A program made the translations under genes and the position numbers. From positions 124,001 to 188,000 of the forward strand of contig CAMCBW010000001.1 in NCBI GenBank assembly GCA_945873105.1: 64,000 bases of DNA. Reading direction: 5' to 3'. The DNA is from Tangfeifania diversioriginum (lineage in GTDB: Bacteria > Bacteroidota > Bacteroidia > Bacteroidales > Prolixibacteraceae). Positions 1 to 64,000 of the stretch are shown piece by piece (position 1 is the stretch's first letter; each line of letters starts with the position of its first letter). The notes under the pieces are model-generated. The model was not told the DNA's origin, made no database searches, and worked only from the letters and a program-made list of their open reading frames with translations.

Positions 1-214
1 CATTGGCATCTGTGGCAGTGATATGGCTGGTTTGTTCCAGCTTTACCGTAGCACCGGGTAGGGATTCTCCCTCCTTGTTGGTCACAATTCCTTTCAAACT
101 GTATTGGGCCGATATTTTTCCGGCTGAAAGTACCAGCAAGGTAAAGAAAATAAGTCTGATGAGTGTTTTTCTCCTTCGTTGTATGTTGTTTAGCGGACTA
201 AAACTGAGTTTCAT
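1..214 (-). CDS. TonB-dependent outer-membrane receptor, N-terminal part (gene runs off the window)
   Basis: Only the first 71 codons are in the window; the rest lies to the left of base 1. The start at 214 opens a basic, hydrophobic signal peptide ending near ISAQ, followed by YSLKGIVTNKEGESLPGATV, which is the opening strand of a carboxypeptidase-regulatory-like (CarboxypepD_reg) domain. In Bacteroidota this domain normally precedes the plug and barrel of a TonB-dependent receptor. A TPP riboswitch sits about 77 nt upstream on the same strand, so the receptor is probably the thiamine outer-membrane importer (OMthi type). Domain and export signal are seen; the thiamine substrate is inferred from the riboswitch. 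A different carboxypeptidase-regulatory-domain protein cannot be excluded from this fragment. Confidence 0.85.
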   Translation of the reverse strand, partial: MKLSFSPLNNIQRRRKTLIRLIFFTLLVLSAGKISAQYSLKGIVTNKEGESLPGATVKLEQTSHITATDAN

Positions 215-290
215 TGCATTCAAATTAAATGGTTACAAAACCAGGCAGGCAATGAACAAATCCAGACAGCGAGATTTTTGAAACGGAATT

Positions 291-370
291 TCAACTTCCC
301 TTTCCGGCATTACCCGGACAGGTTCGATGGGTTTGATCTCAGCCTGTATGTTTAAGGCACCCCTGATTGT
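291..370 (-). promoter_or_regulatory. TPP (thiamine pyrophosphate) riboswitch
   Basis: Read on the minus strand, the segment carries the conserved THI-element blocks in the right order: CAGGGGTGCC, a short P3 hairpin GCCT/AGGC, GGCTGAGAT, ACCC, GAACCTGTCCGGGTAATGCC and a closing GGGAAGTTG that can pair with the 5' CAA of P1. It lies between the acyl-CoA ligase and the TonB receptor, 77 nt before the receptor start, and should repress the receptor when TPP is plentiful. Whether control acts on translation or transcription is not clear; I see no strong intrinsic terminator between 214 and 291. Confidence 0.93.
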
Positions 371-382
371 GGGGTAAAAGTA

Positions 383-414
383 TAAAAAAAACCGAAAGTG
401 GATACCTTCGGTTT
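383..414 (-). terminator. Intrinsic terminator after the acyl-CoA ligase gene
   Basis: On the minus strand AAACCGAA and TTCGGTTT form an 8-bp stem around a short loop, followed directly by a run of eight T. It is 20 bases past the ligase stop codon and just upstream of the riboswitch, so it should separate the two transcripts. Confidence 0.75.
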
Positions 415-434
415 CTTATAAATGCAATGCAGTT

Positions 435-2348
435 TTAAGAATTCGACCATTTCTTCATGGATGCAATATTCATCGGGTTGACAATGTTCTTTGCTTCAGG
501 CGTATAGAGGAATTCAATCTCCTTGCTGAATCTTTCGGTTATTTTACCGCGAACAATTTTCATGGTGCTGTTCATCATGTGATTCTGTTCGGTAAATGCC
601 TCGGGGAGAACGAGCATACAGGCAGGAAGCCATCGTTCGGGGAACATATTTTCATATTTTCCACCTTTTTTGTACTGATCTACCTCGTTTTTAAGCAACT
701 CCAATGCTTTCACATATCCTGCTTCACTCTTGGAGGAGATCCCCTGTTTCTCCAGCTGTCGGTTGATCTCTGCCATATTCGGAACAAAAACCCCGACCGT
801 ATAGGGATTCTGGTTGTTGTACAGCATGGCCTGTTCAATGATTGGTGATTGGTCTACAATGGCTTCCTCGATTCCTTCCGGACTATATTTCTCCCCATCG
901 TTCCCGATCAGCAGACTCTTGAACCGTCCCATGACATAGAGGTAACCATCTTTGGCCAGGTAACCCATGTCGCCGGTATGCAGCCATCCATCCACAATGG
1001 TTTCACTGGTCGACTTGGGGTTGTTCCAGTAACCCTTCATCACATTCCCTCCTTTCACGATGATTTCGCCTTTTTGACCTGCCGGAAGCTCAACGTTTTC
1101 GCTGTCAACGATCTTGCAATCAAGGAATTTAACAACTTTCCCGGAGGAACCAAATTTGACGTGTTCAGGACAATTGGCTGAAATGATTGGGGAAGCTTCC
1201 GTAAGTCCATATCCCTGGTAAACTGGAACTCCAATGGCACTGAAGAACCTTTGAAGTTCTATGTCCAGTAGCGCTCCGCCACCAATGAAGAATTGAAGAT
1301 TGCCTCCGAAGTTGGCACGAATTTTTGAAAAGATGATTTTATCAAACAGCATGACTTCGGGTTTTAACAAGGCCCTCCAGCCCTTTCCCCTGTTCCATCC
1401 ATCCCCATTGTAGGCATAACTGACCTTCAAGGCATGGTTAAAGAGCTTTTCAGTAAAGGCTCCTTTGCTTTGAATCCCCTTTTCGATGTTCTTTCTGAAA
1501 TTTTTGGAGAGTGCAGGCACACTCATCATGATGTAAGGTTTAATCTCCTGGATATTTTGTGGCACATTGCGCAATGTCTCCAAGGGCGTTTTCCCGGTTT
1601 GAATGGAGGCAACTGACGCTCCTTTTAGCATGAAGGTATAAAGGCATGCCGTATGCGCAAAGGAGTGGTCCCAGGGCAAGGTTGCCAGCGTAATGAAGTC
1701 GGGGGTTATTTCCAGTACCCCATTTGCCTGGATCACGTTTACGGTGTAATTGTAGTGGGTTAGCATGATTCCTTTCGGATCTGCAGTTGTGCCACTTGTG
1801 TAGGAGATGTTGGCCACATCATCCGGTTGAATGTTTTGCCAGACGGATTCAAAGGCACTTTTGTTCTCTTCAACAGCCAGAAATGCCCTTCCTTTTTCAA
1901 CAACCTCTTTAAAAGCGATCTCCCTGGATCCGGGAGCGGGTGTTCCATCCATGATGATCACCATTTCCAGCGCTGGAAGCTGATCGATGATCTCTGCCAA
2001 CTTGGGAGCCTGCCCTGCCGAAACAATGATCATTTTAGCCCCGGAGTGTTCAAGCCTGAACTTAAGCTCAGAAGCTTCAAGTTTGACAGAGAGCGGTACA
2101 TTGATGGCTCCGCAATACAATACGGCCAGCTCGCTGATGAGCCAGTAATTCCGACCTTCAGACAGGAGTCCTGAGCGATCTCCCTTTTTTAACCCAAGCG
2201 ACATCAAGCCTGCTCCAAAATGATAAACCGACTCCTGGATCTCCTTGTAGGTTGAGGGTACATATTTATCGGTCAATTTCTCCCAAAGTTGCGGGTTGTT
2301 TGGGAATTTCTGAACGCTTGTTTCAAAGAGCTCGATCAATGTTTTCAT
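435..2348 (-). CDS. Long-chain fatty acid-CoA ligase (AMP-forming)
   Basis: A 637-residue member of the ANL adenylate-forming superfamily. It should activate long-chain fatty acids to acyl-AMP and then acyl-CoA for lipid synthesis or degradation. The ATP-binding signature YTSGTTADPKG is at residues 183-193, GYGLTEASP gives the A5 motif, and DGWLHTGDMG plus GRFKSLLIGNDGEKYSPEGIE-type residues give the hinge and C-terminal subdomain. Length fits the bacterial FAA1-like group (about 600-640 residues). No signal peptide or membrane span, so it acts in the cytosol or on the inner face of the membrane. It is followed by its own terminator. Chain-length preference cannot be read from the sequence. 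Confidence 0.93.
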   Translation of the reverse strand: MKTLIELFETSVQKFPNNPQLWEKLTDKYVPSTYKEIQESVYHFGAGLMSLGLKKGDRSGLLSEGRNYWLISELAVLYCGAINVPLSVKLEASELKFRLEHSGAKMIIVSAGQAPKLAEIIDQLPALEMVIIMDGTPAPGSREIAFKEVVEKGRAFLAVEENKSAFESVWQNIQPDDVANISYTSGTTADPKGIMLTHYNYTVNVIQANGVLEITPDFITLATLPWDHSFAHTACLYTFMLKGASVASIQTGKTPLETLRNVPQNIQEIKPYIMMSVPALSKNFRKNIEKGIQSKGAFTEKLFNHALKVSYAYNGDGWNRGKGWRALLKPEVMLFDKIIFSKIRANFGGNLQFFIGGGALLDIELQRFFSAIGVPVYQGYGLTEASPIISANCPEHVKFGSSGKVVKFLDCKIVDSENVELPAGQKGEIIVKGGNVMKGYWNNPKSTSETIVDGWLHTGDMGYLAKDGYLYVMGRFKSLLIGNDGEKYSPEGIEEAIVDQSPIIEQAMLYNNQNPYTVGVFVPNMAEINRQLEKQGISSKSEAGYVKALELLKNEVDQYKKGGKYENMFPERWLPACMLVLPEAFTEQNHMMNSTMKIVRGKITERFSKEIEFLYTPEAKNIVNPMNIASMKKWSNS

Positions 2349-2432
2349 AGCGATACTTTTGGTTTAATCATTAAAAAACACCTTATTCACAGACAATGGA
2401 TAATGGTTGCAAAGATCTGTTTTGCGTGTGAA

Positions 2433-3476
2433 TCAGCCTTTGCTGGATTCAAAAAGATAGGTAGTTTTCGACTGGTAGCGCTCTCCCGGCCGCAATTCTG
2501 TTGAAGGAAATTCAGGATGATTGGGCGAATCAGGGTAATGCTGCGTCTCAAGGGCAAGTCCGCTGTAACGGCCAAAGCGGCCACCCAAAGCTGGAATATA
2601 GTAGCCTGTATACAACTGAATACCGGGTTCATTGGTATAAACAGCAACTGACCTGCCAGTCTCTTTTTCAGAAAGCTTTCCGGCGAATACCATCTTATTG
2701 TCAGGGTGATCAAGTACATAATTAAGGTCATAACCATCCGGCAAGGTGCCAATATCCTGACCAACTGACTTGACCGATGAGAAATCAAAAGAAGTGCCAG
2801 TGATGTCGGCAATTTCACCGGTAGGTATCAAATTGCTATCATTCACTGTACGTTTTCTGCTGTTGATATGAAGTTGGTGATTGAAAATATTCTCCTTGCC
2901 ACCGTTGAGGTTAAAATAGGTATGATTTGTAAGGTTTATCACAGTTTTCCTGTCTGCAACTGCCTTGTATTCAATTTGTAATTCGTTTTTGTGCGTAAGT
3001 TTGTAGAGAATACTGACATCAAGATTACCCGGGTAGTTTTCCTCCAGGTGAACACTTCGGTATTTTAATTCAACACCCACGAAATCCGGCATCTCGATGG
3101 TCTTTGGCGACCAAACCATTTTGTCGAAACCCGTTTGACCACCATGCAGGTGGTTGGGACCGTTGTTGATGAAAAGCGGGTAATTCAGTCCATCCACAGT
3201 TAGATTTCCACCTGCAATTCGGTTGCAATATCTTCCGCAAACGGCTCCGAAATATGGATAGTTGGCCAAATATTCGGTTGACAGGTACTCTTCCAATGTA
3301 TTGAATCCAAGCACAACATTCTCCTTCTTCCCATTTTTGTCTGCCATTTCAACAGCGGTTACGATGGCTCCGTAATTGGTTATCTTCACAATAATTCCAT
3401 TTGGATTGACAAGGGTATAGAGGAACACTTTCTCTCCCTTTGGGCAATGTCCGAAAATCTCTTTCTTGATATGCAT
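2433..3476 (-). CDS. galM: Aldose 1-epimerase (galactose mutarotase)
   Basis: A 347-residue GalM-type mutarotase that interconverts alpha and beta anomers of aldoses. Family marks include the NHLHGG motif carrying the first active-site histidine, TNHTYFNLNGG carrying the second, and LALETQHYPDSPN, whose glutamate is the catalytic base. Length matches E. coli GalM (346). No convincing signal peptide is visible, so it is probably cytosolic, although several Bacteroidota homologues are exported. It lies 84 bp upstream of the acyl-CoA ligase on the same strand; no other galactose genes are present, so its sugar context is not evident. Confidence 0.93.
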   Translation of the reverse strand: MHIKKEIFGHCPKGEKVFLYTLVNPNGIIVKITNYGAIVTAVEMADKNGKKENVVLGFNTLEEYLSTEYLANYPYFGAVCGRYCNRIAGGNLTVDGLNYPLFINNGPNHLHGGQTGFDKMVWSPKTIEMPDFVGVELKYRSVHLEENYPGNLDVSILYKLTHKNELQIEYKAVADRKTVINLTNHTYFNLNGGKENIFNHQLHINSRKRTVNDSNLIPTGEIADITGTSFDFSSVKSVGQDIGTLPDGYDLNYVLDHPDNKMVFAGKLSEKETGRSVAVYTNEPGIQLYTGYYIPALGGRFGRYSGLALETQHYPDSPNHPEFPSTELRPGERYQSKTTYLFESSKG

Positions 3477-3599
3477 AAGTTGTTGTTTTGTTATTGATGG
3501 TAAGTCCGGATGTAAACTTATACAAATGGAACATTTTTTGAAAGTTTAAAGGGGTAATTCTCATCATTTTCTCATTATATTTTCTTCTTCAAAATAATT

Positions 3600-3630
3600 T
3601 TTGTTAAATCGGTCTATAGTTCTAATTTTA
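3600..3630 (+). promoter_or_regulatory. Bacteroidota-type -33/-7 promoter for the phosphoesterase gene
   Basis: TTTG ends at 3603 and TAATTTTA begins at 3623, a 19-bp spacer. This fits the TTTG/TAnnTTTG consensus of the Bacteroidota primary sigma factor except for the last base. It lies 55 bp before the start codon at 3686, in the divergent gap with galM. Confidence 0.5.
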
Positions 3631-3685
3631 CGTAGAGCCTTTCATTGCCAATCTGACTCTTTCCGGCAATCATTGCAGTAAAAAT

Positions 3686-4606
3686 ATGGACGGGTACGAT
3701 ATTATCGGAGACATTCATGGTTATGCTTCCCTTCTGAGGCAATTGCTCACAGCGATGGGTTACAAACGTGTGGAGGGTTGTTGGCGTCACCCTTCACGAA
3801 AGGTGATTTTTGTGGGCGATTTTGTCAACAGAGGTCCTGAGATTAGAGAAACATTGGTGCTGGTTCGAAATATGGTTGAATCCGGAAATGCCCTGGCAAT
3901 TCTGGGGAATCATGAGTACAGTTCGATCCTATACCACATCAAGGACGACAATGGCACATTTATGTCGAGGCACATAGCCGGGAACCGGAATCAGATCCAA
4001 AAAACCCTTACTGTATTTAAAAATATAGATGCAGAGTGGCAGGATCATATGAAATGGATGCGGTCACTCCCTTTTTTTCTGGATCTTGGAGAGATCCGCA
4101 TTGCCCATGCTTACTGGAATGATACTGAAATTGCCAAGCTGAAAGCCTATCTGCCCGATGGACGTCTGAAAAAGAGATTCATCCGGGAGATGCACGAGAA
4201 ACATCCGGATATGGCTGTTATTGTTTACAAGTTGTTGAAGGGTCTTGAATTCAAAACTCCAAAGGATTTAATTATTAAGTGCAGCAAAGGTCTGAGCAGA
4301 AAGGTATTTACGCTGAAGTGGTGGGAAAATCCGCTTGATAAGACCTTCAGACAGCTTTATTTCGGTGATAAATTTATCCTCCCGGATTATCATTTTCCTA
4401 TCGAGCTTGCTCCTGCTTATGAGGCCTATTTACCCGACAAACCCATCGTATTTTTTGGCCATTACTGCCTGCCAGGTGGTGCAGAAATTGTGCAGCAGAA
4501 TATTTGTTGCATTGACAGTTGTGTGGATACTACCGGTAGATTGTCGGCATACAGGTGGAGTGGGGAAAAGAGTCTCAACCCTGACAATTTGGTGGTAGTA
4601 GGTTGA
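3686..4606 (+). CDS. Calcineurin-like metallophosphoesterase
   Basis: A 306-residue protein whose N-terminal third has the dimetal phosphoesterase core: GDIHGY (D9, H11), GDFVNRGPE (D45) and LGNHEY (N75, H76). Later histidines in IAHAYW and FFGHYCL would complete the metal site. The layout resembles the PrpE/ApaH-like group that acts on diadenosine tetraphosphate or phosphoproteins, but the substrate cannot be assigned. The usual GDxxDRG is GDFVNRG here, an aspartate-to-asparagine change next to the bridging aspartate, which may alter activity. It is a single gene convergent with guaA, with only 4 bp between the stop codons. Confidence 0.85.
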   Translation: MDGYDIIGDIHGYASLLRQLLTAMGYKRVEGCWRHPSRKVIFVGDFVNRGPEIRETLVLVRNMVESGNALAILGNHEYSSILYHIKDDNGTFMSRHIAGNRNQIQKTLTVFKNIDAEWQDHMKWMRSLPFFLDLGEIRIAHAYWNDTEIAKLKAYLPDGRLKKRFIREMHEKHPDMAVIVYKLLKGLEFKTPKDLIIKCSKGLSRKVFTLKWWENPLDKTFRQLYFGDKFILPDYHFPIELAPAYEAYLPDKPIVFFGHYCLPGGAEIVQQNICCIDSCVDTTGRLSAYRWSGEKSLNPDNLVVVG

Positions 4607-4610
4607 TTGT

Positions 4611-6137
4611 TTATTCCCATTCAATGGTCGCAGGGGGTTTTGAACTGATGTCATAAACCACGCGGTTGATTCCTCTTACCTTGTTGATGATATCGTTGGA
4701 TACCTTGGCCAGGAACTCGTAGGGAAGATGCACCCAATCGGCCGTCATGCCATCTGTTGAAGCAACAGCGCGCAGGGCAACCACATTTTCATAGGTGCGT
4801 TCATCTCCCATGACTCCGACAGATTGAACCGGCAGCAGCATGACCCCTGCTTGCCATACCTTGTCATACAATCCCCAATCCCTTAGTCCCTGTGTGAAAA
4901 TCGCATCTGCCTCTTGCAGGATTCGCACCTTATCCGGAGTGACATCAGAGAGAATCCTAATTCCCAATCCTGGTCCGGGGAAAGGATGTCTTCCTAGCAA
5001 TTCGTCCTTGATACCCAATGCTCTGCCTACCCGTCGGACTTCATCCTTGAAGAGGAGGTTGAGCGGTTCCACCACTTTTAGCTTCATCTTCTCGGGCAAT
5101 CCGCCGACATTGTGGTGGGATTTTATGGTCGCAGAGGGGCCGTTGACCGAAACCGATTCGATCACATCCGGATAAATGGTGCCTTGTGCCAGCCACTTGA
5201 CATCCTGTATTTTATGGGCCTCTACATCAAATACTTCGATAAAATTCCGGCCAATCGTTTTCCTTTTCTTTTCAGGATCCACAATCCCCTTCAGGTCGTT
5301 CCAAAATTTTTCCCTTGCATCTATCCCAATGACATTGAGACCCATTCCCTTGTAGGAATCCAAAACATCCTGAAATTCATTTTTGCGAAGAAGTCCGTTG
5401 TCGACAAAAATGCAGGTCAGGTTGCTTCCAATGGCCTTGTGCAGCAAGACTCCCGCTACACTTGAGTCAACCCCTCCCGATAACCCCAGAACCACCTTGT
5501 CGTTGCCCAGTTTCTGTCGCAATTGGGCGATAGTTGCCTCCACGAAGGAGTCGGGAGTCCAGTTTTGGCTGCATCCGCAGATGTTTACGAGGAAATTTTT
5601 AAGCAATTGGGTCCCTTCTGTAGTGTGGTATACCTCCGGGTGAAACTGGATGGCGTAGGTAGGTTCAGCCTCAATCTTAAAGGCAGCATATTCCACATCC
5701 TCGGTAGAGGCCAAAACCGTGTAATTTTGCGGCAATCTTACGATGGTGTCCCCATGTGACATCCAGACCTGCGAGTTTTCACTGATTTGCTGGAAGAGCA
5801 GGCTACTTTGATCTTTTACTTTTAAATGGGCCCTGCCGTATTCCCTGGAATCGGAGGCGGCGACTTCGCCACCATAAAAGTGTGACAAATACTGGGCTCC
5901 ATAGCAGACACCCAGCAATGGAAATTTTCCCCTGATGGTGGAGAGGTCAATTCTGGGTCCCTTTTCATCCCTGACCGAGTAGGGACTTCCCGATAGGATA
6001 ATCCCCTTAACGGAGTCATCAATCTTCGGAAAATGGTTGAAGGGATGAATTTCACAAAAAACATTTAATTCGCGTACCCTGCGGCCAATCAGCTGGGTAT
6101 ATTGGGAACCGAAATCGAGAATGAGGATTTTTTCCAT
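4611..6137 (-). CDS. guaA: GMP synthase (glutamine-hydrolysing)
   Basis: Converts XMP, glutamine and ATP to GMP. The N-terminal class I glutamine amidotransferase domain has the nucleophile C78 in GVCYGAQ and the His-Glu pair in QFHPEVYHT. The ATP pyrophosphatase domain has the PP-loop LSGGVDSS, and the C-terminal dimerisation domain ends in KPPATIEWE, the family's usual end. The 508-residue length is normal. A block of short inverted repeats lies between its start and the stop of the upstream DUF1080 gene, so it may be transcribed separately. Confidence 0.97.
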
Positions 6138-6145
6138 GTAAAGAA

Positions 6146-6257
6146 GTGCCTAAAGTATTTAAAGTGCCTAGAGTGTCTAAAGTATTTAGAGTGCCTAAAG
6201 TTGGGATCTTCTAACTTTAGGCACTCTAGGCATTTTAGCGCACTTTAGGCATTTCTT
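6146..6257. repeat. Low-complexity inverted repeat built from AGTGCCTAAAGT-like units
   Basis: The gap between the DUF1080 stop and the guaA start is filled by variants of AGTGCCTAAAGT. Several copies run in one direction (6146-6201), then copies run in the opposite direction (6212-6253). The two arms can fold into a long hairpin with GGGATCTTCT near the loop. No coding potential. It may act as a terminator or RNA-stability element. Two other gaps (53010-53121 and 62159-62242) hold comparable short-period repeats with a different unit. Confidence 0.8.
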
Positions 6258-6258
6258 G

Positions 6259-7056
6259 TTAAAGTTTTCGAACCCAGATGTTTCCGTAGCTTACGGGGTT
6301 GCCATGGTCTTGCAATTCAAGGGGGGCAGCGCCATGAGCGGCATATTTCGGGATTCCGATGTATTCGGTATGGCCAAAAAGGGAGATGTTGTTCTGTACC
6401 AAAACACCATTCTGTAAAACGGTGACACGTGCGGGAGAGAAAACAGTTCCATCAGCCTTAAACCTTGGAGCAGTATAGATTACATCGTATGTCTGCCATT
6501 CTCCTGGTTTTTTACAGGCATTGACCAACGGGGCATACTGTTTGTAAATAGACCCGGCTTGACCGTTGCGGTAGGTCCTGTTTTGGTAGTTGTCAAGTAC
6601 CTGCAGTTCGTACCTTGCCTGTAGGAAAATTCCTGAATTGCCCCTTCCCTGGCTTTCACCGATCACTTCTGCAGGCGTACGCCATTCAACATGAAGCTGA
6701 AAATCTTCCAGTTCAATTTTACTACGGATAATTCCACCACCTTTTACCACAGTGACACAGTGGTTTGCAACAGTCCAATTGGAGGGTTCGCCTTTGGCGT
6801 TGGTCCAGTTGGCATTAAAGCTCTCCTGGGTCCCATCAAACAAGACAATCGCATCCGATGGTGCATCGGAGGGCAGTTGGCCGGGGGTCACTATGGCAAC
6901 TTCAGGATCCCAGAATTCGGTCATTTCCGGCTTCATTTTGGCCAAATCTTCTTTGGATTTTGCTACTTGCTGTACTGCCGGTTTTTGTGGATCAGCCGTT
7001 TGGGCCATTGAGGCGATGGCCAGAAACATGGTGGCTACCAATAATTGTGTTCTCAT
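6259..7056 (-). CDS. Exported DUF1080 (3-keto-disaccharide hydrolase-like) protein
   Basis: A 265-residue protein with a clear signal peptide (cleavage near ASMAQ) and a concanavalin-like beta-sandwich of the DUF1080 type. Typical marks are the opening ILFDGTQES, the central GNSGIFLQARYELQVLDNY and the closing SYGNIWVRKL. Members of this family have been linked to cleavage of 3-keto-glucosides and are common in Bacteroidota and Planctomycetes. The protein should be periplasmic or surface-exposed. It lies just downstream of the phosphohexomutase on the same strand (14-bp gap). The exact substrate is unknown; no keto-sugar dehydrogenase genes are nearby. Confidence 0.85.
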   Translation of the reverse strand: MRTQLLVATMFLAIASMAQTADPQKPAVQQVAKSKEDLAKMKPEMTEFWDPEVAIVTPGQLPSDAPSDAIVLFDGTQESFNANWTNAKGEPSNWTVANHCVTVVKGGGIIRSKIELEDFQLHVEWRTPAEVIGESQGRGNSGIFLQARYELQVLDNYQNRTYRNGQAGSIYKQYAPLVNACKKPGEWQTYDVIYTAPRFKADGTVFSPARVTVLQNGVLVQNNISLFGHTEYIGIPKYAAHGAAPLELQDHGNPVSYGNIWVRKL

Positions 7057-7070
7057 AGTTTTGAAGGGTA

Positions 7071-8816
7071 TTAAATTGCTAAGTCATTCATTACTAAATC
7101 TACTTTGTGGGTTGTTGCAAGTTCAACTGCATCAAACTCCTCACGGGAACCTAGGGGCGCCTTTACTTCGATGTAGAACTTGATCTTGGGTTCAGTCCCA
7201 GACGGGCGAACCGATACTTTGGAGCCGTCTACCGTGAAAAACTGCAGTACATTGGCAGTAGATTTCTGCTGAATAGGTTTTTCTTCACCGGTAAGCAGGT
7301 TTTTCTCGATGAGCGTTTCATAGTCTTTTACCCACTCCAAGGGAGATCCAGCCAGTTGTTTGGGAGGATGGTTCCTGAATTTAACCATCAGCTGTTCAAT
7401 CTCTTCTGCTCCTGCCTTGCCTTTTCTGACAATGTATTTCATCTTCTCCCTGGAGTACCCATACTTGAGATAAATATCCTGAAGCATCTCAAACAGGGTA
7501 AGTTTGTTTTCCTTGGCCCAGGCAGCAATCTCTGCCATCAGGGCGCACGAGCTGACAGCATCCTTGTCGCGCACGAAATCAGCCGGCAGGAAGCCGAAGC
7601 TCTCTTCTCCTCCTCCGATGTATTGTTTCTTTCCCTCGTTCTCACGGATTACATCCGCAATGTATTTAAAACCTGTATAACAGTCGTAATATTCGACTTT
7701 GTTCCGGGTGGCAATTTCTGCTACCAGTTCTGAAGTGACAATGGTCTTGACAACATATTCATTTCCAGTAAGCAAGCCAAGCTCCTTGCGTTTGGTGATG
7801 ATGTAATAAAGGAAGATCAGGACTGTCTGGTTTCCATTGACCAGAATAAATTCTCCCTTGTCATTTTTTATTGCGATTCCTAGCCTGTCGGCATCCGGGT
7901 CAGTGGCCATCACAAGATCTGCATCTACTTCCCTGGCCTTTTGCAGCGCAAGAGCCAAAGCAGCAGGCTCTTCCGGATTGGGAGAGATCACGGTAGGAAA
8001 ATCACCGCTAACTACATCCTGTTCGGGAATGTGGATGACATTGGTAAATCCCATTTTGGCCAGTGCCATTGGCACGAGTCGAACACCGGTTCCATGAATC
8101 GGGGTATAGACAATCTTCAGGTCGTGTTGTTTTTTGACAACATCGGGAGAAAGAGATACGGTCATTACCTTTTTCAAGTAGCGCTCATCCATATCGGCTC
8201 CAAGGGGAATGATCAGTTCGGGGTTTCCGTTGAAACGAATATCCTCTACCTTAATTTTACCAACTTCAGCAATGATATTGGTATCGTGAGGTTCTACAAT
8301 CTGGGAGCCGTCGTCCCAATAGGCCTTGTAGCCATTGTACTCTTTGGGATTGTGCGATGCAGTAAGGATGATCCCGCTTTGCAGACCAAGTTCGCGAATG
8401 GCAAAGGAAAGTTCTGGGGTGGGTCTCAAGGATTCGAACAGGTACACCTTTATGCCATTGGCCGAAAAGATGGCTGCAGCAGTTTCGGAAAAGAGCCGGC
8501 TGTTGTTTCTGCAATCATGACCTATGGCCACTTTGATTTCAGTCAGATGGGCAAATGCTTTTTTAAGGTAGTTGCTGAGGCCTTGTGTAGCAGCGCCTAC
8601 GGTATAAATATTCATGCGGTTGCAACCAACACCCATGATTCCGCGAAGTCCGCCGGTGCCAAATTCCAAATCCCTGTAAAAAGCATCGATGAGATCAGCA
8701 GCATCTTCTTTTTCCATTAGTATTTTAACCTCAGCCTTGGTGGCAGCATCGTAAGCTCCATTCAACCACTCCTGGGCTTTCAACAATACATTTTCGGGAA
8801 TTTCATTTGTTTGCAT
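7071..8816 (-). CDS. Phosphoglucomutase/phosphomannomutase (alpha-D-phosphohexomutase family)
   Basis: A 581-residue enzyme that interconverts hexose 1- and 6-phosphates. All four family loops are visible: the phosphoserine loop LTASHNPKEYNGYK, the magnesium loop TDPDADRLG, the sugar-specificity loop GGEESFGF and the phosphate-binding loop RPSGTEPKIKFY. Length and the GGEES loop place it with the long PGM2/PgcA-like group found in Bacteroidota. It should feed glucose-1-phosphate to polysaccharide and nucleotide-sugar synthesis, which fits the rhamnose gene upstream. Cytosolic. Confidence 0.93.
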   Translation of the reverse strand: MQTNEIPENVLLKAQEWLNGAYDAATKAEVKILMEKEDAADLIDAFYRDLEFGTGGLRGIMGVGCNRMNIYTVGAATQGLSNYLKKAFAHLTEIKVAIGHDCRNNSRLFSETAAAIFSANGIKVYLFESLRPTPELSFAIRELGLQSGIILTASHNPKEYNGYKAYWDDGSQIVEPHDTNIIAEVGKIKVEDIRFNGNPELIIPLGADMDERYLKKVMTVSLSPDVVKKQHDLKIVYTPIHGTGVRLVPMALAKMGFTNVIHIPEQDVVSGDFPTVISPNPEEPAALALALQKAREVDADLVMATDPDADRLGIAIKNDKGEFILVNGNQTVLIFLYYIITKRKELGLLTGNEYVVKTIVTSELVAEIATRNKVEYYDCYTGFKYIADVIRENEGKKQYIGGGEESFGFLPADFVRDKDAVSSCALMAEIAAWAKENKLTLFEMLQDIYLKYGYSREKMKYIVRKGKAGAEEIEQLMVKFRNHPPKQLAGSPLEWVKDYETLIEKNLLTGEEKPIQQKSTANVLQFFTVDGSKVSVRPSGTEPKIKFYIEVKAPLGSREEFDAVELATTHKVDLVMNDLAI

Positions 8817-8899
8817 CTGGATAGGTTTTATTTGTTAAAAATCAGATGAAAAAGTTATCTGTCATATTTTCGGATCTGGTGAATTGAATTGCAAGTCTC

Positions 8900-9778
8900 C
8901 TAGGGATGCTGATTCAGTTTTTCCAGACAAACTTTTAGGCTATCGCGCCAATAGGGTATTTCGACCGCAAAAGTAGTCTTGATTTTTGATTTATTCAAAA
9001 CGGAATAGGCTGGTCTGGCTGCGGGAGTTGGATAAGAAAGGGTATCGATGGGATTAACCCTGCAGCTGATCCCGGTTTGGTATTCAAATATGGCTTTGGT
9101 GAAATCGTACCAGCTGGCAGCTCCTTCGTTGGAATAATGGTAGATACCATTGACAAATTGTTTGCTCTCTTTGGCAGTTTTGGACAGAATGTCAAGAATT
9201 AGTTTTGCCAGGTCACCTGCGAAGGTTGGAGTTCCCACCTGGTCACACACCACGCCGATTTGTTCTTTTTCCCTTCCAAGCCTCAGCATTGTTTTGACAA
9301 AATTGTTGCCATAGGCAGAATAAAGCCAGGAGGTTCGGATGACAATCGCTTTGATGTCTGCCCTCAAGATGGCTGTTTCTCCTTCCAGCTTCGTAATTCC
9401 ATAGACCGATTGAGGTCTTACAATGTCCTTTTCATGGTAGGGAGATGATTTGGTACCATCAAAGAGGTAATCGGTTGAGATATGGACTAGTTTTGCTCCA
9501 CAGCTTTTGCAGGCTTTGGCCAGGTTGGCGACTGCATGGTGGTTGATGGATTCTGCCAGGGCCGTCTCCTTTTCTGCCTTGTCTACTGCGGTATAGGCGG
9601 CGCAATTGACAACCGCTGCAGGCTTTTCATGAGCAAAAAATGCTGCAACTTTGGCCGCGTCGCAGATATCGAGCTCTTCCACATCTGTAAATACGAAGGA
9701 GAGTTCAGGGTATGCTGTTGCAAGTTCCTGAATGGATTGTCCTAGCTGACCTTTTGATCCTGTTACAATTATCTTCAT
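8900..9778 (-). CDS. rfbD: dTDP-4-dehydrorhamnose reductase
   Basis: A 292-residue short-chain dehydrogenase/reductase that catalyses the last step of dTDP-L-rhamnose synthesis. The N-terminal nucleotide-binding turn is TGSKGQLGQ, DICDAAKV marks the usual second strand, and the catalytic pair is in YGITKLEGE. The C-terminal RPAYSVLNKSK region is typical of RmlD. The other rml genes are not in the window, so it stands apart from its pathway partners. It is on the same strand as the phosphohexomutase, with a gap of 83 bp. Confidence 0.92.
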   Translation of the reverse strand: MKIIVTGSKGQLGQSIQELATAYPELSFVFTDVEELDICDAAKVAAFFAHEKPAAVVNCAAYTAVDKAEKETALAESINHHAVANLAKACKSCGAKLVHISTDYLFDGTKSSPYHEKDIVRPQSVYGITKLEGETAILRADIKAIVIRTSWLYSAYGNNFVKTMLRLGREKEQIGVVCDQVGTPTFAGDLAKLILDILSKTAKESKQFVNGIYHYSNEGAASWYDFTKAIFEYQTGISCRVNPIDTLSYPTPAARPAYSVLNKSKIKTTFAVEIPYWRDSLKVCLEKLNQHP

Positions 9779-9876
9779 GCTGTACCAATTTTTTATTGGG
9801 TGATTGGGAAAGGTAAAGATAATAGAAAAGCTGTAGAGCCAAAATTAAATTGGCATTTCTAATTGGCAAATTGACC

Positions 9877-11340
9877 TTATTCGAATGTTTCTATTTTTTG
9901 AATTCCTTTTCGGTTAAAAACAATCCGGTATCTTTTGTAATCCCATTGTTCAGCCTCTTTGGCCTGTAAGATCATATTGAGGTAATAGATTTTTTCCCCT
10001 GGAACAATTTGAAATCCATCCTTTTCATCCGGGTAGTAGAGGGGAAACTCTGCATTGTCCATTTTTTGTATGTAATTTGAAATATTCAGCCTCAGGATTT
10101 CGTTGACGCCGGCTACCGGATATTCGGTATTGGCATCAATGCTCTCCCTGTTCAATTGCATCAGGGTCCTGTAAAGGATGATACGTTCATTGCTGGCGCG
10201 GTTATTGGCTTCAAGGATCGAAGAACGGTCCCGTTTTTGGAGGACTTCAAAAGGAACATTTCGTTCTGAAATAAAATCCATGCTCTCCCGCACCCATCCA
10301 ATTTCATTGTTGTGGGTGCTTATTTTAATCTTGTGGTCAAAGTAGCGCTTGTTTAGTTTGTGGGCAAAATAAAACCTCATCAGCTCCTTGATCCTGTCTT
10401 TCATCATGTAACTAACCACCAGTGCCACGAACATGGGCATGGTAAAATTTCCATACTTTTGCTGGAAGGAAAAGGCAACAAAGGTGGCAAAAATCATGGA
10501 CAGCCCAGCCGCCAGACTAAACAAGATCTGTTCTACCCAAACACCATCCTTTCGCTTTTTAACATCCAGAAAGAGATCACTTTCAGCATATTTTTTGAGC
10601 ATGCTTTGTCTGAATACCAACTCCTGGTTGTTCTTTTTGTTCTCTTTCTCTACCACCAGATACCCTTTCTCCCGTTTATAGGATATTTCGTAGTTGATCA
10701 AAGCAAGTAACTCCCCCTGCATCCGTTCATAATGTTGCGGATGACTTTTTTTCAACAATTGTATCAGTCGGAATGTATGAAATTCGATCAGGTTTGACAT
10801 AAACTCATCCCCGAATAGGAAATAGTCCAGCAACTCGTTGGAAATTGACGGAGTGTTGACAATTCGCTGCAGTGATCGGTAATGACCGGCGATCTTTTGA
10901 ATGTTGGCAAGATAGGACTGGATCAGAAATTCTCGGTCATCATCGAGTTTACTACTGATGGTATGGGATACCTCCTCCCTGAGTGAGCTTTTTAGGATGG
11001 ACATGAACATCTTCAGCTGGTATTCATAATTGGCCTTGTTGGTTCTGGTTGGTGCAACGGATAGGGTATTGAATGATTTTTCCAGTGAGCTGAAGGGAGC
11101 AGTCGAAAGGTCGGCAATGTTCCTCAGAAGGTAGGAGGGGGTAATCAACCGGATGTAAGAGGTGAGGTCCCTGTAGAAATCATCTTTGGTATATGTGAAT
11201 CTATTGATATCTAGACTGTTGGGTATAAAGATCCAAATATTAAAGGCAAAATCGTTGATTTTCTGTTTCTTTCTTGCAACAAATCCGACCTTTAATTCCA
11301 GGGAGAACTGATCATGAATCTTTACATTTTCATCTATCAT
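9877..11340 (-). CDS. Conserved-type membrane protein of unknown function
   Basis: A 487-residue protein that I do not recognise. Residues 1-265 are soluble and helix-rich and start with a beta-like segment FSLELKVGFVARKK. Two hydrophobic segments lie at about 270-291 and 298-313, separated by a short loop, followed by the basic KDRIKELMRFYFAHKLNKR and a soluble C-terminal half. No signal peptide, so both soluble parts are probably cytoplasmic around a helical hairpin. It starts 34 bp after the DASS transporter stop and is probably in the same transcript. The transporter and adenylate kinase context does not yet suggest a function. Confidence 0.8.
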   Translation of the reverse strand: MIDENVKIHDQFSLELKVGFVARKKQKINDFAFNIWIFIPNSLDINRFTYTKDDFYRDLTSYIRLITPSYLLRNIADLSTAPFSSLEKSFNTLSVAPTRTNKANYEYQLKMFMSILKSSLREEVSHTISSKLDDDREFLIQSYLANIQKIAGHYRSLQRIVNTPSISNELLDYFLFGDEFMSNLIEFHTFRLIQLLKKSHPQHYERMQGELLALINYEISYKREKGYLVVEKENKKNNQELVFRQSMLKKYAESDLFLDVKKRKDGVWVEQILFSLAAGLSMIFATFVAFSFQQKYGNFTMPMFVALVVSYMMKDRIKELMRFYFAHKLNKRYFDHKIKISTHNNEIGWVRESMDFISERNVPFEVLQKRDRSSILEANNRASNERIILYRTLMQLNRESIDANTEYPVAGVNEILRLNISNYIQKMDNAEFPLYYPDEKDGFQIVPGEKIYYLNMILQAKEAEQWDYKRYRIVFNRKGIQKIETFE

Positions 11341-11374
11341 GGTAATTCAAGAATATACATTCGTTAGTATTTAA

Positions 11375-12988
11375 TCAGAAGAATACCCCATTGGGTGTAT
11401 AACCCAACAATCTCAAATAAGTTTCTCCATAAATAATCATTGCAATCCAACTGATTACCAGCATTGTAAATCCAAATTTGAAAGTATCACTCCAACTGTA
11501 GTGTCCTGTTGTGTAGAGTAGAGCCGCTGGTTTGCTGTTAAATGGAAGTGCATAGACATGTTCAATCAACAGGGCTACAGGCAGCGCCAGACTGAGTATT
11601 GGAAGATTGAATTTCTGTGCAATTCCAATGGCAATGGGGACAAAAATAAGTGCCCTCATGGTTTTTGACTCAAAAAAGAGGGCACTGAAAATCATGGAAA
11701 AGGTCAGACCGGTATAAAGCATCCAAAATGGGGTGGCTGATGTAATCCCAAAGTGGGAGAACAGAGCGTCCACGATGGTCGATGCAAGATTGGTTGCTTC
11801 CAATCCTGCTCCCAGCGTATAAGCACCTGCTGAAAACATTAGCAAATGCCAGGGGATATCCACATCGTTCCATTTTACGATGCCAATTCCGGGAAGCAAG
11901 GCTACAAAGGCGCCCATAAAGGCTACAGCTGTTTGTGATATGCCGTGTTGCTTGTCGGTAGCCCACAATGCCAAAACAACGACAAATATGGCAATGGCCT
12001 TGTATTCGGCAAAATTTATTTTTCCCAGTTTTGCATATTCCTGTTTCAGTCGCTCAATTCCTCCTTCAATTTGGGGAAGTTGTTCCTTTGGTTTCATCGG
12101 GAAAATAATTTTTGTACCGACAAACCAGCCAATGATAATCAAACAGATAGCCAATGGGAAAGCGGCGATAAACCATTCCTGGAAACTGAATATTGACCAG
12201 CCCATGGCTCCTGCAATCATGGAACCGGCCAAAAGATTGGCACCAGATCCTGTAATAAATCCGCTTGCACCAATGTTGATTTGGAACAGGTTTTGTAAGA
12301 CAATGTTTCTGCCGAAATTATTCCTGTTTTCGGGAGAAGCTCCGAAGATCGCCGCAACCACCATGAAAATTGGCAAAAGAATCGTTGCTTTGGCAGTGGT
12401 AGCTGAGATAAAAATTGAAAGGACTATATTGATGACAATAAAACTGAAAAATATTCCCCTGGCATTTTTTCCAAAAGTAATGACAAACCATAGTGCGAAA
12501 CGTTTGGCTACCTGGGTATGGACCAGCATACTCGCCAGCACAAATGATAGGATGTTGAGCCACATGACAGGATGCCCCAGCTGGGCATAGGCGGTCTTTT
12601 CCGTGGTGACCCCTGTAAGAACCATGGCAATGATGACGAAAAATGACGTTAGATAATTGGGAATTGATTCAGTAATCCATAAAATAATGGCAGCAGCAAA
12701 AATCGCCAACATGGCATAGTTGATTCGAAGAAATTTGGCATCTCCCAACTGCTCATACCTTTCCAGGGCCTCTTTTTTTAACATGGAGTGATTGATGAAG
12801 TCAAGAAACTGGAAGTCAGACAGATAATAGATGGTGATAAAAGCAGCAATGGCAATAGGAGCACCCAAAATAGCCATCCATCGCTCAAATCCACTCTTGT
12901 GTACTTTTGGAAGTTTCTCTATACGGTAGTTGTTCATGTCCAGAACATCGGATAGATGTTCTGGTACGCTGTGATCTTGCTGCATCAA
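11375..12988 (-). CDS. DASS (SLC13-type) sodium/anion symporter
   Basis: A 537-residue polytopic inner-membrane protein with about twelve hydrophobic segments after a cytoplasmic N-terminal tail of about 35 residues. The two re-entrant signature regions are recognisable as SATTAKATILLPI and GASGFITGSGANLL, matching the divalent anion/sodium symporter family that carries dicarboxylates or sulfate. Which anion is moved cannot be decided by eye. The gene begins 17 bp after the stop of the tandem adenylate kinase, suggesting co-transcription. The N-terminal extension and an inserted loop near ALERYEQLGD are longer than in the minimal family. Confidence 0.85.
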   Translation of the reverse strand: MMQQDHSVPEHLSDVLDMNNYRIEKLPKVHKSGFERWMAILGAPIAIAAFITIYYLSDFQFLDFINHSMLKKEALERYEQLGDAKFLRINYAMLAIFAAAIILWITESIPNYLTSFFVIIAMVLTGVTTEKTAYAQLGHPVMWLNILSFVLASMLVHTQVAKRFALWFVITFGKNARGIFFSFIVINIVLSIFISATTAKATILLPIFMVVAAIFGASPENRNNFGRNIVLQNLFQINIGASGFITGSGANLLAGSMIAGAMGWSIFSFQEWFIAAFPLAICLIIIGWFVGTKIIFPMKPKEQLPQIEGGIERLKQEYAKLGKINFAEYKAIAIFVVVLALWATDKQHGISQTAVAFMGAFVALLPGIGIVKWNDVDIPWHLLMFSAGAYTLGAGLEATNLASTIVDALFSHFGITSATPFWMLYTGLTFSMIFSALFFESKTMRALIFVPIAIGIAQKFNLPILSLALPVALLIEHVYALPFNSKPAALLYTTGHYSWSDTFKFGFTMLVISWIAMIIYGETYLRLLGYTPNGVFF

Positions 12989-13005
12989 TACTTCTTTGTT
13001 AATGG

Positions 13006-14175
13006 TTATCTTAAATTGCGAAAAGCTTTTTCTATTTCTGCGGACATTCTCTCAAATACAACATCAAATTCAGCCTCTCCATTTACAATGGCAACATCGT
13101 GAATCTCCTTGTACTTATCCAGTACTGGAATAGTCTTTTCTTCATGATCTTTTAGTCTCCGTACGATTTTTTCAGTACTGGTATCATAAGGTTTGCAATG
13201 GGTGGTTTTGCTGCGGATACTTAATCTGGAAATCAACTCCAATGTACTTACTTGAATATCAATAATTTTACAAATTGTGGAGTTGTGTTTTTTCAAGATT
13301 CCATCCAGGATATAGGACTGAACAAGTGTTCTGGGAAATCCTTTGAAAATGAATCCCTTTACTGTTTTGGAGCCTCTGATCTTCTGCAAAATCAATGGGA
13401 CCACGATTTCGTCTGGCACCAATTCACCGTTCTCGTAGATTTGAGTAATTTTTTTACCTAATTCTGTACCTTCCATAATTTCCTCTTCAAGCATTCTGCC
13501 GGTAGAGATGTATTCAAGACCGTACTTTCTTGAGAGTTCTACTCCCTGGGAGCCCCTGCCGCAGCCGGGATAACCAAAGATGACAACGTTCATCAACTTC
13601 TTACTCAGCTCCTTGTTGATAATATCCTCAATTTGAATGGTGACTTCGTCAATTCTTTTGTTCCCGTCGATACTGATGTAATTCCCTTTTTCCTTGTAGA
13701 AATTTAGTACAGGGAGGGTCTTTTCCTCATATTCCTTCAGCCTGTTGCGAATGACATCCTCATTGTCATCCAATCGGCCTGAAGTTAAGCCTCTGTTCAA
13801 AAGTCTTGCAACAGATTCATCTTCAGGAACTTCAATGCTAATCAGACAGTTTAACGATGTGTTTAATTTAATCATCAGACCCTCCAGAATATAGGCCTGA
13901 ATGATGGTCCGAGGGAATCCATCGAAGAGAAAACCGCTTGACTGAGAATTTTCCTTGATTGTTTTTTCAAGAATCTGAACAATTATTTCGTCAGATACAA
14001 GTTTGCCTGCTGCAATGATGCTTTTGGCTTCAAGACCGAGTTTGGTCTCTTCTGCCAATTCTTTGCGCAACAAATCTCCTGTAGAAATGTAATACAAGTT
14101 GTATTTTTCTATCAGGAAGGATGACTGTGTGCCTTTGCCTGCCCCTGGAGGGCCAAATAATGCTATATTAATCAT
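13006..14175 (-). CDS. Tandem adenylate kinase: canonical N-terminal domain plus degenerate C-terminal copy
   Basis: I place the start at 14175 (MINIALFGPPG), 25 codons inside the longest frame, giving 389 residues. Domain 1 (about 1-190) has a normal adenylate kinase P-loop GPPGAGKG (8-15), STGDLL, DGFPRT (85-90) and the LID motif GRLDDNEDVI, and should interconvert AMP, ATP and ADP. Domain 2 (from M195) is a second copy: GYPGCGRG replaces the P-loop lysine with arginine (201-208), STGRML replaces STGDLL, FKGFPRT replaces FDGFPRT (277-283), and the LID is rewritten around TTHCKPYDTS. Domain 2 is probably not an ordinary kinase and may be regulatory. The gene has a 270-bp leader and is followed closely by the DASS transporter. 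Confidence 0.9.
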   Translation of the reverse strand: MINIALFGPPGAGKGTQSSFLIEKYNLYYISTGDLLRKELAEETKLGLEAKSIIAAGKLVSDEIIVQILEKTIKENSQSSGFLFDGFPRTIIQAYILEGLMIKLNTSLNCLISIEVPEDESVARLLNRGLTSGRLDDNEDVIRNRLKEYEEKTLPVLNFYKEKGNYISIDGNKRIDEVTIQIEDIINKELSKKLMNVVIFGYPGCGRGSQGVELSRKYGLEYISTGRMLEEEIMEGTELGKKITQIYENGELVPDEIVVPLILQKIRGSKTVKGFIFKGFPRTLVQSYILDGILKKHNSTICKIIDIQVSTLELISRLSIRSKTTHCKPYDTSTEKIVRRLKDHEEKTIPVLDKYKEIHDVAIVNGEAEFDVVFERMSAEIEKAFRNLR

Positions 14176-14445
14176 TGGATAGAGTTTTATTGACAGGAAA
14201 GATAAAAAAACTTGGCCAATTATCTGTAACAAACATCGATCGAAGTCCATTTACGGTGACCGCTGTTTCCTTGAACACCGGCACTGTAAATGGGCTCCTG
14301 ATGATGGATGAAATCCCCATACTTTCTCCTTGACAGTATAGTATGTATAATATCATGAGGTATAAATACATACCTGTATAAATTCAACCAATAACTAGAG
14401 TTGTCAGGGAGTCGGATGATTCATTGCTTCTGGCGATTAAAAATT
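14176..14445 (-). promoter_or_regulatory. Leader region of the tandem adenylate kinase with a large inverted repeat
   Basis: This gap holds CCATTTACGGTG (14247-14258) facing CACCGGCACTGTAAATGG (14276-14293). The outer arms CCATTTAC/GTAAATGG are perfect and GGTG/CACC extends them, so the minus-strand transcript can fold into a strong hairpin about 70 nt before the kinase start. A 50-codon open frame (ATG near 14321, preceded by AAGGAG) overlaps the kinase start, but its product looks like nothing known. A structured leader or attenuator is inference. Confidence 0.4.
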
Positions 14446-14919
14446 TTAAACCCATTTGCTGTAGGGATTTTTCATGAGCATGGAGTTGTAATATTTTACA
14501 TCTCCTGTTACCTCTTCACCAATCCAAATGGGTTTTGCAAAATTTTCATCTTCGCTTGAAAGTTCAACCTCGGCAACAACCAGTCCCTGATTTTCACCAT
14601 AGAATTCATCTACTTCGAAAGTGTGAATTCCAGATTTTACCTCATAGCGGGTTTTGTCGATTACACCGGGTTCGCAAATCTGAAGCAATTCTTCCACCTC
14701 CGTTACCGGGATCTCTTTTTCCCATTCGAAGCGGGAAGCGCCTGAAGCACTGCCTATACCTTTGATGGTGATGAATCCTTTGTCGCCTTTGATCCTGACA
14801 CGAACCGTCCGCTCAGGCAGTGAAGAGAGGTACCCCTGGGTGATACGTGTTGATTTCGCTGCAACTGTTTTAAAATTATTATCCAAGACCAAAAATTTAC
14901 GTTCGATTTCTTGTGCCAT
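14446..14919 (-). CDS. CYTH-domain protein (triphosphate tunnel metalloenzyme family)
   Basis: A 157-residue single-domain CYTH protein. It opens with EIERKF (the ExExK signature, residues 4-9), followed by TVRVRIKGDKGFITIKG, FEWEKEIP, KTRYEV and VVAEVELSSED, which supply the ring of charged residues lining the tunnel. Small bacterial CYTH enzymes of this size usually hydrolyse inorganic triphosphate; class IV adenylate cyclases share the fold. It is the last gene of the phosphate operon, starting 5 bp after the CYTH-like gene stop. The phosphate setting favours tripolyphosphatase activity over cAMP synthesis. Confidence 0.92.
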   Translation of the reverse strand: MAQEIERKFLVLDNNFKTVAAKSTRITQGYLSSLPERTVRVRIKGDKGFITIKGIGSASGASRFEWEKEIPVTEVEELLQICEPGVIDKTRYEVKSGIHTFEVDEFYGENQGLVVAEVELSSEDENFAKPIWIGEEVTGDVKYYNSMLMKNPYSKWV

Positions 14920-14924
14920 GGTAG

Positions 14925-15566
14925 TTAGTTTGCTAAAGGTTTGTTAATCATGCCAATTACTCTCTTGATGGCTTGCAAATAGTTGATGTTTTCGACACCT
15001 GCAAGACCAATTTCTCTAACGGTTTTTTTAATGTCTTCTACTTCAGTCGATTCTGAATTAATGGTAACAACCCTTGCTCCGTTGAAAAGACATTCCCCGT
15101 ATTCACAGATGGTATTGTTGACCATGTAACCAAAGCGCTGTTTGTGAACCTTTACAGCTTGTAAGTCAGGGTGTTTATTGATCATATCCAGGAATTCCTC
15201 AAAAATATAGGAGTCTTTGGTCAACATGGGCATCTCAACCATGAAGGCTGGGAAAACCTCCTCCTCCAATATCTGCCTGGAGATAGGGAATTCGGCTTTC
15301 ATCAAAGGATTCCATTGCTCCATTCCGTCGACCCTTTGAACAAAAGTTTTAATGTCCATCAAACCATCCCTTACTTTGGTATTGTTGATGTCGTTGGTTC
15401 TCGAAAGGATATAGATCTCATCGGAATATCGTTCCCATACTTTTTCTGGAATAGGAACCGATAGACGAGCCATTCTTTTGGCTGCATTGTCAAAATTTTG
15501 ACCAAAGGATCGGAATTCAAACCTTGGTTTTGAAATCTCCCCTACTTTTAATTCTTCTTGTGCCAT
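14925..15566 (-). CDS. Divergent CYTH-like protein
   Basis: A 213-residue cytosolic protein with no obvious close family by eye. The order of charged strands resembles a CYTH tunnel: RFEFR (15-19), EIYILS (50-55), KVRDGLMDIK (64-73), MKAEFPIS (89-96), VHKQRFGY (140-147), CEYGECLF, then NSESTEVEDIKK and NYLQAIKRV at the end. The middle (97-135) is longer than in simple CYTH proteins. It sits between the SdiA-regulated-type lipoprotein gene (8-bp gap) and the CYTH gene (5-bp gap), so duplication followed by divergence is plausible. The CYTH assignment is inference; gene reality is well supported. Confidence 0.75.
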   Translation of the reverse strand: MAQEELKVGEISKPRFEFRSFGQNFDNAAKRMARLSVPIPEKVWERYSDEIYILSRTNDINNTKVRDGLMDIKTFVQRVDGMEQWNPLMKAEFPISRQILEEEVFPAFMVEMPMLTKDSYIFEEFLDMINKHPDLQAVKVHKQRFGYMVNNTICEYGECLFNGARVVTINSESTEVEDIKKTVREIGLAGVENINYLQAIKRVIGMINKPLAN

Positions 15567-15574
15567 AATTGTTT

Positions 15575-16381
15575 TTAATTATTAATTGTAAACGAATAAA
15601 GTCTTGCCTCACGATCACTGACCACATAGAGTTTGTGCTTCCTGATGTCAACAGCTATGCCTTCCGGATTACTTACGGGAATACGGAATTGCTCAATCGG
15701 ATCACCATACAAATTGCATCGGTTAACGGTAGCAGAAAGGTCACTTACTATCCAGAGTTCTTGCGATATTTCATCAATGCAGATGCCTGAATAGTCATCA
15801 GCAAATTCTAATCTCTTCTCTTTTAGTATATTAAATTGCTCATCGGCGATGATAAGGAGGCCTGGATTCTGTTCATTCAGAAGGTAAAAGCATTTATTGA
15901 CTGAATTGTACGCGATTCCTTCCAAGCCTGCGTTGTCATCCCTGTTTTCGACTGCTATTTTGAAATGTGCAACATGATTTCCTTGAAGATCAAGTTGTTC
16001 AACGTCCCTTAAACGCTCCTCAACCGCATAGATAAACTGATTGTTTACCTGAACTACTCCCTCTAAGTCGGATCCGGTATATTTCAGGGTTTCCAGAATT
16101 TGCCCCCTGGTATTCAGCTTATAAATTTGTGCGGTATTGTCACTGACCGTATACAGAATATCAGTTGTTGATCCAAAGCACAAATCTGAGGGCTCTTTTA
16201 CCTCCAGTTTATCAATAGCATCGGGCTGTAGGATGGTGAAGTGACTCTCCTCCCTATTTGAACAACCACTGCAGCCAAACAGATGAAGTAATATGGTTAT
16301 CGAAATCAAGAGTTTGAATCCACTGTCTCCGAATGAAGACAGTGGTTCAATTTCCAAATTGTATCGATTCTCCCGGATCAC
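15575..16381 (-). CDS. SdiA-regulated-type beta-propeller lipoprotein
   Basis: A 268-residue protein with a hydrophobic N-terminal segment and a lipobox-like LFGCSGC. The rest is made of repeated four-strand units such as LYTVSDNTAQIYKLN, QELWIVSDLSATVNRCN and KLYVVSDREARLYSF, with LEGIAY and PEGIAV turns. This matches the SdiA-regulated/esterase-like six-bladed propeller family, distantly related to phytases. It should sit on the membrane facing outward. It follows the lamin-tail gene by 3 bp and precedes the CYTH-like gene by 8 bp. A role in binding or cutting an external phosphoester is inferred from the operon. Confidence 0.8.
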   Translation of the reverse strand: MIRENRYNLEIEPLSSFGDSGFKLLISITILLHLFGCSGCSNREESHFTILQPDAIDKLEVKEPSDLCFGSTTDILYTVSDNTAQIYKLNTRGQILETLKYTGSDLEGVVQVNNQFIYAVEERLRDVEQLDLQGNHVAHFKIAVENRDDNAGLEGIAYNSVNKCFYLLNEQNPGLLIIADEQFNILKEKRLEFADDYSGICIDEISQELWIVSDLSATVNRCNLYGDPIEQFRIPVSNPEGIAVDIRKHKLYVVSDREARLYSFTINN

Positions 16382-16384
16382 AAC

Positions 16385-17968
16385 TTAATTGTTTGCAGCA
16401 CCTTTGGTGTGAGCCGTTTTAACTACCCAATCTCCGGTTGCATTTGGTGACCGGGAATAACTCCCGTCTGCGGGGTGACCTCCCACAAAAGTTGTTGCCG
16501 TCTTTTGGAAAGAGCTAATGACTGCTCCAGTGGCTGTTGTCAACTCAATTTTGACATCCTTGGTATTGGAGATTCCTGCGAGTAATCCAGAGCCAGCCGG
16601 TAAGGTCGTGATGACCTTGTATCCTTTTGCAGCGATCTTGCTCCCGGCAGGGAAGGTGTACAATGCTGTTCCGGTTGAGCCATCCTTGATCAACTTCATT
16701 CCGCTCACATCGTATTCAGCATCCGAGTTATTGAAAATCTCCACCCAGTCATCATCAGGGGTTTGCAGTCCACAGATCTCGTTCAAGATGATTGGAGGAG
16801 GAGGTGCCACTGTTACTGAAGGCCAGGTCGAACCTTTGGTATGGTCGAATACACTGGTAACAACGCCTCCGGTTCCTGTCGTTTCAGCAGGAGAGTAGGT
16901 TTTCTGTGCCTTGTCATTGGTAGCCACCAAATGATACCTGACAATAGAATTGCTATTTTGCCCTGGAATGATTCCGGTCCAAATGCCATTTGTCTTCACC
17001 ATCGTTACAGCTATCTTTTTTGTAGCATCTTCTGAGTTTACCGTGTAATTGAGCAATACATCCAAAACATTTCCCAGATCATTGGCAACCGCACTTACAG
17101 TAATTGGCTCTCCTCCGGAGGGGGTGGACGTTGATAGTGTTACACTGTTAAATACGGGTATTACAACAAATGAATTTGGTGTAGCAGGAGCAGTGGAAGG
17201 AAAGTAGGATTTCAATCCTGTTGCATCGGTAGCCTCCACATAGTATTTCACGGTTTCGCCGGCTTTGAGCAGAGGCATTTTGTAGGTGTAGGTACCTCCG
17301 CCTAGTGGAGCCATACTGGTAAATATGATGTCTGCTGAAGTCTGGTAAAAGAATTTAACATCAGCAACACCAGAAGCATCAGATACTACAATATTGTAGG
17401 TATACCGGTCGTTGCTGTTTACATTGGTGATGGCTGTAGCCGTTATCACCGGAGGATTGTTGGTATTGCTGTTGGCAGTCCCCATGGTTGCATTTGCATT
17501 GGCGAAGGTTGTTCCACCATTGGGAATTCTTGCATAGGTTATACCCAAAGGCATGGCTGGTACTGCTACCTCATCGATAATGGCACTTTTGTTGTCCACC
17601 AGATAGACGGATTCACCTCCTGATGAGATTCCAAAAGCGGCATATTTGGTTGGGTCAGTGGCAGCCAGTGCTACATCACACGTAACAACATAATAACCTT
17701 TGGCAGCGATTTTTGTGCCGGCCGGCAATTTGAAAAGGGCTGCAGGCTTGTCATAGACACCAAATCCACTTAGATCAATTTCCGTACCGCCGGGATTATA
17801 GATTTCAATCCAGTCAGGTTTTGGATCACCTGCATTTGAATTTACTTCGTTGATCATCAAGACTATATCAGAACTTTGAATGTCGCTCTCATAGACTTCA
17901 TCTTGAACACAGGCCTTAAAGAGAAAAGCCATTGAAAGAAGAACCGTGATTAAAAATATCTTTTTCAT
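16385..17968 (-). CDS. Lipoprotein with two lamin-tail domains flanking Ig-like repeats
   Basis: A 527-residue protein with a lipoprotein signal (lipobox FKAC). The first lamin-tail domain, about residues 38-150, begins LMINEVNSNAGDPKPDWIEI. A second, about 390-527, begins IILNEICG and contains DDWVEIFNNSD. Between them are two or three Ig-like segments with YTYNIVVSDASG-type strands. Lamin-tail domains in bacteria are surface adhesion modules, often attached to secreted nucleases or phosphatases, but no catalytic domain is present here. It starts 12 bp after the porin stop and ends 3 bp before the propeller gene, so it belongs to the phosphate operon. Confidence 0.85.
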   Translation of the reverse strand: MKKIFLITVLLSMAFLFKACVQDEVYESDIQSSDIVLMINEVNSNAGDPKPDWIEIYNPGGTEIDLSGFGVYDKPAALFKLPAGTKIAAKGYYVVTCDVALAATDPTKYAAFGISSGGESVYLVDNKSAIIDEVAVPAMPLGITYARIPNGGTTFANANATMGTANSNTNNPPVITATAITNVNSNDRYTYNIVVSDASGVADVKFFYQTSADIIFTSMAPLGGGTYTYKMPLLKAGETVKYYVEATDATGLKSYFPSTAPATPNSFVVIPVFNSVTLSTSTPSGGEPITVSAVANDLGNVLDVLLNYTVNSEDATKKIAVTMVKTNGIWTGIIPGQNSNSIVRYHLVATNDKAQKTYSPAETTGTGGVVTSVFDHTKGSTWPSVTVAPPPPIILNEICGLQTPDDDWVEIFNNSDAEYDVSGMKLIKDGSTGTALYTFPAGSKIAAKGYKVITTLPAGSGLLAGISNTKDVKIELTTATGAVISSFQKTATTFVGGHPADGSYSRSPNATGDWVVKTAHTKGAANN

Positions 17969-17980
17969 CGTCTAATATTA

Positions 17981-19348
17981 TTAAAAGTCAATTTCTATTC
18001 TTGCCTGAATAAATCCATAATCGTCACCGCCCTTACCAACAGGTTCTGTTACCTTGGTGTAGTCTTTGGTCAGATTTCCATTCGCATCTGTACCTACAAA
18101 TAATTTGCCTTTTCCATTGGCATAACGGTCGTGGTTAATGTAAGTGTAGTTCAACATGAACTTCACATTTTGGTTGGCATAATAGGAGATACCCCCGGTA
18201 AATCCATTGGCACTTCCACCCATGATTTCGGCTTTCTTGTCATTCAGGTTGATATAATCGTAACGAAGAGCTACCTCAACATCACCCCAGTCTTTGCCAC
18301 GTCCAACCTGTGTAAATTCACCTTCAGCTTCGTTGTAGTTGTATTTTCCTCCAAAGATCATATAAGCTAGTGCTGCATACCCCCCACTGTGCTGGTAGTT
18401 CTTAAATCCCTCCTGACGGGTAATTTTTGAATAGATGTATTCACTGGAGAATTTTATGTTATTGCGCGCCGCGGCAAGTTCTCCGGCATAAATGGTATAG
18501 GATTTAACATTGGAGATGTCATCTGTGTCGAGAAATTTCTTTCGGCTGATACTGGTCATGTCACGCGTGCTTAACCTGTAAGTATTGGGAAATTCCCAGG
18601 ATGTTTTTGGTGTACGGTAAGATGCTGCAGCACCAATATGCAAGACTTTGTTGTTCTCACTGATCGGCCGGATAACAAGTTTCCCTGTATAGGAGATTCC
18701 TTCATCCGTACCAATGGCTTTGTTGACATCTTCCGAATAAGTGGTGACTTCCAGATTCTCTACATCCTGGAAATGTACCCCAGCAACGGCCAAATAGTGA
18801 TGATCCCATTTCGAGAAATTTATCCCCATCTGTCTTTGGGGTGCAAACGCTGTAACCAAAGGCTCCTCTATAAAGGTTTGAAATCTGGAGGTGGTTGTCG
18901 TTTCCATCGAGATTGGCTCTTTAAAATATCCTCCCTTGAAATAGAAGTTCTTGTCTTCGTCAAGGTACCCAATGAAGGCATCCTTAACATCCAGTCCGCC
19001 GCCCGAAAAATTTAAATCAACTTCACCGGTCCAGTGCTTGTAAAGAACGGTTTTCATGGCGAAACGCAATCTGCGGATCGTAACACCGCTCCCCAATGCA
19101 TTCATTGCGTTTTTGTCGAAATAATATGCTCCGTCAAAATTAACGCGTAGGTCGAACCATGTCCGGAAATTTTGATTCTGTGACTCAAAAGTCAAAATTC
19201 CATTTCTGTACTCTGGAAGGGCTTGCCTTCTCGTGACAATTTGACCGTAGGCATTGTACCTGATGGAGTCTTGTTCCTGTCCCCAGGCGACTGTTTCCGC
19301 ACAGCCAAGTACAACCATCAGTAACAAAATTTTCAATCTGTTTTTCAT
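17981..19348 (-). CDS. Phosphate-selective porin (OprO/OprP family)
   Basis: A 455-residue outer-membrane barrel with a signal peptide (cleavage near AWGQE). Family features include the GVTIRRLRFAMKTVLYKHWTGEVDLNF opening strands, FIGYLDEDKNFYFKGGYFKEPISME, which matches the conserved OprP stretch after the first loop, and a C-terminal aromatic residue in RIEIDF for barrel assembly. It should admit phosphate or polyphosphate. It lies 61 bp after the PiT gene stop and 12 bp before the lamin-tail gene. Anion selectivity is inferred from family and from the neighbouring transporter. Confidence 0.88.
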   Translation of the reverse strand: MKNRLKILLLMVVLGCAETVAWGQEQDSIRYNAYGQIVTRRQALPEYRNGILTFESQNQNFRTWFDLRVNFDGAYYFDKNAMNALGSGVTIRRLRFAMKTVLYKHWTGEVDLNFSGGGLDVKDAFIGYLDEDKNFYFKGGYFKEPISMETTTTSRFQTFIEEPLVTAFAPQRQMGINFSKWDHHYLAVAGVHFQDVENLEVTTYSEDVNKAIGTDEGISYTGKLVIRPISENNKVLHIGAAASYRTPKTSWEFPNTYRLSTRDMTSISRKKFLDTDDISNVKSYTIYAGELAAARNNIKFSSEYIYSKITRQEGFKNYQHSGGYAALAYMIFGGKYNYNEAEGEFTQVGRGKDWGDVEVALRYDYINLNDKKAEIMGGSANGFTGGISYYANQNVKFMLNYTYINHDRYANGKGKLFVGTDANGNLTKDYTKVTEPVGKGGDDYGFIQARIEIDF

Positions 19349-19409
19349 GGTAATTGATGAATTAATTTTAAAATCTGTTCATAATTTAAGTTTCAAAATA
19401 ATAGGGTGA

Positions 19410-21167
19410 TTATATGTTCTTGATGAAATGAGTGAGGTTGGTTTTATTGTCAATTTCCAATTTTTTTCGTAGCCGATACCTGCTGATTTCTACACTTTTA
19501 GGGGAAATATTCATGATTGAGGATATCTCCTTGCTGGAGAAGCCCACACGAAGTAGAATGGTTAATCGTTTCTCTTGTTCTGTAAGGTCAGGAAATTTCT
19601 CGTTAATTTTTGCAGGGAAATCATTGTGCACCTTCTCTGCCTTGAGGTACAAATCGTCCAATTCATGAGAGAATGACATTTTTTGATGCAATGAAGTCAG
19701 TGTCACCTTCAAAATCTCATTTCTTTTCTCTGACTCCTCTTCCCGGAGGGAATCCTCGATTTTCCTGGCGAGCATCTCCAAAAATTTTCTTTGCTCACCG
19801 ATGTTCAGTGCGTAATTGATTACCTCATTGCGCTTTTCCTGAAGTCGTGTTGAGAGGGCAGAGTTTTCGAGTTGTACCGTCTTGACTTCTATATCGGTCA
19901 GCGCCTGCTGCATCTCATTGTAATGAGACTCCTCCCTGCTCTTTTCTGTTTGGATTCTGAAATGCAATTGATGTTTCTTCAGTTGCAGGTAGACGAGAAG
20001 TGAAATGGAAGTGATCAGGCTAAACGCAATGACGAGCAGTGTGAAATTTCCGTTCATGGGGATATTTATTGCTACGGAATCCTTGATTGGGGAAACTAGC
20101 ATTGCTGCATCTGCCGTTGCCAATTTTCCGGATACTACAATTTTAAAAACATTCTGAACGATAAAAAGGGAGAAGAATGTCGTAATCAGGGCGGCCAAGG
20201 GGGTAAGAATCCAACCGGTCAATAAATTTCCAATTAATTTAATTTTCACTTCGCCGACTCCTTTTAGGAGACTTATCCCTAAAATGGCCCCAAACATTGC
20301 CTGCGAACTTGAGACAGGAACTAGTGGAAGCAAGGGCAAACCCAGCGACTTCAGGAGATGGGTAAGGGCAGATGAGGAGAACAGGAAGAGCATGAGTGCC
20401 TGAGTAAAGACGACTACAATGGCCGACTCAGGAGTTAATTCCACTAGGGCAACCCCCACTTTTCCCATAGCTTTCCTTCCATACATATAAATACCCGCTG
20501 CAATGGAAACTCCTCCAAATAAAAAGACAAGTGTGGTACTGTTCAGTGAGGCAACTCCAACGTTCAGCTGGATCTCAGGAAAAGCGGAAAGGAAAACCGC
20601 GGTTATATTTGGAATATTGTTGGCACCCAAGCTATAGGCTGCAAAGGCTCCAACCACTACAAGGACGATGCGGATATAGAAGTCTAGCTTGATGATGTGG
20701 AGTCGACTCCGGCGAATGAAATACCTTAAGAGCAGGTAAAGCAGGGGTGCTACAATGGCAGCCAGAACTGGTGCCGATATCCAGGAGACCACAATTATTC
20801 CTAACGTAGCTTGGTTCACAACCGTATTGGAGAAAAAACACCAGCCAATTATTGCACCAACGATTGCTTGAGAACCAGAGGAGGGTAATTTGTATTTGGT
20901 GAAGAAAAAAACGGTCAGTCCTGCACAAAGTGCAATGGTGAATGCTCCCCCCAAAGCATCCACCGACCCCAGCTTCTGAAGGGTCTCAGTTCCTCCTCCA
21001 CCTTGCAGCAGTGAACCCAGAATGACAAATATACCGGAGACAATGGCTACAATTCTGAAGTTGACCATCTTGGTCACCACTGCCGTTCCGAATATATTGG
21101 GAGCATCTTTTGCCCCCAACGACCATCCTAGGAAAAGACCAGCTGATATGAACAAAAATACAATCAT
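19410..21167 (-). CDS. PiT inorganic phosphate transporter fused to a coiled coil and LuxR-type DNA-binding domain
   Basis: A 585-residue fusion. Residues 1-345 form a PiT phosphate permease with both signature repeats, GAKDAPNIFGTAVV (19-32) and GANNIPNITAVF (181-192), and the paired re-entrant motifs SSGSQAIVGAIIG (96-108) and VSSSQAMFGAILG (285-297). A further membrane segment is at about 376-396. Residues 397-520 are charged and predicted coiled coil. Residues 526-585 are a LuxR-type helix-turn-helix: LTEQEKRLTILL, FSSKEISSIMNISPKSVEIS, RYRLRKKLEI. The last part should lie in the cytoplasm and could bind DNA. It starts 5 bp after the DUF47 gene. A transporter that also signals to transcription is inference. 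Confidence 0.92.
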   Translation of the reverse strand: MIVFLFISAGLFLGWSLGAKDAPNIFGTAVVTKMVNFRIVAIVSGIFVILGSLLQGGGGTETLQKLGSVDALGGAFTIALCAGLTVFFFTKYKLPSSGSQAIVGAIIGWCFFSNTVVNQATLGIIVVSWISAPVLAAIVAPLLYLLLRYFIRRSRLHIIKLDFYIRIVLVVVGAFAAYSLGANNIPNITAVFLSAFPEIQLNVGVASLNSTTLVFLFGGVSIAAGIYMYGRKAMGKVGVALVELTPESAIVVVFTQALMLFLFSSSALTHLLKSLGLPLLPLVPVSSSQAMFGAILGISLLKGVGEVKIKLIGNLLTGWILTPLAALITTFFSLFIVQNVFKIVVSGKLATADAAMLVSPIKDSVAINIPMNGNFTLLVIAFSLITSISLLVYLQLKKHQLHFRIQTEKSREESHYNEMQQALTDIEVKTVQLENSALSTRLQEKRNEVINYALNIGEQRKFLEMLARKIEDSLREEESEKRNEILKVTLTSLHQKMSFSHELDDLYLKAEKVHNDFPAKINEKFPDLTEQEKRLTILLRVGFSSKEISSIMNISPKSVEISRYRLRKKLEIDNKTNLTHFIKNI

Positions 21168-21172
21168 CGATT

Positions 21173-21817
21173 CTATACGGTTCTTTTTATAGCCATGATG
21201 GAAAGCAGGTCTGCAAGGGCTTCTGCCTGGTCAGAGATAATCTCGATGTGCAGAGAAAAGTACCTGAGGTGAAACTTCTCGCTAAGTTTAAGGTTGGGCA
21301 TCTCCCTGAAGATCTTTCTGCGCAATGAGTCAGCTAGAAGATCGGTCTCTTTTTCGTAGAAATATACCCTGTGCAACTGCTCTTTAACGCCCAGTGGATC
21401 CCTGAAATAGAGTCTTGCTGCCGGAATCACGGATTCAGCTGCTGAAACAGAGACCTGGGTTAGCCTCACAAAATCTTGATTGAGCTCACCCGGAATGTTG
21501 GGCGATTCCACCTCAAATTGAAACAGGTTTTTTTTTGACAGATCAATTAGTTTGTCAAAATCCTCCAGCAATCTCAAGATGTCACTTCGAAGTTGAGGCA
21601 TGAGAGATTGGGAGTACAAGGTATTTTCAATCTCTCTTCTCAAACTGTCAGCATCTGATTCCAGTTTGGCAAGTGATTCGAGATTGGCATTGAACCTTTC
21701 GCTGTCATTGTATAGGTAATATTTAACTCCCTCCTTGAACAGCAGAACACTTTGATCAACTGCATTTAAAAAATTCTCTATCAGCTCAATCGAATGGTTG
21801 GCTCTTTTAAATATCAT
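21173..21817 (-). CDS. DUF47 (PhoU-like) phosphate transport accessory protein
   Basis: A 214-residue, almost fully helical protein of the DUF47/PhoU-like family. Helical repeats with ESDADSLRREIENTLYSQ and YEKETDLLADSLRRKIF match the metal-binding E-x-x-x-D motifs of PhoU-type bundles. These proteins usually sit directly before PiT permeases and tune their activity. Here the stop is 5 bp from the PiT start. It is the first gene of the seven-gene minus-strand operon, preceded by a long AT-rich gap. Confidence 0.9.
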   Translation of the reverse strand: MIFKRANHSIELIENFLNAVDQSVLLFKEGVKYYLYNDSERFNANLESLAKLESDADSLRREIENTLYSQSLMPQLRSDILRLLEDFDKLIDLSKKNLFQFEVESPNIPGELNQDFVRLTQVSVSAAESVIPAARLYFRDPLGVKEQLHRVYFYEKETDLLADSLRRKIFREMPNLKLSEKFHLRYFSLHIEIISDQAEALADLLSIMAIKRTV

Positions 21818-22018
21818 ATAGTCAGTATTGTCGAATTATAAATTGACCCTACAAATTAATTAATAATAAGTGAATCTTATTGGCAGACATAAATGTGCTG
21901 CATTTATTTGCGTAGAGGGGAAAAATAATTTAAAATGTTAGTATAAAGTTAAATAATAAATTATATGTAGAGTATGTTTACGATGTAGGTGTAAAATATC
22001 AATTATCATGTAGAGGAA

Positions 22019-22120
22019 ATGATAAGGAAATATTTTGAAAAACACACATACAATAACGCGGATGGATTGCAAATATTGCGCGAAAAATTGAGGCAAGGAG
22101 AAAAACTCGGATGGGAATAG
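22019..22120 (+). CDS. Possible 33-residue protein
   Basis: An ATG preceded by GTAGAGGAA opens a frame of 33 codons. The product is basic and probably helical, beginning MIRKYFEKHTYNNADGLQ and ending GEKLGWE. I do not recognise it. It lies in otherwise non-coding AT-rich sequence, which makes its more balanced base content notable. It could be a small gene, the remnant of a larger one, or chance. Confidence 0.25.
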   Translation: MIRKYFEKHTYNNADGLQILREKLRQGEKLGWE

Positions 22121-22294
22121 CCAATTTTATTCGCATATTATGGCATGGTCAATAGCATTCATTTCAAGTGTCGGTTTCATCTTTTGTAGTGGCAATTTTG
22201 ATCCTTACTTTGGTTCCGGGAAAGCCTCTAGGGGAATGTACAAATGTTTTAACAATCAATTAGTTAATCTATTCAGGATTTTTGAGTAAGAGGC

Positions 22295-22324
22295 TTGGTT
22301 ATTTGAGAATAAAATGTACCTTTG
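22295..22324 (+). promoter_or_regulatory. rpsA: rpsA promoter (-33/-7)
   Basis: TTG at 22295-22297 and TACCTTTG at 22317-22324 are separated by 19 bp, a full match to the Bacteroidota TTG/TAnnTTTG consensus. Transcription should start near 22331, leaving a leader of about 43 nt before the rpsA start. Confidence 0.8.
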
Positions 22325-22373
22325 CGCCCGTTCAAAATAATGTCTAATTTATTAATTTCAAGAGAATTTTAAA

Positions 22374-24374
22374 ATGAGTGAAATCAACGAAAATCTGGAG
22401 GTTAACGAAACTGTAGAGAATTCTACCGTTGAGTCAGCTGCACCGGAAGTAAAAGAGGTTGTTGAGCAACCCGCGGAAGTGGTTGAAGAACCTGTTGCCG
22501 TAGAAGAAGTTGCCGAAGAAGTCAAAGAAGAAGTAGTCGTAGTCGCTGAGAAGAAGGCCGTGGCTGAGAAACCAGCTGTTGCGGAGAAAGTGGCCTCTGC
22601 TGTTGCAGAAGAGGAGTTCGACTGGGATGCTTTCGAAGGCAAAAAACCCATGTCAGGATCTACCTCCAAGCAATCCATGACGGAGATGTACGACAATACA
22701 CTCTCTATTTTGCAAGAGAAGGAGTGTGTGGATGGTATCGTGATCTCTATGAACAAACGTGAGGTTGTTGTCAACATTGGCTACAAATCTGACGGTATTG
22801 TTTCAGTGAACGAATTTAGGTACAACCCGAACCTTAAGATTGGTGACAAGGTTGAGGTTTACGTAGAGACGCTGGAAGACAAAAAAGGCCAGCTTACGCT
22901 TTCCCACAAGAAGGCTCGTGCCATGCGCAGCTGGGATCGTGTTAATGCTTCCCTTGAAAATGATGAAATTATTACCGGATTTATCAAATGCCGCACGAAA
23001 GGTGGTATGATTGTAGATGTATTCGGTATCGAGGCATTCCTGCCAGGATCGCAGATTGATGTTAAGCCAATCCGTGATTACGACATTTACGTTGGAAAAA
23101 CGATGGAATTCAAAGTTGTCAAGATCAACCATGAATTCAGAAATGTGGTTGTTTCTCACAAGGCTCTCATCGAGGCTGAGTTGGAGCAACAGAAGAAGGA
23201 CATCATCTCCAAGCTTGAGAAGGGACAGGTTCTCGAAGGAACTGTTAAGAATATTACCTCTTATGGAGTATTCATCGACCTTGGTGGCGTAGATGGTTTG
23301 ATCCACATTACGGACCTCAGCTGGGGTCGCGTGGCACATCCGAACGAAATCGTTCAGTTGGATGAAAAAATCAATGTTGTTATTCTTGACTTTGATGACG
23401 AGAAGAAGAGAATTGCACTGGGCTTAAAGCAACTTGCCTCACATCCTTGGGACAACGTTAGCGCTGACCTCAAAGTAGGCGATGTCGTAAAAGGAAAAGT
23501 TGTGGTGATTGCCGACTATGGCGCTTTTATCGAAATTGCTCCAGGCGTAGAGGGATTGATCCACGTTTCAGAAATGAGCTGGTCACAGCATCTTCGCTCC
23601 GCACAGGATTTCCTGAAAGTAGGCGATGAGGTAGAGGCTACCATTCTTACCCTTGACCGTGACGAACACAAGATGTCGTTAGGTATCAAGCAAATGAAGA
23701 ATGATCCATGGTCACAAATTGAGACCAAATATACCATTGGGACATCACATACCGCAAAAGTTCGCAACTTCACCAATTTCGGTGTGTTTGTGGAGATTGA
23801 AGAGGGTGTCGATGGTTTGATCCACATCAGTGACCTTAGCTGGACTAAAAAGATCAAGCATCCTTCAGAGTTTACCTCTATCGGATCTGAAATTGAAGTT
23901 CAGGTTTTGGATATTGACAAGGAAAACCGTCGTTTGAGCCTTGGCCATAAACAGCTCGAAGAGAATCCTTGGGATGTATTTGAAACTATCTTCACGGTTG
24001 ATTCTATCCATGAAGGTACAGTTATTGATCTCTTCGACAAGGGTGCTGTAATCTCTCTCCCTTATGGAGTTGAAGGTTTTGCTACGCCTCGTCACCTTGT
24101 AAAGGAAGATGGATCTCATGTCAAAATGGATGAGAAACTGGAATTCAAAGTCATTGAATTTTCAAAATCTGCCAAGAGGATCATTCTTTCTCACTCACGT
24201 GTATACGAGGATGTGAAGAAAACTGAAGATACAGCCAAAAAGAAAGCTGCCACCAAGCAAACGGCTCCCAAAAGTGTTAAAACGGTGAAGGACACCATGG
24301 AAAAGACCACTTTGGGTGATATCAGTGAGTTGGCTGCATTGCGTACTCAAATGGAAGAAAACGAGAAGAAATAG
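22374..24374 (+). CDS. rpsA: 30S ribosomal protein S1
   Basis: A 666-residue S1 protein with six OB-fold S1 repeats; strong ones contain [40 protein letters not shown] and [20 protein letters not shown]. It binds mRNA on the small ribosomal subunit, which matters in Bacteroidota where Shine-Dalgarno pairing is weak. The first 85 residues are a Glu/Val/Ala-rich, probably disordered extension, and the C-terminus is lysine-rich; both are common in this phylum. It is followed at 18 bp by a STAS gene. Confidence 0.97.
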
Positions 24375-24392
24375 TACTTCTCATACCTGGAT

Positions 24393-24731
24393 GTGAATTT
24401 CAGTATTCGGAAAAAAGAGAACCATACCCTTGTAACGGTATCCAGTGAAAACTTGGATACCTTCTTGGCACCGGATTTAAAAGCGGTATTTCTAAAGGTT
24501 GTCGAAGCAGGAGGAACAAACATTCTTGTGGATCTGAACCGTTGTAAATACTGTGATACTTCCGGATTGGGAGCACTCTTGCTGGGAAATAGGCTTTGTC
24601 TGGATGCGGACGGGAATTTTGTTCTCGTTGGCATTTCACCACGGATCAGGGAGATGATGGATCTTGTAGGACTTGATTCTCTGCTGAAGGTGATTGAAAA
24701 TGAGGAGGAAGCTTATCTTTTTTTCGACTAA
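24393..24731 (+). CDS. STAS-domain protein (anti-sigma factor antagonist type)
   Basis: A 112-residue single STAS domain. The opening VTVSSENLDTFLAPDLKAVF and the central ILVDLNRCKYCDTSGLGALL match SpoIIAA-like antagonists; the serine in DTSGLG is the usual phosphorylation site. No partner kinase or anti-sigma gene is nearby, so its partner is unknown. It follows rpsA by 18 bp and is closed by a strong terminator, so it is probably co-transcribed with rpsA. Confidence 0.85.
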   Translation: MNFSIRKKENHTLVTVSSENLDTFLAPDLKAVFLKVVEAGGTNILVDLNRCKYCDTSGLGALLLGNRLCLDADGNFVLVGISPRIREMMDLVGLDSLLKVIENEEEAYLFFD

Positions 24732-24758
24732 TGGATGTACATTATGGAACCCGAATAA

Positions 24759-24787
24759 AAAACCCGGCACATTGGCCGGGTTTTTTT
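24759..24787 (+). terminator. Strong intrinsic terminator after rpsA-STAS
   Basis: AAAAAACCCGGC-ACATT-GGCCGGGTTTTTTT: a GC-rich stem with a T-run on the plus strand and a matching A-run on the other side, so it could work in both directions. It lies 28 bp after the STAS stop. Confidence 0.92.
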
Positions 24788-24827
24788 ATCTTTGAAACCA
24801 AGTACACTTCCCTTTTTTGAACCTGCA

Positions 24828-25742
24828 ATGAACTCTTTTTCGGTTACAATTCTAGGCAGCAGTTCAGCTTTGCCGACCTCTTACCGGTTTCCGACCTCTC
24901 AGGTTGTGCGGCTCAATGAACAACTCTTCCTGGTTGATTGCGGGGAAGGTACCCAGATTCAACTCCGGAAATTTCACTTCAAACTGGGTCGCATCAATCA
25001 TATCTTCATATCACACCTCCATGGGGACCATATTTTTGGTCTGCCAGGATTGATCTCCTCTCTTGCATTGTATGGCAAAAAGGGGGAACTGCACATTTAT
25101 GCCCATTCAGATCTGCAAATGATGATGGAAGGGATGATGAAATTTATGAATGAGGTTCCTGAGCTGACTGTTAAGTATCATCCTTTAAATTTCAAAAGGA
25201 GTTCCATCGTATTCGAAGACAAGAAATTACGGGTAACCTCTTTCCCTGTGAAACACAGGATTTCCTGTTGTGGCTTTCTTTTCCAGGAACTTCCGGGCGA
25301 CAGGCATCTCAATAGGCAGGCAATTGAAAAATACAATATTCCACCCTCTCAACGACAAAACATTAAAAAGGGGGCTGACTGGTTACTGGAGGATGGCACC
25401 ACCGTTCCCAACACTGCGATTACACTGCCCTCGGACGCTCCCAGGAGTTATGCTTTTTGCACCGATACCCTATTTAGAAAGGAGATTGTCCCCATCGTAG
25501 CGGGCGCTGATCTCCTTTACCACGAAGCAACATTTGCTGCTGACCTGGAAGAGCTGGCTAGGAAAACATTTCACACCACTTCAATTCAAGCAGCTGAAAT
25601 CGCCAGAATGGCTCAGGTAAAAAAATTGGTGATTGGTCATTTTTCGTCGAGATACAAGGATGTCGTACCTTTGGTGGAGGAGGCCAGAACAATTTTCCCC
25701 GAGACTTATGCGGCAAATGATGGAGATTGTTTCGATTTGTAA
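24828..25742 (+). CDS. rnz: Ribonuclease Z
   Basis: A 304-residue metallo-beta-lactamase-fold endonuclease that cuts tRNA precursors after the discriminator base. The start at 24828 (MNSFSVTILG) is preferred over an upstream TTG because the latter lies next to the terminator. The zinc motif SHLHGDH is at 62-68 (H63, H65, D67, H68), VKHRISCCGF provides a further ligand, and DTLF, YHEATF, HTTSIQAAEIAR and GHFSSRY complete the tRNase Z pattern. Confidence 0.95.
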   Translation: MNSFSVTILGSSSALPTSYRFPTSQVVRLNEQLFLVDCGEGTQIQLRKFHFKLGRINHIFISHLHGDHIFGLPGLISSLALYGKKGELHIYAHSDLQMMMEGMMKFMNEVPELTVKYHPLNFKRSSIVFEDKKLRVTSFPVKHRISCCGFLFQELPGDRHLNRQAIEKYNIPPSQRQNIKKGADWLLEDGTTVPNTAITLPSDAPRSYAFCTDTLFRKEIVPIVAGADLLYHEATFAADLEELARKTFHTTSIQAAEIARMAQVKKLVIGHFSSRYKDVVPLVEEARTIFPETYAANDGDCFDL

Positions 25743-25836
25743 AGCGTGACTCGATTGGACAGGTCAGTTTCTAATGTAGGGGGTAATTATGATTAAAAGG
25801 GACTTGTAAGGCAATTATGCACTCATTGAAGGAGTG

Positions 25837-25854
25837 GTTTGTTAAACCTTTTTC
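25837..25854 (+). terminator. Probable terminator after rnz
   Basis: GGTTT-GTT-AAACC followed by TTTTT, about 95 bp past the rnz stop and 28 bp before the stop of the convergent helicase gene. The stem is only 5 bp, so strength is uncertain; a weaker CACTC/GAGTG hairpin lies just upstream. Confidence 0.45.
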
Positions 25855-25881
25855 CCTTTCCAGGGCATGCAGGATTTGCCT

Positions 25882-27306
25882 CTATTTCGGATCATCGAAG
25901 AAGCGCTTGTCGAAATTTACCAGGTAAAGATGTTCCTCGGCACGGGTAAAAGCCGTATAAAACCAGCGCAGAAATTCACGGTCAATCATCTCCGCAGTTA
26001 GGTAACCATGATCCAAAAAGACCCTTTTCCACTGTCCGCCTTGTGCCTTGTGACAGGTTACTGCGTAGGAATATTTTACCTGTAAGGCATTGAAATAGGG
26101 ATCCTCCCTGATTTTTTTCCATCTCTCCCGCTTGTTTCTGATCTCCAGGTAATCCTCCGATATGGCCTCGAACAATCGTTTGTTTTCGTCAGAATTCAAG
26201 GCAGGTGCTTCTACTGTTAGAGTTTCCAAGAGGATTTTGCATTCGATTTCAATATTTTGGTAGTCAATCAAACGTAAGACAACGTTGGCGAAATTGAATC
26301 CATACCGCTCCTCCTGTTTCTTGATCCTGACAATCTCTGCAATGTCTCCATTGGCGATAAAGTCCAGATCTTCGAGTTGCTTGGACCAATGGTAATTGTT
26401 CTTAACGATCATCAACAGGTCTCCTCTGGCTATTTTGTCCTCTTGGAACAAGATGGTTCGTCGGATTCCCTCATTAAAGATATTGGCCCTTTTGTTGGAG
26501 CGGGTGATAACAATGGTCTCTTCCATTCCAATTTTCCCATAACTGGCTGAGATCTCCTCAATCAGCTCCTCCCCTCCGATGCGCGTAACATCCATGCATC
26601 CTTTCATTTTGAGCAACCAAAAACCAGCCGGGGAGTTTTCCAAAATCCGGTTGCGTATGGCTGTTGCATTTTCCAGAATGCCCGAGTTTGCAGACTGTCT
26701 TACGACCTCTCTGAGCTCAACCGTTAGGACATTCATGCCAAAGAGGGACAGTTCCTCCTTGTCGAGTGCAGGGCTGACAGACAATCCAACCGGTGGAAGC
26801 TGGGCAGTATCTCCCGAGATGATCAGTTTGCAATTGAATCCACTTGAAACATATTCTATCAGGTCGGTTAAAAGATAACCAGAGCCAAAAACATTGTGAT
26901 CCTGGGGTGAATTGCTTATCATTGAGGCCTCATCTACTACAAAGACCGTATTTCGCGTAATATTTCTGTCGAGAGAAAACTTACTAAAACCATCACCTGC
27001 CGATACCTGCCGGTAGATTTTCTTGTGGATGGTGGAAGCCGGTTTTCCACTTTGATTGGAAAGTACTTTGGCTGCGCGACCCGTAGGGGCAAGTAAGACA
27101 AACCGGAGCTTTAATTCATCCAGGACCCTGACCAAGGCACCAATGGCGGCTGTTTTGCCAGTTCCGGCATAACCCTTCAGCAGAAAGAGCTGGTCCGAAT
27201 CCGGAGAAGCAACAAAGCCGGCAAGCGCATCTATCATCTCCTTTTGTCCACGTGTAGGTTCGTGGCCAAGTTTTAAGAGGATCATTTCGGAGACGAATTT
27301 GTTCAT
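25882..27306 (-). CDS. RecD-like superfamily 1 DNA helicase
   Basis: A 474-residue helicase. Walker A is KGYAGTGKTAAIG, Walker B region is FVVDEASMIS, motif III is ISGDTAQLPPVG, motif V/VI contain YAVTCHKAQGGQW and FYTAFTRAEEHLYLV. This is the compact stand-alone RecD2-like type common in Bacteroidota, lacking RecB and RecC. It probably moves 5' to 3' in repair or recombination. It faces the DUF3822 gene across a 226-bp gap. Confidence 0.9.
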   Translation of the reverse strand: MNKFVSEMILLKLGHEPTRGQKEMIDALAGFVASPDSDQLFLLKGYAGTGKTAAIGALVRVLDELKLRFVLLAPTGRAAKVLSNQSGKPASTIHKKIYRQVSAGDGFSKFSLDRNITRNTVFVVDEASMISNSPQDHNVFGSGYLLTDLIEYVSSGFNCKLIISGDTAQLPPVGLSVSPALDKEELSLFGMNVLTVELREVVRQSANSGILENATAIRNRILENSPAGFWLLKMKGCMDVTRIGGEELIEEISASYGKIGMEETIVITRSNKRANIFNEGIRRTILFQEDKIARGDLLMIVKNNYHWSKQLEDLDFIANGDIAEIVRIKKQEERYGFNFANVVLRLIDYQNIEIECKILLETLTVEAPALNSDENKRLFEAISEDYLEIRNKRERWKKIREDPYFNALQVKYSYAVTCHKAQGGQWKRVFLDHGYLTAEMIDREFLRWFYTAFTRAEEHLYLVNFDKRFFDDPK

Positions 27307-27532
27307 CGTGTCATTAATTTTACCGTAGGGTTCAGAGGAGTCGATAATTTTTTTAAATTTGTGAATTGGGGATCAATTAATTGCGAAAGAAATAAAAATA
27401 GTGAATCGATTTTGAATGGGTTTTCTATTTCCCTGAAAATTATAGGTTAATCATCTTTTTCTGCATCTTTTTACCACAGCACAAATTACGGTAAAAGAAA
27501 TGATGTTGAGACAGTAATTTTAAATAGATCCA

Positions 27533-28384
27533 ATGCACGATAGCTGTTTTATCGACAAATCTTTTGATCAGGAACAGACGAATTTATACCATTTATCCAT
27601 TCAAATAAGCCTGGATGGATTTTCTTTTGCGATCCTTGACATTCCAAAAGGTAAGTACACGCTATTGAAATCTACCAACTTTTTTCTCAAACGACCCCGG
27701 CTGCTCTTTATGAAGGTTAGAGAGTTGCTGGCAGAAGATGAACATCTTAATCTAAAGTACAAAAGTGTAGACATTGTGTATTCATCTGAAAACTTTACAT
27801 TGGTTCCTCAACCATTCTTTCAGCACAATGCGACCGATAAATTTTTCGGTTTTAACCACGAGATTGAAAAGGGTTTTTCTGTCGATAAAACACTGTTGGT
27901 GCATGCAGAATCATGGTGTCTTTACACAATCCCAGAGAACCTGAAGGAATTTTTGCTGCTGAAATTCCCAAAGGCTACCATCCGGCACAACCTGTTTCCT
28001 TTGGTGGAGCGTGCATTGAAAGAGAACAAAAATAATCCGGAAGGTAGGCAGGTTCATCTTAATTTTTTCAGGACTTACTTTGAAATAGTAGTCATTTCTG
28101 GCTCAAAATTGTTGCTGTGTAACCAGTTTAGCTATGGTGGCGAAAGCGATATTGTATTCTATGTTTTGTATGTTTTTGAACAACTGAAACTTTCCCCGGA
28201 TACCACTGAACTTGTTTTTCATGGGTATATTCAGAAAACAGACAATGTCTATCAAACCTTCAAGAAATTTATCAGGAAGGTTGGCTTTGCCAGACCGACA
28301 ACCCTCTTCGCTTACAGCTATACTTTTAACGAGCATCCAGAACATTATTTTACATCTTTACTAGATCTGTACAAATGCGAATAA
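27533..28384 (+). CDS. DUF3822 family protein
   Basis: A 283-residue protein typical of Bacteroidota and nearly always found beside rsmD. It has an actin-like/ASKHA-like alternation of strands (FSFAILDIPKGKYTLLKS, HLNFFRTYFEIVVISGSKLL, ELVFHGYIQ), without a recognisable catalytic signature. The stop codon overlaps the start of rsmD by 10 bp, implying translational coupling. Its function is not known; the coupling suggests a link to ribosome maturation. Confidence 0.85.
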   Translation: MHDSCFIDKSFDQEQTNLYHLSIQISLDGFSFAILDIPKGKYTLLKSTNFFLKRPRLLFMKVRELLAEDEHLNLKYKSVDIVYSSENFTLVPQPFFQHNATDKFFGFNHEIEKGFSVDKTLLVHAESWCLYTIPENLKEFLLLKFPKATIRHNLFPLVERALKENKNNPEGRQVHLNFFRTYFEIVVISGSKLLLCNQFSYGGESDIVFYVLYVFEQLKLSPDTTELVFHGYIQKTDNVYQTFKKFIRKVGFARPTTLFAYSYTFNEHPEHYFTSLLDLYKCE

Positions 28385-28932
28385 TAGGCGGTGAGCTGAA
28401 AGGAAGGCTTTTTAACCCCGGTAAGAACTTTAAAGCCAGGCCCACGACTGATTTTGCCAGAGAAAATCTATTTAATATTCTCACCAACAGGATTGATTTC
28501 AGTGAAACCAGTGTCCTTGATCTGTTTGCTGGCACGGGCAGTATTTCTTTTGAATTTGCCTCCAGGGGTTGCATGTCTGTTACTGCGGTAGAAATAGACC
28601 ATGTGCATTATGCTTTTATTGCCCAAGTTTCCAGGCAGTTGGAGCTTGAAAAGGTGATTCATTTGTTAAGGTACGATGTGCAGAAGTTCATCCCCCGATG
28701 TACTGCCAAATATGACCTTATTTTTGCAGATCCGCCATACCAGCTGAAGTGGCTAAAGGAGATCCCGGAACTCATCTTGAAACATGAATTGATAAATCCA
28801 GGGGGTATTTTGGTACTTGAGCATGGGAAAAGTGACGATTTTTCTTCTCATCCCAACCTTTTTGAAGAGCGGATTTATGGAAGCGTGCACTTTTCATTCT
28901 TCCGACCTAATAGCGATATTGGCATTAAATAA
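28375..28932 (+). CDS. rsmD: 16S rRNA (guanine-966 N2)-methyltransferase
   Basis: A 185-residue Rossmann-fold methyltransferase. RIIGGELKGR is the usual RsmD opening, RPTTDFARENLFNIL follows, VLDLFAGTGSISFE binds S-adenosylmethionine and FADPPY is the N6/N2 amino-methyltransferase catalytic loop. It modifies 16S rRNA during 30S assembly. Start overlaps the DUF3822 stop. Confidence 0.94.
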   Translation: MRIIGGELKGRLFNPGKNFKARPTTDFARENLFNILTNRIDFSETSVLDLFAGTGSISFEFASRGCMSVTAVEIDHVHYAFIAQVSRQLELEKVIHLLRYDVQKFIPRCTAKYDLIFADPPYQLKWLKEIPELILKHELINPGGILVLEHGKSDDFSSHPNLFEERIYGSVHFSFFRPNSDIGIK

Positions 28933-29025
28933 TTGGGATACATGCTTTTGAGATATCTGTAGAAAGGTATATCAGCTGTTTTCATGGTCAAACTGTTACC
29001 ATGATCTAATTTTCTTGAAACTTCA

Positions 29026-29056
29026 TTGCAGATAAGCAAAACTAGTAGTATATTTG
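29026..29056 (+). promoter_or_regulatory. Promoter of the tRNA-Asp pair
   Basis: TTG at 29026-29028 and TATATTTG at 29049-29056, separated by 20 bp, match the Bacteroidota TTG/TAnnTTTG consensus. A hairpin GTTCCCTGTTT/AAACAGGAAC follows before the first tRNA. Confidence 0.75.
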
Positions 29057-29112
29057 CCCTGCTTTTGGGGTTCCCTGTTTGGATAAGGAAACAGGAACTT
29101 TAGGGGTAGTTT

Positions 29113-29186
29113 GGTTTGGTAGTTCAGTTGGTTAGAATACCTGCCTGTCACGCAGGGGGTCGCGGGTTCGAGTCCCGTCCAGACCG
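29113..29186 (+). tRNA. tRNA-Asp (GTC), first copy
   Basis: A 74-nt cloverleaf: acceptor GGTTTGG pairs with CCAGACC (one G-T pair), anticodon stem CCTGC/GCAGG encloses CTGTCAC with anticodon GTC, T-arm GCGGGTTCGAGTCCCGT, discriminator G as expected for Asp. CCA is not fully encoded. Confidence 0.96.
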
Positions 29187-29208
29187 CATCAAACGTTCTT
29201 AATCTTTT

Positions 29209-29282
29209 GGTTTGGTAGTTCAGTTGGTTAGAATACCTGCCTGTCACGCAGGGGGTCGCGGGTTCGAGTCCCGTCCAGACCG
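29209..29282 (+). tRNA. tRNA-Asp (GTC), second copy
   Basis: Identical over all 74 nt to the first copy, 22 bp downstream, same anticodon GTC and discriminator G. The pair is co-transcribed from the promoter at 29026 and ends at the terminator that follows immediately. Confidence 0.96.
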
Positions 29283-29283
29283 C

Positions 29284-29316
29284 AAAGCCCCGGAGTCATC
29301 TTCGGGGCTTTTGCTT
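29284..29316 (+). terminator. Terminator of the tRNA-Asp operon
   Basis: AAGCCCCG and CGGGGCTT form the stem around GAGTCATCTT, followed by TTGCTTTTT-like sequence, one base after the second tRNA. Confidence 0.88.
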
Positions 29317-29699
29317 TTTAGTCCTTGTTAGCGTTTTCTTGAAAATATAGGTATTTTCAACTGAAATTCTTTAACCTGTTTCAATTTTTACAGTATACTA
29401 GTAATGCTTTTTAGGAAGTTAGTTTTAGTTGTTGTGAAAAGTGGCGAATTTTAGGTAATTTTCTATTCTTTCTTAGATCAAACAATGATCAATGGAGATT
29501 TGGAGAGGACGAGCCGTCTAATATCTGGAAATTGTCAACCGGTTCAATCGCATTTTGTTTATTGGAAGTTTTCAAATGCGAATGAAAGTGCTTTAATCCA
29601 ACCAGTTTTTTCCATGAAAATGTAAAATTCTTTGGACAGAAAGCAGGAAAATACTGGTGTAATTAGTTGTTAATTAGTTTATACCCTGAAAATACGGCA
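29317..29699. other. Non-coding gap before the LytTR gene
   Basis: 383 bp, AT-rich. It contains a small inverted repeat TGAAAATATAGGTATTTTCA near 29340 and no open frame with family-like features. It should hold the promoter of the LytTR regulator; I could not settle on a convincing -33/-7 pair. Confidence 0.4.
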
Positions 29700-30581
29700 A
29701 TGTTTGAGAATTTAAATCAACCATACCAGTTCAACAATAACTTTAAGCACAATGCGCGAACGATATTGTTGGTTAGTATGGGCTTTATTCTAATAGTACT
29801 CTATATCCAACCTTTGGGAATAAATTTTTTAAAATCCGAAAAAGATGGGTATTTCGTATTGGGGGCAGGTCTTTTGACTGCTGCAACCTTGTTTCTCAAT
29901 ACGCTGATTCTTCCGGGAATCTTTCCAAGGCTTTTTGACCCTTCCAAATGGACCATCAAGAAGGAGTTGATATGGAATTTTTGGATGTTTATTAATCTCT
30001 TCCTCTTGTTTACCTTGCTTGCATGGCTGGCAAAAATGGCCGCTTATACAGATCTTCCTTTTATCCGGACAGGCGCTCTTTCCCTCCTTCCTTTGATACT
30101 ATTTAACCTCATTAGCTACAATCGGTCAATGAAATTGAAGGTTGTCGACATGATAGATTCCGGGAAGAGCTGGTTGAAAGAGGAGATGAATGCTTTTCAG
30201 AAACCTGAAGATCAGGAGTCGGTACATCTGGTGGCGGAAAATAAGAAGCAAGCTTTTGCAGAAGAGGTTGAGCGGGTCCTGCTCATTCACTCTTCAGGAA
30301 ATTATGTAGAGATTTACTGGATCGACCGGAAACAGGCTGTAAGGAAAAGGCTTTTCAGACAATCATTTACCAATGTAGAAAAGGCCTTGGAAACTTCCGA
30401 TGTAATGTTGAAATGTCATCGGTGCTGGATGGTCAATATCAATAAAGTAACAAGACTTAAGAGGTTGTCAAATGGTTACCATCTTGAGTTGGACAGACTC
30501 GATTTTTCGATCCCGGTCTCCCGAAACTGGGTATCTCATTTCAAACAAAAACTCAGCTCTCTTGAATTACATTCCTGGTAA
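29700..30581 (+). CDS. Membrane-bound LytTR-type transcription regulator
   Basis: Start taken at 29700 (MFENLNQPYQ), giving 293 residues. Four hydrophobic segments occupy about residues 20-145 (TILLVSMGFILIVLYI, GYFVLGAGLLTAATLFLN, NFWMFINLFLLFTLLAWL, TGALSLLPLILFNLIS). A C-terminal LytTR DNA-binding domain follows from about 185: VERVLLIHSSGNYVEIYW, RKRLFRQSFTNVEKAL, VMLKCHRCWMVNINKV. No receiver domain, so it probably senses a membrane or extracellular cue directly. No obvious target gene lies next to it; the downstream nitronate monooxygenase is 140 bp away. Confidence 0.88.
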   Translation: MFENLNQPYQFNNNFKHNARTILLVSMGFILIVLYIQPLGINFLKSEKDGYFVLGAGLLTAATLFLNTLILPGIFPRLFDPSKWTIKKELIWNFWMFINLFLLFTLLAWLAKMAAYTDLPFIRTGALSLLPLILFNLISYNRSMKLKVVDMIDSGKSWLKEEMNAFQKPEDQESVHLVAENKKQAFAEEVERVLLIHSSGNYVEIYWIDRKQAVRKRLFRQSFTNVEKALETSDVMLKCHRCWMVNINKVTRLKRLSNGYHLELDRLDFSIPVSRNWVSHFKQKLSSLELHSW

Positions 30582-30721
30582 GATTGAAATTCGTCCCACA
30601 AAAATTGCATTTCGTCCCAAAAATCACTGTTTTCAACCATTTTTAGACCGCATATCCCATTTTCTTGGTCGGTCGGAATAGTATACCTACCATTGTGCCG
30701 TATTTCAGGAAATTAATTGCA

Positions 30722-31813
30722 ATGCAGATGAAGGTATTAAACATTGGAGGACTAAAAATTCAACTTCCCATTATTCAGGGAGGCATGGGAGTGGGCGTTT
30801 CGTTGTCAGGATTGGCATCTGCTGTCGCCAATGAAGGTGGAGTTGGTGTTATTTCACCTGCGGGGATTGGCTTTCTCTACAAGGATTTTTCATCTGATTA
30901 CTTGAAAAATTGCATACATGGTTTGACTACAGAGATACGCAAGACGCGTGAAAAATCCAAAGGAGTCATTGGAGTTAACATCATGGTGGCACTCTCCAAT
31001 TATGCTGATCTGGTGGCCACTTCCGTGAAGGAAAAGGTTAACATCATCTTCTCCGGAGCCGGGCTGCCGTTGGATCTCCCAAAATTCCTAACGCCAAATT
31101 CTGAAACAAAACTAGTTCCGATCGTTTCTTCTGCCCGTGCAGCGGCCTTGATATGTAACAAATGGCATGCAAACTACAACTATTTACCGGATGCGATAGT
31201 GGTAGAAGGTCCCAAAGCCGGCGGTCATCTTGGATTCAAGGTAGATCAGATTTTTGATGAGAACTTTTCCCTTGAGAAGATCATCGAAGAGGTAGTTGCC
31301 GTTGCAAATGAATTTGGGGTGAAATATGGCAAAGAAATACCTGTTATTGCCGCCGGTGGAATATACAATGGCGAGGATATTGCCAAGATTCTGGAGAAAG
31401 GGGCTGCAGGTGTCCAGATGGGAACCCGGTTCGTTACTACCACCGAATGCGATGCCTCAGATGGATTTAAACAAGCCTACATAGCGGCAAAGGAAGAGGA
31501 TGTGCGAATTATCAAAAGTCCTGTGGGTATGCCTGGTCGTGCTATCAGTTGCTCTTTTTTGGATGATGTGGACAGTGGGAAGAGACGGCCGGCTGTATGT
31601 CCGGTCAATTGTGTAAAGACTTGCGATATCGCGACAGCACCCTATTGCATCATGGCATCACTCGCTTCTGCTTTGAGAGGCAACTTCCGCAATGGATATG
31701 CGTTTGCAGGCAGCAATGTTTGGAGGACTGATAAAATTATCTCCGTTAAAGAGTTGTTCACAACTTTGCTGGATGAATACAAAGTTGCAGTCAAAGGTAA
31801 ATTGGCAATATAA
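30722..31813 (+). CDS. Nitronate monooxygenase
   Basis: A 363-residue FMN-dependent TIM-barrel enzyme of the 2-nitropropane dioxygenase family, which oxidises toxic alkyl nitronates. The start MQMKVLNIGG at 30722 is followed by LPIIQGGMGVGVS, the usual FMN-phosphate opening; VVEGPKAGGHLGF carries the active-site His; IAAGGIYNGEDI and GAAGVQMGTRFV bind the FMN phosphate. A cysteine-rich segment VCPVNCVKTCDIATAPYC is present near residues 298-316. Its role is unknown. A terminator follows. Confidence 0.9.
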   Translation: MQMKVLNIGGLKIQLPIIQGGMGVGVSLSGLASAVANEGGVGVISPAGIGFLYKDFSSDYLKNCIHGLTTEIRKTREKSKGVIGVNIMVALSNYADLVATSVKEKVNIIFSGAGLPLDLPKFLTPNSETKLVPIVSSARAAALICNKWHANYNYLPDAIVVEGPKAGGHLGFKVDQIFDENFSLEKIIEEVVAVANEFGVKYGKEIPVIAAGGIYNGEDIAKILEKGAAGVQMGTRFVTTTECDASDGFKQAYIAAKEEDVRIIKSPVGMPGRAISCSFLDDVDSGKRRPAVCPVNCVKTCDIATAPYCIMASLASALRGNFRNGYAFAGSNVWRTDKIISVKELFTTLLDEYKVAVKGKLAI

Positions 31814-31831
31814 GCATCAATTGAAATTTTA

Positions 31832-31872
31832 CAGCGGGCCGTTAAATCATGGTTGATTTAGCGGCCCGTTTG
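31832..31872 (+). terminator. Terminator after the nitronate monooxygenase gene
   Basis: GCGGGCCGTTAAATCA and TGATTTAGCGGCCCGT form a long stem around a short loop, followed by TTTGC. The T-run is short, but the stem has about 15 pairs. Confidence 0.75.
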
Positions 31873-32006
31873 CATTGGCCTTCCTATGGCCGCAGGAGTG
31901 GTTTACGGCCACAACGGGGATATTTGGGATAACTTCTTATCTTTGCTTGCCAATGCGTGCGCCATTGTTGATCACCCATTGTCTTAAATCATTATATGCT
32001 AGTCAA

Positions 32007-33617
32007 GTGAAAAAATATTATTCAAGCTTCCCAATAGGTGTGTTGTTCACCCTTTTAGCCCTCTCCCTTTCCTATGTTGTCAAAGCTCAGGATATTCAGG
32101 GACAGGCTATTAAATTTGGCAGGGTACTTAGATTGGTCGAGGCCTTCTATGTGGATACCGCGAATGTGAATAAAATTACTGAAAATGCCATCGTTGATCT
32201 TTTGGCCAGACTTGATCCGCATTCCGTTTACATTACGAAGGACGAAGTAGAAGAGATGAACCAACCATTGGAGGGAAATTTCGAGGGAATAGGTATCTCA
32301 TTCAGTGTCATTCAGGATACATTGGCTGTAATGACCACTATTCCTGGTGGACCCTCTGAAAAAGTTGGTTTAAAAGCCGGTGACAGAATCATCAAAGTTG
32401 ATGGCAAAAAAATTACCAACATCGGACTTAAAACCCCTGATGTCTTCAAATTGTTAAGAGGGAACAAGGGAACAGTTGTCAATCTCACCATCCTCAGGAA
32501 AGGGGAGTCCACGCTTCTTGAATTTGCGATTGTTAGGGATAAGATTCCAATATACAGTCTTGATGCTGCATTCCTGATTGGGAAGGAGACTGCTTTCGTG
32601 AAGCTCAACCGGTTTTCCGCAACCACCATCGATGAGTACCAGGCAGCGATGAAAAAGCTGGAGAAAGAGTCCAGGATAAAAAATCTAATTCTTGATTTAA
32701 GAGGCAATGGTGGAGGATATCTTGGGGCCGCCTATGAACTGGCTAATCAATTTTTGGAAGCCAACAAGTTAATTGTCTATACAGAGGGAATTCACAGTCC
32801 ACGAAAAGATTATTTATCTTCCAGCAATGGTGATTTTCTAAAGGGAAATCTGGTTGTTTTAATTGATGAAGGAAGTGCCTCTGCCTCTGAAATTGTCTCA
32901 GGTGCCATTCAGGACTGGGACCGGGGGGTGCTGATTGGCAGGAGATCCTTCGGAAAAGGATTGGTACAGCAGCAATTTGACCTGAACGATGGTTCAATCA
33001 TCCGGCTCACCACTGCCCACTATTATACACCAGCTGGCAGAAACATTCAGAAACCATACAAAGATAATCCGGACAATTACCGCAATGATTATCTAAAGCG
33101 CTATGAAAGTGGGGAGCTCTTCAACAAGGATAGCATTCCCAGTACAGACTCCTTGATGACAAAAACTTTGGTGACCAAAAGAAAAGTATTTGGGGGAGGA
33201 GGCATTGTCCCGGACATCTTTGTACCCCTTGATACCTCCATTCATTATGCCTATTTCAACTCCTTGATCCGAAAGAATATTTTCTTTCCATATGTGGTGA
33301 ACTACATAGACCAAAACCGCAAGGAGATGCTAACTAAATATCCTGACTTGCAAAGGTTTAAATCTAATTTTGTAGTGACCACGTTGATGCTGGATGAATT
33401 AATGACATTGGGAGAAAAGTCTGGGGTAAAGCGAAATGATACAAGCGTTAAAGTCTTGAAAGATTTGATTCAGAGGCAGATAGCGGCATTGATAGCCCGC
33501 GATCTTTACGACCCTGCCAGTTATTTCATGATCATGATGGAGGATGATTTGGAAATTCAAAAAGCACTTGAACTATTTGCCGATCCCAAGACATTTTCCC
33601 GTTACCTTAACAGGTAG
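32007..33617 (+). CDS. S41 family C-terminal processing protease (PDZ)
   Basis: I favour the GTG start at 32007, which gives a clean signal peptide VKKYYSSFPIGVLFTLLALS ending near VKAQ and places it about 60 bp after a -7 box TATCTTTG at 31938-31945; an ATG at 31953 is the alternative. The 536-residue exported protease has a PDZ domain (GIGISFSVIQDTLAV, VGLKAGDRIIKVDGKKI) and the S41 core with the catalytic Ser in EGSASASEIVSGA and Lys in RRSFGKGLVQQQF. Such enzymes trim periplasmic or membrane proteins. The natural substrate is unknown. Confidence 0.93.
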   Translation: MKKYYSSFPIGVLFTLLALSLSYVVKAQDIQGQAIKFGRVLRLVEAFYVDTANVNKITENAIVDLLARLDPHSVYITKDEVEEMNQPLEGNFEGIGISFSVIQDTLAVMTTIPGGPSEKVGLKAGDRIIKVDGKKITNIGLKTPDVFKLLRGNKGTVVNLTILRKGESTLLEFAIVRDKIPIYSLDAAFLIGKETAFVKLNRFSATTIDEYQAAMKKLEKESRIKNLILDLRGNGGGYLGAAYELANQFLEANKLIVYTEGIHSPRKDYLSSSNGDFLKGNLVVLIDEGSASASEIVSGAIQDWDRGVLIGRRSFGKGLVQQQFDLNDGSIIRLTTAHYYTPAGRNIQKPYKDNPDNYRNDYLKRYESGELFNKDSIPSTDSLMTKTLVTKRKVFGGGGIVPDIFVPLDTSIHYAYFNSLIRKNIFFPYVVNYIDQNRKEMLTKYPDLQRFKSNFVVTTLMLDELMTLGEKSGVKRNDTSVKVLKDLIQRQIAALIARDLYDPASYFMIMMEDDLEIQKALELFADPKTFSRYLNR

Positions 33618-33643
33618 ATCTTTGTAATTTTTTATAACAAGCT

Positions 33644-34234
33644 ATGATGGTTGTCTCCCAATGGGTGCTGGACCACTACGTAGAAGTCTGTGGAACATTA
33701 ACCGGGTTTCTCTACCTTGGTTTTTCTATCCGTCAGCATTACCTGACCTGGCCTGTAGGGTTGGTGAATGCACTTTTCTACCTGGTGGTATTTTTTACCT
33801 CCAAGATTTATGCAGATATGACCCTCCAACTCTATTATATATTTATAAGTGGTTATGGCTGGTGGAGTTGGCACCACCGCAGTGTATCGGGCCATTCTCT
33901 TTCCGTTAGCAGGACAAGTCTGGGCTTATGGATAAGATTGGCCATTGTTTCTCTGGGTTTATTCACTATTTTATCATGGATCCTGGTGAGGTACACGGAT
34001 ACACAGGTTCCCTTTCTGGATGCCATCACCACCGCATTGAGCATTGTTGCCACCTGGATGTTGGCCAGGAAGAAGTTGGAACACTGGTTGGTTTGGGTAG
34101 TCGTCGATGCGATTTCTATCGGAATGTTTGTGGTCAAGGGACTGTATCCAACCACAGTACTATTTTTTGTTTATACTGTACTGGCGATATATGGCTATTC
34201 TGAATGGAAAAAGGAGTTAAAAACTTCGGTATGA
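33644..34234 (+). CDS. pnuC: Nicotinamide riboside transporter PnuC
   Basis: A 196-residue inner-membrane protein with about seven hydrophobic segments. Family marks are TGFLYLGFSIRQHYLTWPVG, YADMTLQLYYIFISGYGWW (the WxxW motif) and WVVVDAISIGMFVVKGL. It brings in nicotinamide riboside for NAD salvage; thiamine-transporting PnuT is a sister type. The next gene is a NadR-like kinase overlapping the stop by 4 bp (ATGA), which supports the NAD role over thiamine. Confidence 0.92.
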   Translation: MMVVSQWVLDHYVEVCGTLTGFLYLGFSIRQHYLTWPVGLVNALFYLVVFFTSKIYADMTLQLYYIFISGYGWWSWHHRSVSGHSLSVSRTSLGLWIRLAIVSLGLFTILSWILVRYTDTQVPFLDAITTALSIVATWMLARKKLEHWLVWVVVDAISIGMFVVKGLYPTTVLFFVYTVLAIYGYSEWKKELKTSV

Positions 34235-34779
34235 AGAAGGGTAGCGTAAAAAAGATCGTGGTTACAGGTCCTGAATCAACGGGGAAAACGGCTTTGACGG
34301 AGGCACTGGTTCCGCTTTTGAACGCTGTGTTAATCCCGGAATTCGCACGTACTTACGTAGAGAATCTCCACAGGCCTTATGGCTACGCAGATCTGGAAAT
34401 AATTGCCAGGCATCAGGTGGCAGAGGAGAAAAGGCTGTCAGATATTTCCGGAGATCGCATTTTGTTGATGGATACCTGGCTAATCATAACAAAGGTTTGG
34501 TTTGATGTGGTTTTTGGCAAGGTGCCTGCGTGGATAGATTCCTATATTTCAACATCCGGAATTGACCTTTTTCTGGTCTGTCAAACGGATCTGCCCTGGA
34601 TCGAAGATCCTGTCAGGGAAAATGGGGGTGAGATGCGAGGGTTATTGTTTGACAGGTATTGCCGCGAAATTGAGAATTACGGATTTAGGTATGAAGTGGT
34701 GGAAGGCCATGGGGTAGCCAGGGTAGAAAATGCCCTTAGGTTGATTCAAACCCATGGATTGGCTAAACCTTTTATTTAA
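34231..34779 (+). CDS. NadR-like nicotinamide riboside kinase / AAA ATPase
   Basis: Start set at 34231 because the ATG overlaps the pnuC stop as ATGA; a start at 34204 is also open. The 182-residue protein has Walker A VTGPESTGKTALTEAL and the NadR-kinase pattern PEFARTYVENL and LLMDTWLIITKVWFDVVFG. It phosphorylates imported nicotinamide riboside to NMN, trapping it in the cell. It lacks the N-terminal adenylyltransferase and HTH domains of full NadR, so another enzyme must finish NAD synthesis. Confidence 0.9.
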   Translation: MKKGSVKKIVVTGPESTGKTALTEALVPLLNAVLIPEFARTYVENLHRPYGYADLEIIARHQVAEEKRLSDISGDRILLMDTWLIITKVWFDVVFGKVPAWIDSYISTSGIDLFLVCQTDLPWIEDPVRENGGEMRGLLFDRYCREIENYGFRYEVVEGHGVARVENALRLIQTHGLAKPFI

Positions 34780-34967
34780 GAACTCGTTAATAAGTTGTAT
34801 TCATCTTGGACGGAGTTTGCCGAATGCTGTGATGTGCTATTGAGAATAGCATCAAAACGGGGTTTTGACTTATAAATGGCAGTCTAATTTTTTGGACGGC
34901 AATCCGATGATTGGGTTGGTTATAGATGGAGTGCTACTCCAGGAAATGGTTTTAATCAGGTTTTGCA

Positions 34968-35903
34968 ATGAAAGAGCACACAGAATTTAAAATTAGAGAC
35001 TCCATAGGTCATGCGGTTAAGAAGCTGACGGATGTCTCAGCAGTTGGGGAGGTGACCCATGCCCAGCGGGCAGGTGAGCCAATGCCAAATACTGAGAAAT
35101 TGAAGTTGTTTGTCGACAAGGTAAGGCAAATTATTTTTCCCGGCTATTTTGGACAAATTAATTTTAATCCAACCTCCTTTCACTACCATATGGGGGTGTT
35201 GGTGGACGAAGTATTCCACCTTTTGTCCGAGCAGCTACTCGCTGGTCTCTGTTTTGTCTGTGACAAAGAGTTCAATCCTGATTTGGAAAGCAGGAAACAG
35301 GAGGCTGAAAACTGTGCTGCTGATTTTATCTCAGCCCTGCCTGAACTCAGGGATATCCTCATCACCGATGTTGAAGCTGCCTACCTGGGTGATCCGGCGG
35401 CAACCAGTGTTAGTGAAGTAATTTTCTGTTACCCTGCCATCCGGGCGATCTCCAGCTACCGGATCGCTCATGCACTTTACCGGTTTGGGATTCCACTGAT
35501 TCCGCGGATTATTTCGGAGATGGCTCATTCGGAGACCGGCATTGATATTCATCCTGAAGCGACCATAGGACCCTATTTTGCCATCGATCATGGTACCGGT
35601 ATCGTCATTGGATCCACCACCATTATAGGTTCAAATGTCAAGTTGTACCAGGGAGTCACATTGGGAGCCAAGAGTTTTTCCCTGGACGAATCAGGAAATC
35701 CGGTAAAGGGGATTCCCCGTCATCCCATTGTGGAGGACAATGTAATTGTCTATTCAAATGCCTCGATTCTGGGCCGGATTACGATTGGCCATGATTCGGT
35801 AATTGGCGGCAATATATGGATAACCAATGATTTGCCACCCTATTCAAAGATTGTTCAATTCAAGGCAAAGACTTCGGAATTCATTTTTGGTGCCGGTATT
35901 TGA
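34968..35903 (+). CDS. cysE: Serine O-acetyltransferase
   Basis: A 311-residue enzyme making O-acetylserine for cysteine synthesis. The N-terminal helical region contains VSEVIFCYPAIRAISSYRIA and FGIPLIPRIISEMAH. The C-terminal left-handed beta-helix has hexapeptide repeats GIDIHPEATIGPYFAIDHGT, VIGSTTIIGSNVKLYQGVTLG and RHPIVEDNVIVYSNASILGR, with catalytic His and Asp in AIDHG. It is longer than E. coli CysE and of the EpsC-like long type found in Bacteroidota. No sulfur genes are adjacent. A hairpin GGAGT-GCT-ACTCC lies at 34929-34941 just upstream. Confidence 0.92.
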   Translation: MKEHTEFKIRDSIGHAVKKLTDVSAVGEVTHAQRAGEPMPNTEKLKLFVDKVRQIIFPGYFGQINFNPTSFHYHMGVLVDEVFHLLSEQLLAGLCFVCDKEFNPDLESRKQEAENCAADFISALPELRDILITDVEAAYLGDPAATSVSEVIFCYPAIRAISSYRIAHALYRFGIPLIPRIISEMAHSETGIDIHPEATIGPYFAIDHGTGIVIGSTTIIGSNVKLYQGVTLGAKSFSLDESGNPVKGIPRHPIVEDNVIVYSNASILGRITIGHDSVIGGNIWITNDLPPYSKIVQFKAKTSEFIFGAGI

Positions 35904-35954
35904 TCCTTTCCAGGTCAATTCGAAGTAAGGAGAAAAGAGTTTAACTTTGCAGCA

Positions 35955-37154
35955 ATGCATCATGAATCATACCCAGTGAAAAAATTTAAAATTGTCGTTA
36001 AAACTTTTGCGGGTCTGGAACCAGTTCTGGCCAACGAACTCAAGGCATTGGGTGCTGAATCCGTAACTCCGGAGCGCAGGGCTGTCTCCTTCTACGGAGA
36101 CAAGGGCATGTTGTACAAGGCCAATTTTTTGTTGCGCACGGCATTGAAGGTTTTAATGCCGATTGCTCAGTTTAAGGTTAAACGCAATGAGGATCTGTAC
36201 AATCAGGCAAAAAAAATTCCCTGGTCTGAGTTCATGACGCTGGGCAAGAGTTTCTCGATAGACAGTACCATGCAATCTGACTTGTTCGCTAATTCAATGT
36301 ATGTATCCCTTAAAGTTAAAGATGCCATTGCTGACTACTTTAGGGAGAGTACTGGGAAAAGGCCATCCGTTCATGCGGAAGATCCAGATATCCGGATACA
36401 TGTTTACCTGATGGGCGATTATTGTGAAATCTCCCTCGACAGTTCCGGTGAATCACTGCACAAGAGAGGATACAGAGTAGGGCAGGGGGAAGCACCGGTT
36501 AATGAAGTGTTGGCTGCTGGTATGATTCTGCTGGCAGGATGGCAGGGTGAATCCGATTTCCTGGATCCGATGTGTGGATCAGGGACCTTGCTGATTGAGG
36601 CTGCTATGATCGCAAAAGGGATTCCGGCAGGTATCTACCGCAAGTCTTTTGGCTTTGAGCGATGGATTGATTTTGACGAGCAGCTTTTTTCCGGTATTTA
36701 CAATGGAGAGTATGAAAGAGTCAGCACAGTAAAGATTGTTGGCTCAGATATCTCTTCCCAGAGTTGTGCCATTGCCCGTTCAAACATCAAAAATGCAGGG
36801 TTATCTAAATTCATTGAGGTTGAAGCAAAAGATTTCCTGGAGTTGGCTCCTCCTTTTGAAAGAGGAATCATTGTAACCAATCCTCCCTATGGAGAACGTT
36901 TGATCACAAAATCGATTGCCAATTTGTACAAGCTGGTAGGAGATGTTTTGAAACAAAAATATGCCGGATATACTGCATGGATTATCTCCAGTTCAGAAGA
37001 GGGGTTTAAAAATATCGGACTGAAACCCTCCCGTAAAATTCAGTTGTACAATGGCGCATTGCCTTGCAGTTTCAGGAGTTTCGAGCTCTTTGCAGGTACC
37101 CACAAACAAACTGTAATCTTGAAAAAAGGGGTGAACCTGCCAGGAGAAGAATGA
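35955..37154 (+). CDS. THUMP-domain RNA methyltransferase (RlmL N-terminal-domain type)
   Basis: A 399-residue protein. The THUMP domain (about 5-160) begins KIVVKTFAGLEPVLANEL; the methyltransferase domain contains FLDPMCGSGTLLIEAAMIA for SAM binding and VTNPPYGERL as catalytic loop. This matches the 23S rRNA guanine-N2 methyltransferase (m2G2445, RlmL N-half) group. A TAACTTTG -7 box at 35942-35949 is so close to the ATG at 35955 that the real start may be the GTG at 35976, which gives VKKFKIVVKTF. Confidence 0.9.
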   Translation: MHHESYPVKKFKIVVKTFAGLEPVLANELKALGAESVTPERRAVSFYGDKGMLYKANFLLRTALKVLMPIAQFKVKRNEDLYNQAKKIPWSEFMTLGKSFSIDSTMQSDLFANSMYVSLKVKDAIADYFRESTGKRPSVHAEDPDIRIHVYLMGDYCEISLDSSGESLHKRGYRVGQGEAPVNEVLAAGMILLAGWQGESDFLDPMCGSGTLLIEAAMIAKGIPAGIYRKSFGFERWIDFDEQLFSGIYNGEYERVSTVKIVGSDISSQSCAIARSNIKNAGLSKFIEVEAKDFLELAPPFERGIIVTNPPYGERLITKSIANLYKLVGDVLKQKYAGYTAWIISSSEEGFKNIGLKPSRKIQLYNGALPCSFRSFELFAGTHKQTVILKKGVNLPGEE

Positions 37155-37179
37155 GTGTGGTATTTTGGTAAGGGATGTA

Positions 37180-37752
37180 CTACTGTCCGAGTTTCCTAAA
37201 ACTGACATCTTGTTTGATACTGGTAATCAGGTACTCTTTGCATTTAAATTTCCGCTTTTTAACATATTTCTCGCCACTGAAGCCCATTATTTGTGCAATT
37301 TGTTTCAATGGAACCTTGTCGAAAAAAAGCTGTAATAATTTTTGACAATCACTTCCCAGCAGTTGAAAGTGCTTCTGGTACAGTTTAAACCGCTCATTTT
37401 TCTCCACCAATTCAGAAAAATCGTGATCAAATTCTGCCTCAAGGGGTGTAGAATCGATGATCATCTCTTTTTCAGTTTTTTGACGGGTGAGTTGTTTGTA
37501 CCAAAGGAATTTACATACTGAATAAATGTAAGTTTCAAAAGCACAGTTCATTACCAGATCGTTAGCCTTAAGTTTTCGGTAAACAACGATGATGGCTTCC
37601 TGGAATACATCATTGGCATCTTCATCGTTTCCACTGTTTTTTTTGATGTACAGGTTCACTTTGTAGTAGAAGTTCTTGTAAATATGCTGGAGTATTACGT
37701 TGTCGTTGCGTAATATTCCATTTAGAAGCTCTTCGTTGCTGTAATTGATCAT
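37180..37752 (-). CDS. ECF-type RNA polymerase sigma factor
   Basis: A 190-residue sigma-70 family protein with only regions 2 and 4. Region 2 includes NDEDANDVFQEAIIVVYRKL and YIYSVCKFLWYKQL; region 4 includes SDCQKLLQLFFDKVPLKQIA and GFSGEKYVKKRKFKCKEYL. Its ATG overlaps the stop of the TPR-CHAT gene as ATGA, so translation of the two is coupled. The likely antagonist or partner is the anti-sigma-like membrane protein at 41137-42636. Target promoters are unknown; the divergent gap at 40617-40835 is the first place to look. Confidence 0.9.
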   Translation of the reverse strand: MINYSNEELLNGILRNDNVILQHIYKNFYYKVNLYIKKNSGNDEDANDVFQEAIIVVYRKLKANDLVMNCAFETYIYSVCKFLWYKQLTRQKTEKEMIIDSTPLEAEFDHDFSELVEKNERFKLYQKHFQLLGSDCQKLLQLFFDKVPLKQIAQIMGFSGEKYVKKRKFKCKEYLITSIKQDVSFRKLGQ

Positions 37753-40616
37753 TTTAGTTGGCTAATTCTCTTTTTTCGCTTGAAATACCATTTCTCCAAA
37801 ACGATTGCTAAAAATACAAAAATAATCAAGCTGACAAAATAACCTGCTTTTGTTTTGAACAAGGGGGTCTGCCTTCCGATTGAAACATATCCAAGCCAAA
37901 AATGTGGGTGGGCCTTCAATGGATCTGCCTTTGAAATGTAGGAGATCTTGGCTCTCCTAAGGGCTTCATCTTTGGAATACCCATTTTTCAGATTCTTGTA
38001 AAACTCAACCATGATGGATGAACTGGAAATGTCTTCCACATTCCACAGTGTCATAATGATGGCAGGGCATCCGGCAAAAAGGAATCCTCTTGCGAGACTC
38101 ATCACTCCTTCCCCCTTTTGTAGCTTCCCCGAACCAGTATTGCATCCGCTCAGGACCACCATATCGGAGTGAAGTTGCAGGTTGTAGATCTCATAAGTAT
38201 TAAGAGCCCTGTCATCTTTTTGGCTTACATCTTCCGAAAAAACCATTTTGGAATAGAGTGGTAGTGTGTCATTTAACATCGTATGCATCGCCAGGTGGAG
38301 AATATCATATTTCCCAGCATTTTGCAGAAAAATCTGCTTTGTGGCATCTGATTTTAGGAATTGATCACCCGAAATTATTCTTGTAACAGCTTTTACTTCT
38401 GTTTCTGCTCCTGGCAACGGCAGAAAATGTTCGTGTGTCGATCCTGGTAAGCCGGGCCCATCCGAATAGTCTGGTGCAAAAGCTGCTATCTTACTGCTGT
38501 ATTTGGTGTTGGTCTGGAAGTAATAATAGAGCAGTGTAGCAGAATAGGTATAGGAGATGGCATGATGATGGAGCAGATAATCCAGCTTCCCAAAATCCAT
38601 TTTGCTGCCATCGGCCGGTGATGCCAGGAGTGCATCAAAAGGCAGGTAGGAGAGGATCCCGTCTGGAACAATCACCAGCCGGTAGTCTTGCATCGCAGGA
38701 ACAACTGGTTCTATCAGCAATTTGTACAAATCGGAGGCATTGTTGGTGAATTGAATATAGTCGGCTTTCTTTGTACTAAGAACCTGGCTATTCCGAATAA
38801 ATTTCAGAAATTGATCGATGACCGCATTGAAATCACGAATTAGTGGTTTTCGCAAGATTTTGTATTCATTGTCGGTAATGACAAAAATGTAAATCTCTCC
38901 GTTATTCCCTGCTGTTCCTTCGTTGATGAAATATTCGATGAAGGCATCTCTCCTGTTAAGGGATTGCTGTACTTTTTGCAGAGGAACCACTGGGTCGGCA
39001 TATTTGTACTGGTAGTAACTTGGGAAATTGTTCTCAATGTAACGGATCATTTGCTGGTAACTCTGGGTGAGTGCAAAAACCTTGTCTTTCCATTGATTGA
39101 TCTTTGACAGGTCAGGTTTGGAAGCACTCTTTTCGTTGAAAATAAAATTCTCATGGGCTGCAATCTCACCCTTTAAGTCAGTCTCTTTCTGCAACAGTGA
39201 ATCGGGAAGTCCCGAGCTCTTTTTTGCCCTTAATTCCCTTAGCATGGCCTGAAAATTGGCGGATCTGCTACGCTCAGAAATCTCAAAACTTTTCTCGAAA
39301 TATTGTCGCTCCCCGGTTAATTCGTACAACCGTACTGCTGCTTCCAGGGCTTTTGGATATACAGCATGCTCATTCTCTGCCAGAAATAGTCTGCTTTCCT
39401 GGTTCTGGTAACTGTTTCTGATCAGTTGTATGGTTTTGATACAAAGGTCATAGGTCGCCAATGAGAGTCTTAGTCTGGCCAGATTGGCTTTTTTATTTTC
39501 CTGTTTTTCTTCCACCTGGGAAAGCAGGTAAAGTGCTTCTGCCTTGTCTTTCAGTACATCCAGCAAAAGTGTCTTGTCAAAAGCCTCTTCAGAATTAGGA
39601 TTTGAATCCCATTTTTCATTGGTAAATCCGGGAGTTAGAGAAATAATTGCCTGTTGAAAATATTCAAGAGATGTTTCTATGTTTTTCTTACGTTGCGAGA
39701 GAAAGGTCACCAGATTGTTCTCGTTTTCTTTCTTTCTGAGGTAGTTTAGCCCGATGTCCTTGAGACAGGTGGAGTAGGAGATGTTTTGTTTGCCCAAGCT
39801 TTTTTCTATTAAATCTTTCGCAATTTGGTAATTGGCTAATGAATTGGTAAAATCACCCATTTCGAGGTAAACCATGCCGAGATTCATGTATATCAGGCCC
39901 TTGTCTGCAAAATTTTTCCCAAGATCCTTTTCTCCAACTTGTATGGCTCTTTGTAAATTGGCAATGCTATTGAAGTATTCCTTCTTTTCCAGACAAATCA
40001 TTCCCTTGCAGGTCAATTTATTGTAATTCAGGACACTATGAGGCTTAATATCAAACGATTTTAGGTTATATATTTCTGCTTGAGGTATATTCCTGTTATC
40101 CAAGAAAAAGTTTACCAAATTGATCAATAATTTTTCATATTCACCTGGATTATTTTTTTTTAGCTTCTGGAAAATCCTGTCAGAAGTCTCGTAATAAGAT
40201 CTTGCCTGTTCTATGTCTCCCTTGGCATTGTAGCAGATTCCCAAATTCTGGTACACTGACGCCAATTTATCTAACCTTGTTTCTCTTTCTGCTTCAAAAA
40301 TGGGAATTGATTTTTCGTAATAGGCTATGGCTTCGTCTGATAGACCCAAAAGGCTCTTGACTGCTCCCAGATTGGTCATTACATTGGCAACAGGAACTGA
40401 GTTTTCTCCATATTTTTCTATTCGCTTTTGGTACAATTCCCCATATAGGTTCAATGCCTTGTCAAAGTAGCGATCGTTGTAGGCCTGACTTGCCCGGGTT
40501 CTTAAATCCAATTCCTGTTCATCCGTAATGTGTTGCGCCTGCATCAGCATAGGTTGGACACAAAAAATGAAAAGGCAAAGCGTTTTCTTAAGGATATAGA
40601 TCGAATTGTACCTCAT
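37749..40616 (-). CDS. Exported, membrane-anchored TPR-CHAT (caspase-like) protein
   Basis: Start placed at 40616 (MRYNSIYILKK), which gives a signal peptide cleaved near LMQAQ; 955 residues. About residues 35-450 are tetratricopeptide repeats (e.g. VYQNLGICYNAKGDIEQARS, IYMNLGMVYLEMGDFTNSLA). A helical linker follows, then the CHAT domain with the His-Cys dyad in ILHLAMHT (H778) and LSGCNTGSG (C825) and the following ARGFLFAGCPAIIMTLW. A transmembrane helix at about 925-943 is followed by the basic tail KRKKRISQLK, so the protease domain should face the periplasm. The gene is upstream of and coupled to the ECF sigma gene and divergent from a double-glycine peptide gene. Confidence 0.93.
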   Translation of the reverse strand: MRYNSIYILKKTLCLFIFCVQPMLMQAQHITDEQELDLRTRASQAYNDRYFDKALNLYGELYQKRIEKYGENSVPVANVMTNLGAVKSLLGLSDEAIAYYEKSIPIFEAERETRLDKLASVYQNLGICYNAKGDIEQARSYYETSDRIFQKLKKNNPGEYEKLLINLVNFFLDNRNIPQAEIYNLKSFDIKPHSVLNYNKLTCKGMICLEKKEYFNSIANLQRAIQVGEKDLGKNFADKGLIYMNLGMVYLEMGDFTNSLANYQIAKDLIEKSLGKQNISYSTCLKDIGLNYLRKKENENNLVTFLSQRKKNIETSLEYFQQAIISLTPGFTNEKWDSNPNSEEAFDKTLLLDVLKDKAEALYLLSQVEEKQENKKANLARLRLSLATYDLCIKTIQLIRNSYQNQESRLFLAENEHAVYPKALEAAVRLYELTGERQYFEKSFEISERSRSANFQAMLRELRAKKSSGLPDSLLQKETDLKGEIAAHENFIFNEKSASKPDLSKINQWKDKVFALTQSYQQMIRYIENNFPSYYQYKYADPVVPLQKVQQSLNRRDAFIEYFINEGTAGNNGEIYIFVITDNEYKILRKPLIRDFNAVIDQFLKFIRNSQVLSTKKADYIQFTNNASDLYKLLIEPVVPAMQDYRLVIVPDGILSYLPFDALLASPADGSKMDFGKLDYLLHHHAISYTYSATLLYYYFQTNTKYSSKIAAFAPDYSDGPGLPGSTHEHFLPLPGAETEVKAVTRIISGDQFLKSDATKQIFLQNAGKYDILHLAMHTMLNDTLPLYSKMVFSEDVSQKDDRALNTYEIYNLQLHSDMVVLSGCNTGSGKLQKGEGVMSLARGFLFAGCPAIIMTLWNVEDISSSSIMVEFYKNLKNGYSKDEALRRAKISYISKADPLKAHPHFWLGYVSIGRQTPLFKTKAGYFVSLIIFVFLAIVLEKWYFKRKKRISQLK

Positions 40617-40835
40617 TATTGATGGGGATCTGTGATTCTGTTGATGAAAATTAAGTAAAAATTCAGATTTCAAAGTCAAAATTAAATTTTTTAATACACT
40701 AGTTATCAATCAGATAAAAAAATATTTAAAAAAAGTGTGTTTTTTTTAAAATTTCGGGGTAACCTTTTAAGGGTTCATGGTATTAAGAATTGCAAGGAAC
40801 AATAAAGATTCATTAACTTATTAAAACAATTTACC
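40617..40835. promoter_or_regulatory. Divergent control region between TPR-CHAT and the double-glycine peptide gene
   Basis: 219 bp, strongly AT-rich. It contains a palindromic GGTAACC core (40758-40764 within CGGGGTAACCTTTT) flanked by A/T tracts, a possible ECF-sigma -35 or operator. The segment TTGCAAGGAACAATAAAG (40790-40807) recurs almost exactly, on the opposite strand, in the three repeats at 42661-42873. No clear TAnnTTTG box is seen towards the peptide gene, which is compatible with control by an alternative sigma factor. Confidence 0.45.
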
Positions 40836-40940
40836 ATGAAAAATTTTGATTACACAACAGTTGAAGTACTTTCCAACGAAGAATTGGCATCAGTAAAAGG
40901 TGGATACGGAATTCCTGTTCCGATTATCATCAACGAATAA
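40836..40940 (+). CDS. 34-residue peptide with a double-glycine leader
   Basis: The product is a leader MKNFDYTTVEVLSNEELASV plus KGG, followed by the short hydrophobic tail YGIPVPIIINE. The LSNEELASVKGG stretch is the classic double-glycine (bacteriocin/RiPP-precursor-type) leader end, with the cut expected after G23. The predicted core is only 11 residues with two prolines and no cysteine. No C39 peptidase/ABC exporter or modification enzyme lies in the window, so processing would be in trans. It sits between the divergent TPR-CHAT/sigma operon and the anti-sigma-like gene. It could be a secreted signal, or a substrate of the CHAT protein. Confidence 0.8.
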   Translation: MKNFDYTTVEVLSNEELASVKGGYGIPVPIIINE

Positions 40941-41056
40941 TTTTTATCCAAAGATATTTATCAGCAGGACAGGTGTAATTTAAGACCTGCACTGTTTCGA
41001 TGGCGCTTTTGCTATAGTTTTGCAATGTTTGTGTTGCTTCGCTCTGTTAGGACGGC

Positions 41057-41070
41057 AGCATACGTATGCT
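41057..41070. promoter_or_regulatory. Perfect 14-bp palindrome upstream of the anti-sigma-like gene
   Basis: AGCATACGTATGCT is fully self-complementary and lies 67 bp before the start at 41137, between the peptide gene and the anti-sigma-like gene. It could be an operator. A weaker hairpin CAGGT/ACCTG lies at about 40968-40987, just after the peptide stop. Confidence 0.35.
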
Positions 41071-41136
41071 AGAATGTATTGCATTTCTTTGAATCAATTT
41101 GTGTAGTAAGAAGTTATGCATTAAGAATTTAACCAA

Positions 41137-42636
41137 ATGATCCCCAAGAGTAACAAACATCAAGAGAAGAGTATCACAGCATGTGATAATCCGGACGGTG
41201 AAACAGGGACATACCCTTCCAGTTTTATCGATGAGGACAACTTGTGCGAAGATTCGGTACTTTGTCAGGAGATCGAGGAGGCAGTTCGTGAGTTGGAGAT
41301 CATTACATTACGAAATAAATTGAAAAATATCAACAAACAACCAGGAGTTCCCTTTACGGGAGAGCAGTCAATGGACACAGATGCTTACTTTGGCTTGTCT
41401 GAAGAGCTGGTTAACCCAGTCAAACTTAACCTGGAAGAGGAAGGAGCTGGCATAGGGAATTACCTTCAGAAGCTCCATATCAAGAACCACGCCATCACAT
41501 CGAAAGAACAGATCCATGATCTATATTCTGAAGCGGTAGCGTTGGCTGAGGCCGACAATATGCTGATGTCACCGGAGGATGAAATGTTATTTGGTGATGT
41601 TAGGGAGGCCGTTACAGAAAAAGAAATTTTAGACCTGAGGGCAAATCTTCAATCAATTGCTCAGAGCGTTTCGGTGCATGAACGTACATTTGATGAAATC
41701 GAAGCGTTTGTTTCAGGAGAGTTAGACGAAGAAATAGAATTCCAAATCAGGGAAGAGGCAAGGATCAACAATGCGCTTTCCTTCGAAATAGCACTTCACA
41801 GCGAATTGGATGAAGCTGTTGAAGAGCAAGATGTTATGATACTTCGGGCTAACCTGAGAGGTATCATACAGAACGAATACTCCCATTCTCACAGCATAGA
41901 GGAGATAGATGGTTATTTGAATGATGAGCTTGATGGGCAGGCCCTGTCCTTGTTCGAGGATGAGCTGGTCGCCAATTCTGGCTTGGCTGATGATCTGGCT
42001 TTCCACAAGGAATTGGATCGGGCCATCTCCGAGGCAGATGTAATGGCATTAAGGTCAAGTCTGAAAGATATTTCCCATACCCAGCAGGTTCTGCCTGATG
42101 AAAGGCTTGGTGTTGTAACTCCGCATAGAAAACATCTATTCTGGTATGCGGCAGCCTCAGTGCTCTTGTTGATGTTTGTGTTTACCTCCCTGGTAAAGAA
42201 TCGGAATTATTCCAACCAACAATTGTATACAGCATATTATCAGCCATATAAAAATACCGAAAGTGTTTCGAGGTCAACATTGGGCGCTTATAGTAACCTA
42301 AATTCGGCTTTGCACAACATCGACATTGGCAATTACCATGATGCAATTTCACAACTGAAGAGTACTCCTGAAGTTGAAAGAGATGGTTACAGTGTCAATT
42401 TCTATTCAGGTGTTGTATACCAGGAATTGGGAGAATACAACAGTGCAATCAACTCTTTCACGGAAGTTGTGCGGCATGGTGATAATTTGCTGGTAGAGCA
42501 GTCAGAATGGTACATTGGGCTTTGTTATCTAAGAACCGATGAACGGGAAAAAGCACTGGCACAATTTAGAACGATTGTCACGAGAAAGGGCTATTATGGT
42601 GAGCAGTCCAGAAAATTGTTGAAGCAGTTGGAATAA
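41137..42636 (+). CDS. Single-pass membrane protein with repeated anti-sigma-like units and a periplasmic TPR domain
   Basis: A 499-residue protein. The cytoplasmic part (1-334) is a tandem repeat of about 69 residues. The helix EAVxExExxxLRxxLxxI recurs at 46-65, 154-174, 223-243 and 292-312; between copies lies an IDGYLNDELDGQALSLFEDE-type segment (188-223, 257-292, and a decayed copy at 82-120) that resembles the helical N-terminus of Bacteroidota anti-sigma proteins. A membrane helix is at 335-353, followed by a periplasmic TPR region (SALHNIDIGNYHDAISQL, YSGVVYQELGEYNSAINSF, WYIGLCYLRTDEREKALAQF). It probably controls the neighbouring ECF sigma factor. No zinc ligands are seen. Confidence 0.85.
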   Translation: MIPKSNKHQEKSITACDNPDGETGTYPSSFIDEDNLCEDSVLCQEIEEAVRELEIITLRNKLKNINKQPGVPFTGEQSMDTDAYFGLSEELVNPVKLNLEEEGAGIGNYLQKLHIKNHAITSKEQIHDLYSEAVALAEADNMLMSPEDEMLFGDVREAVTEKEILDLRANLQSIAQSVSVHERTFDEIEAFVSGELDEEIEFQIREEARINNALSFEIALHSELDEAVEEQDVMILRANLRGIIQNEYSHSHSIEEIDGYLNDELDGQALSLFEDELVANSGLADDLAFHKELDRAISEADVMALRSSLKDISHTQQVLPDERLGVVTPHRKHLFWYAAASVLLLMFVFTSLVKNRNYSNQQLYTAYYQPYKNTESVSRSTLGAYSNLNSALHNIDIGNYHDAISQLKSTPEVERDGYSVNFYSGVVYQELGEYNSAINSFTEVVRHGDNLLVEQSEWYIGLCYLRTDEREKALAQFRTIVTRKGYYGEQSRKLLKQLE

Positions 42637-42660
42637 TGTTCATTGGTAAGTTTGGCATTG

Positions 42661-42701
42661 ATAAGTTACTTTATTCGTTCCTTGCAAAATGATGTAGTAA
42701 C
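42661..42701. repeat. 41-bp repeat, copy 1
   Basis: Starts ATAAGTTACTTTATTCGTTC and ends with AGTAAC; the ends GTTACT/AGTAAC are inverted. On the minus strand its core TTGCAAGGAACGAATAAAG resembles the 5' leader of the peptide gene at 40790-40807. Confidence 0.9.
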
Positions 42702-42743
42702 ACTTAATGCAGAAGAAGATAAAGGGTAAATTTGAAATCAGGA

Positions 42744-42784
42744 ATAAGTTACTTTGTTCGTTCCTTGCAAAATGAAACAGTAAC
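42744..42784. repeat. 41-bp repeat, copy 2
   Basis: Same unit, 83 bp after copy 1, differing at about four bases (TTTGTTCG for TTTATTCG; GAAACAG for GATGTAG). Inverted ends GTTACT/AGTAAC retained. Confidence 0.9.
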
Positions 42785-42832
42785 CACTGGTGGAGAAAAG
42801 TAAAATATAGAGCGGTAGAACCAAGGTTATTA

Positions 42833-42873
42833 ATAAGTTACTTTATTCGTTCCTTGCAAAATGATGCAGTAAC
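42833..42873. repeat. 41-bp repeat, copy 3
   Basis: Same unit, 89 bp after copy 2; differs from copy 1 at a single base (GATGCAG for GATGTAG). The unrelated sequence between copies is 42 and 48 bp long. No cas genes or leader are present. Confidence 0.9.
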
Positions 42874-42910
42874 TGAAGGCGATTTGGTTTTTCCAGGTAA
42901 ATTATAGCTT

Positions 42911-42949
42911 ACAACAAAGCTTTGTCTGTTCAGACAAGGCTATTGTTGT
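42911..42949. terminator. Bidirectional hairpin between convergent genes
   Basis: ACAACAAAGCTTTGTCTG-TT-CAGACAAGGCTATTGTTGT folds into a stem of about 17 pairs with one bulge. It lies between the anti-sigma-like gene and the convergent outer-membrane protein gene and ends in a T-rich stretch on both strands. Confidence 0.7.
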
Positions 42950-42977
42950 TTAATATCGATCATTTCATGTGGGAAGT

Positions 42978-44981
42978 TTATTGAAACCTGATTACTTCAG
43001 GTCTTCTGCCAAGAAAGTCATCAAACCTTGACCTTGAGACTCCTTGCAGATTGACGGCGAAGGGACTAATTTGTTCAGGAGGTATAATTGGGAACCAGGT
43101 CAATCTGATATCAATGATTTTGAACAGGAGCGATTCGTTGTAAATTCTAATTCCTGTTCCTATCCCTGCGTAAAAGTCGCTTTTCAGAATATTTGCCAGA
43201 TTATCCGACAAAAAGGCGAAGTCAGAAAACATGTAATTGGTAAACTTGAATCCATAAAAATTGCCTTTTAAAAACCGCACAGTTTCAAGGTTGATTTTAA
43301 GCCGGTCCTTTCCCTTTAAATCATTGGTGTAGAAATCCCTTATCCCAAATCTCCCATCAATTGTCAGGTCTTCTTCCTCCATTCTATGGATGCCACTTAA
43401 AAACTCAATCTTGAAAAATTGGCGGCAAGGGTCCCCGAAAAGAAAGAATTTTTTCGAGAAATAGTTCGCGTTGGCCATTATAGTGGCCTGTTTTACGTTA
43501 CCGTTGTCCACAAAGCCATCCATGCCAATCCGACCAGCAAAATAATTTCCATTTCGGTCAACTATTGCTTTGCTAATAGATACATTGAGGTATGGCCAGA
43601 CTCCGAATTGTGACCTGTCCAAGCCCGTAGTCAATTCATAGTAATGACCGTAAGGAATATCCTCCGTGACGCCATAACCATAGACCAGGTTATTCTTGTA
43701 GAGGTTTCTTTTGGAGAAGCCGATACTGGTAAGAAAAAAGTCATGATTTCTGAGGAATTCACTCTGGCCGAGGCCATCATCTGTAGTTTGCCGGTATTGT
43801 TGGTGGTAATATCTGACAGAGAAAACGGTTTTGTTTAACTGGTTTCTTTGGCTGGTGAACGCATGCAAAAACCAAAGGTCACTTGTCAAATAGGCTACAG
43901 TTGTATCAAGTTTTACGGGGTGGTCTTCGGCAATAAAATTGTATTTGGAGACATTTTCAAAAGAATATCCGCCCGCATTTACCTCCTTGGAGGTGAGGAA
44001 CTTCTTCTCAATTTGGGCATTCCATCCTTTTTTTAGGTAGGTATCTGTAAATCCAATCGTAGAATTGATAAAATTGCCAAAAATGTTGTTGATGTGGTAA
44101 GATGCATAGACTCCCATTTCCGGCAGGTAGGCATTTTTTTGGGCCAACCCAATATTCAAACGATGGCCCAGACCAAACATATTGACATTTGAGACCTCTA
44201 TGTCACTGTTATCTGCAGTAATATTCATGCTGACAGCATATTCAAATTTGTCTTTGGAGATTACCACCACGTTCACTTCCTCTTCATTGTGCTCTATGGG
44301 CTCCAAAGTAATTGCAACATCCTCCAGAAAACTTAGATCACGCATGAATTTTTCATTCTCAGCCATCAAGGAAGGATCCACAATTTCTCCTGCATGAAAC
44401 TGCAATTGCATGCGAAGCTTGACTTTTGCCGAATTCATGTGTAGGTGATTGCCCATTTTGTCAACCCATCTGGTTGCATCCCTGATCGTATCCTGTAGCG
44501 ATGTTCCGAATGGATGTAACCGAATAAACCGTATAGAGGCGATTCTTTTTCCGCGGAACTGGTTAAAATATTCGATACTCTGTACCCCGGATTGTACCAA
44601 TTGCGTCTGTGGTGATGAAACAAAATATTTCAGCAGGCTTTTGGTGAAATTGTTTTTGGTAACGAGTTGATTCAAATTATTTGTCTGGGAGAAATTGCTC
44701 GCAGGTACCAACTTTGAGGTATCTGATTTAGCCGCCTGCAGACAGATGGATTTGCGAACCAATGCAGAAGGTATTGTAGGCATATTTGTCTTCAGGCTGG
44801 ATGTGTCTTTGACTGGATTATCTAATCTGGCATAAGGCATTGCAGTGCGGTGATTGAGATCAGATATGCCGGTTGATAATTCACCAGTGTTCTCCATTTC
44901 TGCCCCAAATGAGTTGGTCACTTCAGCAAATCCGATGCTGAAGGATAACAGCAACCAAATATGTAGCGCCAATGGTTTCAC
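42978..44981 (-). CDS. BamA/Omp85-like outer-membrane protein
   Basis: A 667-residue protein with a signal peptide (cleavage near GFAEV). After a low-similarity N-terminal stretch (to about 140) there is a POTRA-like region: KRIASIRFIRLHPFGTSLQD, AGEIVDPSLMAENEKFMRDL, LEDVAITLEP and VNVVVISKDK. A C-terminal barrel follows with NVNMFGLGHRLNIGL near its start. This matches the BamA/TamA-like group with a single visible POTRA. It may insert or export specific surface proteins; the partner is unknown. It is convergent with the anti-sigma-like gene. Confidence 0.8.
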   Translation of the reverse strand: MKPLALHIWLLLSFSIGFAEVTNSFGAEMENTGELSTGISDLNHRTAMPYARLDNPVKDTSSLKTNMPTIPSALVRKSICLQAAKSDTSKLVPASNFSQTNNLNQLVTKNNFTKSLLKYFVSSPQTQLVQSGVQSIEYFNQFRGKRIASIRFIRLHPFGTSLQDTIRDATRWVDKMGNHLHMNSAKVKLRMQLQFHAGEIVDPSLMAENEKFMRDLSFLEDVAITLEPIEHNEEEVNVVVISKDKFEYAVSMNITADNSDIEVSNVNMFGLGHRLNIGLAQKNAYLPEMGVYASYHINNIFGNFINSTIGFTDTYLKKGWNAQIEKKFLTSKEVNAGGYSFENVSKYNFIAEDHPVKLDTTVAYLTSDLWFLHAFTSQRNQLNKTVFSVRYYHQQYRQTTDDGLGQSEFLRNHDFFLTSIGFSKRNLYKNNLVYGYGVTEDIPYGHYYELTTGLDRSQFGVWPYLNVSISKAIVDRNGNYFAGRIGMDGFVDNGNVKQATIMANANYFSKKFFLFGDPCRQFFKIEFLSGIHRMEEEDLTIDGRFGIRDFYTNDLKGKDRLKINLETVRFLKGNFYGFKFTNYMFSDFAFLSDNLANILKSDFYAGIGTGIRIYNESLLFKIIDIRLTWFPIIPPEQISPFAVNLQGVSRSRFDDFLGRRPEVIRFQ

Positions 44982-45082
44982 TTCGGGGTATTTGTAATTG
45001 TCTTAAGTTGGGAATATCTCCTCAATTAACAAATATAGTTAGAATGCCCAAATTTATTAATGCATAAGGCATTGCATTCCAG

Positions 45083-45931
45083 CTACTTGATCAACAGAAT
45101 ATTGGCAACCGGTCTTTCTCCCGTTTTGTCGCTGGGATGATTGATGATTTTATTTTCGACCGGGTCATTGACCCATAGGGTAGTTGAACCACCACCATCC
45201 AAGTTTATTGCATTCGTACACTTCAATGCGAGTAGAAATTTCTGAGTCTCAACCAGGGTCATTCCTGCAGAAGCCTGACTTCGTCCATCGATGGCAATGA
45301 AAAGAATACTATTGTCGTTAGTTTCACAAAGGCAACTTCTCGGATGTCTGTTTGTTACAAATGCTGATTTCTCAAGTGGAAGTGATTTCCCCTCCAGAAG
45401 CAACATCGGTCCTGCTACCATAACTGCCTTTTCATGTTCCGATTTTGCATAAAAGTCAGCAGGTTTTGCCAGCTCAAGCTTAAGGGTCCCAGTCATGTCA
45501 ACGATAACTGCGCCGTTGAGCAAGGAATCGGTTTTACCCCATTTATCTTTGGCCAGTCGGGTATTGGCTACCACTTTCCCATCGGCTTCAAGATATGCAA
45601 CTGATCCACCTTTTTCTACATCAAAAAAACCTCCGTTCAAGGCGACCATCGCACCGGCCTCTTCGGCAAAAGTACTCGTTTTTTTAAGTAGTGTCTCAGA
45701 ATATGCGATGGATACCTGGCGCAAAGGAAGTGCCTCTTTTTGTATTTCCGCTATGGCTACCTGTTGTTTATTACCAAAGAATGAGTCAGAATTGAGTCGG
45801 TATATTTTGATCCCATTGGCTGGGGAAGAGGTAGGGAAACTCTTCAAATCAATTGTTTGAGAAATTCCTGGTAAGAAAAGAACCAGAAGCAGTGCCAGCA
45901 GAGCGGGAGTCGGAAAGAATATTTTTCTCAT
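45083..45931 (-). CDS. Exported phosphodiester glycosidase-family protein
   Basis: Start set at 45931 (MRKIFFPTPALLALLLVLFL) since longer frames run into cutC; 282 residues with a signal peptide ending near GISQT. The NAGPA/DUF2233 fold is shown by VALNGGFFDVEKGG, VMVAGPMLLLEGK, TNRHPRSCLCETNDNSILF and the closing NLDGGGSTTLWVNDP. Members cleave sugar phosphodiester bonds (the animal enzyme uncovers mannose-6-phosphate). It begins 37 bp after the cutC stop, in the same direction. Confidence 0.88.
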   Translation of the reverse strand: MRKIFFPTPALLALLLVLFLPGISQTIDLKSFPTSSPANGIKIYRLNSDSFFGNKQQVAIAEIQKEALPLRQVSIAYSETLLKKTSTFAEEAGAMVALNGGFFDVEKGGSVAYLEADGKVVANTRLAKDKWGKTDSLLNGAVIVDMTGTLKLELAKPADFYAKSEHEKAVMVAGPMLLLEGKSLPLEKSAFVTNRHPRSCLCETNDNSILFIAIDGRSQASAGMTLVETQKFLLALKCTNAINLDGGGSTTLWVNDPVENKIINHPSDKTGERPVANILLIK

Positions 45932-45968
45932 GTAGTGGGTGTTGAAGAACTTCCAATGTTGAAGTGTA

Positions 45969-46589
45969 CTAAAATACAACCAATTTGCGTCCGTGATATT
46001 CTTGTGATGGGATGATTTGAGAGATTTCCGCAAAATTTGCAGCAGTGACTTTGCCGGCAACTACGATGGTCAAAGCAGGAGTTGCAAATTGTACCATTTG
46101 GTTCAATATCGCAGCTCCTTCCAAAGCAGTATCTTTGCCTCCGGAAGTGAGGATTCTTTCGACACCAATCTCTTTTAGGAAACTTAAGGATTCCATCAGG
46201 TCGGGGGTAAGATCAATGGCTTTGTGAAAAGTGACTTCCATCGGTCTGGAAAGTTGAACGAGTTGAGCAGTTCTGAGTTTGTCAATTTCACCGTCTTCCC
46301 CCAGTAAGCCAAATACGACACCTCTGACATTCTGTATTTTGCATTGGTGAATGTCTTCCTTCATTATTTCAAATTCATCCGATGAATAGGTAAAGTTCCC
46401 TCCTCGGGGACGGATCATCACCATTACAGGGATGGGAAGTCTCTCCAAACATCGCTTGATGGTTCCCAGGGAAGGAGTTGTACCCCCAACCGCCAGGTTT
46501 TCGCACAATTCGATGCGGGAGGCTCCTGCGGCAGCCGCTTTGAACGCTTCGTCAAACGACTCTACACAAACTTCTTTGACATGGTTCAT
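45969..46589 (-). CDS. cutC: CutC family protein
   Basis: A 206-residue TIM-barrel protein. CVESFDEAFKAAAAGASRIE, LCENLAVGGTTPSLGTI, MIRPRGGNFTYSSDE and EVTFHKAID are family hallmarks; it ends with EYHGRKLVVF. Historically called a copper homeostasis protein, though its biochemical role is unsettled. It is somewhat shorter than E. coli CutC (248), with most of the missing length near the C-terminus. Confidence 0.92.
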   Translation of the reverse strand: MNHVKEVCVESFDEAFKAAAAGASRIELCENLAVGGTTPSLGTIKRCLERLPIPVMVMIRPRGGNFTYSSDEFEIMKEDIHQCKIQNVRGVVFGLLGEDGEIDKLRTAQLVQLSRPMEVTFHKAIDLTPDLMESLSFLKEIGVERILTSGGKDTALEGAAILNQMVQFATPALTIVVAGKVTAANFAEISQIIPSQEYHGRKLVVF

Positions 46590-46644
46590 AGGTTGAAATT
46601 ATGCTGTTTCCAGGGACAAAAGGAATTGCTAAAATAATTGTTTT

Positions 46645-46674
46645 TTGATGGATCAACTCAAGTCATTACATTTG
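46645..46674 (+). promoter_or_regulatory. -33/-7 promoter of the PafA-like gene
   Basis: TTG at 46645-46647 and TACATTTG at 46667-46674 with a 19-bp spacer match the Bacteroidota consensus fully; the start codon is 16 bp further on, implying a very short leader. Confidence 0.75.
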
Positions 46675-46689
46675 TCTAAAATTTAAGGC

Positions 46690-48339
46690 ATGGCTCGTAC
46701 TTGTTTGGTTCTCTTTTTCTCACTGTTTTTTCCGGTCTATCTCTTTGCGCAGGGCCACACCACTGTTTCTGCGGCTGCTCCAAGATTGGTGGTTGGTCTT
46801 GTAGTCGAAAATATGCATCCTGATTACATCGAAAGATATTGGGAGAAATTTGGAGAGGAGGGATTTAGAAGGTTATTTTCCGGAGGGTTCATCTGTGCCA
46901 ATCACCACGTGAACAATCTTGTTCAGCGACCAACCATTGGCATGGCATCACTGTTCACCGGGACAACTCCATCCCGTCACGGGATTGTCAATGATAGTTG
47001 GATCGATCGGCTGAAAAATAAGGAGACCGATTGCATCGTTGATGAAAACTACAAGGCTGTTGGATCTGACTCCAAAATGGGGGCAAGATCGGCCTCCAAA
47101 TTAATGACATCTACCCTTGGAGATCGGCTTAAATTGGTGACCAAAGGACGAGCGCGCATCTTTAGCCTTGCCATGAATGATTATGCTGCAATATTTTCTG
47201 CCGGACACTCTGCCGACGGAGCATATTGGCTGGATGACAAGAGCGGCAATATGATCTCAAGTACTTATTACATGTCAATGTATCCAACCTGGGCAACAGA
47301 GTTCAATAAGTTCAAACTTGCAGACAAATACCTGGGGTCTACCTGGACAACGCTGAAAGAGAAGATCAGTTACACGGAGAGTGTGGAGAATGTCTCCCTG
47401 AAAGAGAATGGATTTCTTGGTAAGTACAACACTTTTCCATATGATCTGGTTCAATTGAAGAAGGAGGCGGGAGGATCCTATGCCTTTTTAAGGAGTACTC
47501 CCTTTGCGAATACCTATCTCAAGGATTTTGCACTTCAGCTGATCCCCAAGGAACAATTGGGCTATGATTATATTCCTGATTTGTTGACGGTGGTTTTCTC
47601 TTCCATGGACAAGGATAACGGAAATTTTGGACCCTTCTCGGTAGAGATGCAAGATACCTATCTTCGGTTGGACAGGGAGATCGCCGAGCTGCTGAAATAC
47701 CTTGAAAGTGGTTTTGGAACTGAAAATGTGCTGTTTTTCCTTACTTCCACTTCAAGTGTCTCATACAACGCCGAGTATCTCAAAGTGCAATACAAATTAA
47801 ATACAGGGATATTTAACCCTGAAAGCTCCATCTCCTTGTTGAAATCGTTCCTGAATATCAAGTTTGGGGAGGGAGATTGGGTCGAAAAGTTTAGCAACCA
47901 ACAGTTGTACCTGAACCATACGCTAATTGCCAAGAAGAAGGTTGATCTGCATGAAATGCAAGCAGAAACGGCGCGCTTTCTGAATCAATTTGAGGGCGTT
48001 GCCTATGCCAAGGCTGCCTTTGAAATTGAATCAGACAATTTTTTAGGTGGACCCCTTGCATCCTTTCAAAATAATTTTCACATCAAACGCTCAGGAGATG
48101 TGATGATTCGTTACGAAGATGGATGGATTCCCAGGGAGAAATACAAATCGATTGATTACACCGACAACGACCAGGTTCCATTGGTATGGTATGGAGCAGG
48201 GGTAAAAAAGGGTACCACACTAAGGAAAACAGATGTAACGGATGTGGTGCCTACCATCTGTGCACTGCTTGGCATAGTCCCGCCAAATAGTGCAACTGGG
48301 AGTGTCATCGAGGAAATTCTGCCCAAAACGGTCAGATAA
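46690..48339 (+). CDS. PafA-like alkaline-phosphatase-superfamily protein with altered metal site
   Basis: A 549-residue exported protein (signal peptide ends near LFAQG). The order of motifs follows PafA-type phosphatases: VVENMHPDYIERYWEKFGEE (33-52 region), RPTIGMASLFTGTTPSRHGI (80-99), SAGHSADGAYWLD (170-182), FSSMDKDNGNFGP (303-315), NVLFFLTSTSS (346-356), DNDQVPLVWYG (492-502). By eye, several zinc ligands differ from the family pattern: E40 for Asp, TSTSS for TADHG, N312-side for His in DxxGH, DQVP for THVP. It may be a non-catalytic relative. Its last 8 bp overlap the convergent EamA gene. Confidence 0.85.
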   Translation: MARTCLVLFFSLFFPVYLFAQGHTTVSAAAPRLVVGLVVENMHPDYIERYWEKFGEEGFRRLFSGGFICANHHVNNLVQRPTIGMASLFTGTTPSRHGIVNDSWIDRLKNKETDCIVDENYKAVGSDSKMGARSASKLMTSTLGDRLKLVTKGRARIFSLAMNDYAAIFSAGHSADGAYWLDDKSGNMISSTYYMSMYPTWATEFNKFKLADKYLGSTWTTLKEKISYTESVENVSLKENGFLGKYNTFPYDLVQLKKEAGGSYAFLRSTPFANTYLKDFALQLIPKEQLGYDYIPDLLTVVFSSMDKDNGNFGPFSVEMQDTYLRLDREIAELLKYLESGFGTENVLFFLTSTSSVSYNAEYLKVQYKLNTGIFNPESSISLLKSFLNIKFGEGDWVEKFSNQQLYLNHTLIAKKKVDLHEMQAETARFLNQFEGVAYAKAAFEIESDNFLGGPLASFQNNFHIKRSGDVMIRYEDGWIPREKYKSIDYTDNDQVPLVWYGAGVKKGTTLRKTDVTDVVPTICALLGIVPPNSATGSVIEEILPKTVR

Positions 48340-49234
48340 AGAATACAAACATGCCTCCAACAGCCAAACATGCCCCTAAAACCTCTTTCCAGTTTAGTTT
48401 TTCACCAAGTAATAGGACAGAAGGCAATAGGATAAATACTGGTACTGTGGCAATCAAAGTTGATGCAATACCAACTTTGGTGTGTTGGAAAGCAAGTAGG
48501 CTGAGGGATACCCCAAGAAATGGACCGAAAAAGGATCCTACCAGCAGAGGCTTTAATGCTTTTTGGTGAACAATCGAGCTTCTGACTTTTTTCCAGTTTC
48601 TGGTAAGGCTTATTATAAATGCAAATCCGAGGATCCCGGCAACGGTTCTGATTTGGGAAGAGGCAAAAGGATCATAGCTTCCCATGCCCAGTTTGGAAAA
48701 TACAGCACCAATTCCTTGCCCTGCCGCTCCGCCAAATGCCAGTAACAAACCTTTTACAGGGTAGTTCAGCCCATGGGTCATTTTTTCGTCGACCTCCTCC
48801 CGCTTGAGAATGACAATGGCAATTCCGGATAGAACAAGAACCATCCCAACCAGATTAAGCCAGGTAAAACTTTCGTGCAACAGCAATACTCCGAAAATTG
48901 TGGCAATCGGAGGGGCAAGGGACATGATCAACATGGCAATTTTTGCCGACAGGTAATTGTAGGAGGTAAACAGAAAATAATCTCCAAGTACAAATCCAAT
49001 CAGACCGGAGACGGAAAGCCACTTCCAGGCTTCCGGAGTGGCATCGGTTGGTAACCAAAGTCCCCTCATCACCTTCGACCAAACCATGTACATCACCATT
49101 GCAAGCAATAGTTTGAAAAGATTGACCGTTAGTGATCCGGCACGGCGGGTAGCTATTGAAAAAGTCAGGGCAGAAACTGTCCAGCAGATAGCTGTGAGAA
49201 TGGCAGTGATTTCTCCGAGATGGCTTATTTGCAT
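48332..49234 (-). CDS. EamA-family (DMT) transporter
   Basis: A 300-residue inner-membrane protein with ten hydrophobic segments in two EamA halves (about 5-140 and 155-300). The second half ends WKEVLGACLAVGGMFVFF, the usual family close. Such transporters move small metabolites outwards or inwards; the substrate is unknown. It follows the DUF5686 gene on the same strand across 81 bp. Confidence 0.9.
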   Translation of the reverse strand: MQISHLGEITAILTAICWTVSALTFSIATRRAGSLTVNLFKLLLAMVMYMVWSKVMRGLWLPTDATPEAWKWLSVSGLIGFVLGDYFLFTSYNYLSAKIAMLIMSLAPPIATIFGVLLLHESFTWLNLVGMVLVLSGIAIVILKREEVDEKMTHGLNYPVKGLLLAFGGAAGQGIGAVFSKLGMGSYDPFASSQIRTVAGILGFAFIISLTRNWKKVRSSIVHQKALKPLLVGSFFGPFLGVSLSLLAFQHTKVGIASTLIATVPVFILLPSVLLLGEKLNWKEVLGACLAVGGMFVFFI

Positions 49235-49315
49235 CGGTTTATGTTCGTTATGGCCATTGGAACCAAAGAGACCTGATTTAACTGAGGATGTTGGCTATTG
49301 TATAACATATGCTCC

Positions 49316-51769
49316 TTATAAAATGAGCTGCATCGTGACCACCATCCCAAATTTGGAACCAGCATTGTCGAGCGCAGTGGTCCTCCAAACGCCAACGACT
49401 TTGAATACCTTGAATATATTCTCCAAACCTGCCGAAAATTCGGTATATGGGTTGTTTTGCAGACTTTTCATCCCTTCAGGGAATAGCATGCCGGTATGTT
49501 GGGCAGGGTCATAACTACCAATCAATGTGCGTACTCCTGCAAGTTCCCTCCATTTTAATTTTCTGAAGAGTGGAATTTTGTTGAGAAAGTAGCCCTGAAA
49601 ATGGTGTTCCAGAAAGAGTGAGGCATAAGTGTCACTGGCAAACTCCTGCATGCTCATCATGTTAAATGCATAAAAATCATAGGCATAAGTGTCATTCCCT
49701 TCGTGGATCTTCATCAGTGGAAAGGGAACATCTCCCCAGATTTTGCCCGCCTGCAAATTGTAGTAGATAAAGCCAAAAGGCTGAAGCATTAGCTTTTGGT
49801 TGATCTGCGCCTCCACCTTGAAGTAATTAAACTCACCGCCCATCAAACCTTTGATCCCTGTAGACAGACCCAGGTTAAAAACAGGCCTGGTATTTTCAAA
49901 TTTTGATCTTTCAAATCCATCCTGGATGTAGTATTCGTTGGGTGCATATCGGGTATGGATTCCAAATTCACAGTTGTTGATAACTGGAATCAGGTCTCCT
50001 GCCGGTGATTCAAATTTTACAACAGGGCCACTAAAAATCCTGGTTCCATTGTAGGAGAATCTGTGGCTCAGGCCGGAGATCCACTCCTTTTCATAATTGA
50101 TCTCCAGGCGATCGGTCATGTTCAGCTTGTTGAACGGAACCTTGTTGAGCAGTGTATTCAGGAAATTGTCGATCATGAAGGCATTTTTGCTTTTGCCGAA
50201 TATCTCATAATCGTGTTTGTATTGGGCAGATAGAAAGCTTCTTGGTTTTTTTGAAAAGTAATATTCAAAGCCTCCGCTGTACTTGAAAGTTTCATCCTTT
50301 GAACCATAAGCTGCATAGCCATTCAGTCGTAAATTCTTGTTGAATTTCATGGTGGTCCTGGCTCCGAATTTGAACCTGTTGTCTTCGACAGGATTGTTGG
50401 AATAAAAGGAGTAGTACTGGCCAAATTCGACCTTTCCCAAATCCCGGTAACCGTAGTAAAACATATAAATATATTCTGAAGCTGTCTTGTAAAGCGGAAC
50501 ATGCTTGATGGAATCTACCATGGTATATATCCCAAGTTCCCGCTTCTGGAGTTCGATGGGACGGTTAATTTCCCAGTAAGTGTTGTCCTTGTTCATCGCA
50601 TCCTCCCGAACGGTAATTTGTTCGTTGGCTTCCAGTTTAGTCTCCTTTGACTCCTCAAATACGAAATCCTGGTAAAAATTGGCTTTTCTGCCGATAACCC
50701 CAATTCGCTTGGATTTTGAGTTTTTTTGGATATCCACGTCCAATACGATCAGCTCATTCTTGGGCGTCCACCGGTTTTCGACCAATTCATAAGCTACGGA
50801 ATATTTAAAATTGTTTACGAAGTTGATATTGGCCTTTTCCGATAGTTGCATGTCAATCTTTGTCACGGCAAAGCTTTCTGCATCGACCCAGAATTGCCCT
50901 TTGAATGTTGGACTTTGAACATTCCGGGGCTTAAACGAAAATTCGAAATACTTTTTCCCATCGGTGAAAGTACTGTCGATCAGGTAATATTTGTAAAACT
51001 GAAGTCCCATACCATTGAGCGGGGAAACAAGACTCACATCTCTGATTACAAGGTAATTGTCGTATGGGTTAAGTCCTTCGTAGACTTTACCGGTAAACTT
51101 GGAAATCATGTTGGTGGTCATGCCCGATGCCTTGTTGGCCACGATCTCTTCACGGTCCCTGACAGAACCTCTTTCATGGTAATAGTTGGAGAAAGTCTCA
51201 GAAAAGAAGACAGGCAAAAATGCTTTGCCCTCCGTTTTCAGTGAATCTATGTAATCAAACACAAAATCGAAGGATTGAAGCAATCTTTTTGTTCGAAGTG
51301 TGGTGTCAATATTCTTGAGGTCTACCTCCGTTTTTGAATACAATTTGCTGTGCCAGGATGGAAAGTTGGCTGGATTGTTCTCTTTTTTACGCGCTATCAC
51401 CTTTTTGAAAAGTGGTATGGCGGGGTTTTCTCCCGGCTTAACTACCACTTCGCCGGTCATGATGATATCTTCTTCCAATTTGATATCAAGATTAATTGAG
51501 TGTTGTAATTCTATAGTCAGGGTTATTTTCTTGAATCCAATCGAGGAAATTTCAATGGCGTTGGTTGGGGTCAGTGTACTGAGATTGAAATTGCCATTTA
51601 AATCGGACATCGTACCAATGTAGGTTCCCTTAAAAACAATCGTGGCGTAGGGTATTGGCAAACCGGTTTGTGACTCGGTTATTTTCCCTGTGACAACTGT
51701 TTTCTGGGCATACAAAAATGGAGCAGAAAAAATTATAAGAAGAAGAACCAGAAAGATATTTTTATTCAT
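49316..51769 (-). CDS. DUF5686 / carboxypeptidase-regulatory-like outer-membrane protein
   Basis: An 817-residue protein with a signal peptide ending near LYAQK. A CarboxypepD_reg-like domain follows at once (VVTGKITESQTGLPIPYATI ... FNLSTLTPTNAIEISSIGFK), then the long DUF5686 region with NPANFPSWHSKLYSKTEVDL and VKPGENPAIPLFKKVIARKK, ending in beta-rich, barrel-like sequence. The combination is widespread in Bacteroidota; function is unknown, outer-membrane location is likely. Confidence 0.9.
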   Translation of the reverse strand: MNKNIFLVLLLIIFSAPFLYAQKTVVTGKITESQTGLPIPYATIVFKGTYIGTMSDLNGNFNLSTLTPTNAIEISSIGFKKITLTIELQHSINLDIKLEEDIIMTGEVVVKPGENPAIPLFKKVIARKKENNPANFPSWHSKLYSKTEVDLKNIDTTLRTKRLLQSFDFVFDYIDSLKTEGKAFLPVFFSETFSNYYHERGSVRDREEIVANKASGMTTNMISKFTGKVYEGLNPYDNYLVIRDVSLVSPLNGMGLQFYKYYLIDSTFTDGKKYFEFSFKPRNVQSPTFKGQFWVDAESFAVTKIDMQLSEKANINFVNNFKYSVAYELVENRWTPKNELIVLDVDIQKNSKSKRIGVIGRKANFYQDFVFEESKETKLEANEQITVREDAMNKDNTYWEINRPIELQKRELGIYTMVDSIKHVPLYKTASEYIYMFYYGYRDLGKVEFGQYYSFYSNNPVEDNRFKFGARTTMKFNKNLRLNGYAAYGSKDETFKYSGGFEYYFSKKPRSFLSAQYKHDYEIFGKSKNAFMIDNFLNTLLNKVPFNKLNMTDRLEINYEKEWISGLSHRFSYNGTRIFSGPVVKFESPAGDLIPVINNCEFGIHTRYAPNEYYIQDGFERSKFENTRPVFNLGLSTGIKGLMGGEFNYFKVEAQINQKLMLQPFGFIYYNLQAGKIWGDVPFPLMKIHEGNDTYAYDFYAFNMMSMQEFASDTYASLFLEHHFQGYFLNKIPLFRKLKWRELAGVRTLIGSYDPAQHTGMLFPEGMKSLQNNPYTEFSAGLENIFKVFKVVGVWRTTALDNAGSKFGMVVTMQLIL

Positions 51770-52175
51770 AAATGTTCTCCTGATGGTTGGATTTTGCCAT
51801 AATAGTGAAGTACTGACCGAATATTGGTCCTGATTTTTTCGGCATAATTACTGATAATTGTTTCAACTGGGACGACGATCTCATTTTTGACCCTAAAGCT
51901 TAACAAAGGTTTAACCGGAAATTAAGATGGAACCGGCAGTGCTCTTGCTATCGGAGCGAACCACTGCGTTCAGGGGGAAGATTCTTGCAATTTGTGGTTT
52001 TTCGAACTGGTTTTTAATGGGTGTTTGGTGAAAAATGAAGGGGAAAGGATTTCTTCGATGCCGGTTCGTTCCAAATGTGAATTATTATCGTCTTTTTTGA
52101 GGTACAGGGTTGATTGTTTTATAAAATTTGTCAATTTTGACGTAACTTTATACTATTACGATAATAATTGACAGC
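51770..52175. promoter_or_regulatory. Divergent gap between the DUF5686 gene and nagB
   Basis: 406 bp without a credible gene. A palindrome GTCAA-TT-TTGAC at 52130-52141 lies 35 bp before nagB, with a TAACTTTA box at 52143-52150 close to the Bacteroidota -7 consensus. The palindrome could be an operator for nagB. Nothing else is recognisable. Confidence 0.4.
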
Positions 52176-53009
52176 ATGAGATTAATCATACAACCTGAAG
52201 CCGGCAGTGTAGCCAAATGGTCAGCGAATTATATCGCTCACAAAATAGGTAATGCCAATCCTACTCCTGAGAATCCTTTTGTTTTGGGATTGCCAACCGG
52301 GAGTACACCACTTGGGACCTACGTTGAATTAATCAAGCTGTACCAGGAGGGAAGAGTCTCCTTTCGGAATGTGATCACTTTTAACATGGATGAATATGTG
52401 GGCATCGATAAAAATCATCCCCAGAGCTATCATACGTTCATGTGGGATAATTTTTTTAGTCACATCGATGTACAGCCGGCCAACGTAAATCTGCTCGACG
52501 GAAATGCTGCAGACCTTCGGATGGAATGTAGCCGATATGAGGCCAAGATTAAGGCAGTTGGAGGTATCGATCTTTTCCTGGGCGGGGTGGGAGCAGATGG
52601 ACATATCGCCTTCAATGAACCCGGATCCAGCCTGGCTTCCAGAACCCGCGACAAAGCATTGAATACCGACACCAAGATTGTCAACAGTCGTTTCTTCAAC
52701 AACGATGTGGACCAGGTTCCAAAGATTGCCTTGACAGTTGGAGTGGGAACGATCATGGATGCCCAGGAGGTTTTGATTCTGGTAACAGGCCACAACAAAG
52801 CCAGGGCTCTTCACAAGGCTGTCGAAGGAGCTGTAAATCACATGTGGACCATTTCAGCTTTGCAGCTGCATTCGCATGGGATGATTGTCTGTGACGAAGA
52901 TGCGACCATCGAACTGAAAGTCGGAACCTACAAATATTTCAAAGAGATTGAAAAGGAGAACATAGATCCTGAGACAGTTTGGATCAATAGCAAGAATACT
53001 TGCTGGTAA
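52176..53009 (+). CDS. nagB: Glucosamine-6-phosphate deaminase
   Basis: A 277-residue enzyme converting glucosamine 6-phosphate to fructose 6-phosphate and ammonia. [13 protein letters not shown] binds the phosphate, FNMDEYVGI has the catalytic Asp, and [20 protein letters not shown] has the catalytic His and Glu. [16 protein letters not shown] and [10 protein letters not shown] are also typical. Slightly longer than E. coli NagB (266). It is monocistronic, ending in an inverted-repeat region shared with the convergent arcB. Confidence 0.96.
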
Positions 53010-53121
53010 GAGTAAGGTTAAAGGATAAAGGTTAAAGGTTAAAGGGAGGAGCTGATCCAACTTTAACCTTTAACCTTTTTACTTTATCCTTTATCCTTTA
53101 TCCTTTAACCTTTATCCTTTC
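53010..53121. repeat. Inverted array of GGTTAAA/GGATAAA heptamers between convergent genes
   Basis: From 53014 the plus strand carries a series of AAAGGTT and AAAGGAT units, then GGAGGAGCTGATCC, then the same units inverted (CTTTAACC, CTTTATCC) up to 53117. The arms can pair into a very long AT-rich hairpin, a likely bidirectional terminator for nagB and arcB. The same heptamers, without inversion, occur at 62159-62230. Confidence 0.85.
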
Positions 53122-54126
53122 TCACCGCTGTCCCAGCGTTGCAACCAGAACTGCCTTGATGGTATGCATTCTGTTTTCGGCCTGATCAAAGACGATGGAG
53201 GCTTCACTTTCAAACACGTCCTCCGTTACCTCCATGGATTCAATGCCAAACTTTTGAAAAATATCTTCCCCGGTTTTTGTTTCCCGGTTGTGGTATGCCG
53301 GAAGACAATGGAGAAATTTCACTTCAGGATTTCCGGTCAGTGCCATCACCTTCGCGTTGACCTGGAAAGGCATCAATAGTTCGATCCGCTCCTGCCAGAC
53401 GGCTGCAGATTCACCCATTGAGACCCATACATCGGTATAGATGAAATCACAATCCATAACTGCCTCTTCCAGGTTTTCTGTTACAAGGATATTTCCTCCG
53501 GTTTGGGAAGCAATGGTCTGACAGGTTTTCTGAAGCTCAGCCGAAGGTTGGAACTTCGCAGGAGCTGCCGCCCTGAAATCCATCCCCATTTTGGCCGCCC
53601 CTACCATCAAGGAATTGCCCATGTTGTTTCTGGCGTCCCCGAGGTAGGCAAATTTAATCTTGTCCAATGGTTTGTTTGAATGTTCCCGCATGGTAAGCAG
53701 ATCCGCCAGAATCTGTGTCGGATGGAATTCGTCAGTCAGGCCATTCCAGACAGGTACTCCTGCATGTTTGGCAAGTGTTTCAACCAGTGGCTGACCAAAG
53801 CCACGGTATTGAATTCCGTCATACATTCTTCCCAGAACCCTGGCAGTGTCCTTCATCGACTCCTTGGAACCAATCTGAGATCCTGTTGGACCCAGGTAGG
53901 TTACATGCGCTCCCTGGTCATAGGCAGCTACTTCAAAGGCACAGCGGGTCCTGGTGGAAGATTTTTCAAAGATCAGCGCTATATTTTTGCCTGTCAGCAC
54001 AGGCTCTTCTGTTCCTGTCTTTTTGGCCCATTTTAATTCGGCCGCAAGATCAAGCAGGTATTTGATTTCAAATGGTTGAAAATCCAAAAGTTTTAGAAAA
54101 TTTCTGTGGTAAAGCAGGTTCGACAT
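53122..54126 (-). CDS. Ornithine carbamoyltransferase, probably catabolic (ArcB-like)
   Basis: A 334-residue enzyme that moves the carbamoyl group between carbamoyl phosphate and ornithine. The carbamoyl-phosphate motif is [33 protein letters not shown] (ornithine site) and [13 protein letters not shown] (catalytic Cys) are all present. Length is typical. The carbamate kinase gene directly upstream (14-bp gap) argues for the arginine deiminase/ATP-yielding direction, but no arginine deiminase gene is in the window. Confidence 0.94.
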
Positions 54127-54140
54127 GGGGTATTTCTTGG

Positions 54141-55091
54141 TTAATAATACATGGTAATTTTTGATCCGTAACTTTTATCTTCCAGTTTAGCGGCCTCTGT
54201 GATGATGCTTTTTACGCCTCCGTTTTCTACGAATTTCATGGCCGCCACAATTTTTGGGGCCATACTTCCTTCCGCAAAGGTGCCCATTTCAAGGTACTTC
54301 CGGGTATCCGCATAATCCAGAAACTCTAATTTTTCCTGCGTGGGCAGACCGAAATCCTTGTAAATGAAGGAGACATCCGTCAAAATATAAAACTCATCTG
54401 CTTTAACCCCAGAGGCCAGTACTGCTGATGCGAGATCTTTGTCTATCACAGCATCCACTGTTCGGATGTTCTTTTCACTGTCAATGAATACCGGAATACC
54501 TCCACCTCCACAGGTAATTACGATGTTCCCCTTTCTGGCCATTTCACCAATCAGTTGGAGGTTCATTATTTTAATGGGAGTAGGGGAGGGTACTACCCGT
54601 CTCCACCCGTCTCCATTTTTTTTGCTCTCCTTGAATTTCCATCCTTTGGCCTCTTCCAGGGATTTGGCCTCTTCTGCACTGTAGGTAGCACCAATTCGTT
54701 TGGTCGGATTTTGGAAGGCTGGGTCATTCGGATCAACCTCCACCATTCCAACCAGGGTGACCACATTTTTTTCAATCTGATATTTATTGAGGACATTCCG
54801 GAAGATTCTTTCGATCATGTAGCCGATTCCACCTTGTGAATCCGCCACGCAGATGTCCAAAGGCATTTGTGCAATTCCGTACACTTGTTCCCCCGCATCA
54901 TTGCGCATCAGAATGTTTCCCACCTGGGGTCCGTTGCCATGTGTCACTACCAGATCGTAACCCTCTCTTACCAGGAAGATCAGGTTTTCGATGGTCTCTG
55001 TGGTATGGAGTTCCTGCTCTTCAATCGTTCCTTTCTCGTTGTCGCGCAACAAGGCGTTGCCTCCAAGGGCAACGACAGCCATTTTTTTCAT
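54141..55091 (-). CDS. arcC: Carbamate kinase
   Basis: A 316-residue amino-acid-kinase-fold enzyme that makes ATP from carbamoyl phosphate and [19 protein letters not shown] at the N-terminus, [42 protein letters not shown] and [13 protein letters not shown] are carbamate kinase signatures. It stands between the thymidylate-synthase-like gene (73-bp gap) and the carbamoyltransferase gene (14-bp gap), probably one operon. Confidence 0.95.
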
Positions 55092-55164
55092 TTTACCAAT
55101 TGAGTTCCGGTTTGATCAGAACGAAGATAAGGAGTGTTTTCAGAGCAATACATGACAAATATCG

Positions 55165-56052
55165 TCAATGCCGCTGGTCGTACTCCTTTATTTTCTGAAC
55201 GATCTGTTCTTCTGCCTGGTCGTACATATCCCGGATAAATTCGTCGTTGAATGGCATGGTGCGTTCTTCAAACCGCATATCCTCCAATCTGTCCAGTAAT
55301 CTTTCCTTAACAGTTTTCAGGTCTTTCCCATAGATATGGAAAGAATCGGCCTGCCAGTTCATCCGACCCAACCTGACAGTTTTTCCTGTTTTCTCCGCGA
55401 CACCAGCTGCAATTACCTCCTTGCTGAACTGGATAAACCCGAACATGTTCATGAAATTTGCTCCCCATGCATCGTTGCTTCTGAAACGCACGTTGCAGTT
55501 CAACCAATAGGTGCCCTCTTCATCAACCAATATCCTGTACCACAAGGATTGGAGGCAGGGTGGGTCGAAGCAATCATTGTCGATGTCAGGCATCCAGGTT
55601 ATCATTTGTGCCTGGCGGGTGAAGGGTTGTTTGGCCAATTTTTCAATGACCGACTGAATCTGGTCCACCTTGATCTTTCCTGCTTCCTGAGATTTGCCAT
55701 CGACCAGCTCTTTCCATACACCATAATTTTTTAGCCGGCCATGATAGGTATATTCCCAACGCTTGTCGCTTTCGTCGTTCATGTTTTTGGTCCAGTGGTC
55801 CTTGTACCCTTTGAGCTCCATCACATACTCCTTCAGCTCTTCGATCCCGCCCGGGAAGGCCATGTGGATCATGGGATCCGTTTCTGGCTCCTCGATGGTA
55901 ATGTTGATGGTACAATCCATACTCTCCGGATCTTCCGGTTTGTCGTATTGTGTCTTAAATCGGGTTCCTTTTTCGTACACCGCGATGATGGCTGCTTCAT
56001 AGGCTTCTGCCAATGTTTTTTCGGTAATGGAGATGACCGGAATATTTTTCAT
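55165..56052 (-). CDS. Divergent thymidylate-synthase-like protein
   Basis: A 295-residue protein related to thymidylate synthase. Aligned features are YTYHGRLKNYG (101-111), TRQAQMITWMPDIDND, DPPCLQSLWYRI with the nucleophile C166, RFRSNDAWGANFMN (189-202) and DSFHIYGKDL (236-245, matching the D-x-H-x-Y segment). The usual PCH is PCL and the region between GAN and MN is altered, so the substrate may not be dUMP. It heads the arcC-arcB operon. A methylase or hydroxymethylase acting on another pyrimidine is possible; function is unresolved. Confidence 0.8.
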   Translation of the reverse strand: MKNIPVISITEKTLAEAYEAAIIAVYEKGTRFKTQYDKPEDPESMDCTINITIEEPETDPMIHMAFPGGIEELKEYVMELKGYKDHWTKNMNDESDKRWEYTYHGRLKNYGVWKELVDGKSQEAGKIKVDQIQSVIEKLAKQPFTRQAQMITWMPDIDNDCFDPPCLQSLWYRILVDEEGTYWLNCNVRFRSNDAWGANFMNMFGFIQFSKEVIAAGVAEKTGKTVRLGRMNWQADSFHIYGKDLKTVKERLLDRLEDMRFEERTMPFNDEFIRDMYDQAEEQIVQKIKEYDQRH

Positions 56053-56171
56053 ACTGGTTTGGTTTTATTGTTGGAGGATTGAAAATTGATTTTGGTATTG
56101 GTTACAAGATTGTAAAGTTGTAAAGTTCGATAGGAGGGTGATGTTTTTCCAGTTATCAGGTTATTTTTTTG

Positions 56172-57221
56172 TTATTCAGGTACTTTAAGTAAAATCTTGA
56201 GGTGTTTCCCAGGCTCAGATTCAAGTAATTCAAATCCGCGCTGGGCCTCCTGCAGATCCAGAATGCCTGTAATCATGCTTTCCGGATGAATGATTTTTCT
56301 ATCCAGTGCATCAATCGCCTTTGCAAATTCGCCATGACTTACCCTGGAAGAGACGATTCTTGCCTCTTTCCAGATCAGCTCTTTCATCAAGATTTCTGTA
56401 GGGTGGTCCCCCAACCCCAGGACACAAACGGTTCCTCCACCTTTGATGGCATTGATACAGGTTCTTACCGGATTCATGCGACCTTCCACAGCTACTTCAT
56501 GCCCGACAGCCTCAAAAGCAATATCCACCCCACGGTTGTTTGTGAGTGATTTTATAAATGCGACAGGATCTGTCCGGGTTGTATTGACAGTGATCAACTC
56601 CGGGAACGCCTTGGTGGCAATGGCCAGTCTTTCATCCAGAATGTCAGCCAGGATGACGCTTCCTTTGGTAATGGTTTTGGCAGCATGGAGAATTGCCTGG
56701 CCGACCTTTCCAGCCCCCATGATCAGGATATCATCCTGCTCTTTGATACCTGCCCTCGCAGAGGCATGAAAACCGATTGAAAGTATTTCAATCAATGCGG
56801 CGAATTCATCTGAAATATGGCTGGGAACCTTAAATACCGTATGAACCGGGGCGGAAACATATTGTGCAAATCCTCCATTGAGGTCAATCCCAATCAATTT
56901 CAGCGCAATACAGGCTGGATAGTGGCCAGCTTTGCAGGCGGCACAAGTTCCACACCAAAGGATGGGATCAACAGTAACCTTGTCTCCAGGCTGAAAATGT
57001 TCAACATGGCTGCCAACCGCCTCAATCACCCCGGCGAATTCGTGTCCGGGAATGAGCGGTAGTTTGGTCCTTGGATGGAATTCTCCCTTGAAGATATGCT
57101 GATCGGATCCGCATATACTGGCATACCTTACTTTTACCAGCACCTCATCATCCTTGATTTTTGGTTTTTCAACCTCTTCCAGGGCAATGGTACCGTAATT
57201 TCTAATTAAAGCTGCTTGCAT
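56172..57221 (-). CDS. Zinc-dependent medium-chain dehydrogenase
   Basis: Start taken at 57221 (MQAALIRNYGTIA), as longer frames run into the mannosidase gene; 349 residues. Catalytic zinc ligands are in YASICGSDQHIF and PGHEFAGVIEAVG; the structural zinc site is CGTCAACKAGHYPAC. The NAD-binding turn is MGAGKVGQAIL. It resembles sorbitol/threonine dehydrogenases. It starts 13 bp after the GH92 stop, suggesting a role in sugar or polyol catabolism. Confidence 0.9.
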   Translation of the reverse strand: MQAALIRNYGTIALEEVEKPKIKDDEVLVKVRYASICGSDQHIFKGEFHPRTKLPLIPGHEFAGVIEAVGSHVEHFQPGDKVTVDPILWCGTCAACKAGHYPACIALKLIGIDLNGGFAQYVSAPVHTVFKVPSHISDEFAALIEILSIGFHASARAGIKEQDDILIMGAGKVGQAILHAAKTITKGSVILADILDERLAIATKAFPELITVNTTRTDPVAFIKSLTNNRGVDIAFEAVGHEVAVEGRMNPVRTCINAIKGGGTVCVLGLGDHPTEILMKELIWKEARIVSSRVSHGEFAKAIDALDRKIIHPESMITGILDLQEAQRGFELLESEPGKHLKILLKVPE

Positions 57222-57234
57222 TTGATTCTTTATT

Positions 57235-59427
57235 TTACTTGAAAAGATTTTTATTGGGTTCGCTACCCATCGTAAATTCAAGGATTCCTCCCTCTACGAT
57301 CTCCTGGTAAGTGATCCAGGAACGATCCAGTAATTTTCCATTGAGCTTCACCTCATGGACGTATTTGTTCACAACCGAGGCCAGCGGGGCTTTCATGGTA
57401 AAGTATTTGCCTTGTTTTAAGGCTATTCTGGCCTCCTGAACCAATGGTGAACCAAGTTGGTAATTCAGGTCAGCGGGATTGACCGGATAGAAACCCATTG
57501 CGCTGAAAAGGTACCAGGCCGACATCTGGCCACAATCTTCGTTGCCACAGAGCCCATTTACCTTGTCGGTATACATTTCAGTCTGGATTCTGCGGTTCAG
57601 CTCCTGGGTACGCCAGGCTCTGCCCGCAGAATTGAAAAGATAGGTGGTATGATGGCCGGGCTCATTGCCATGGGCATAGGCGCCAATTAGTCCGGAAATA
57701 TCGGCAGAAGCCTTTTCTCCCTTGACTCCCTGTTCGACCATGAACAAAGAGTCCAACTTGTCAGCAAAAGGCTCTTTGCCACCGAGTAGACCAATCAATC
57801 CTTCCACATCCTGGGGGACCAGCCATAGGTATTGCCAGCCATTGCCCTCGGTATAGTCACTTCCTTCGTGGCTGGAGAAGGCCGGGTCGAAAGGAGCCGT
57901 CCACTGCCCGTTGCTCAGTTTGCCCCGCATAAATCGGGTTTCGGGATCAAAATATTGTTTGAAGCTTGCTGCTCTTTTGCGGAAGTAGTCGGCATCTTCG
58001 GTTTTGCCCAATTTGCTGGCAACCGCAGATACACACCAATCATCGATGGCCACTTCGAGGGATTTTGCAACCGATTGGCTGATTTTGTCGGCTGGCATAT
58101 AGCCCAGACTATCGTACAATCCCATTCCATCCCGATCGAACAGGGAACTCGCTTTCATCGCTTCATAGGCCAACTCCTGGTCGAAATCACCGATCCCTTT
58201 GAGAATTGCTTCAGCGATGACCGGGATGGCATGATTCCCCACCATGCAGAAAGTCTCATTTCCCTCCAGTTCCCATACCGGAAGTAACCCGGTCTGTCTG
58301 TAATGGTCCAGCATTGATTTTACCATATCGTTCACCCTGTCGGGTTGGATAAAGGTGAAGAGTGGGTGAAGTGCCCTGTAGGTATCCCACAGGGAGAAAA
58401 CAGTATAGCGCTGGTAACCATCTGCTTTTTGAACTGCACCTTTGACCCCCTTGAATTCACCGTTCAGGTCAGAAAAGAGGGCAGGAGCAACCATGGTATG
58501 GTACAGGGCAGTGTAGAAAATTGTTTTCTGAACAGGATCATTCGATTGGATAACAATTTTCGAAAGTTCTTTTTCCCAGGCATCAGAAGCTGCCTCTTTT
58601 GTTTTTTCAAAATCCCAGTCTGGCAGGGAGTGATCCAGGTTTTCCAATGCATTTTTGGCGCTCACCGATGATATCCCAACTTTTGCCATCACTTGTGCAT
58701 CACTGAACTGGAATACTCCAACCGTGCAGTTTTCTCCCCCTACCTTGGTTATTTCAGATTTTGCGATGGGTTGTGAAAATCGGACCGCAAAATAAAGCTG
58801 CTGATCGGCTGCCCATCCATGCGACAGGCGTGATCCTGTAATCAGCATGTTGTCAACTATCTGCAATGAAGTTTGGTAGGGTTTGTCCCAGTTGATGGCA
58901 AATCCCAGGTTAACTACCAGGTTATTTACTGCTCCTTTGGGGAAGGTGTACTTGTGGAAACCTGCCCTTTCGGTAACGGTTAATTCTGTTTTTATAGGGT
59001 GGTTTTTAAAGATGACCGAATAATAACCGGGCAGGGCGATCTCCTGTTGGTGGCTGAATTTCCCGGCATAGCGTGATACAAAATCTGCATTCTTTTCACC
59101 ATCTGTAAACGTTACCTCCGTGGCAACCGGCAAAAATGAGACATCTGCCAGATCACCAATGCCGGTTCCACTTAGGTGTGTATGGCTGAAACCTGCGATG
59201 ACACTGTCGGAATAGTGGTAGCCCGAACACCAGTCCCAGCCATTTGTCCCATTGTCCGGACTCAATTGTATCTGGCCAAAAGGGAAGGCTGCGCCAGGGT
59301 AGGTATGGCCATGGTCCGAAGTGCCGATCATGGGGTTCACACTGTTTGTCAGCCGGATAGATTTCTCCGGGGCACAGTTGAATGCCAATCCTGCCAGAAG
59401 CAATAAAAACAGGGAGTTCAGGTTCAT
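57235..59427 (-). CDS. GH92 alpha-mannosidase, lipoprotein
   Basis: A 730-residue GH92 enzyme with a lipoprotein signal (lipobox LAFNC). It opens NPMIGTSDHGHTYPGAAFPF and has GFSHTHLSGTGIGD, the family's calcium and sugar-binding region, then GNEDCGQMSAWYLFSAMGFY near the C-terminus with the catalytic-area residues. GH92 members remove terminal alpha-mannose from host or fungal glycans at the cell surface or periplasm. No SusC/SusD pair is nearby, so it is not in a full polysaccharide locus. Confidence 0.94.
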   Translation of the reverse strand: MNLNSLFLLLLAGLAFNCAPEKSIRLTNSVNPMIGTSDHGHTYPGAAFPFGQIQLSPDNGTNGWDWCSGYHYSDSVIAGFSHTHLSGTGIGDLADVSFLPVATEVTFTDGEKNADFVSRYAGKFSHQQEIALPGYYSVIFKNHPIKTELTVTERAGFHKYTFPKGAVNNLVVNLGFAINWDKPYQTSLQIVDNMLITGSRLSHGWAADQQLYFAVRFSQPIAKSEITKVGGENCTVGVFQFSDAQVMAKVGISSVSAKNALENLDHSLPDWDFEKTKEAASDAWEKELSKIVIQSNDPVQKTIFYTALYHTMVAPALFSDLNGEFKGVKGAVQKADGYQRYTVFSLWDTYRALHPLFTFIQPDRVNDMVKSMLDHYRQTGLLPVWELEGNETFCMVGNHAIPVIAEAILKGIGDFDQELAYEAMKASSLFDRDGMGLYDSLGYMPADKISQSVAKSLEVAIDDWCVSAVASKLGKTEDADYFRKRAASFKQYFDPETRFMRGKLSNGQWTAPFDPAFSSHEGSDYTEGNGWQYLWLVPQDVEGLIGLLGGKEPFADKLDSLFMVEQGVKGEKASADISGLIGAYAHGNEPGHHTTYLFNSAGRAWRTQELNRRIQTEMYTDKVNGLCGNEDCGQMSAWYLFSAMGFYPVNPADLNYQLGSPLVQEARIALKQGKYFTMKAPLASVVNKYVHEVKLNGKLLDRSWITYQEIVEGGILEFTMGSEPNKNLFK

Positions 59428-59734
59428 TTACCGTAAAATTTAGATTGTTTGTAAGCTGTAGACGTTACAGATAGATTCTTAGCCAAATGTAACAAATCAT
59501 CTATTCTCTCCGCATCTGTTTCTTTTTAAAAAGTGGGGGAAAATGCAAAATTTTCGTGAGAAAGAGCATTCATTTGGCCCCGGAAGGCAGAAAGAATCCT
59601 GACAGGAATTAAAACCTACCACTACAAGGTGAAGCAACAAAGAGGGATTTCGCCCTGTTCTACCACTTATTTTGGGGTTTTCGTTCACTTTGTTGGATTT
59701 AATCCTAAATTTGACATTTCTAAATAATTGGGTA
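59428..59734. promoter_or_regulatory. Divergent gap between GH92 and ftsK
   Basis: 307 bp without a gene. TAAATTTG at 59706-59713 fits the -7 box for ftsK, though its -33 partner is weak; TACATTTG on the minus strand (59484-59491) could serve the GH92 gene. Nothing else is recognisable. Confidence 0.4.
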
Positions 59735-62158
59735 ATGGCTCAGCAAAAGATTGATAATCAACAGAAACCTATAGCTCCCAAAACTGGCAACGGGGGTAAG
59801 GGAACGAAACATTCCCGTTGGGAGAAGATTCGTGGGGTGATTGGGCTTCTCCTCTTCTTCTTTACCCTCTACCTGCTTGTTTCCTTCGTCTCCTTTTTGC
59901 TTCAGGAGGGGGCCGATGCAAGTCACCTGGATGTTTCAATCAAGGAGCTTATTACCAATCCAACCATCAAAATAGAGAATTCCGGAGGGAAATGGGGAGC
60001 AGTCCTCGCCAATTGGTTTATCAACAAGGGATTTGGGTTTGGCTCATTTGGGATCCTCTATCTCTTCCTCGTGCTATCCATGCGTCTGGCCAAAATTGGG
60101 AAAATGTCGATGCCAAGGAACTTTGGGTATGGGATATTTCTAATTATATGGTTTTCAATCACTCTTGCCTATTCACTCGCTTACTTTTACAAGAATTCGC
60201 CCATTCTGCCTGGGGGGGCCTATGGTTTTCTGATGGCGCAACACCTCAATTCTGTTGTTGGAAAACTTGGTACTTTTTTTGTGTTGCTGGGTTCAATTTT
60301 GATCGTAATTATTTTTGCTTTCGATGATGCCTGGGGGGCCATACAGGGAATGTTGTCCTACCGGGGAAAGCCTAAAAAGAAGGAGGTGCCGCTGATTACC
60401 AATGAGCCGTTTGTGGCGGCACAGCCACCCAAGATGCAGGAGAAGGACCGCTCCTTTTCAAAAGTTGCAGACGACGATGAGGTGAAGATCGTCTATGCGG
60501 AACCGGAAGATGACTCGATTGAGCTTGAAATGGGAGAGGTATTTGTCGAGGAGGAGCCCTACCAGATTCCGGTCAATGTACCCGTTCCGACTGCTGAAGT
60601 GGCAGTTCCAAGGCAAGAGTTGTACGATGAAGAGGAGGAAATCCCGGAGGCAGATTATGATCCGACCCTTGATCTGTCACGGTATATTTTCCCATCCATC
60701 GACCTGCTCGAAGAACGGGCCACCGGCAACCCCCAGGTGACGAACGACGAGTTGATGGCCAACAAGAACAAGATCCTCCAGACCCTGAAGAACTATAGTA
60801 TTGAAATTGAGAAGATCAGGGCAACAACCGGCCCGACCGTCACACTTTATGAAATTGTACCAGCTGCGGGTGTGAGGATCTCAAAAATTAAAAACCTGGA
60901 GGACGACATCGCACTTAGCCTGTCAGCCTTGGGTATTCGTATCATTGCCCCAATGCCGGGGAAGGGAACAGTCGGTATTGAGGTTCCCAATAACAAGCCC
61001 GAAGTGGTCTCCATGCGCTCGTTGATCGCCTCCAAGGTTTTCCAGGAGACGGATTATGAACTGCCGCTCGCACTCGGGAAGACCATCTCCAACGAAACTT
61101 TTGTGGTCGATCTTACCAAGATGCCACACATCCTCGTAGCCGGGGCTACCGGGCAGGGGAAATCGGTGGGTTTGAATGCCATCATCTCGTCGCTATTGTA
61201 CAAAAAACATCCATCGCAACTCAAATTTGTATTCATTGATCCCAAAAAAGTTGAGTTGAATCTCTATTCCGTGATTGAAAAGCATTTTCTGGCCAAGATG
61301 GAGGGGATGGAAGACTCCATCATTACCGATGTTCAGCAGGTCAAGGATACACTTAATTCGCTCATCATAGAGATGGAACGCCGGTATGACCTGTTGAAAA
61401 TTGCCCAGACCAGGAATGTAAAAGAGTACAATGTCAAATTTATCTCCAGGCGTCTAAATCCCAACAAGGGACACAGGTACCTTCCTTACATCGTGGTGGT
61501 GGTGGATGAATTTGCGGATTTGATCATGACTGCCGGGAAGGAGATCGAGTTGCCGATCGCCCGGATTGCCCAGTTGGCCCGTGCCGTGGGAATCCATATG
61601 ATCATTGCGACCCAGCGTCCCTCCATCAACATCATTACAGGGGTGATCAAGGCCAACTTCCCAACCCGTATTGCCTTCAAGGTAGCATCCATGGTCGATT
61701 CAAGGACCATACTCGACACCCCGGGAGCCAATCAGCTGATCGGCAGGGGGGATATGCTCGTTTCTATCGGAAACGTGCTTACCAGGATTCAATGTGCGTT
61801 TGTGGATACGCCTGAAGTGGAGGCAATTGCCAATTTTATCGGGAAACAACCCGGATATCCCACTGCATGGGCACTCCCTGAATACAGGAGTGATGGTTCA
61901 GACAGTTCTGATGAGGTAGATCTGAAGAACAGGGATGAGCTTTTTGATGATGCTGCAAGAATTGTGGTATTAAACCAAACGGGCTCCACATCGTCTATTC
62001 AAAGGAAGTTCTCCATCGGCTACAACAGGGCCGGAAGAATCATGGACCAGTTGGAGGCTGCCGGAATTGTTGGAGTGAATGCCGGAAGTAAAGCCAGGGA
62101 AGTATTGGTCCAGGACGAAGGAACTTTGGAACAGATTTTGCGGAGACTGCCGCAGTAA
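59735..62158 (+). CDS. ftsK: DNA translocase FtsK/SpoIIIE
   Basis: Start at 59735 (MAQQKIDNQQKP), giving 807 residues. Four N-terminal membrane helices (about 30-210) are followed by an acidic linker (about 220-330) that is short for FtsK. The motor domain has Walker A VAGATGQGKSVGLN, Walker B YIVVVVDEFADL and the ATQRPS segment. The C-terminal winged gamma domain (SSIQRKFSIGYNRAGRIMDQ, LEAAGIVG) reads chromosome polarity sequences. It pumps DNA through the division septum. Confidence 0.96.
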   Translation: MAQQKIDNQQKPIAPKTGNGGKGTKHSRWEKIRGVIGLLLFFFTLYLLVSFVSFLLQEGADASHLDVSIKELITNPTIKIENSGGKWGAVLANWFINKGFGFGSFGILYLFLVLSMRLAKIGKMSMPRNFGYGIFLIIWFSITLAYSLAYFYKNSPILPGGAYGFLMAQHLNSVVGKLGTFFVLLGSILIVIIFAFDDAWGAIQGMLSYRGKPKKKEVPLITNEPFVAAQPPKMQEKDRSFSKVADDDEVKIVYAEPEDDSIELEMGEVFVEEEPYQIPVNVPVPTAEVAVPRQELYDEEEEIPEADYDPTLDLSRYIFPSIDLLEERATGNPQVTNDELMANKNKILQTLKNYSIEIEKIRATTGPTVTLYEIVPAAGVRISKIKNLEDDIALSLSALGIRIIAPMPGKGTVGIEVPNNKPEVVSMRSLIASKVFQETDYELPLALGKTISNETFVVDLTKMPHILVAGATGQGKSVGLNAIISSLLYKKHPSQLKFVFIDPKKVELNLYSVIEKHFLAKMEGMEDSIITDVQQVKDTLNSLIIEMERRYDLLKIAQTRNVKEYNVKFISRRLNPNKGHRYLPYIVVVVDEFADLIMTAGKEIELPIARIAQLARAVGIHMIIATQRPSINIITGVIKANFPTRIAFKVASMVDSRTILDTPGANQLIGRGDMLVSIGNVLTRIQCAFVDTPEVEAIANFIGKQPGYPTAWALPEYRSDGSDSSDEVDLKNRDELFDDAARIVVLNQTGSTSSIQRKFSIGYNRAGRIMDQLEAAGIVGVNAGSKAREVLVQDEGTLEQILRRLPQ

Positions 62159-62242
62159 GGAAGGATAAGGGATAAGGGATAAAGGATAAAGGTTAAAGGT
62201 TTAAGGATAAAGTACAAAGGTTAAAGAATAAATATTTATAGG
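62159..62242 (+). repeat. Direct array of GGATAAA/GGTTAAA heptamers between ftsK and the LolA-like gene
   Basis: Starts one base after the ftsK stop: about ten copies of AAGGATAA, AAGGGATA and AAGGTTAA variants to 62228, all one direction. It provides G/A-rich sequence before the LolA-like start, which might help ribosome binding, but that is guesswork. Confidence 0.75.
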
Positions 62243-62893
62243 ATGAAAAAATTGGTGTTTGCTGTTGCCGCTTTATGGATAGCCACAGGTTTGATGGCTC
62301 AACAAGATCCAAAAGCCAGGGAGGTGCTGGATAAATTGTCACAGACTACAAAAAGTTACAAAACCATACAGATCGACTTCTCCTTTACACTCGAAAATAA
62401 AAAGAACAATGTAAACCAAACCAACGAGGGTGTATTGGCGCTGAAAGGTAAAATGTACCGTTTACATATGCCGGTCTTCGGGATGGAAGTTTTCTGTGAC
62501 GGTACCAGTACCTGGAGTTATCTTACGGAGGGCAAGGAGTGCAATATTTCTGGCGTAGAGGAGGAAACAGACGGGGCATTGAGCCCGGCGAATATCTTCA
62601 CAATTTATGAAAAGGGGTTCAACTATTCTTACGTCGGAGAAGAGTCCCTTACCGGTAAAGCAGTTCAGGTGCTGGACCTCTTCCCTGTAGACAAGTCGAA
62701 AGAGTTGCTAAAGGTCAGGTTGTATGTCGACAAGGTGAAGTCACAGATTGCAAAAGCCCAGACTTACAACAAGGACGGCAATACCTATATACTGGTACTC
62801 AAGAGTATGAAGACAAATATAGACCTTAAGGATGATTATTTTGTTTTCGACAAAGCCAAATACCCAGGGGTCGTGATGAACGACATGAGGTAG
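62243..62893 (+). CDS. LolA-like outer-membrane lipoprotein carrier protein
   Basis: A 216-residue periplasmic protein with a signal peptide ending near LMAQQ. ALKGKMYRLHMPVFGMEVFC, DGTSTWSYL and KSMKTNIDLKDDYFVFD follow the LolA/LolB half-barrel pattern. LolA accepts lipoproteins from LolCDE and hands them to the outer membrane. The position after ftsK is common in bacteria, which supports the call. Confidence 0.88.
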   Translation: MKKLVFAVAALWIATGLMAQQDPKAREVLDKLSQTTKSYKTIQIDFSFTLENKKNNVNQTNEGVLALKGKMYRLHMPVFGMEVFCDGTSTWSYLTEGKECNISGVEEETDGALSPANIFTIYEKGFNYSYVGEESLTGKAVQVLDLFPVDKSKELLKVRLYVDKVKSQIAKAQTYNKDGNTYILVLKSMKTNIDLKDDYFVFDKAKYPGVVMNDMR

Positions 62894-62930
62894 AAAGCTG
62901 CAGCAGGCCGGGGGCAAAATTCACATGAAA

Positions 62931-63140
62931 GAGGCTGTCTCGAAAGTCTAATATAAATTTCTATAGCTTACAACTTGATAGTAATTTCCGATTTGATCAG
63001 ACCCCAAACCCTTGAAGGGGCTTAAATTCTGACCATTTCACGCATTTCCAAGTCCACTTTAGGGATTTAGGGGTGAAAAAAGAGAAAGGCTTTCAAATTG
63101 TAAGATCACGGAATTTCATCGTGACTTTTGAGACAGCTTC
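62931..63140. mobile_element. MITE-like element with 18-bp inverted ends
   Basis: Left end GAGGCTGTCTCGAAAGTC and right end GACTTTTGAGACAGCTTC are inverted repeats matching at 16 of 18 positions, 210 bp apart. The inside has no coding frame. Ends reading GGCTGTCTCAAAAG are, as far as I recall, seen on IS1182-type elements of Bacteroidota. A target duplication is not clear. Its right end lies 2 bp from the pyruvate kinase stop codon. Confidence 0.7.
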
Positions 63141-63142
63141 TT

Positions 63143-64000
63143 CTATTTTTCCTTCTTCTCCTTTTTTTGGTGCATCATCTGTTCAACAGAGGCTATTTCG
63201 ATAAAGGAGGTTCCACCGCCCACGCCAAAGTTACCCCCTACATAGACAACGGTATCGTTTTCCTGGATGAATCGACGTTCGACCAAATCGAGCAGGGAGG
63301 TCTCAACCAGTTTGTACTTATTTTTCTTGACAACAATCTCGCTGGGATACACCCCATAAGAGAGGGCAAGCTCCCTTTTGACCCTTCCATTGTGACATTT
63401 GGCAAATACAGGGCGAGGACTTCTGAAGGCAGAGATGTAACGTGCAATTTTCCCGGTAAGTGTATCTGTGATGATGGCTGCAACCTTCAGCTCATTTCCG
63501 GACATTACGGCAGCTTCCGCCAGAAAAGCGGAAACTTCGTTCTCCAGTCTAGGGACCGGCAGATCATTCCGTTTGTCCTTGCTGGATTCTACTTCTAGCG
63601 CCACACGAGACATCAATTGAACCGCCTCTACCGGATATTGTCCGTAGGCGGTTTCACCCGATAGCATAACCGCATCGGTTCGGTCGTAAATGGCCGTAGC
63701 CACATCGCTAACCTCAGCGCGGGTTGGTCTGGGGTTACTGATCATGGTGTGCAGCATTTGAGTGGCAATGATGACCGGTTTTTTCCGCTCCACACACTTG
63801 CGGATGAGCTTCCGCTGGATGGCCGGAATCTTTTCTGCGGCTATTTCGATGCCCAGGTCTCCCCGTGCAACCATGATTCCATAGGCATGATCAAGAATCT
63901 CGTCAATATTTTTAACCCCGTCGGTATTTTCAATTTTGGCAATAATTTTAATCTTGCTCCCCTCTTCATCCAATATTTGCTGGACTGCCTTCACATCTTC
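63143..64000 (-). CDS. pyk: Pyruvate kinase, C-terminal portion (5' end outside the window)
   Basis: At least 286 codons are present, and the frame continues past base 64000. IIAKIENTDGVKNIDEIL, MVARGDLGIEI, PVIIATQMLHTMI (substrate and metal sites) and MLSGETAYGQYPVEAV are pyruvate kinase signatures, followed by the regulatory C-terminal domain. The last step of glycolysis, ATP-forming. The end KKEKKEK is unusually lysine-rich, and the stop codon is 2 bp from a MITE end; insertion may have replaced the original 3' end. Confidence 0.96.
   Translation of the reverse strand, partial: EDVKAVQQILDEEGSKIKIIAKIENTDGVKNIDEILDHAYGIMVARGDLGIEIAAEKIPAIQRKLIRKCVERKKPVIIATQMLHTMISNPRPTRAEVSDVATAIYDRTDAVMLSGETAYGQYPVEAVQLMSRVALEVESSKDKRNDLPVPRLENEVSAFLAEAAVMSGNELKVAAIITDTLTGKIARYISAFRSPRPVFAKCHNGRVKRELALSYGVYPSEIVVKKNKYKLVETSLLDLVERRFIQENDTVVYVGGNFGVGGGTSFIEIASVEQMMHQKKEKKEK

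Follow-up and report, generated by a model that had tools for sequence, protein, structure and literature searches.

A conserved Bacteroidota gene cluster combining an ECF sigma factor, a predicted exported TPR-CHAT protein, an anti-sigma-like membrane protein and a double-glycine leader peptide

The window analysed here is a 64,000-nucleotide stretch of a Tangfeifania diversioriginum contig. A sequence-only reading had singled out positions 37180-42636 as a possible undescribed module of four genes, encoding an ECF sigma factor (P0001), a TPR-CHAT protein, a small peptide with a double-glycine (GG) leader and a membrane protein with anti-sigma-like repeats (P0003). All four genes were found where that reading had placed them, with the following features.

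37180..37752, minus strand: ECF sigma factor P0001, 190 aa (TIGR02937 and Sigma70_r2 above cut-off)
37749..40616, minus strand: predicted exported TPR-CHAT protein, 955 aa, ATG start at 40616 (PF12770 and TPRs)
40536..40616, minus strand: TPR-CHAT signal peptide, probable cleavage between MQA and QH (hydrophobic N-terminus, Q at +1)
38283..38285, minus strand: His778 codon of TPR-CHAT, probable catalytic His (invariant 58/58)
38142..38144, minus strand: Cys825 codon of TPR-CHAT, probable catalytic Cys (invariant 58/58)
37791..37841, minus strand: predicted C-terminal transmembrane segment of TPR-CHAT, residues ~926-942, with a basic tail behind it
40757..40785, plus strand: ECF-like promoter of the peptide gene, GGGTAACCTTT-N12-GTATTA
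40836..40940, plus strand: GG leader peptide gene P0004, 34 aa, divergent from TPR-CHAT
41137..42636, plus strand: anti-sigma-like membrane protein P0003, 499 aa, with repeats, one transmembrane segment and a predicted periplasmic TPR domain
41689..42087, plus strand: two complete four-helix repeats of P0003, residues ~185-247 and 254-317, putatively sigma-binding
42139..42195, plus strand: single transmembrane segment of P0003, residues 335-353
42271..42276, plus strand: Arg379-Ser380 in the P0003 stalk, candidate CHAT cut site
42295..42630, plus strand: predicted periplasmic TPR domain of P0003, residues 387-498

The sigma factor and TPR-CHAT genes overlap as ATGA, just as had been described, with the sigma start ATG at 37752-37750 and the CHAT stop TGA at 37751-37749; the GG peptide gene is indeed divergent, lying on the strand opposite the TPR-CHAT gene. 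Three neighbouring genes in the window have a Pfam match, encoding an S41 peptidase, an RlmL-like methyltransferase and a NAGPA protein.

P0001 matches TIGR02937 at 6e-14 (52 bits against a cut-off of 42.9) and Sigma70_r2 also scores above cut-off, whilst the family profile aligns with the solved SigW and SigE structures over both domains (positions 3-180). Judged by its sequence, in which sigma-70 regions 2 and 4 only are present, the protein is an ECF sigma factor, and it is 85-92% identical across six same-genus loci. The window's sigma gene has no ECF-like promoter of its own and is located behind the CHAT gene.

The TPR-CHAT protein matches PF12770 (CHAT) at 1.6e-55 (189 bits against a cut-off of 24) in addition to its TPRs, and is the sole CHAT match in its own genome; PADLOC returned a TPR match only. 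A mechanically called start at TTG 40709 was set aside in favour of the likelier ATG 40616. The CHAT His/Cys pair, His778 and Cys825, is invariant in 58/58 homologues, as is His774. Cys825 is the probable catalytic cysteine, and for His778 a catalytic role, proposed from comparison with other CHAT domains, is also probable; with a CHAT domain and this pair of residues, the protein is a predicted peptidase. A hydrophobic N-terminal segment is present in 51/58 homologues, and Q at +1 of the probable cleavage site agrees with the Q-rule of Bacteroidetes as given in the relevant part of PMC5837995. At the other end, 57 of the 58 have a C-terminal transmembrane segment and all 58 a net positive tail; there are no internal transmembrane segments. 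The AlphaFold2 model has a mean pLDDT of 86.3 and a pTM of 0.81, and a structure search with it identified Craspase TPR-CHAT, separase and DdvA as the closest folds, with modest TM-scores (the best, normalised by target length, being 0.54 for Csx29).

P0003 is harder to classify. Exactly one transmembrane segment is predicted in 64/64 homologues and an N-terminal signal-like segment in none, and the gene lies directly behind that for the sigma factor in 42/66 loci holding both (in the other 24, among them the window and its own genus, it does not). By gene position in those 42 loci, single membrane span and lack of a signal peptide, the protein qualifies as a putative anti-sigma factor. Its N-terminal repeats match no Pfam family above cut-off, however; likeness to zf-HC2 (PF13490) was seen in 4/10 N-terminal segments, always below cut-off (best 18.3 against 22.2 bits), and was not seen in the window's own segment. 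The structure model of the whole protein has a pTM of only 0.38, but the periplasmic TPR domain is mostly above pLDDT 90 and matches the fold of TPR domains such as that of YbgF. The two complete repeats were delimited from the secondary structure of this model; the units before them are degenerate in the window. Among the 50 matches listed in a fold search with the model were TPR and other helical proteins but no titled anti-sigma factor. Although the single transmembrane segment and the C-terminal TPR domain are clear, the repeats leave the anti-sigma-like label as the weakest part of the original observation. In the stalk, Arg followed by S, A, T or G occurs 12 to 40 residues past the transmembrane segment in 64/64 homologues, against a mean of 14 in shuffled sequences. 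A count of 30/36 in the same analysis includes one protein (L272) that is not a membrane protein of the P0003 kind.

The sequence-only reading proposed that the four genes should co-occur in relatives, and they do so whether the search starts from CHAT or from the membrane protein, the two sets sharing genomes and so not being independent. In the P0003-based set, for which 80 of 105 loci were kept (one record, L090, is titled Chlorobiota; the remainder are Bacteroidota or its genera), 43 loci have 6 kb on each side, and sigma and CHAT genes are both present in 39 of these, with sigma absent in three and CHAT in one. The trio of sigma factor, CHAT and P0003 also occurs without the peptide in other classes, in 25/36 loci chosen from matches in 79 genomes. 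Apart from shared flanking genes, no further conserved gene family was found beside the module. The observation is real, and the linkage is conserved through many Bacteroidota. Cultured relatives carrying the module include Draconibacterium orientale and Prolixibacter denitrificans.

The window's peptide, MKNFDYTTVEVLSNEELASVKGGYGIPVPIIINE, has an 11-residue core, YGIPVPIIINE, following the GG. It falls below Pfam cut-offs but scores 17.6 bits against the TIGR01847 bacteriocin-signal profile (cut-off 15.7); it thus carries, by sequence, a bacteriocin-type GG leader and is predicted to be exported. A chance ORF can be ruled out, since the peptide is kept in four same-genus loci (L033, L035, L036 and L047) and divergent GG ORFs are in excess near CHAT. 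In a first set, such an ORF lies upstream of CHAT in 26/34 loci, the window included; in a second, one is found within 700 nt of 52/62 usable CHAT genes, with none detected for 8/62. The second set contains 68 of these ORFs; elsewhere, 2.51 Mb of strand yields 41, a density that predicts 0.7, and the enrichment is ~96-fold. Relatives have a similar GG leader motif. Across 67 of these ORFs (one, of another kind, was left out) the cores are 10-27 aa long, Cys-free and acidic or neutral, with a net charge of -9 to 0 and never positive, and no residue common to all is visible. No conserved gene for an exporter or a modification enzyme was seen beside the module in the loci compared. C39 exporters are encoded in the window's own genome and in 12/12 named genomes, and the own genome also has one M50 site-2 protease, but both are common in control genomes (C39 in 8/14, M50 in 14/14) and their presence shows feasibility only.

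The peptide and sigma genes frequently share a promoter element. GGGTAACCTTT-N12-GTATTA has a single match in the window, even when one mismatch is allowed, where 0.06 would be expected. An ECF-like promoter of this type lies upstream of 43/52 peptide genes and 31/60 sigma genes (being missing from 9/52 and 29/60, respectively) and before none of the CHAT or membrane-protein genes. Although the pattern was derived from the very loci used for counting it, chance matching is disfavoured by a spacer control and by the own-genome count: of the 89 sites with an N12 spacer, 74 belong to peptide or sigma genes, whereas each of eight other spacers gave 0-2 sites, and there are three exact sites in the own genome and 1-8 in each of the 12 named genomes, against 0-2 for a backward control. 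With up to two mismatches the own-genome count (21) does not rise above that control (24). The strict pattern is absent from the 36 loci of other classes. Most of the 21 non-module sites examined lie inside genes or before unrelated genes and we therefore claim no wider regulon; the only target they have in common is non-coding and occurs in Draconibacterium and Maribellus, and Rfam, at gathering scores, gave no match for nine promoter-site loci.

Two known systems come close to this arrangement. In the type III-E CRISPR system Csx29-Csx30-CASP-sigma, the TPR-CHAT protein Csx29 cleaves Csx30, which inhibits an ECF sigma factor, as described in the sections cited of PMC10028731 and PMC9729208. 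Type III-E chains (7zoq_A, 8eey_B and 8eex_B) rank 1, 2 and 6 amongst fold matches to the CHAT model. In that system, however, the TPR-CHAT protein partners Cas7-11 under RNA control, whereas that of the module is predicted to be exported and anchored in the membrane; the candidate inhibitor here spans the membrane, and the module has a GG peptide besides. With this predicted location, and as a search of the PDB with the CHAT-domain profile recovered no Csx29 chain up to E = 1, we rejected membership of the type III-E CASP group. The second system, DdvS/DdvA of Myxococcus xanthus, likewise pairs an ECF sigma factor with a transmembrane anti-sigma factor, DdvA, to which PDB names and titles assign a CHAT domain; the portions of PMC4374960 and PMC12288465 cited here name no peptide. 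DdvA structures 8rw5 and 8rot rank 4 and 10 amongst the fold matches (sequence E 0.78), but DdvA unites in one protein what the window, like the loci compared, divides between a CHAT protein and an anti-sigma-like one, and membership of this group was rejected also. The split trio of protease, anti-sigma and ECF sigma factor could be a stand-alone relative of both machineries. GG leader peptides such as class II bacteriocins and ComC-type pheromones share with ours a leader above the TIGR01847 cut-off, but a Cys-free, acidic or neutral core, an ECF-like promoter and the lack of a conserved neighbouring exporter or modification enzyme set the module's peptides apart. Of the description of the module as new, therefore, the GG peptide with its sigma-type promoter holds, having no counterpart in the literature covered (among the open-licence PubMed Central papers listed by the searches, none describes a CHAT/ECF/GG-peptide module from Bacteroidota), whilst the logic of TPR-CHAT, ECF sigma factor and inhibitor is already known from type III-E and DdvS/DdvA.

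How might these components work together? The predicted topologies fit the compartments originally suggested, a periplasmic CHAT protein and a membrane anti-sigma factor, and the explanation we consider best, with a confidence a little above even, is a transmembrane relay. The cytosolic repeats of P0003 would hold the ECF sigma factor, with its TPR domain on a stalk in the periplasm, where TPR-CHAT would also reside by virtue of its signal peptide and C-terminal anchor. Once triggered, TPR-CHAT would cleave the stalk on the C-terminal side of the conserved Arg, which is Arg379 in P0003. To this site-1 cleavage, ordinary site-2 and cytosolic proteases would add the steps that release the sigma factor. 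The freed factor would then drive expression of the divergent GG peptide gene, and that of its own operon too in many relatives. A C39-type exporter would strip the leader and deliver the short core to the periplasm or the outside, where its most likely action would be feedback on a TPR domain, so that the relay would reinforce or limit itself.

Separase cleaves with Arg at P1, and it is from this specificity that Arg is proposed as P1 for the CHAT cut. As Craspase cut sites are non-conserved and lack Arg there (A|S, L|D and M|K in the part of PMC11106740 cited), separase is the one precedent for this choice. The earlier model allowed CHAT to cut either the peptide or the anti-sigma protein; conservation of the stalk Arg, the Csx29-Csx30 parallel and the occurrence elsewhere of the trio without the peptide favour the latter.

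A more specific form of this relay is tentative and rather less likely than not: the peptide may serve quorum or self-sensing of a type new to Bacteroidota, in which a sigma-driven, exported acidic peptide has its mature core read by periplasmic TPR domains and the output is a cut at the conserved Arg of the membrane anti-sigma protein. Nine loci have tandem peptide genes in which the leader diverges and the core is nearly uniform within one genome, as would be expected if a pheromone had to fit its receptor.

Securin blocks separase by occupying its active site, and the exported core might similarly fill the active site or TPR groove of CHAT as a feedback inhibitor and so switch off the relay. 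This reading overlaps with the relay, so that our estimates for the two are not exclusive, but we think it fairly unlikely. The sigma-type promoter of the peptide gene, the separase-like CHAT fold and the acidic or neutral cores, nearly uniform within a genome, would all suit it, and in 40/67 cores an R precedes D, E or S, slightly like the Arg-Ser of the stalk; 25/67 have no Arg, though, including the window's and the four complete same-genus ones.

It is unlikely, too, that the module is an envelope-stress relay in which CHAT is triggered by an envelope defect and the peptide is a by-product. RseA/DegS offers the model, with a membrane anti-sigma factor with a periplasmic part, a periplasmic site-1 protease and a site-2 protease, and the same parallel is made for Csx30 in the section of PMC10028731 cited; here the proposed site-1 protease is CHAT rather than DegS and the periplasmic side carries a TPR domain. 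Trios lacking the peptide in other classes fit such a relay, but exact promoter sites are few per genome and have no common non-module target other than the non-coding one.

Decidedly unlikely is that the peptide is the main CHAT substrate, trimmed or destroyed, with the sigma pair merely regulating its operon. C39 exporters, present here, normally remove GG leaders, and although the peptide gene adjoins CHAT divergently in 52/62 usable cases, the trio occurs without it in other classes and it is the stalk Arg that is common to the clade, the cores having no visible common residue. That the sigma module controls a bacteriocin that inhibits or kills neighbours seems very improbable in spite of the TIGR01847 score: the cores are Cys-free and never net positive, no further conserved gene family accompanies them, and among tandem copies it is the leader that varies while the core is retained, the opposite of diversified toxins. 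Finally, many family members share flanking genes, as frozen gene order without functional connection would predict, but that explanation is scarcely credible given that linkage is kept with different neighbours and in other classes, that peptide ORFs are so enriched near CHAT and that the promoter is shared.

The module would provide a non-CRISPR setting for the logic of TPR-CHAT, sigma inhibitor and ECF sigma factor, in which it could be asked what switches such proteases in general. The sequence supplies exact targets for tests: a single Arg and a single Cys, a promoter and a peptide of 11 residues. If the proposed relay is true, it would give Bacteroidota a new mode of communication, with peptides signalling via a caspase-like protease and an ECF sigma factor.

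All four genes that the sequence-only reading had grouped together are present in the window: an ECF sigma factor, an exported TPR-CHAT protein, a divergent peptide with a double-glycine (GG) leader and a repeat/TM/TPR protein.

37180-37752, minus strand: ECF sigma factor
37749-40616, minus strand: exported TPR-CHAT protein (CHAT)
40836-40940, plus strand: 34-residue GG-leader peptide
41137-42636, plus strand: P0003, anti-sigma-like membrane protein of 499 residues

The sigma and CHAT genes are joined by an ATGA overlap, 40616 is most likely the start of the CHAT gene, and this gene is the single CHAT match in the organism's own genome. The grouping of the four genes into a module is genuine and conserved. 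Elsewhere in the window (29113-29283) lies a tandem pair of tRNA-Asp (gtc) genes.

Linkage was searched from both P0003 and CHAT. A genome scan with a P0003 alignment, from which 80 of 105 loci were kept, reached genera including Draconibacterium, Maribellus, Mariniphaga, Mangrovibacterium, Sunxiuqinia and Prolixibacter, as well as MAGs titled Prolixibacteraceae, Bacteroidales or Bacteroidetes. Where 6 kb or more is available on each side (43 loci), 39 hold both sigma and CHAT, three CHAT only and one sigma only; for the 37 loci closer to a contig edge the figures are 22, six and four, with five holding neither. The P0003 gene lies directly behind sigma in 42 of the 66 loci holding both, and in most of the others CHAT lies between the two. 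Of the 62 CHAT genes whose start is intact and which have 300 nt of sequence ahead of them, 52 have a divergent GG ORF within 700 nt; 68 such ORFs were observed, where the background frequency for these loci predicts 0.7. Two of the ten misses (L118, L121) have CHAT split over two frames and the peptide further upstream; the other eight have no ORF with such a leader within 1200 nt of CHAT, the GG-holding ORFs of L132 and L145 being unrelated.

With CHAT as the query against 60 relatives, 41 of 61 genomes (own included) gave matches, some of them to the TPR part only, and tblastn and clustering served to compare the gene surroundings of the better matches. The 39 loci examined, several of them contig ends, hold the CHAT cluster in 38 cases, the P0003 cluster in 29 and the sigma cluster in 28. 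Flanking housekeeping genes are common to the window and many of these loci; L049, L056 and L062-L065 have no flanking gene in common with the window in the stretch compared, yet carry sigma, P0003 family and CHAT. A divergent GG ORF stands beside CHAT in 26 of 34 loci. Those without one include contig ends (L032, L034), L049 and L056 despite their complete trio, L065, whose GG ORF is on the same strand, and L051, L059 and L066, where neither sigma nor P0003 was found.

Across the phylum, a P0003 relative was detected at E 1e-12 in 79 of 395 genomes; most of these relatives are ~240-280 residues long and have a single repeat. Thirty-six loci chosen from these hold sigma in 30, CHAT in 27 and both in 25; some GG ORF occurs anywhere in ~14 kb in 12, and inspection of these 36 loci of other classes found none divergent just upstream of CHAT. 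In a CHAT tree (one FastTree run, midpoint root, internal supports partly low) the 58 module proteins form a clade of their own (support 0.996) that excludes 26 proteins from other classes. On a plain reading of this tree, the peptide would have been gained once near the base and then lost two or three times.

An N-terminal hydrophobic segment is present in 51 of the 58 CHAT proteins and a C-terminal TM in 57; all have a basic tail, and none an internal TM. No P0003 homologue (0/64) has a signal-like N-terminus and all 64 have exactly one TM, followed by 139-153 residues on the TPR side. As the hydrophobic segments are so placed, CHAT and the P0003 TPR domain are predicted to lie together in the periplasm. 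Two CHAT residues, His778 and Cys825, are invariant (58/58), and the best fold matches of its structure model (pLDDT 86.3, pTM 0.81), at modest TM-scores, are Craspase TPR-CHAT, separases and the transmembrane anti-sigma factor DdvA; a CHAT-domain profile search by sequence found no Csx29 chain in the PDB at E up to 1.

The linker from TM to TPR domain in P0003 is variable, except for a conspicuous arginine mostly followed by serine. The arginine occupies one alignment column in 60 of 64 homologues and the next column in the other four, P0003 included; serine fills the second column of the pair in 55. An R[SATG] pair lies 12-40 residues past the TM in all 64 (at 22-26 in 51), against a mean of 14 in shuffled domains and with none of 1000 shuffles reaching 64, a comparison that, the sequences being related, gives no probability. 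In the other classes an R[SGTAP] pair at 8-45 occurs in 30 of 36, a looser test often satisfied by chance. Separases cleave after arginine, and the stalk Arg-Ser is therefore, by analogy, a natural candidate for the cut site. However, excerpts of PMC11106740 describe Craspase cut sites as non-conserved, and the conserved arginine may instead have a structural role. For the relay in which CHAT would cut P0003 and free sigma, the predicted anatomy is well supported, whilst the chemistry is hypothetical.

The 67 peptide cores (the part after GG) from 52 loci are 10-27 residues long (median 16), without cysteine, with net charge -9 to 0 and with arginine in 42. In nine tandem-copy loci (21 pairs) mean identity is 55% for leaders versus 94% for cores, and among first copies of six Draconibacterium genomes (15 pairs) 78% and 75%, the pairs not being independent and that of L109 running in the opposite direction. 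These identities fit a signal kept uniform per genome more readily than a toxin under diversification. The own genome encodes C39 exporters, one of them next to a gene judged HlyD-like by eye, and such exporters were also found in 12 of 12 named genomes. Behind P0003 (42661-42886) lie three 54-nt repeats, whose minus strand reads TTGCAAGGAACGAAYAAAGTAAC, resembling TTGCAAGGAACAATAAAG, found at 40790 shortly before the peptide gene; in the same genus, loci L033, L036 and L047 each carry a single copy in a similar position.

Upstream regions of peptide and sigma genes have in common an element, GGGTWAC(C/G)TTT-N12-(G/C)NAT, with 89 occurrences in 80 loci (1.28 Mb); when its halves are set apart by any of eight other spacers, the count is 0-2 per spacer. 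The element stands ahead of 43 of 52 first peptide genes, usually 49-62 nt from the ATG, and of 31 of 60 operon-leading sigma genes, usually at 12-20 nt, but of none of the 63 CHAT or 78 P0003 genes; the other 15 occurrences were left unassigned. The window has a single match, at the peptide gene (0.06 expected), and the own genome three exact ones. From these counts the peptide gene therefore looks like the main shared target, and we infer from the pairing that the module's sigma reads the element. Among the 36 loci of other classes none has the strict element. In distant Bacteroidales, five loci (L137, L140, L142, L143, L148) share a different one upstream of their peptide genes, GTGTCAC then CGACATG.

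Other sites were also seen. One exact match in the own genome (G000:C8:124422; L152, L187) lies 85 nt ahead of a phage-tail-sheath-like gene (PF17482 over cut-off), with no counterpart among the element sites read in other genomes. A family of ~245-residue proteins in the own genome (L195, L196, L198, L199, L201) has promoter-like sites with one or two mismatches 230-262 nt upstream and mutually related leader sequences; one 100-residue stretch gave no Pfam match, and the family is perhaps another ECF regulon. In Draconibacterium and Maribellus (L155, L168, L177, L181) an exact site stands behind a gene judged by eye to be argS-like. A short RNA of ~110 nt with a terminator-like hairpin at its end could be transcribed from this site; there was no Rfam match.

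Similar working logic is seen in two known systems. Excerpts of PMC10028731 and PMC9729208 describe Csx30, an inhibitor of an ECF sigma factor, as being cut by Csx29; those of PMC4374960 give DdvA as the anti-sigma of DdvS, and those of PMC12288465 have DdvS controlling a defence island. That DdvA has a CHAT domain is taken from what the PDB entries 8rot and 8rw5 are named and titled. Tested for membership, the module did not qualify as a Csx29-Csx30 type III-E system or as DdvS/DdvA. Its new elements are the peptide, the peptide's promoter, and a protease and an anti-sigma part that are separate proteins.
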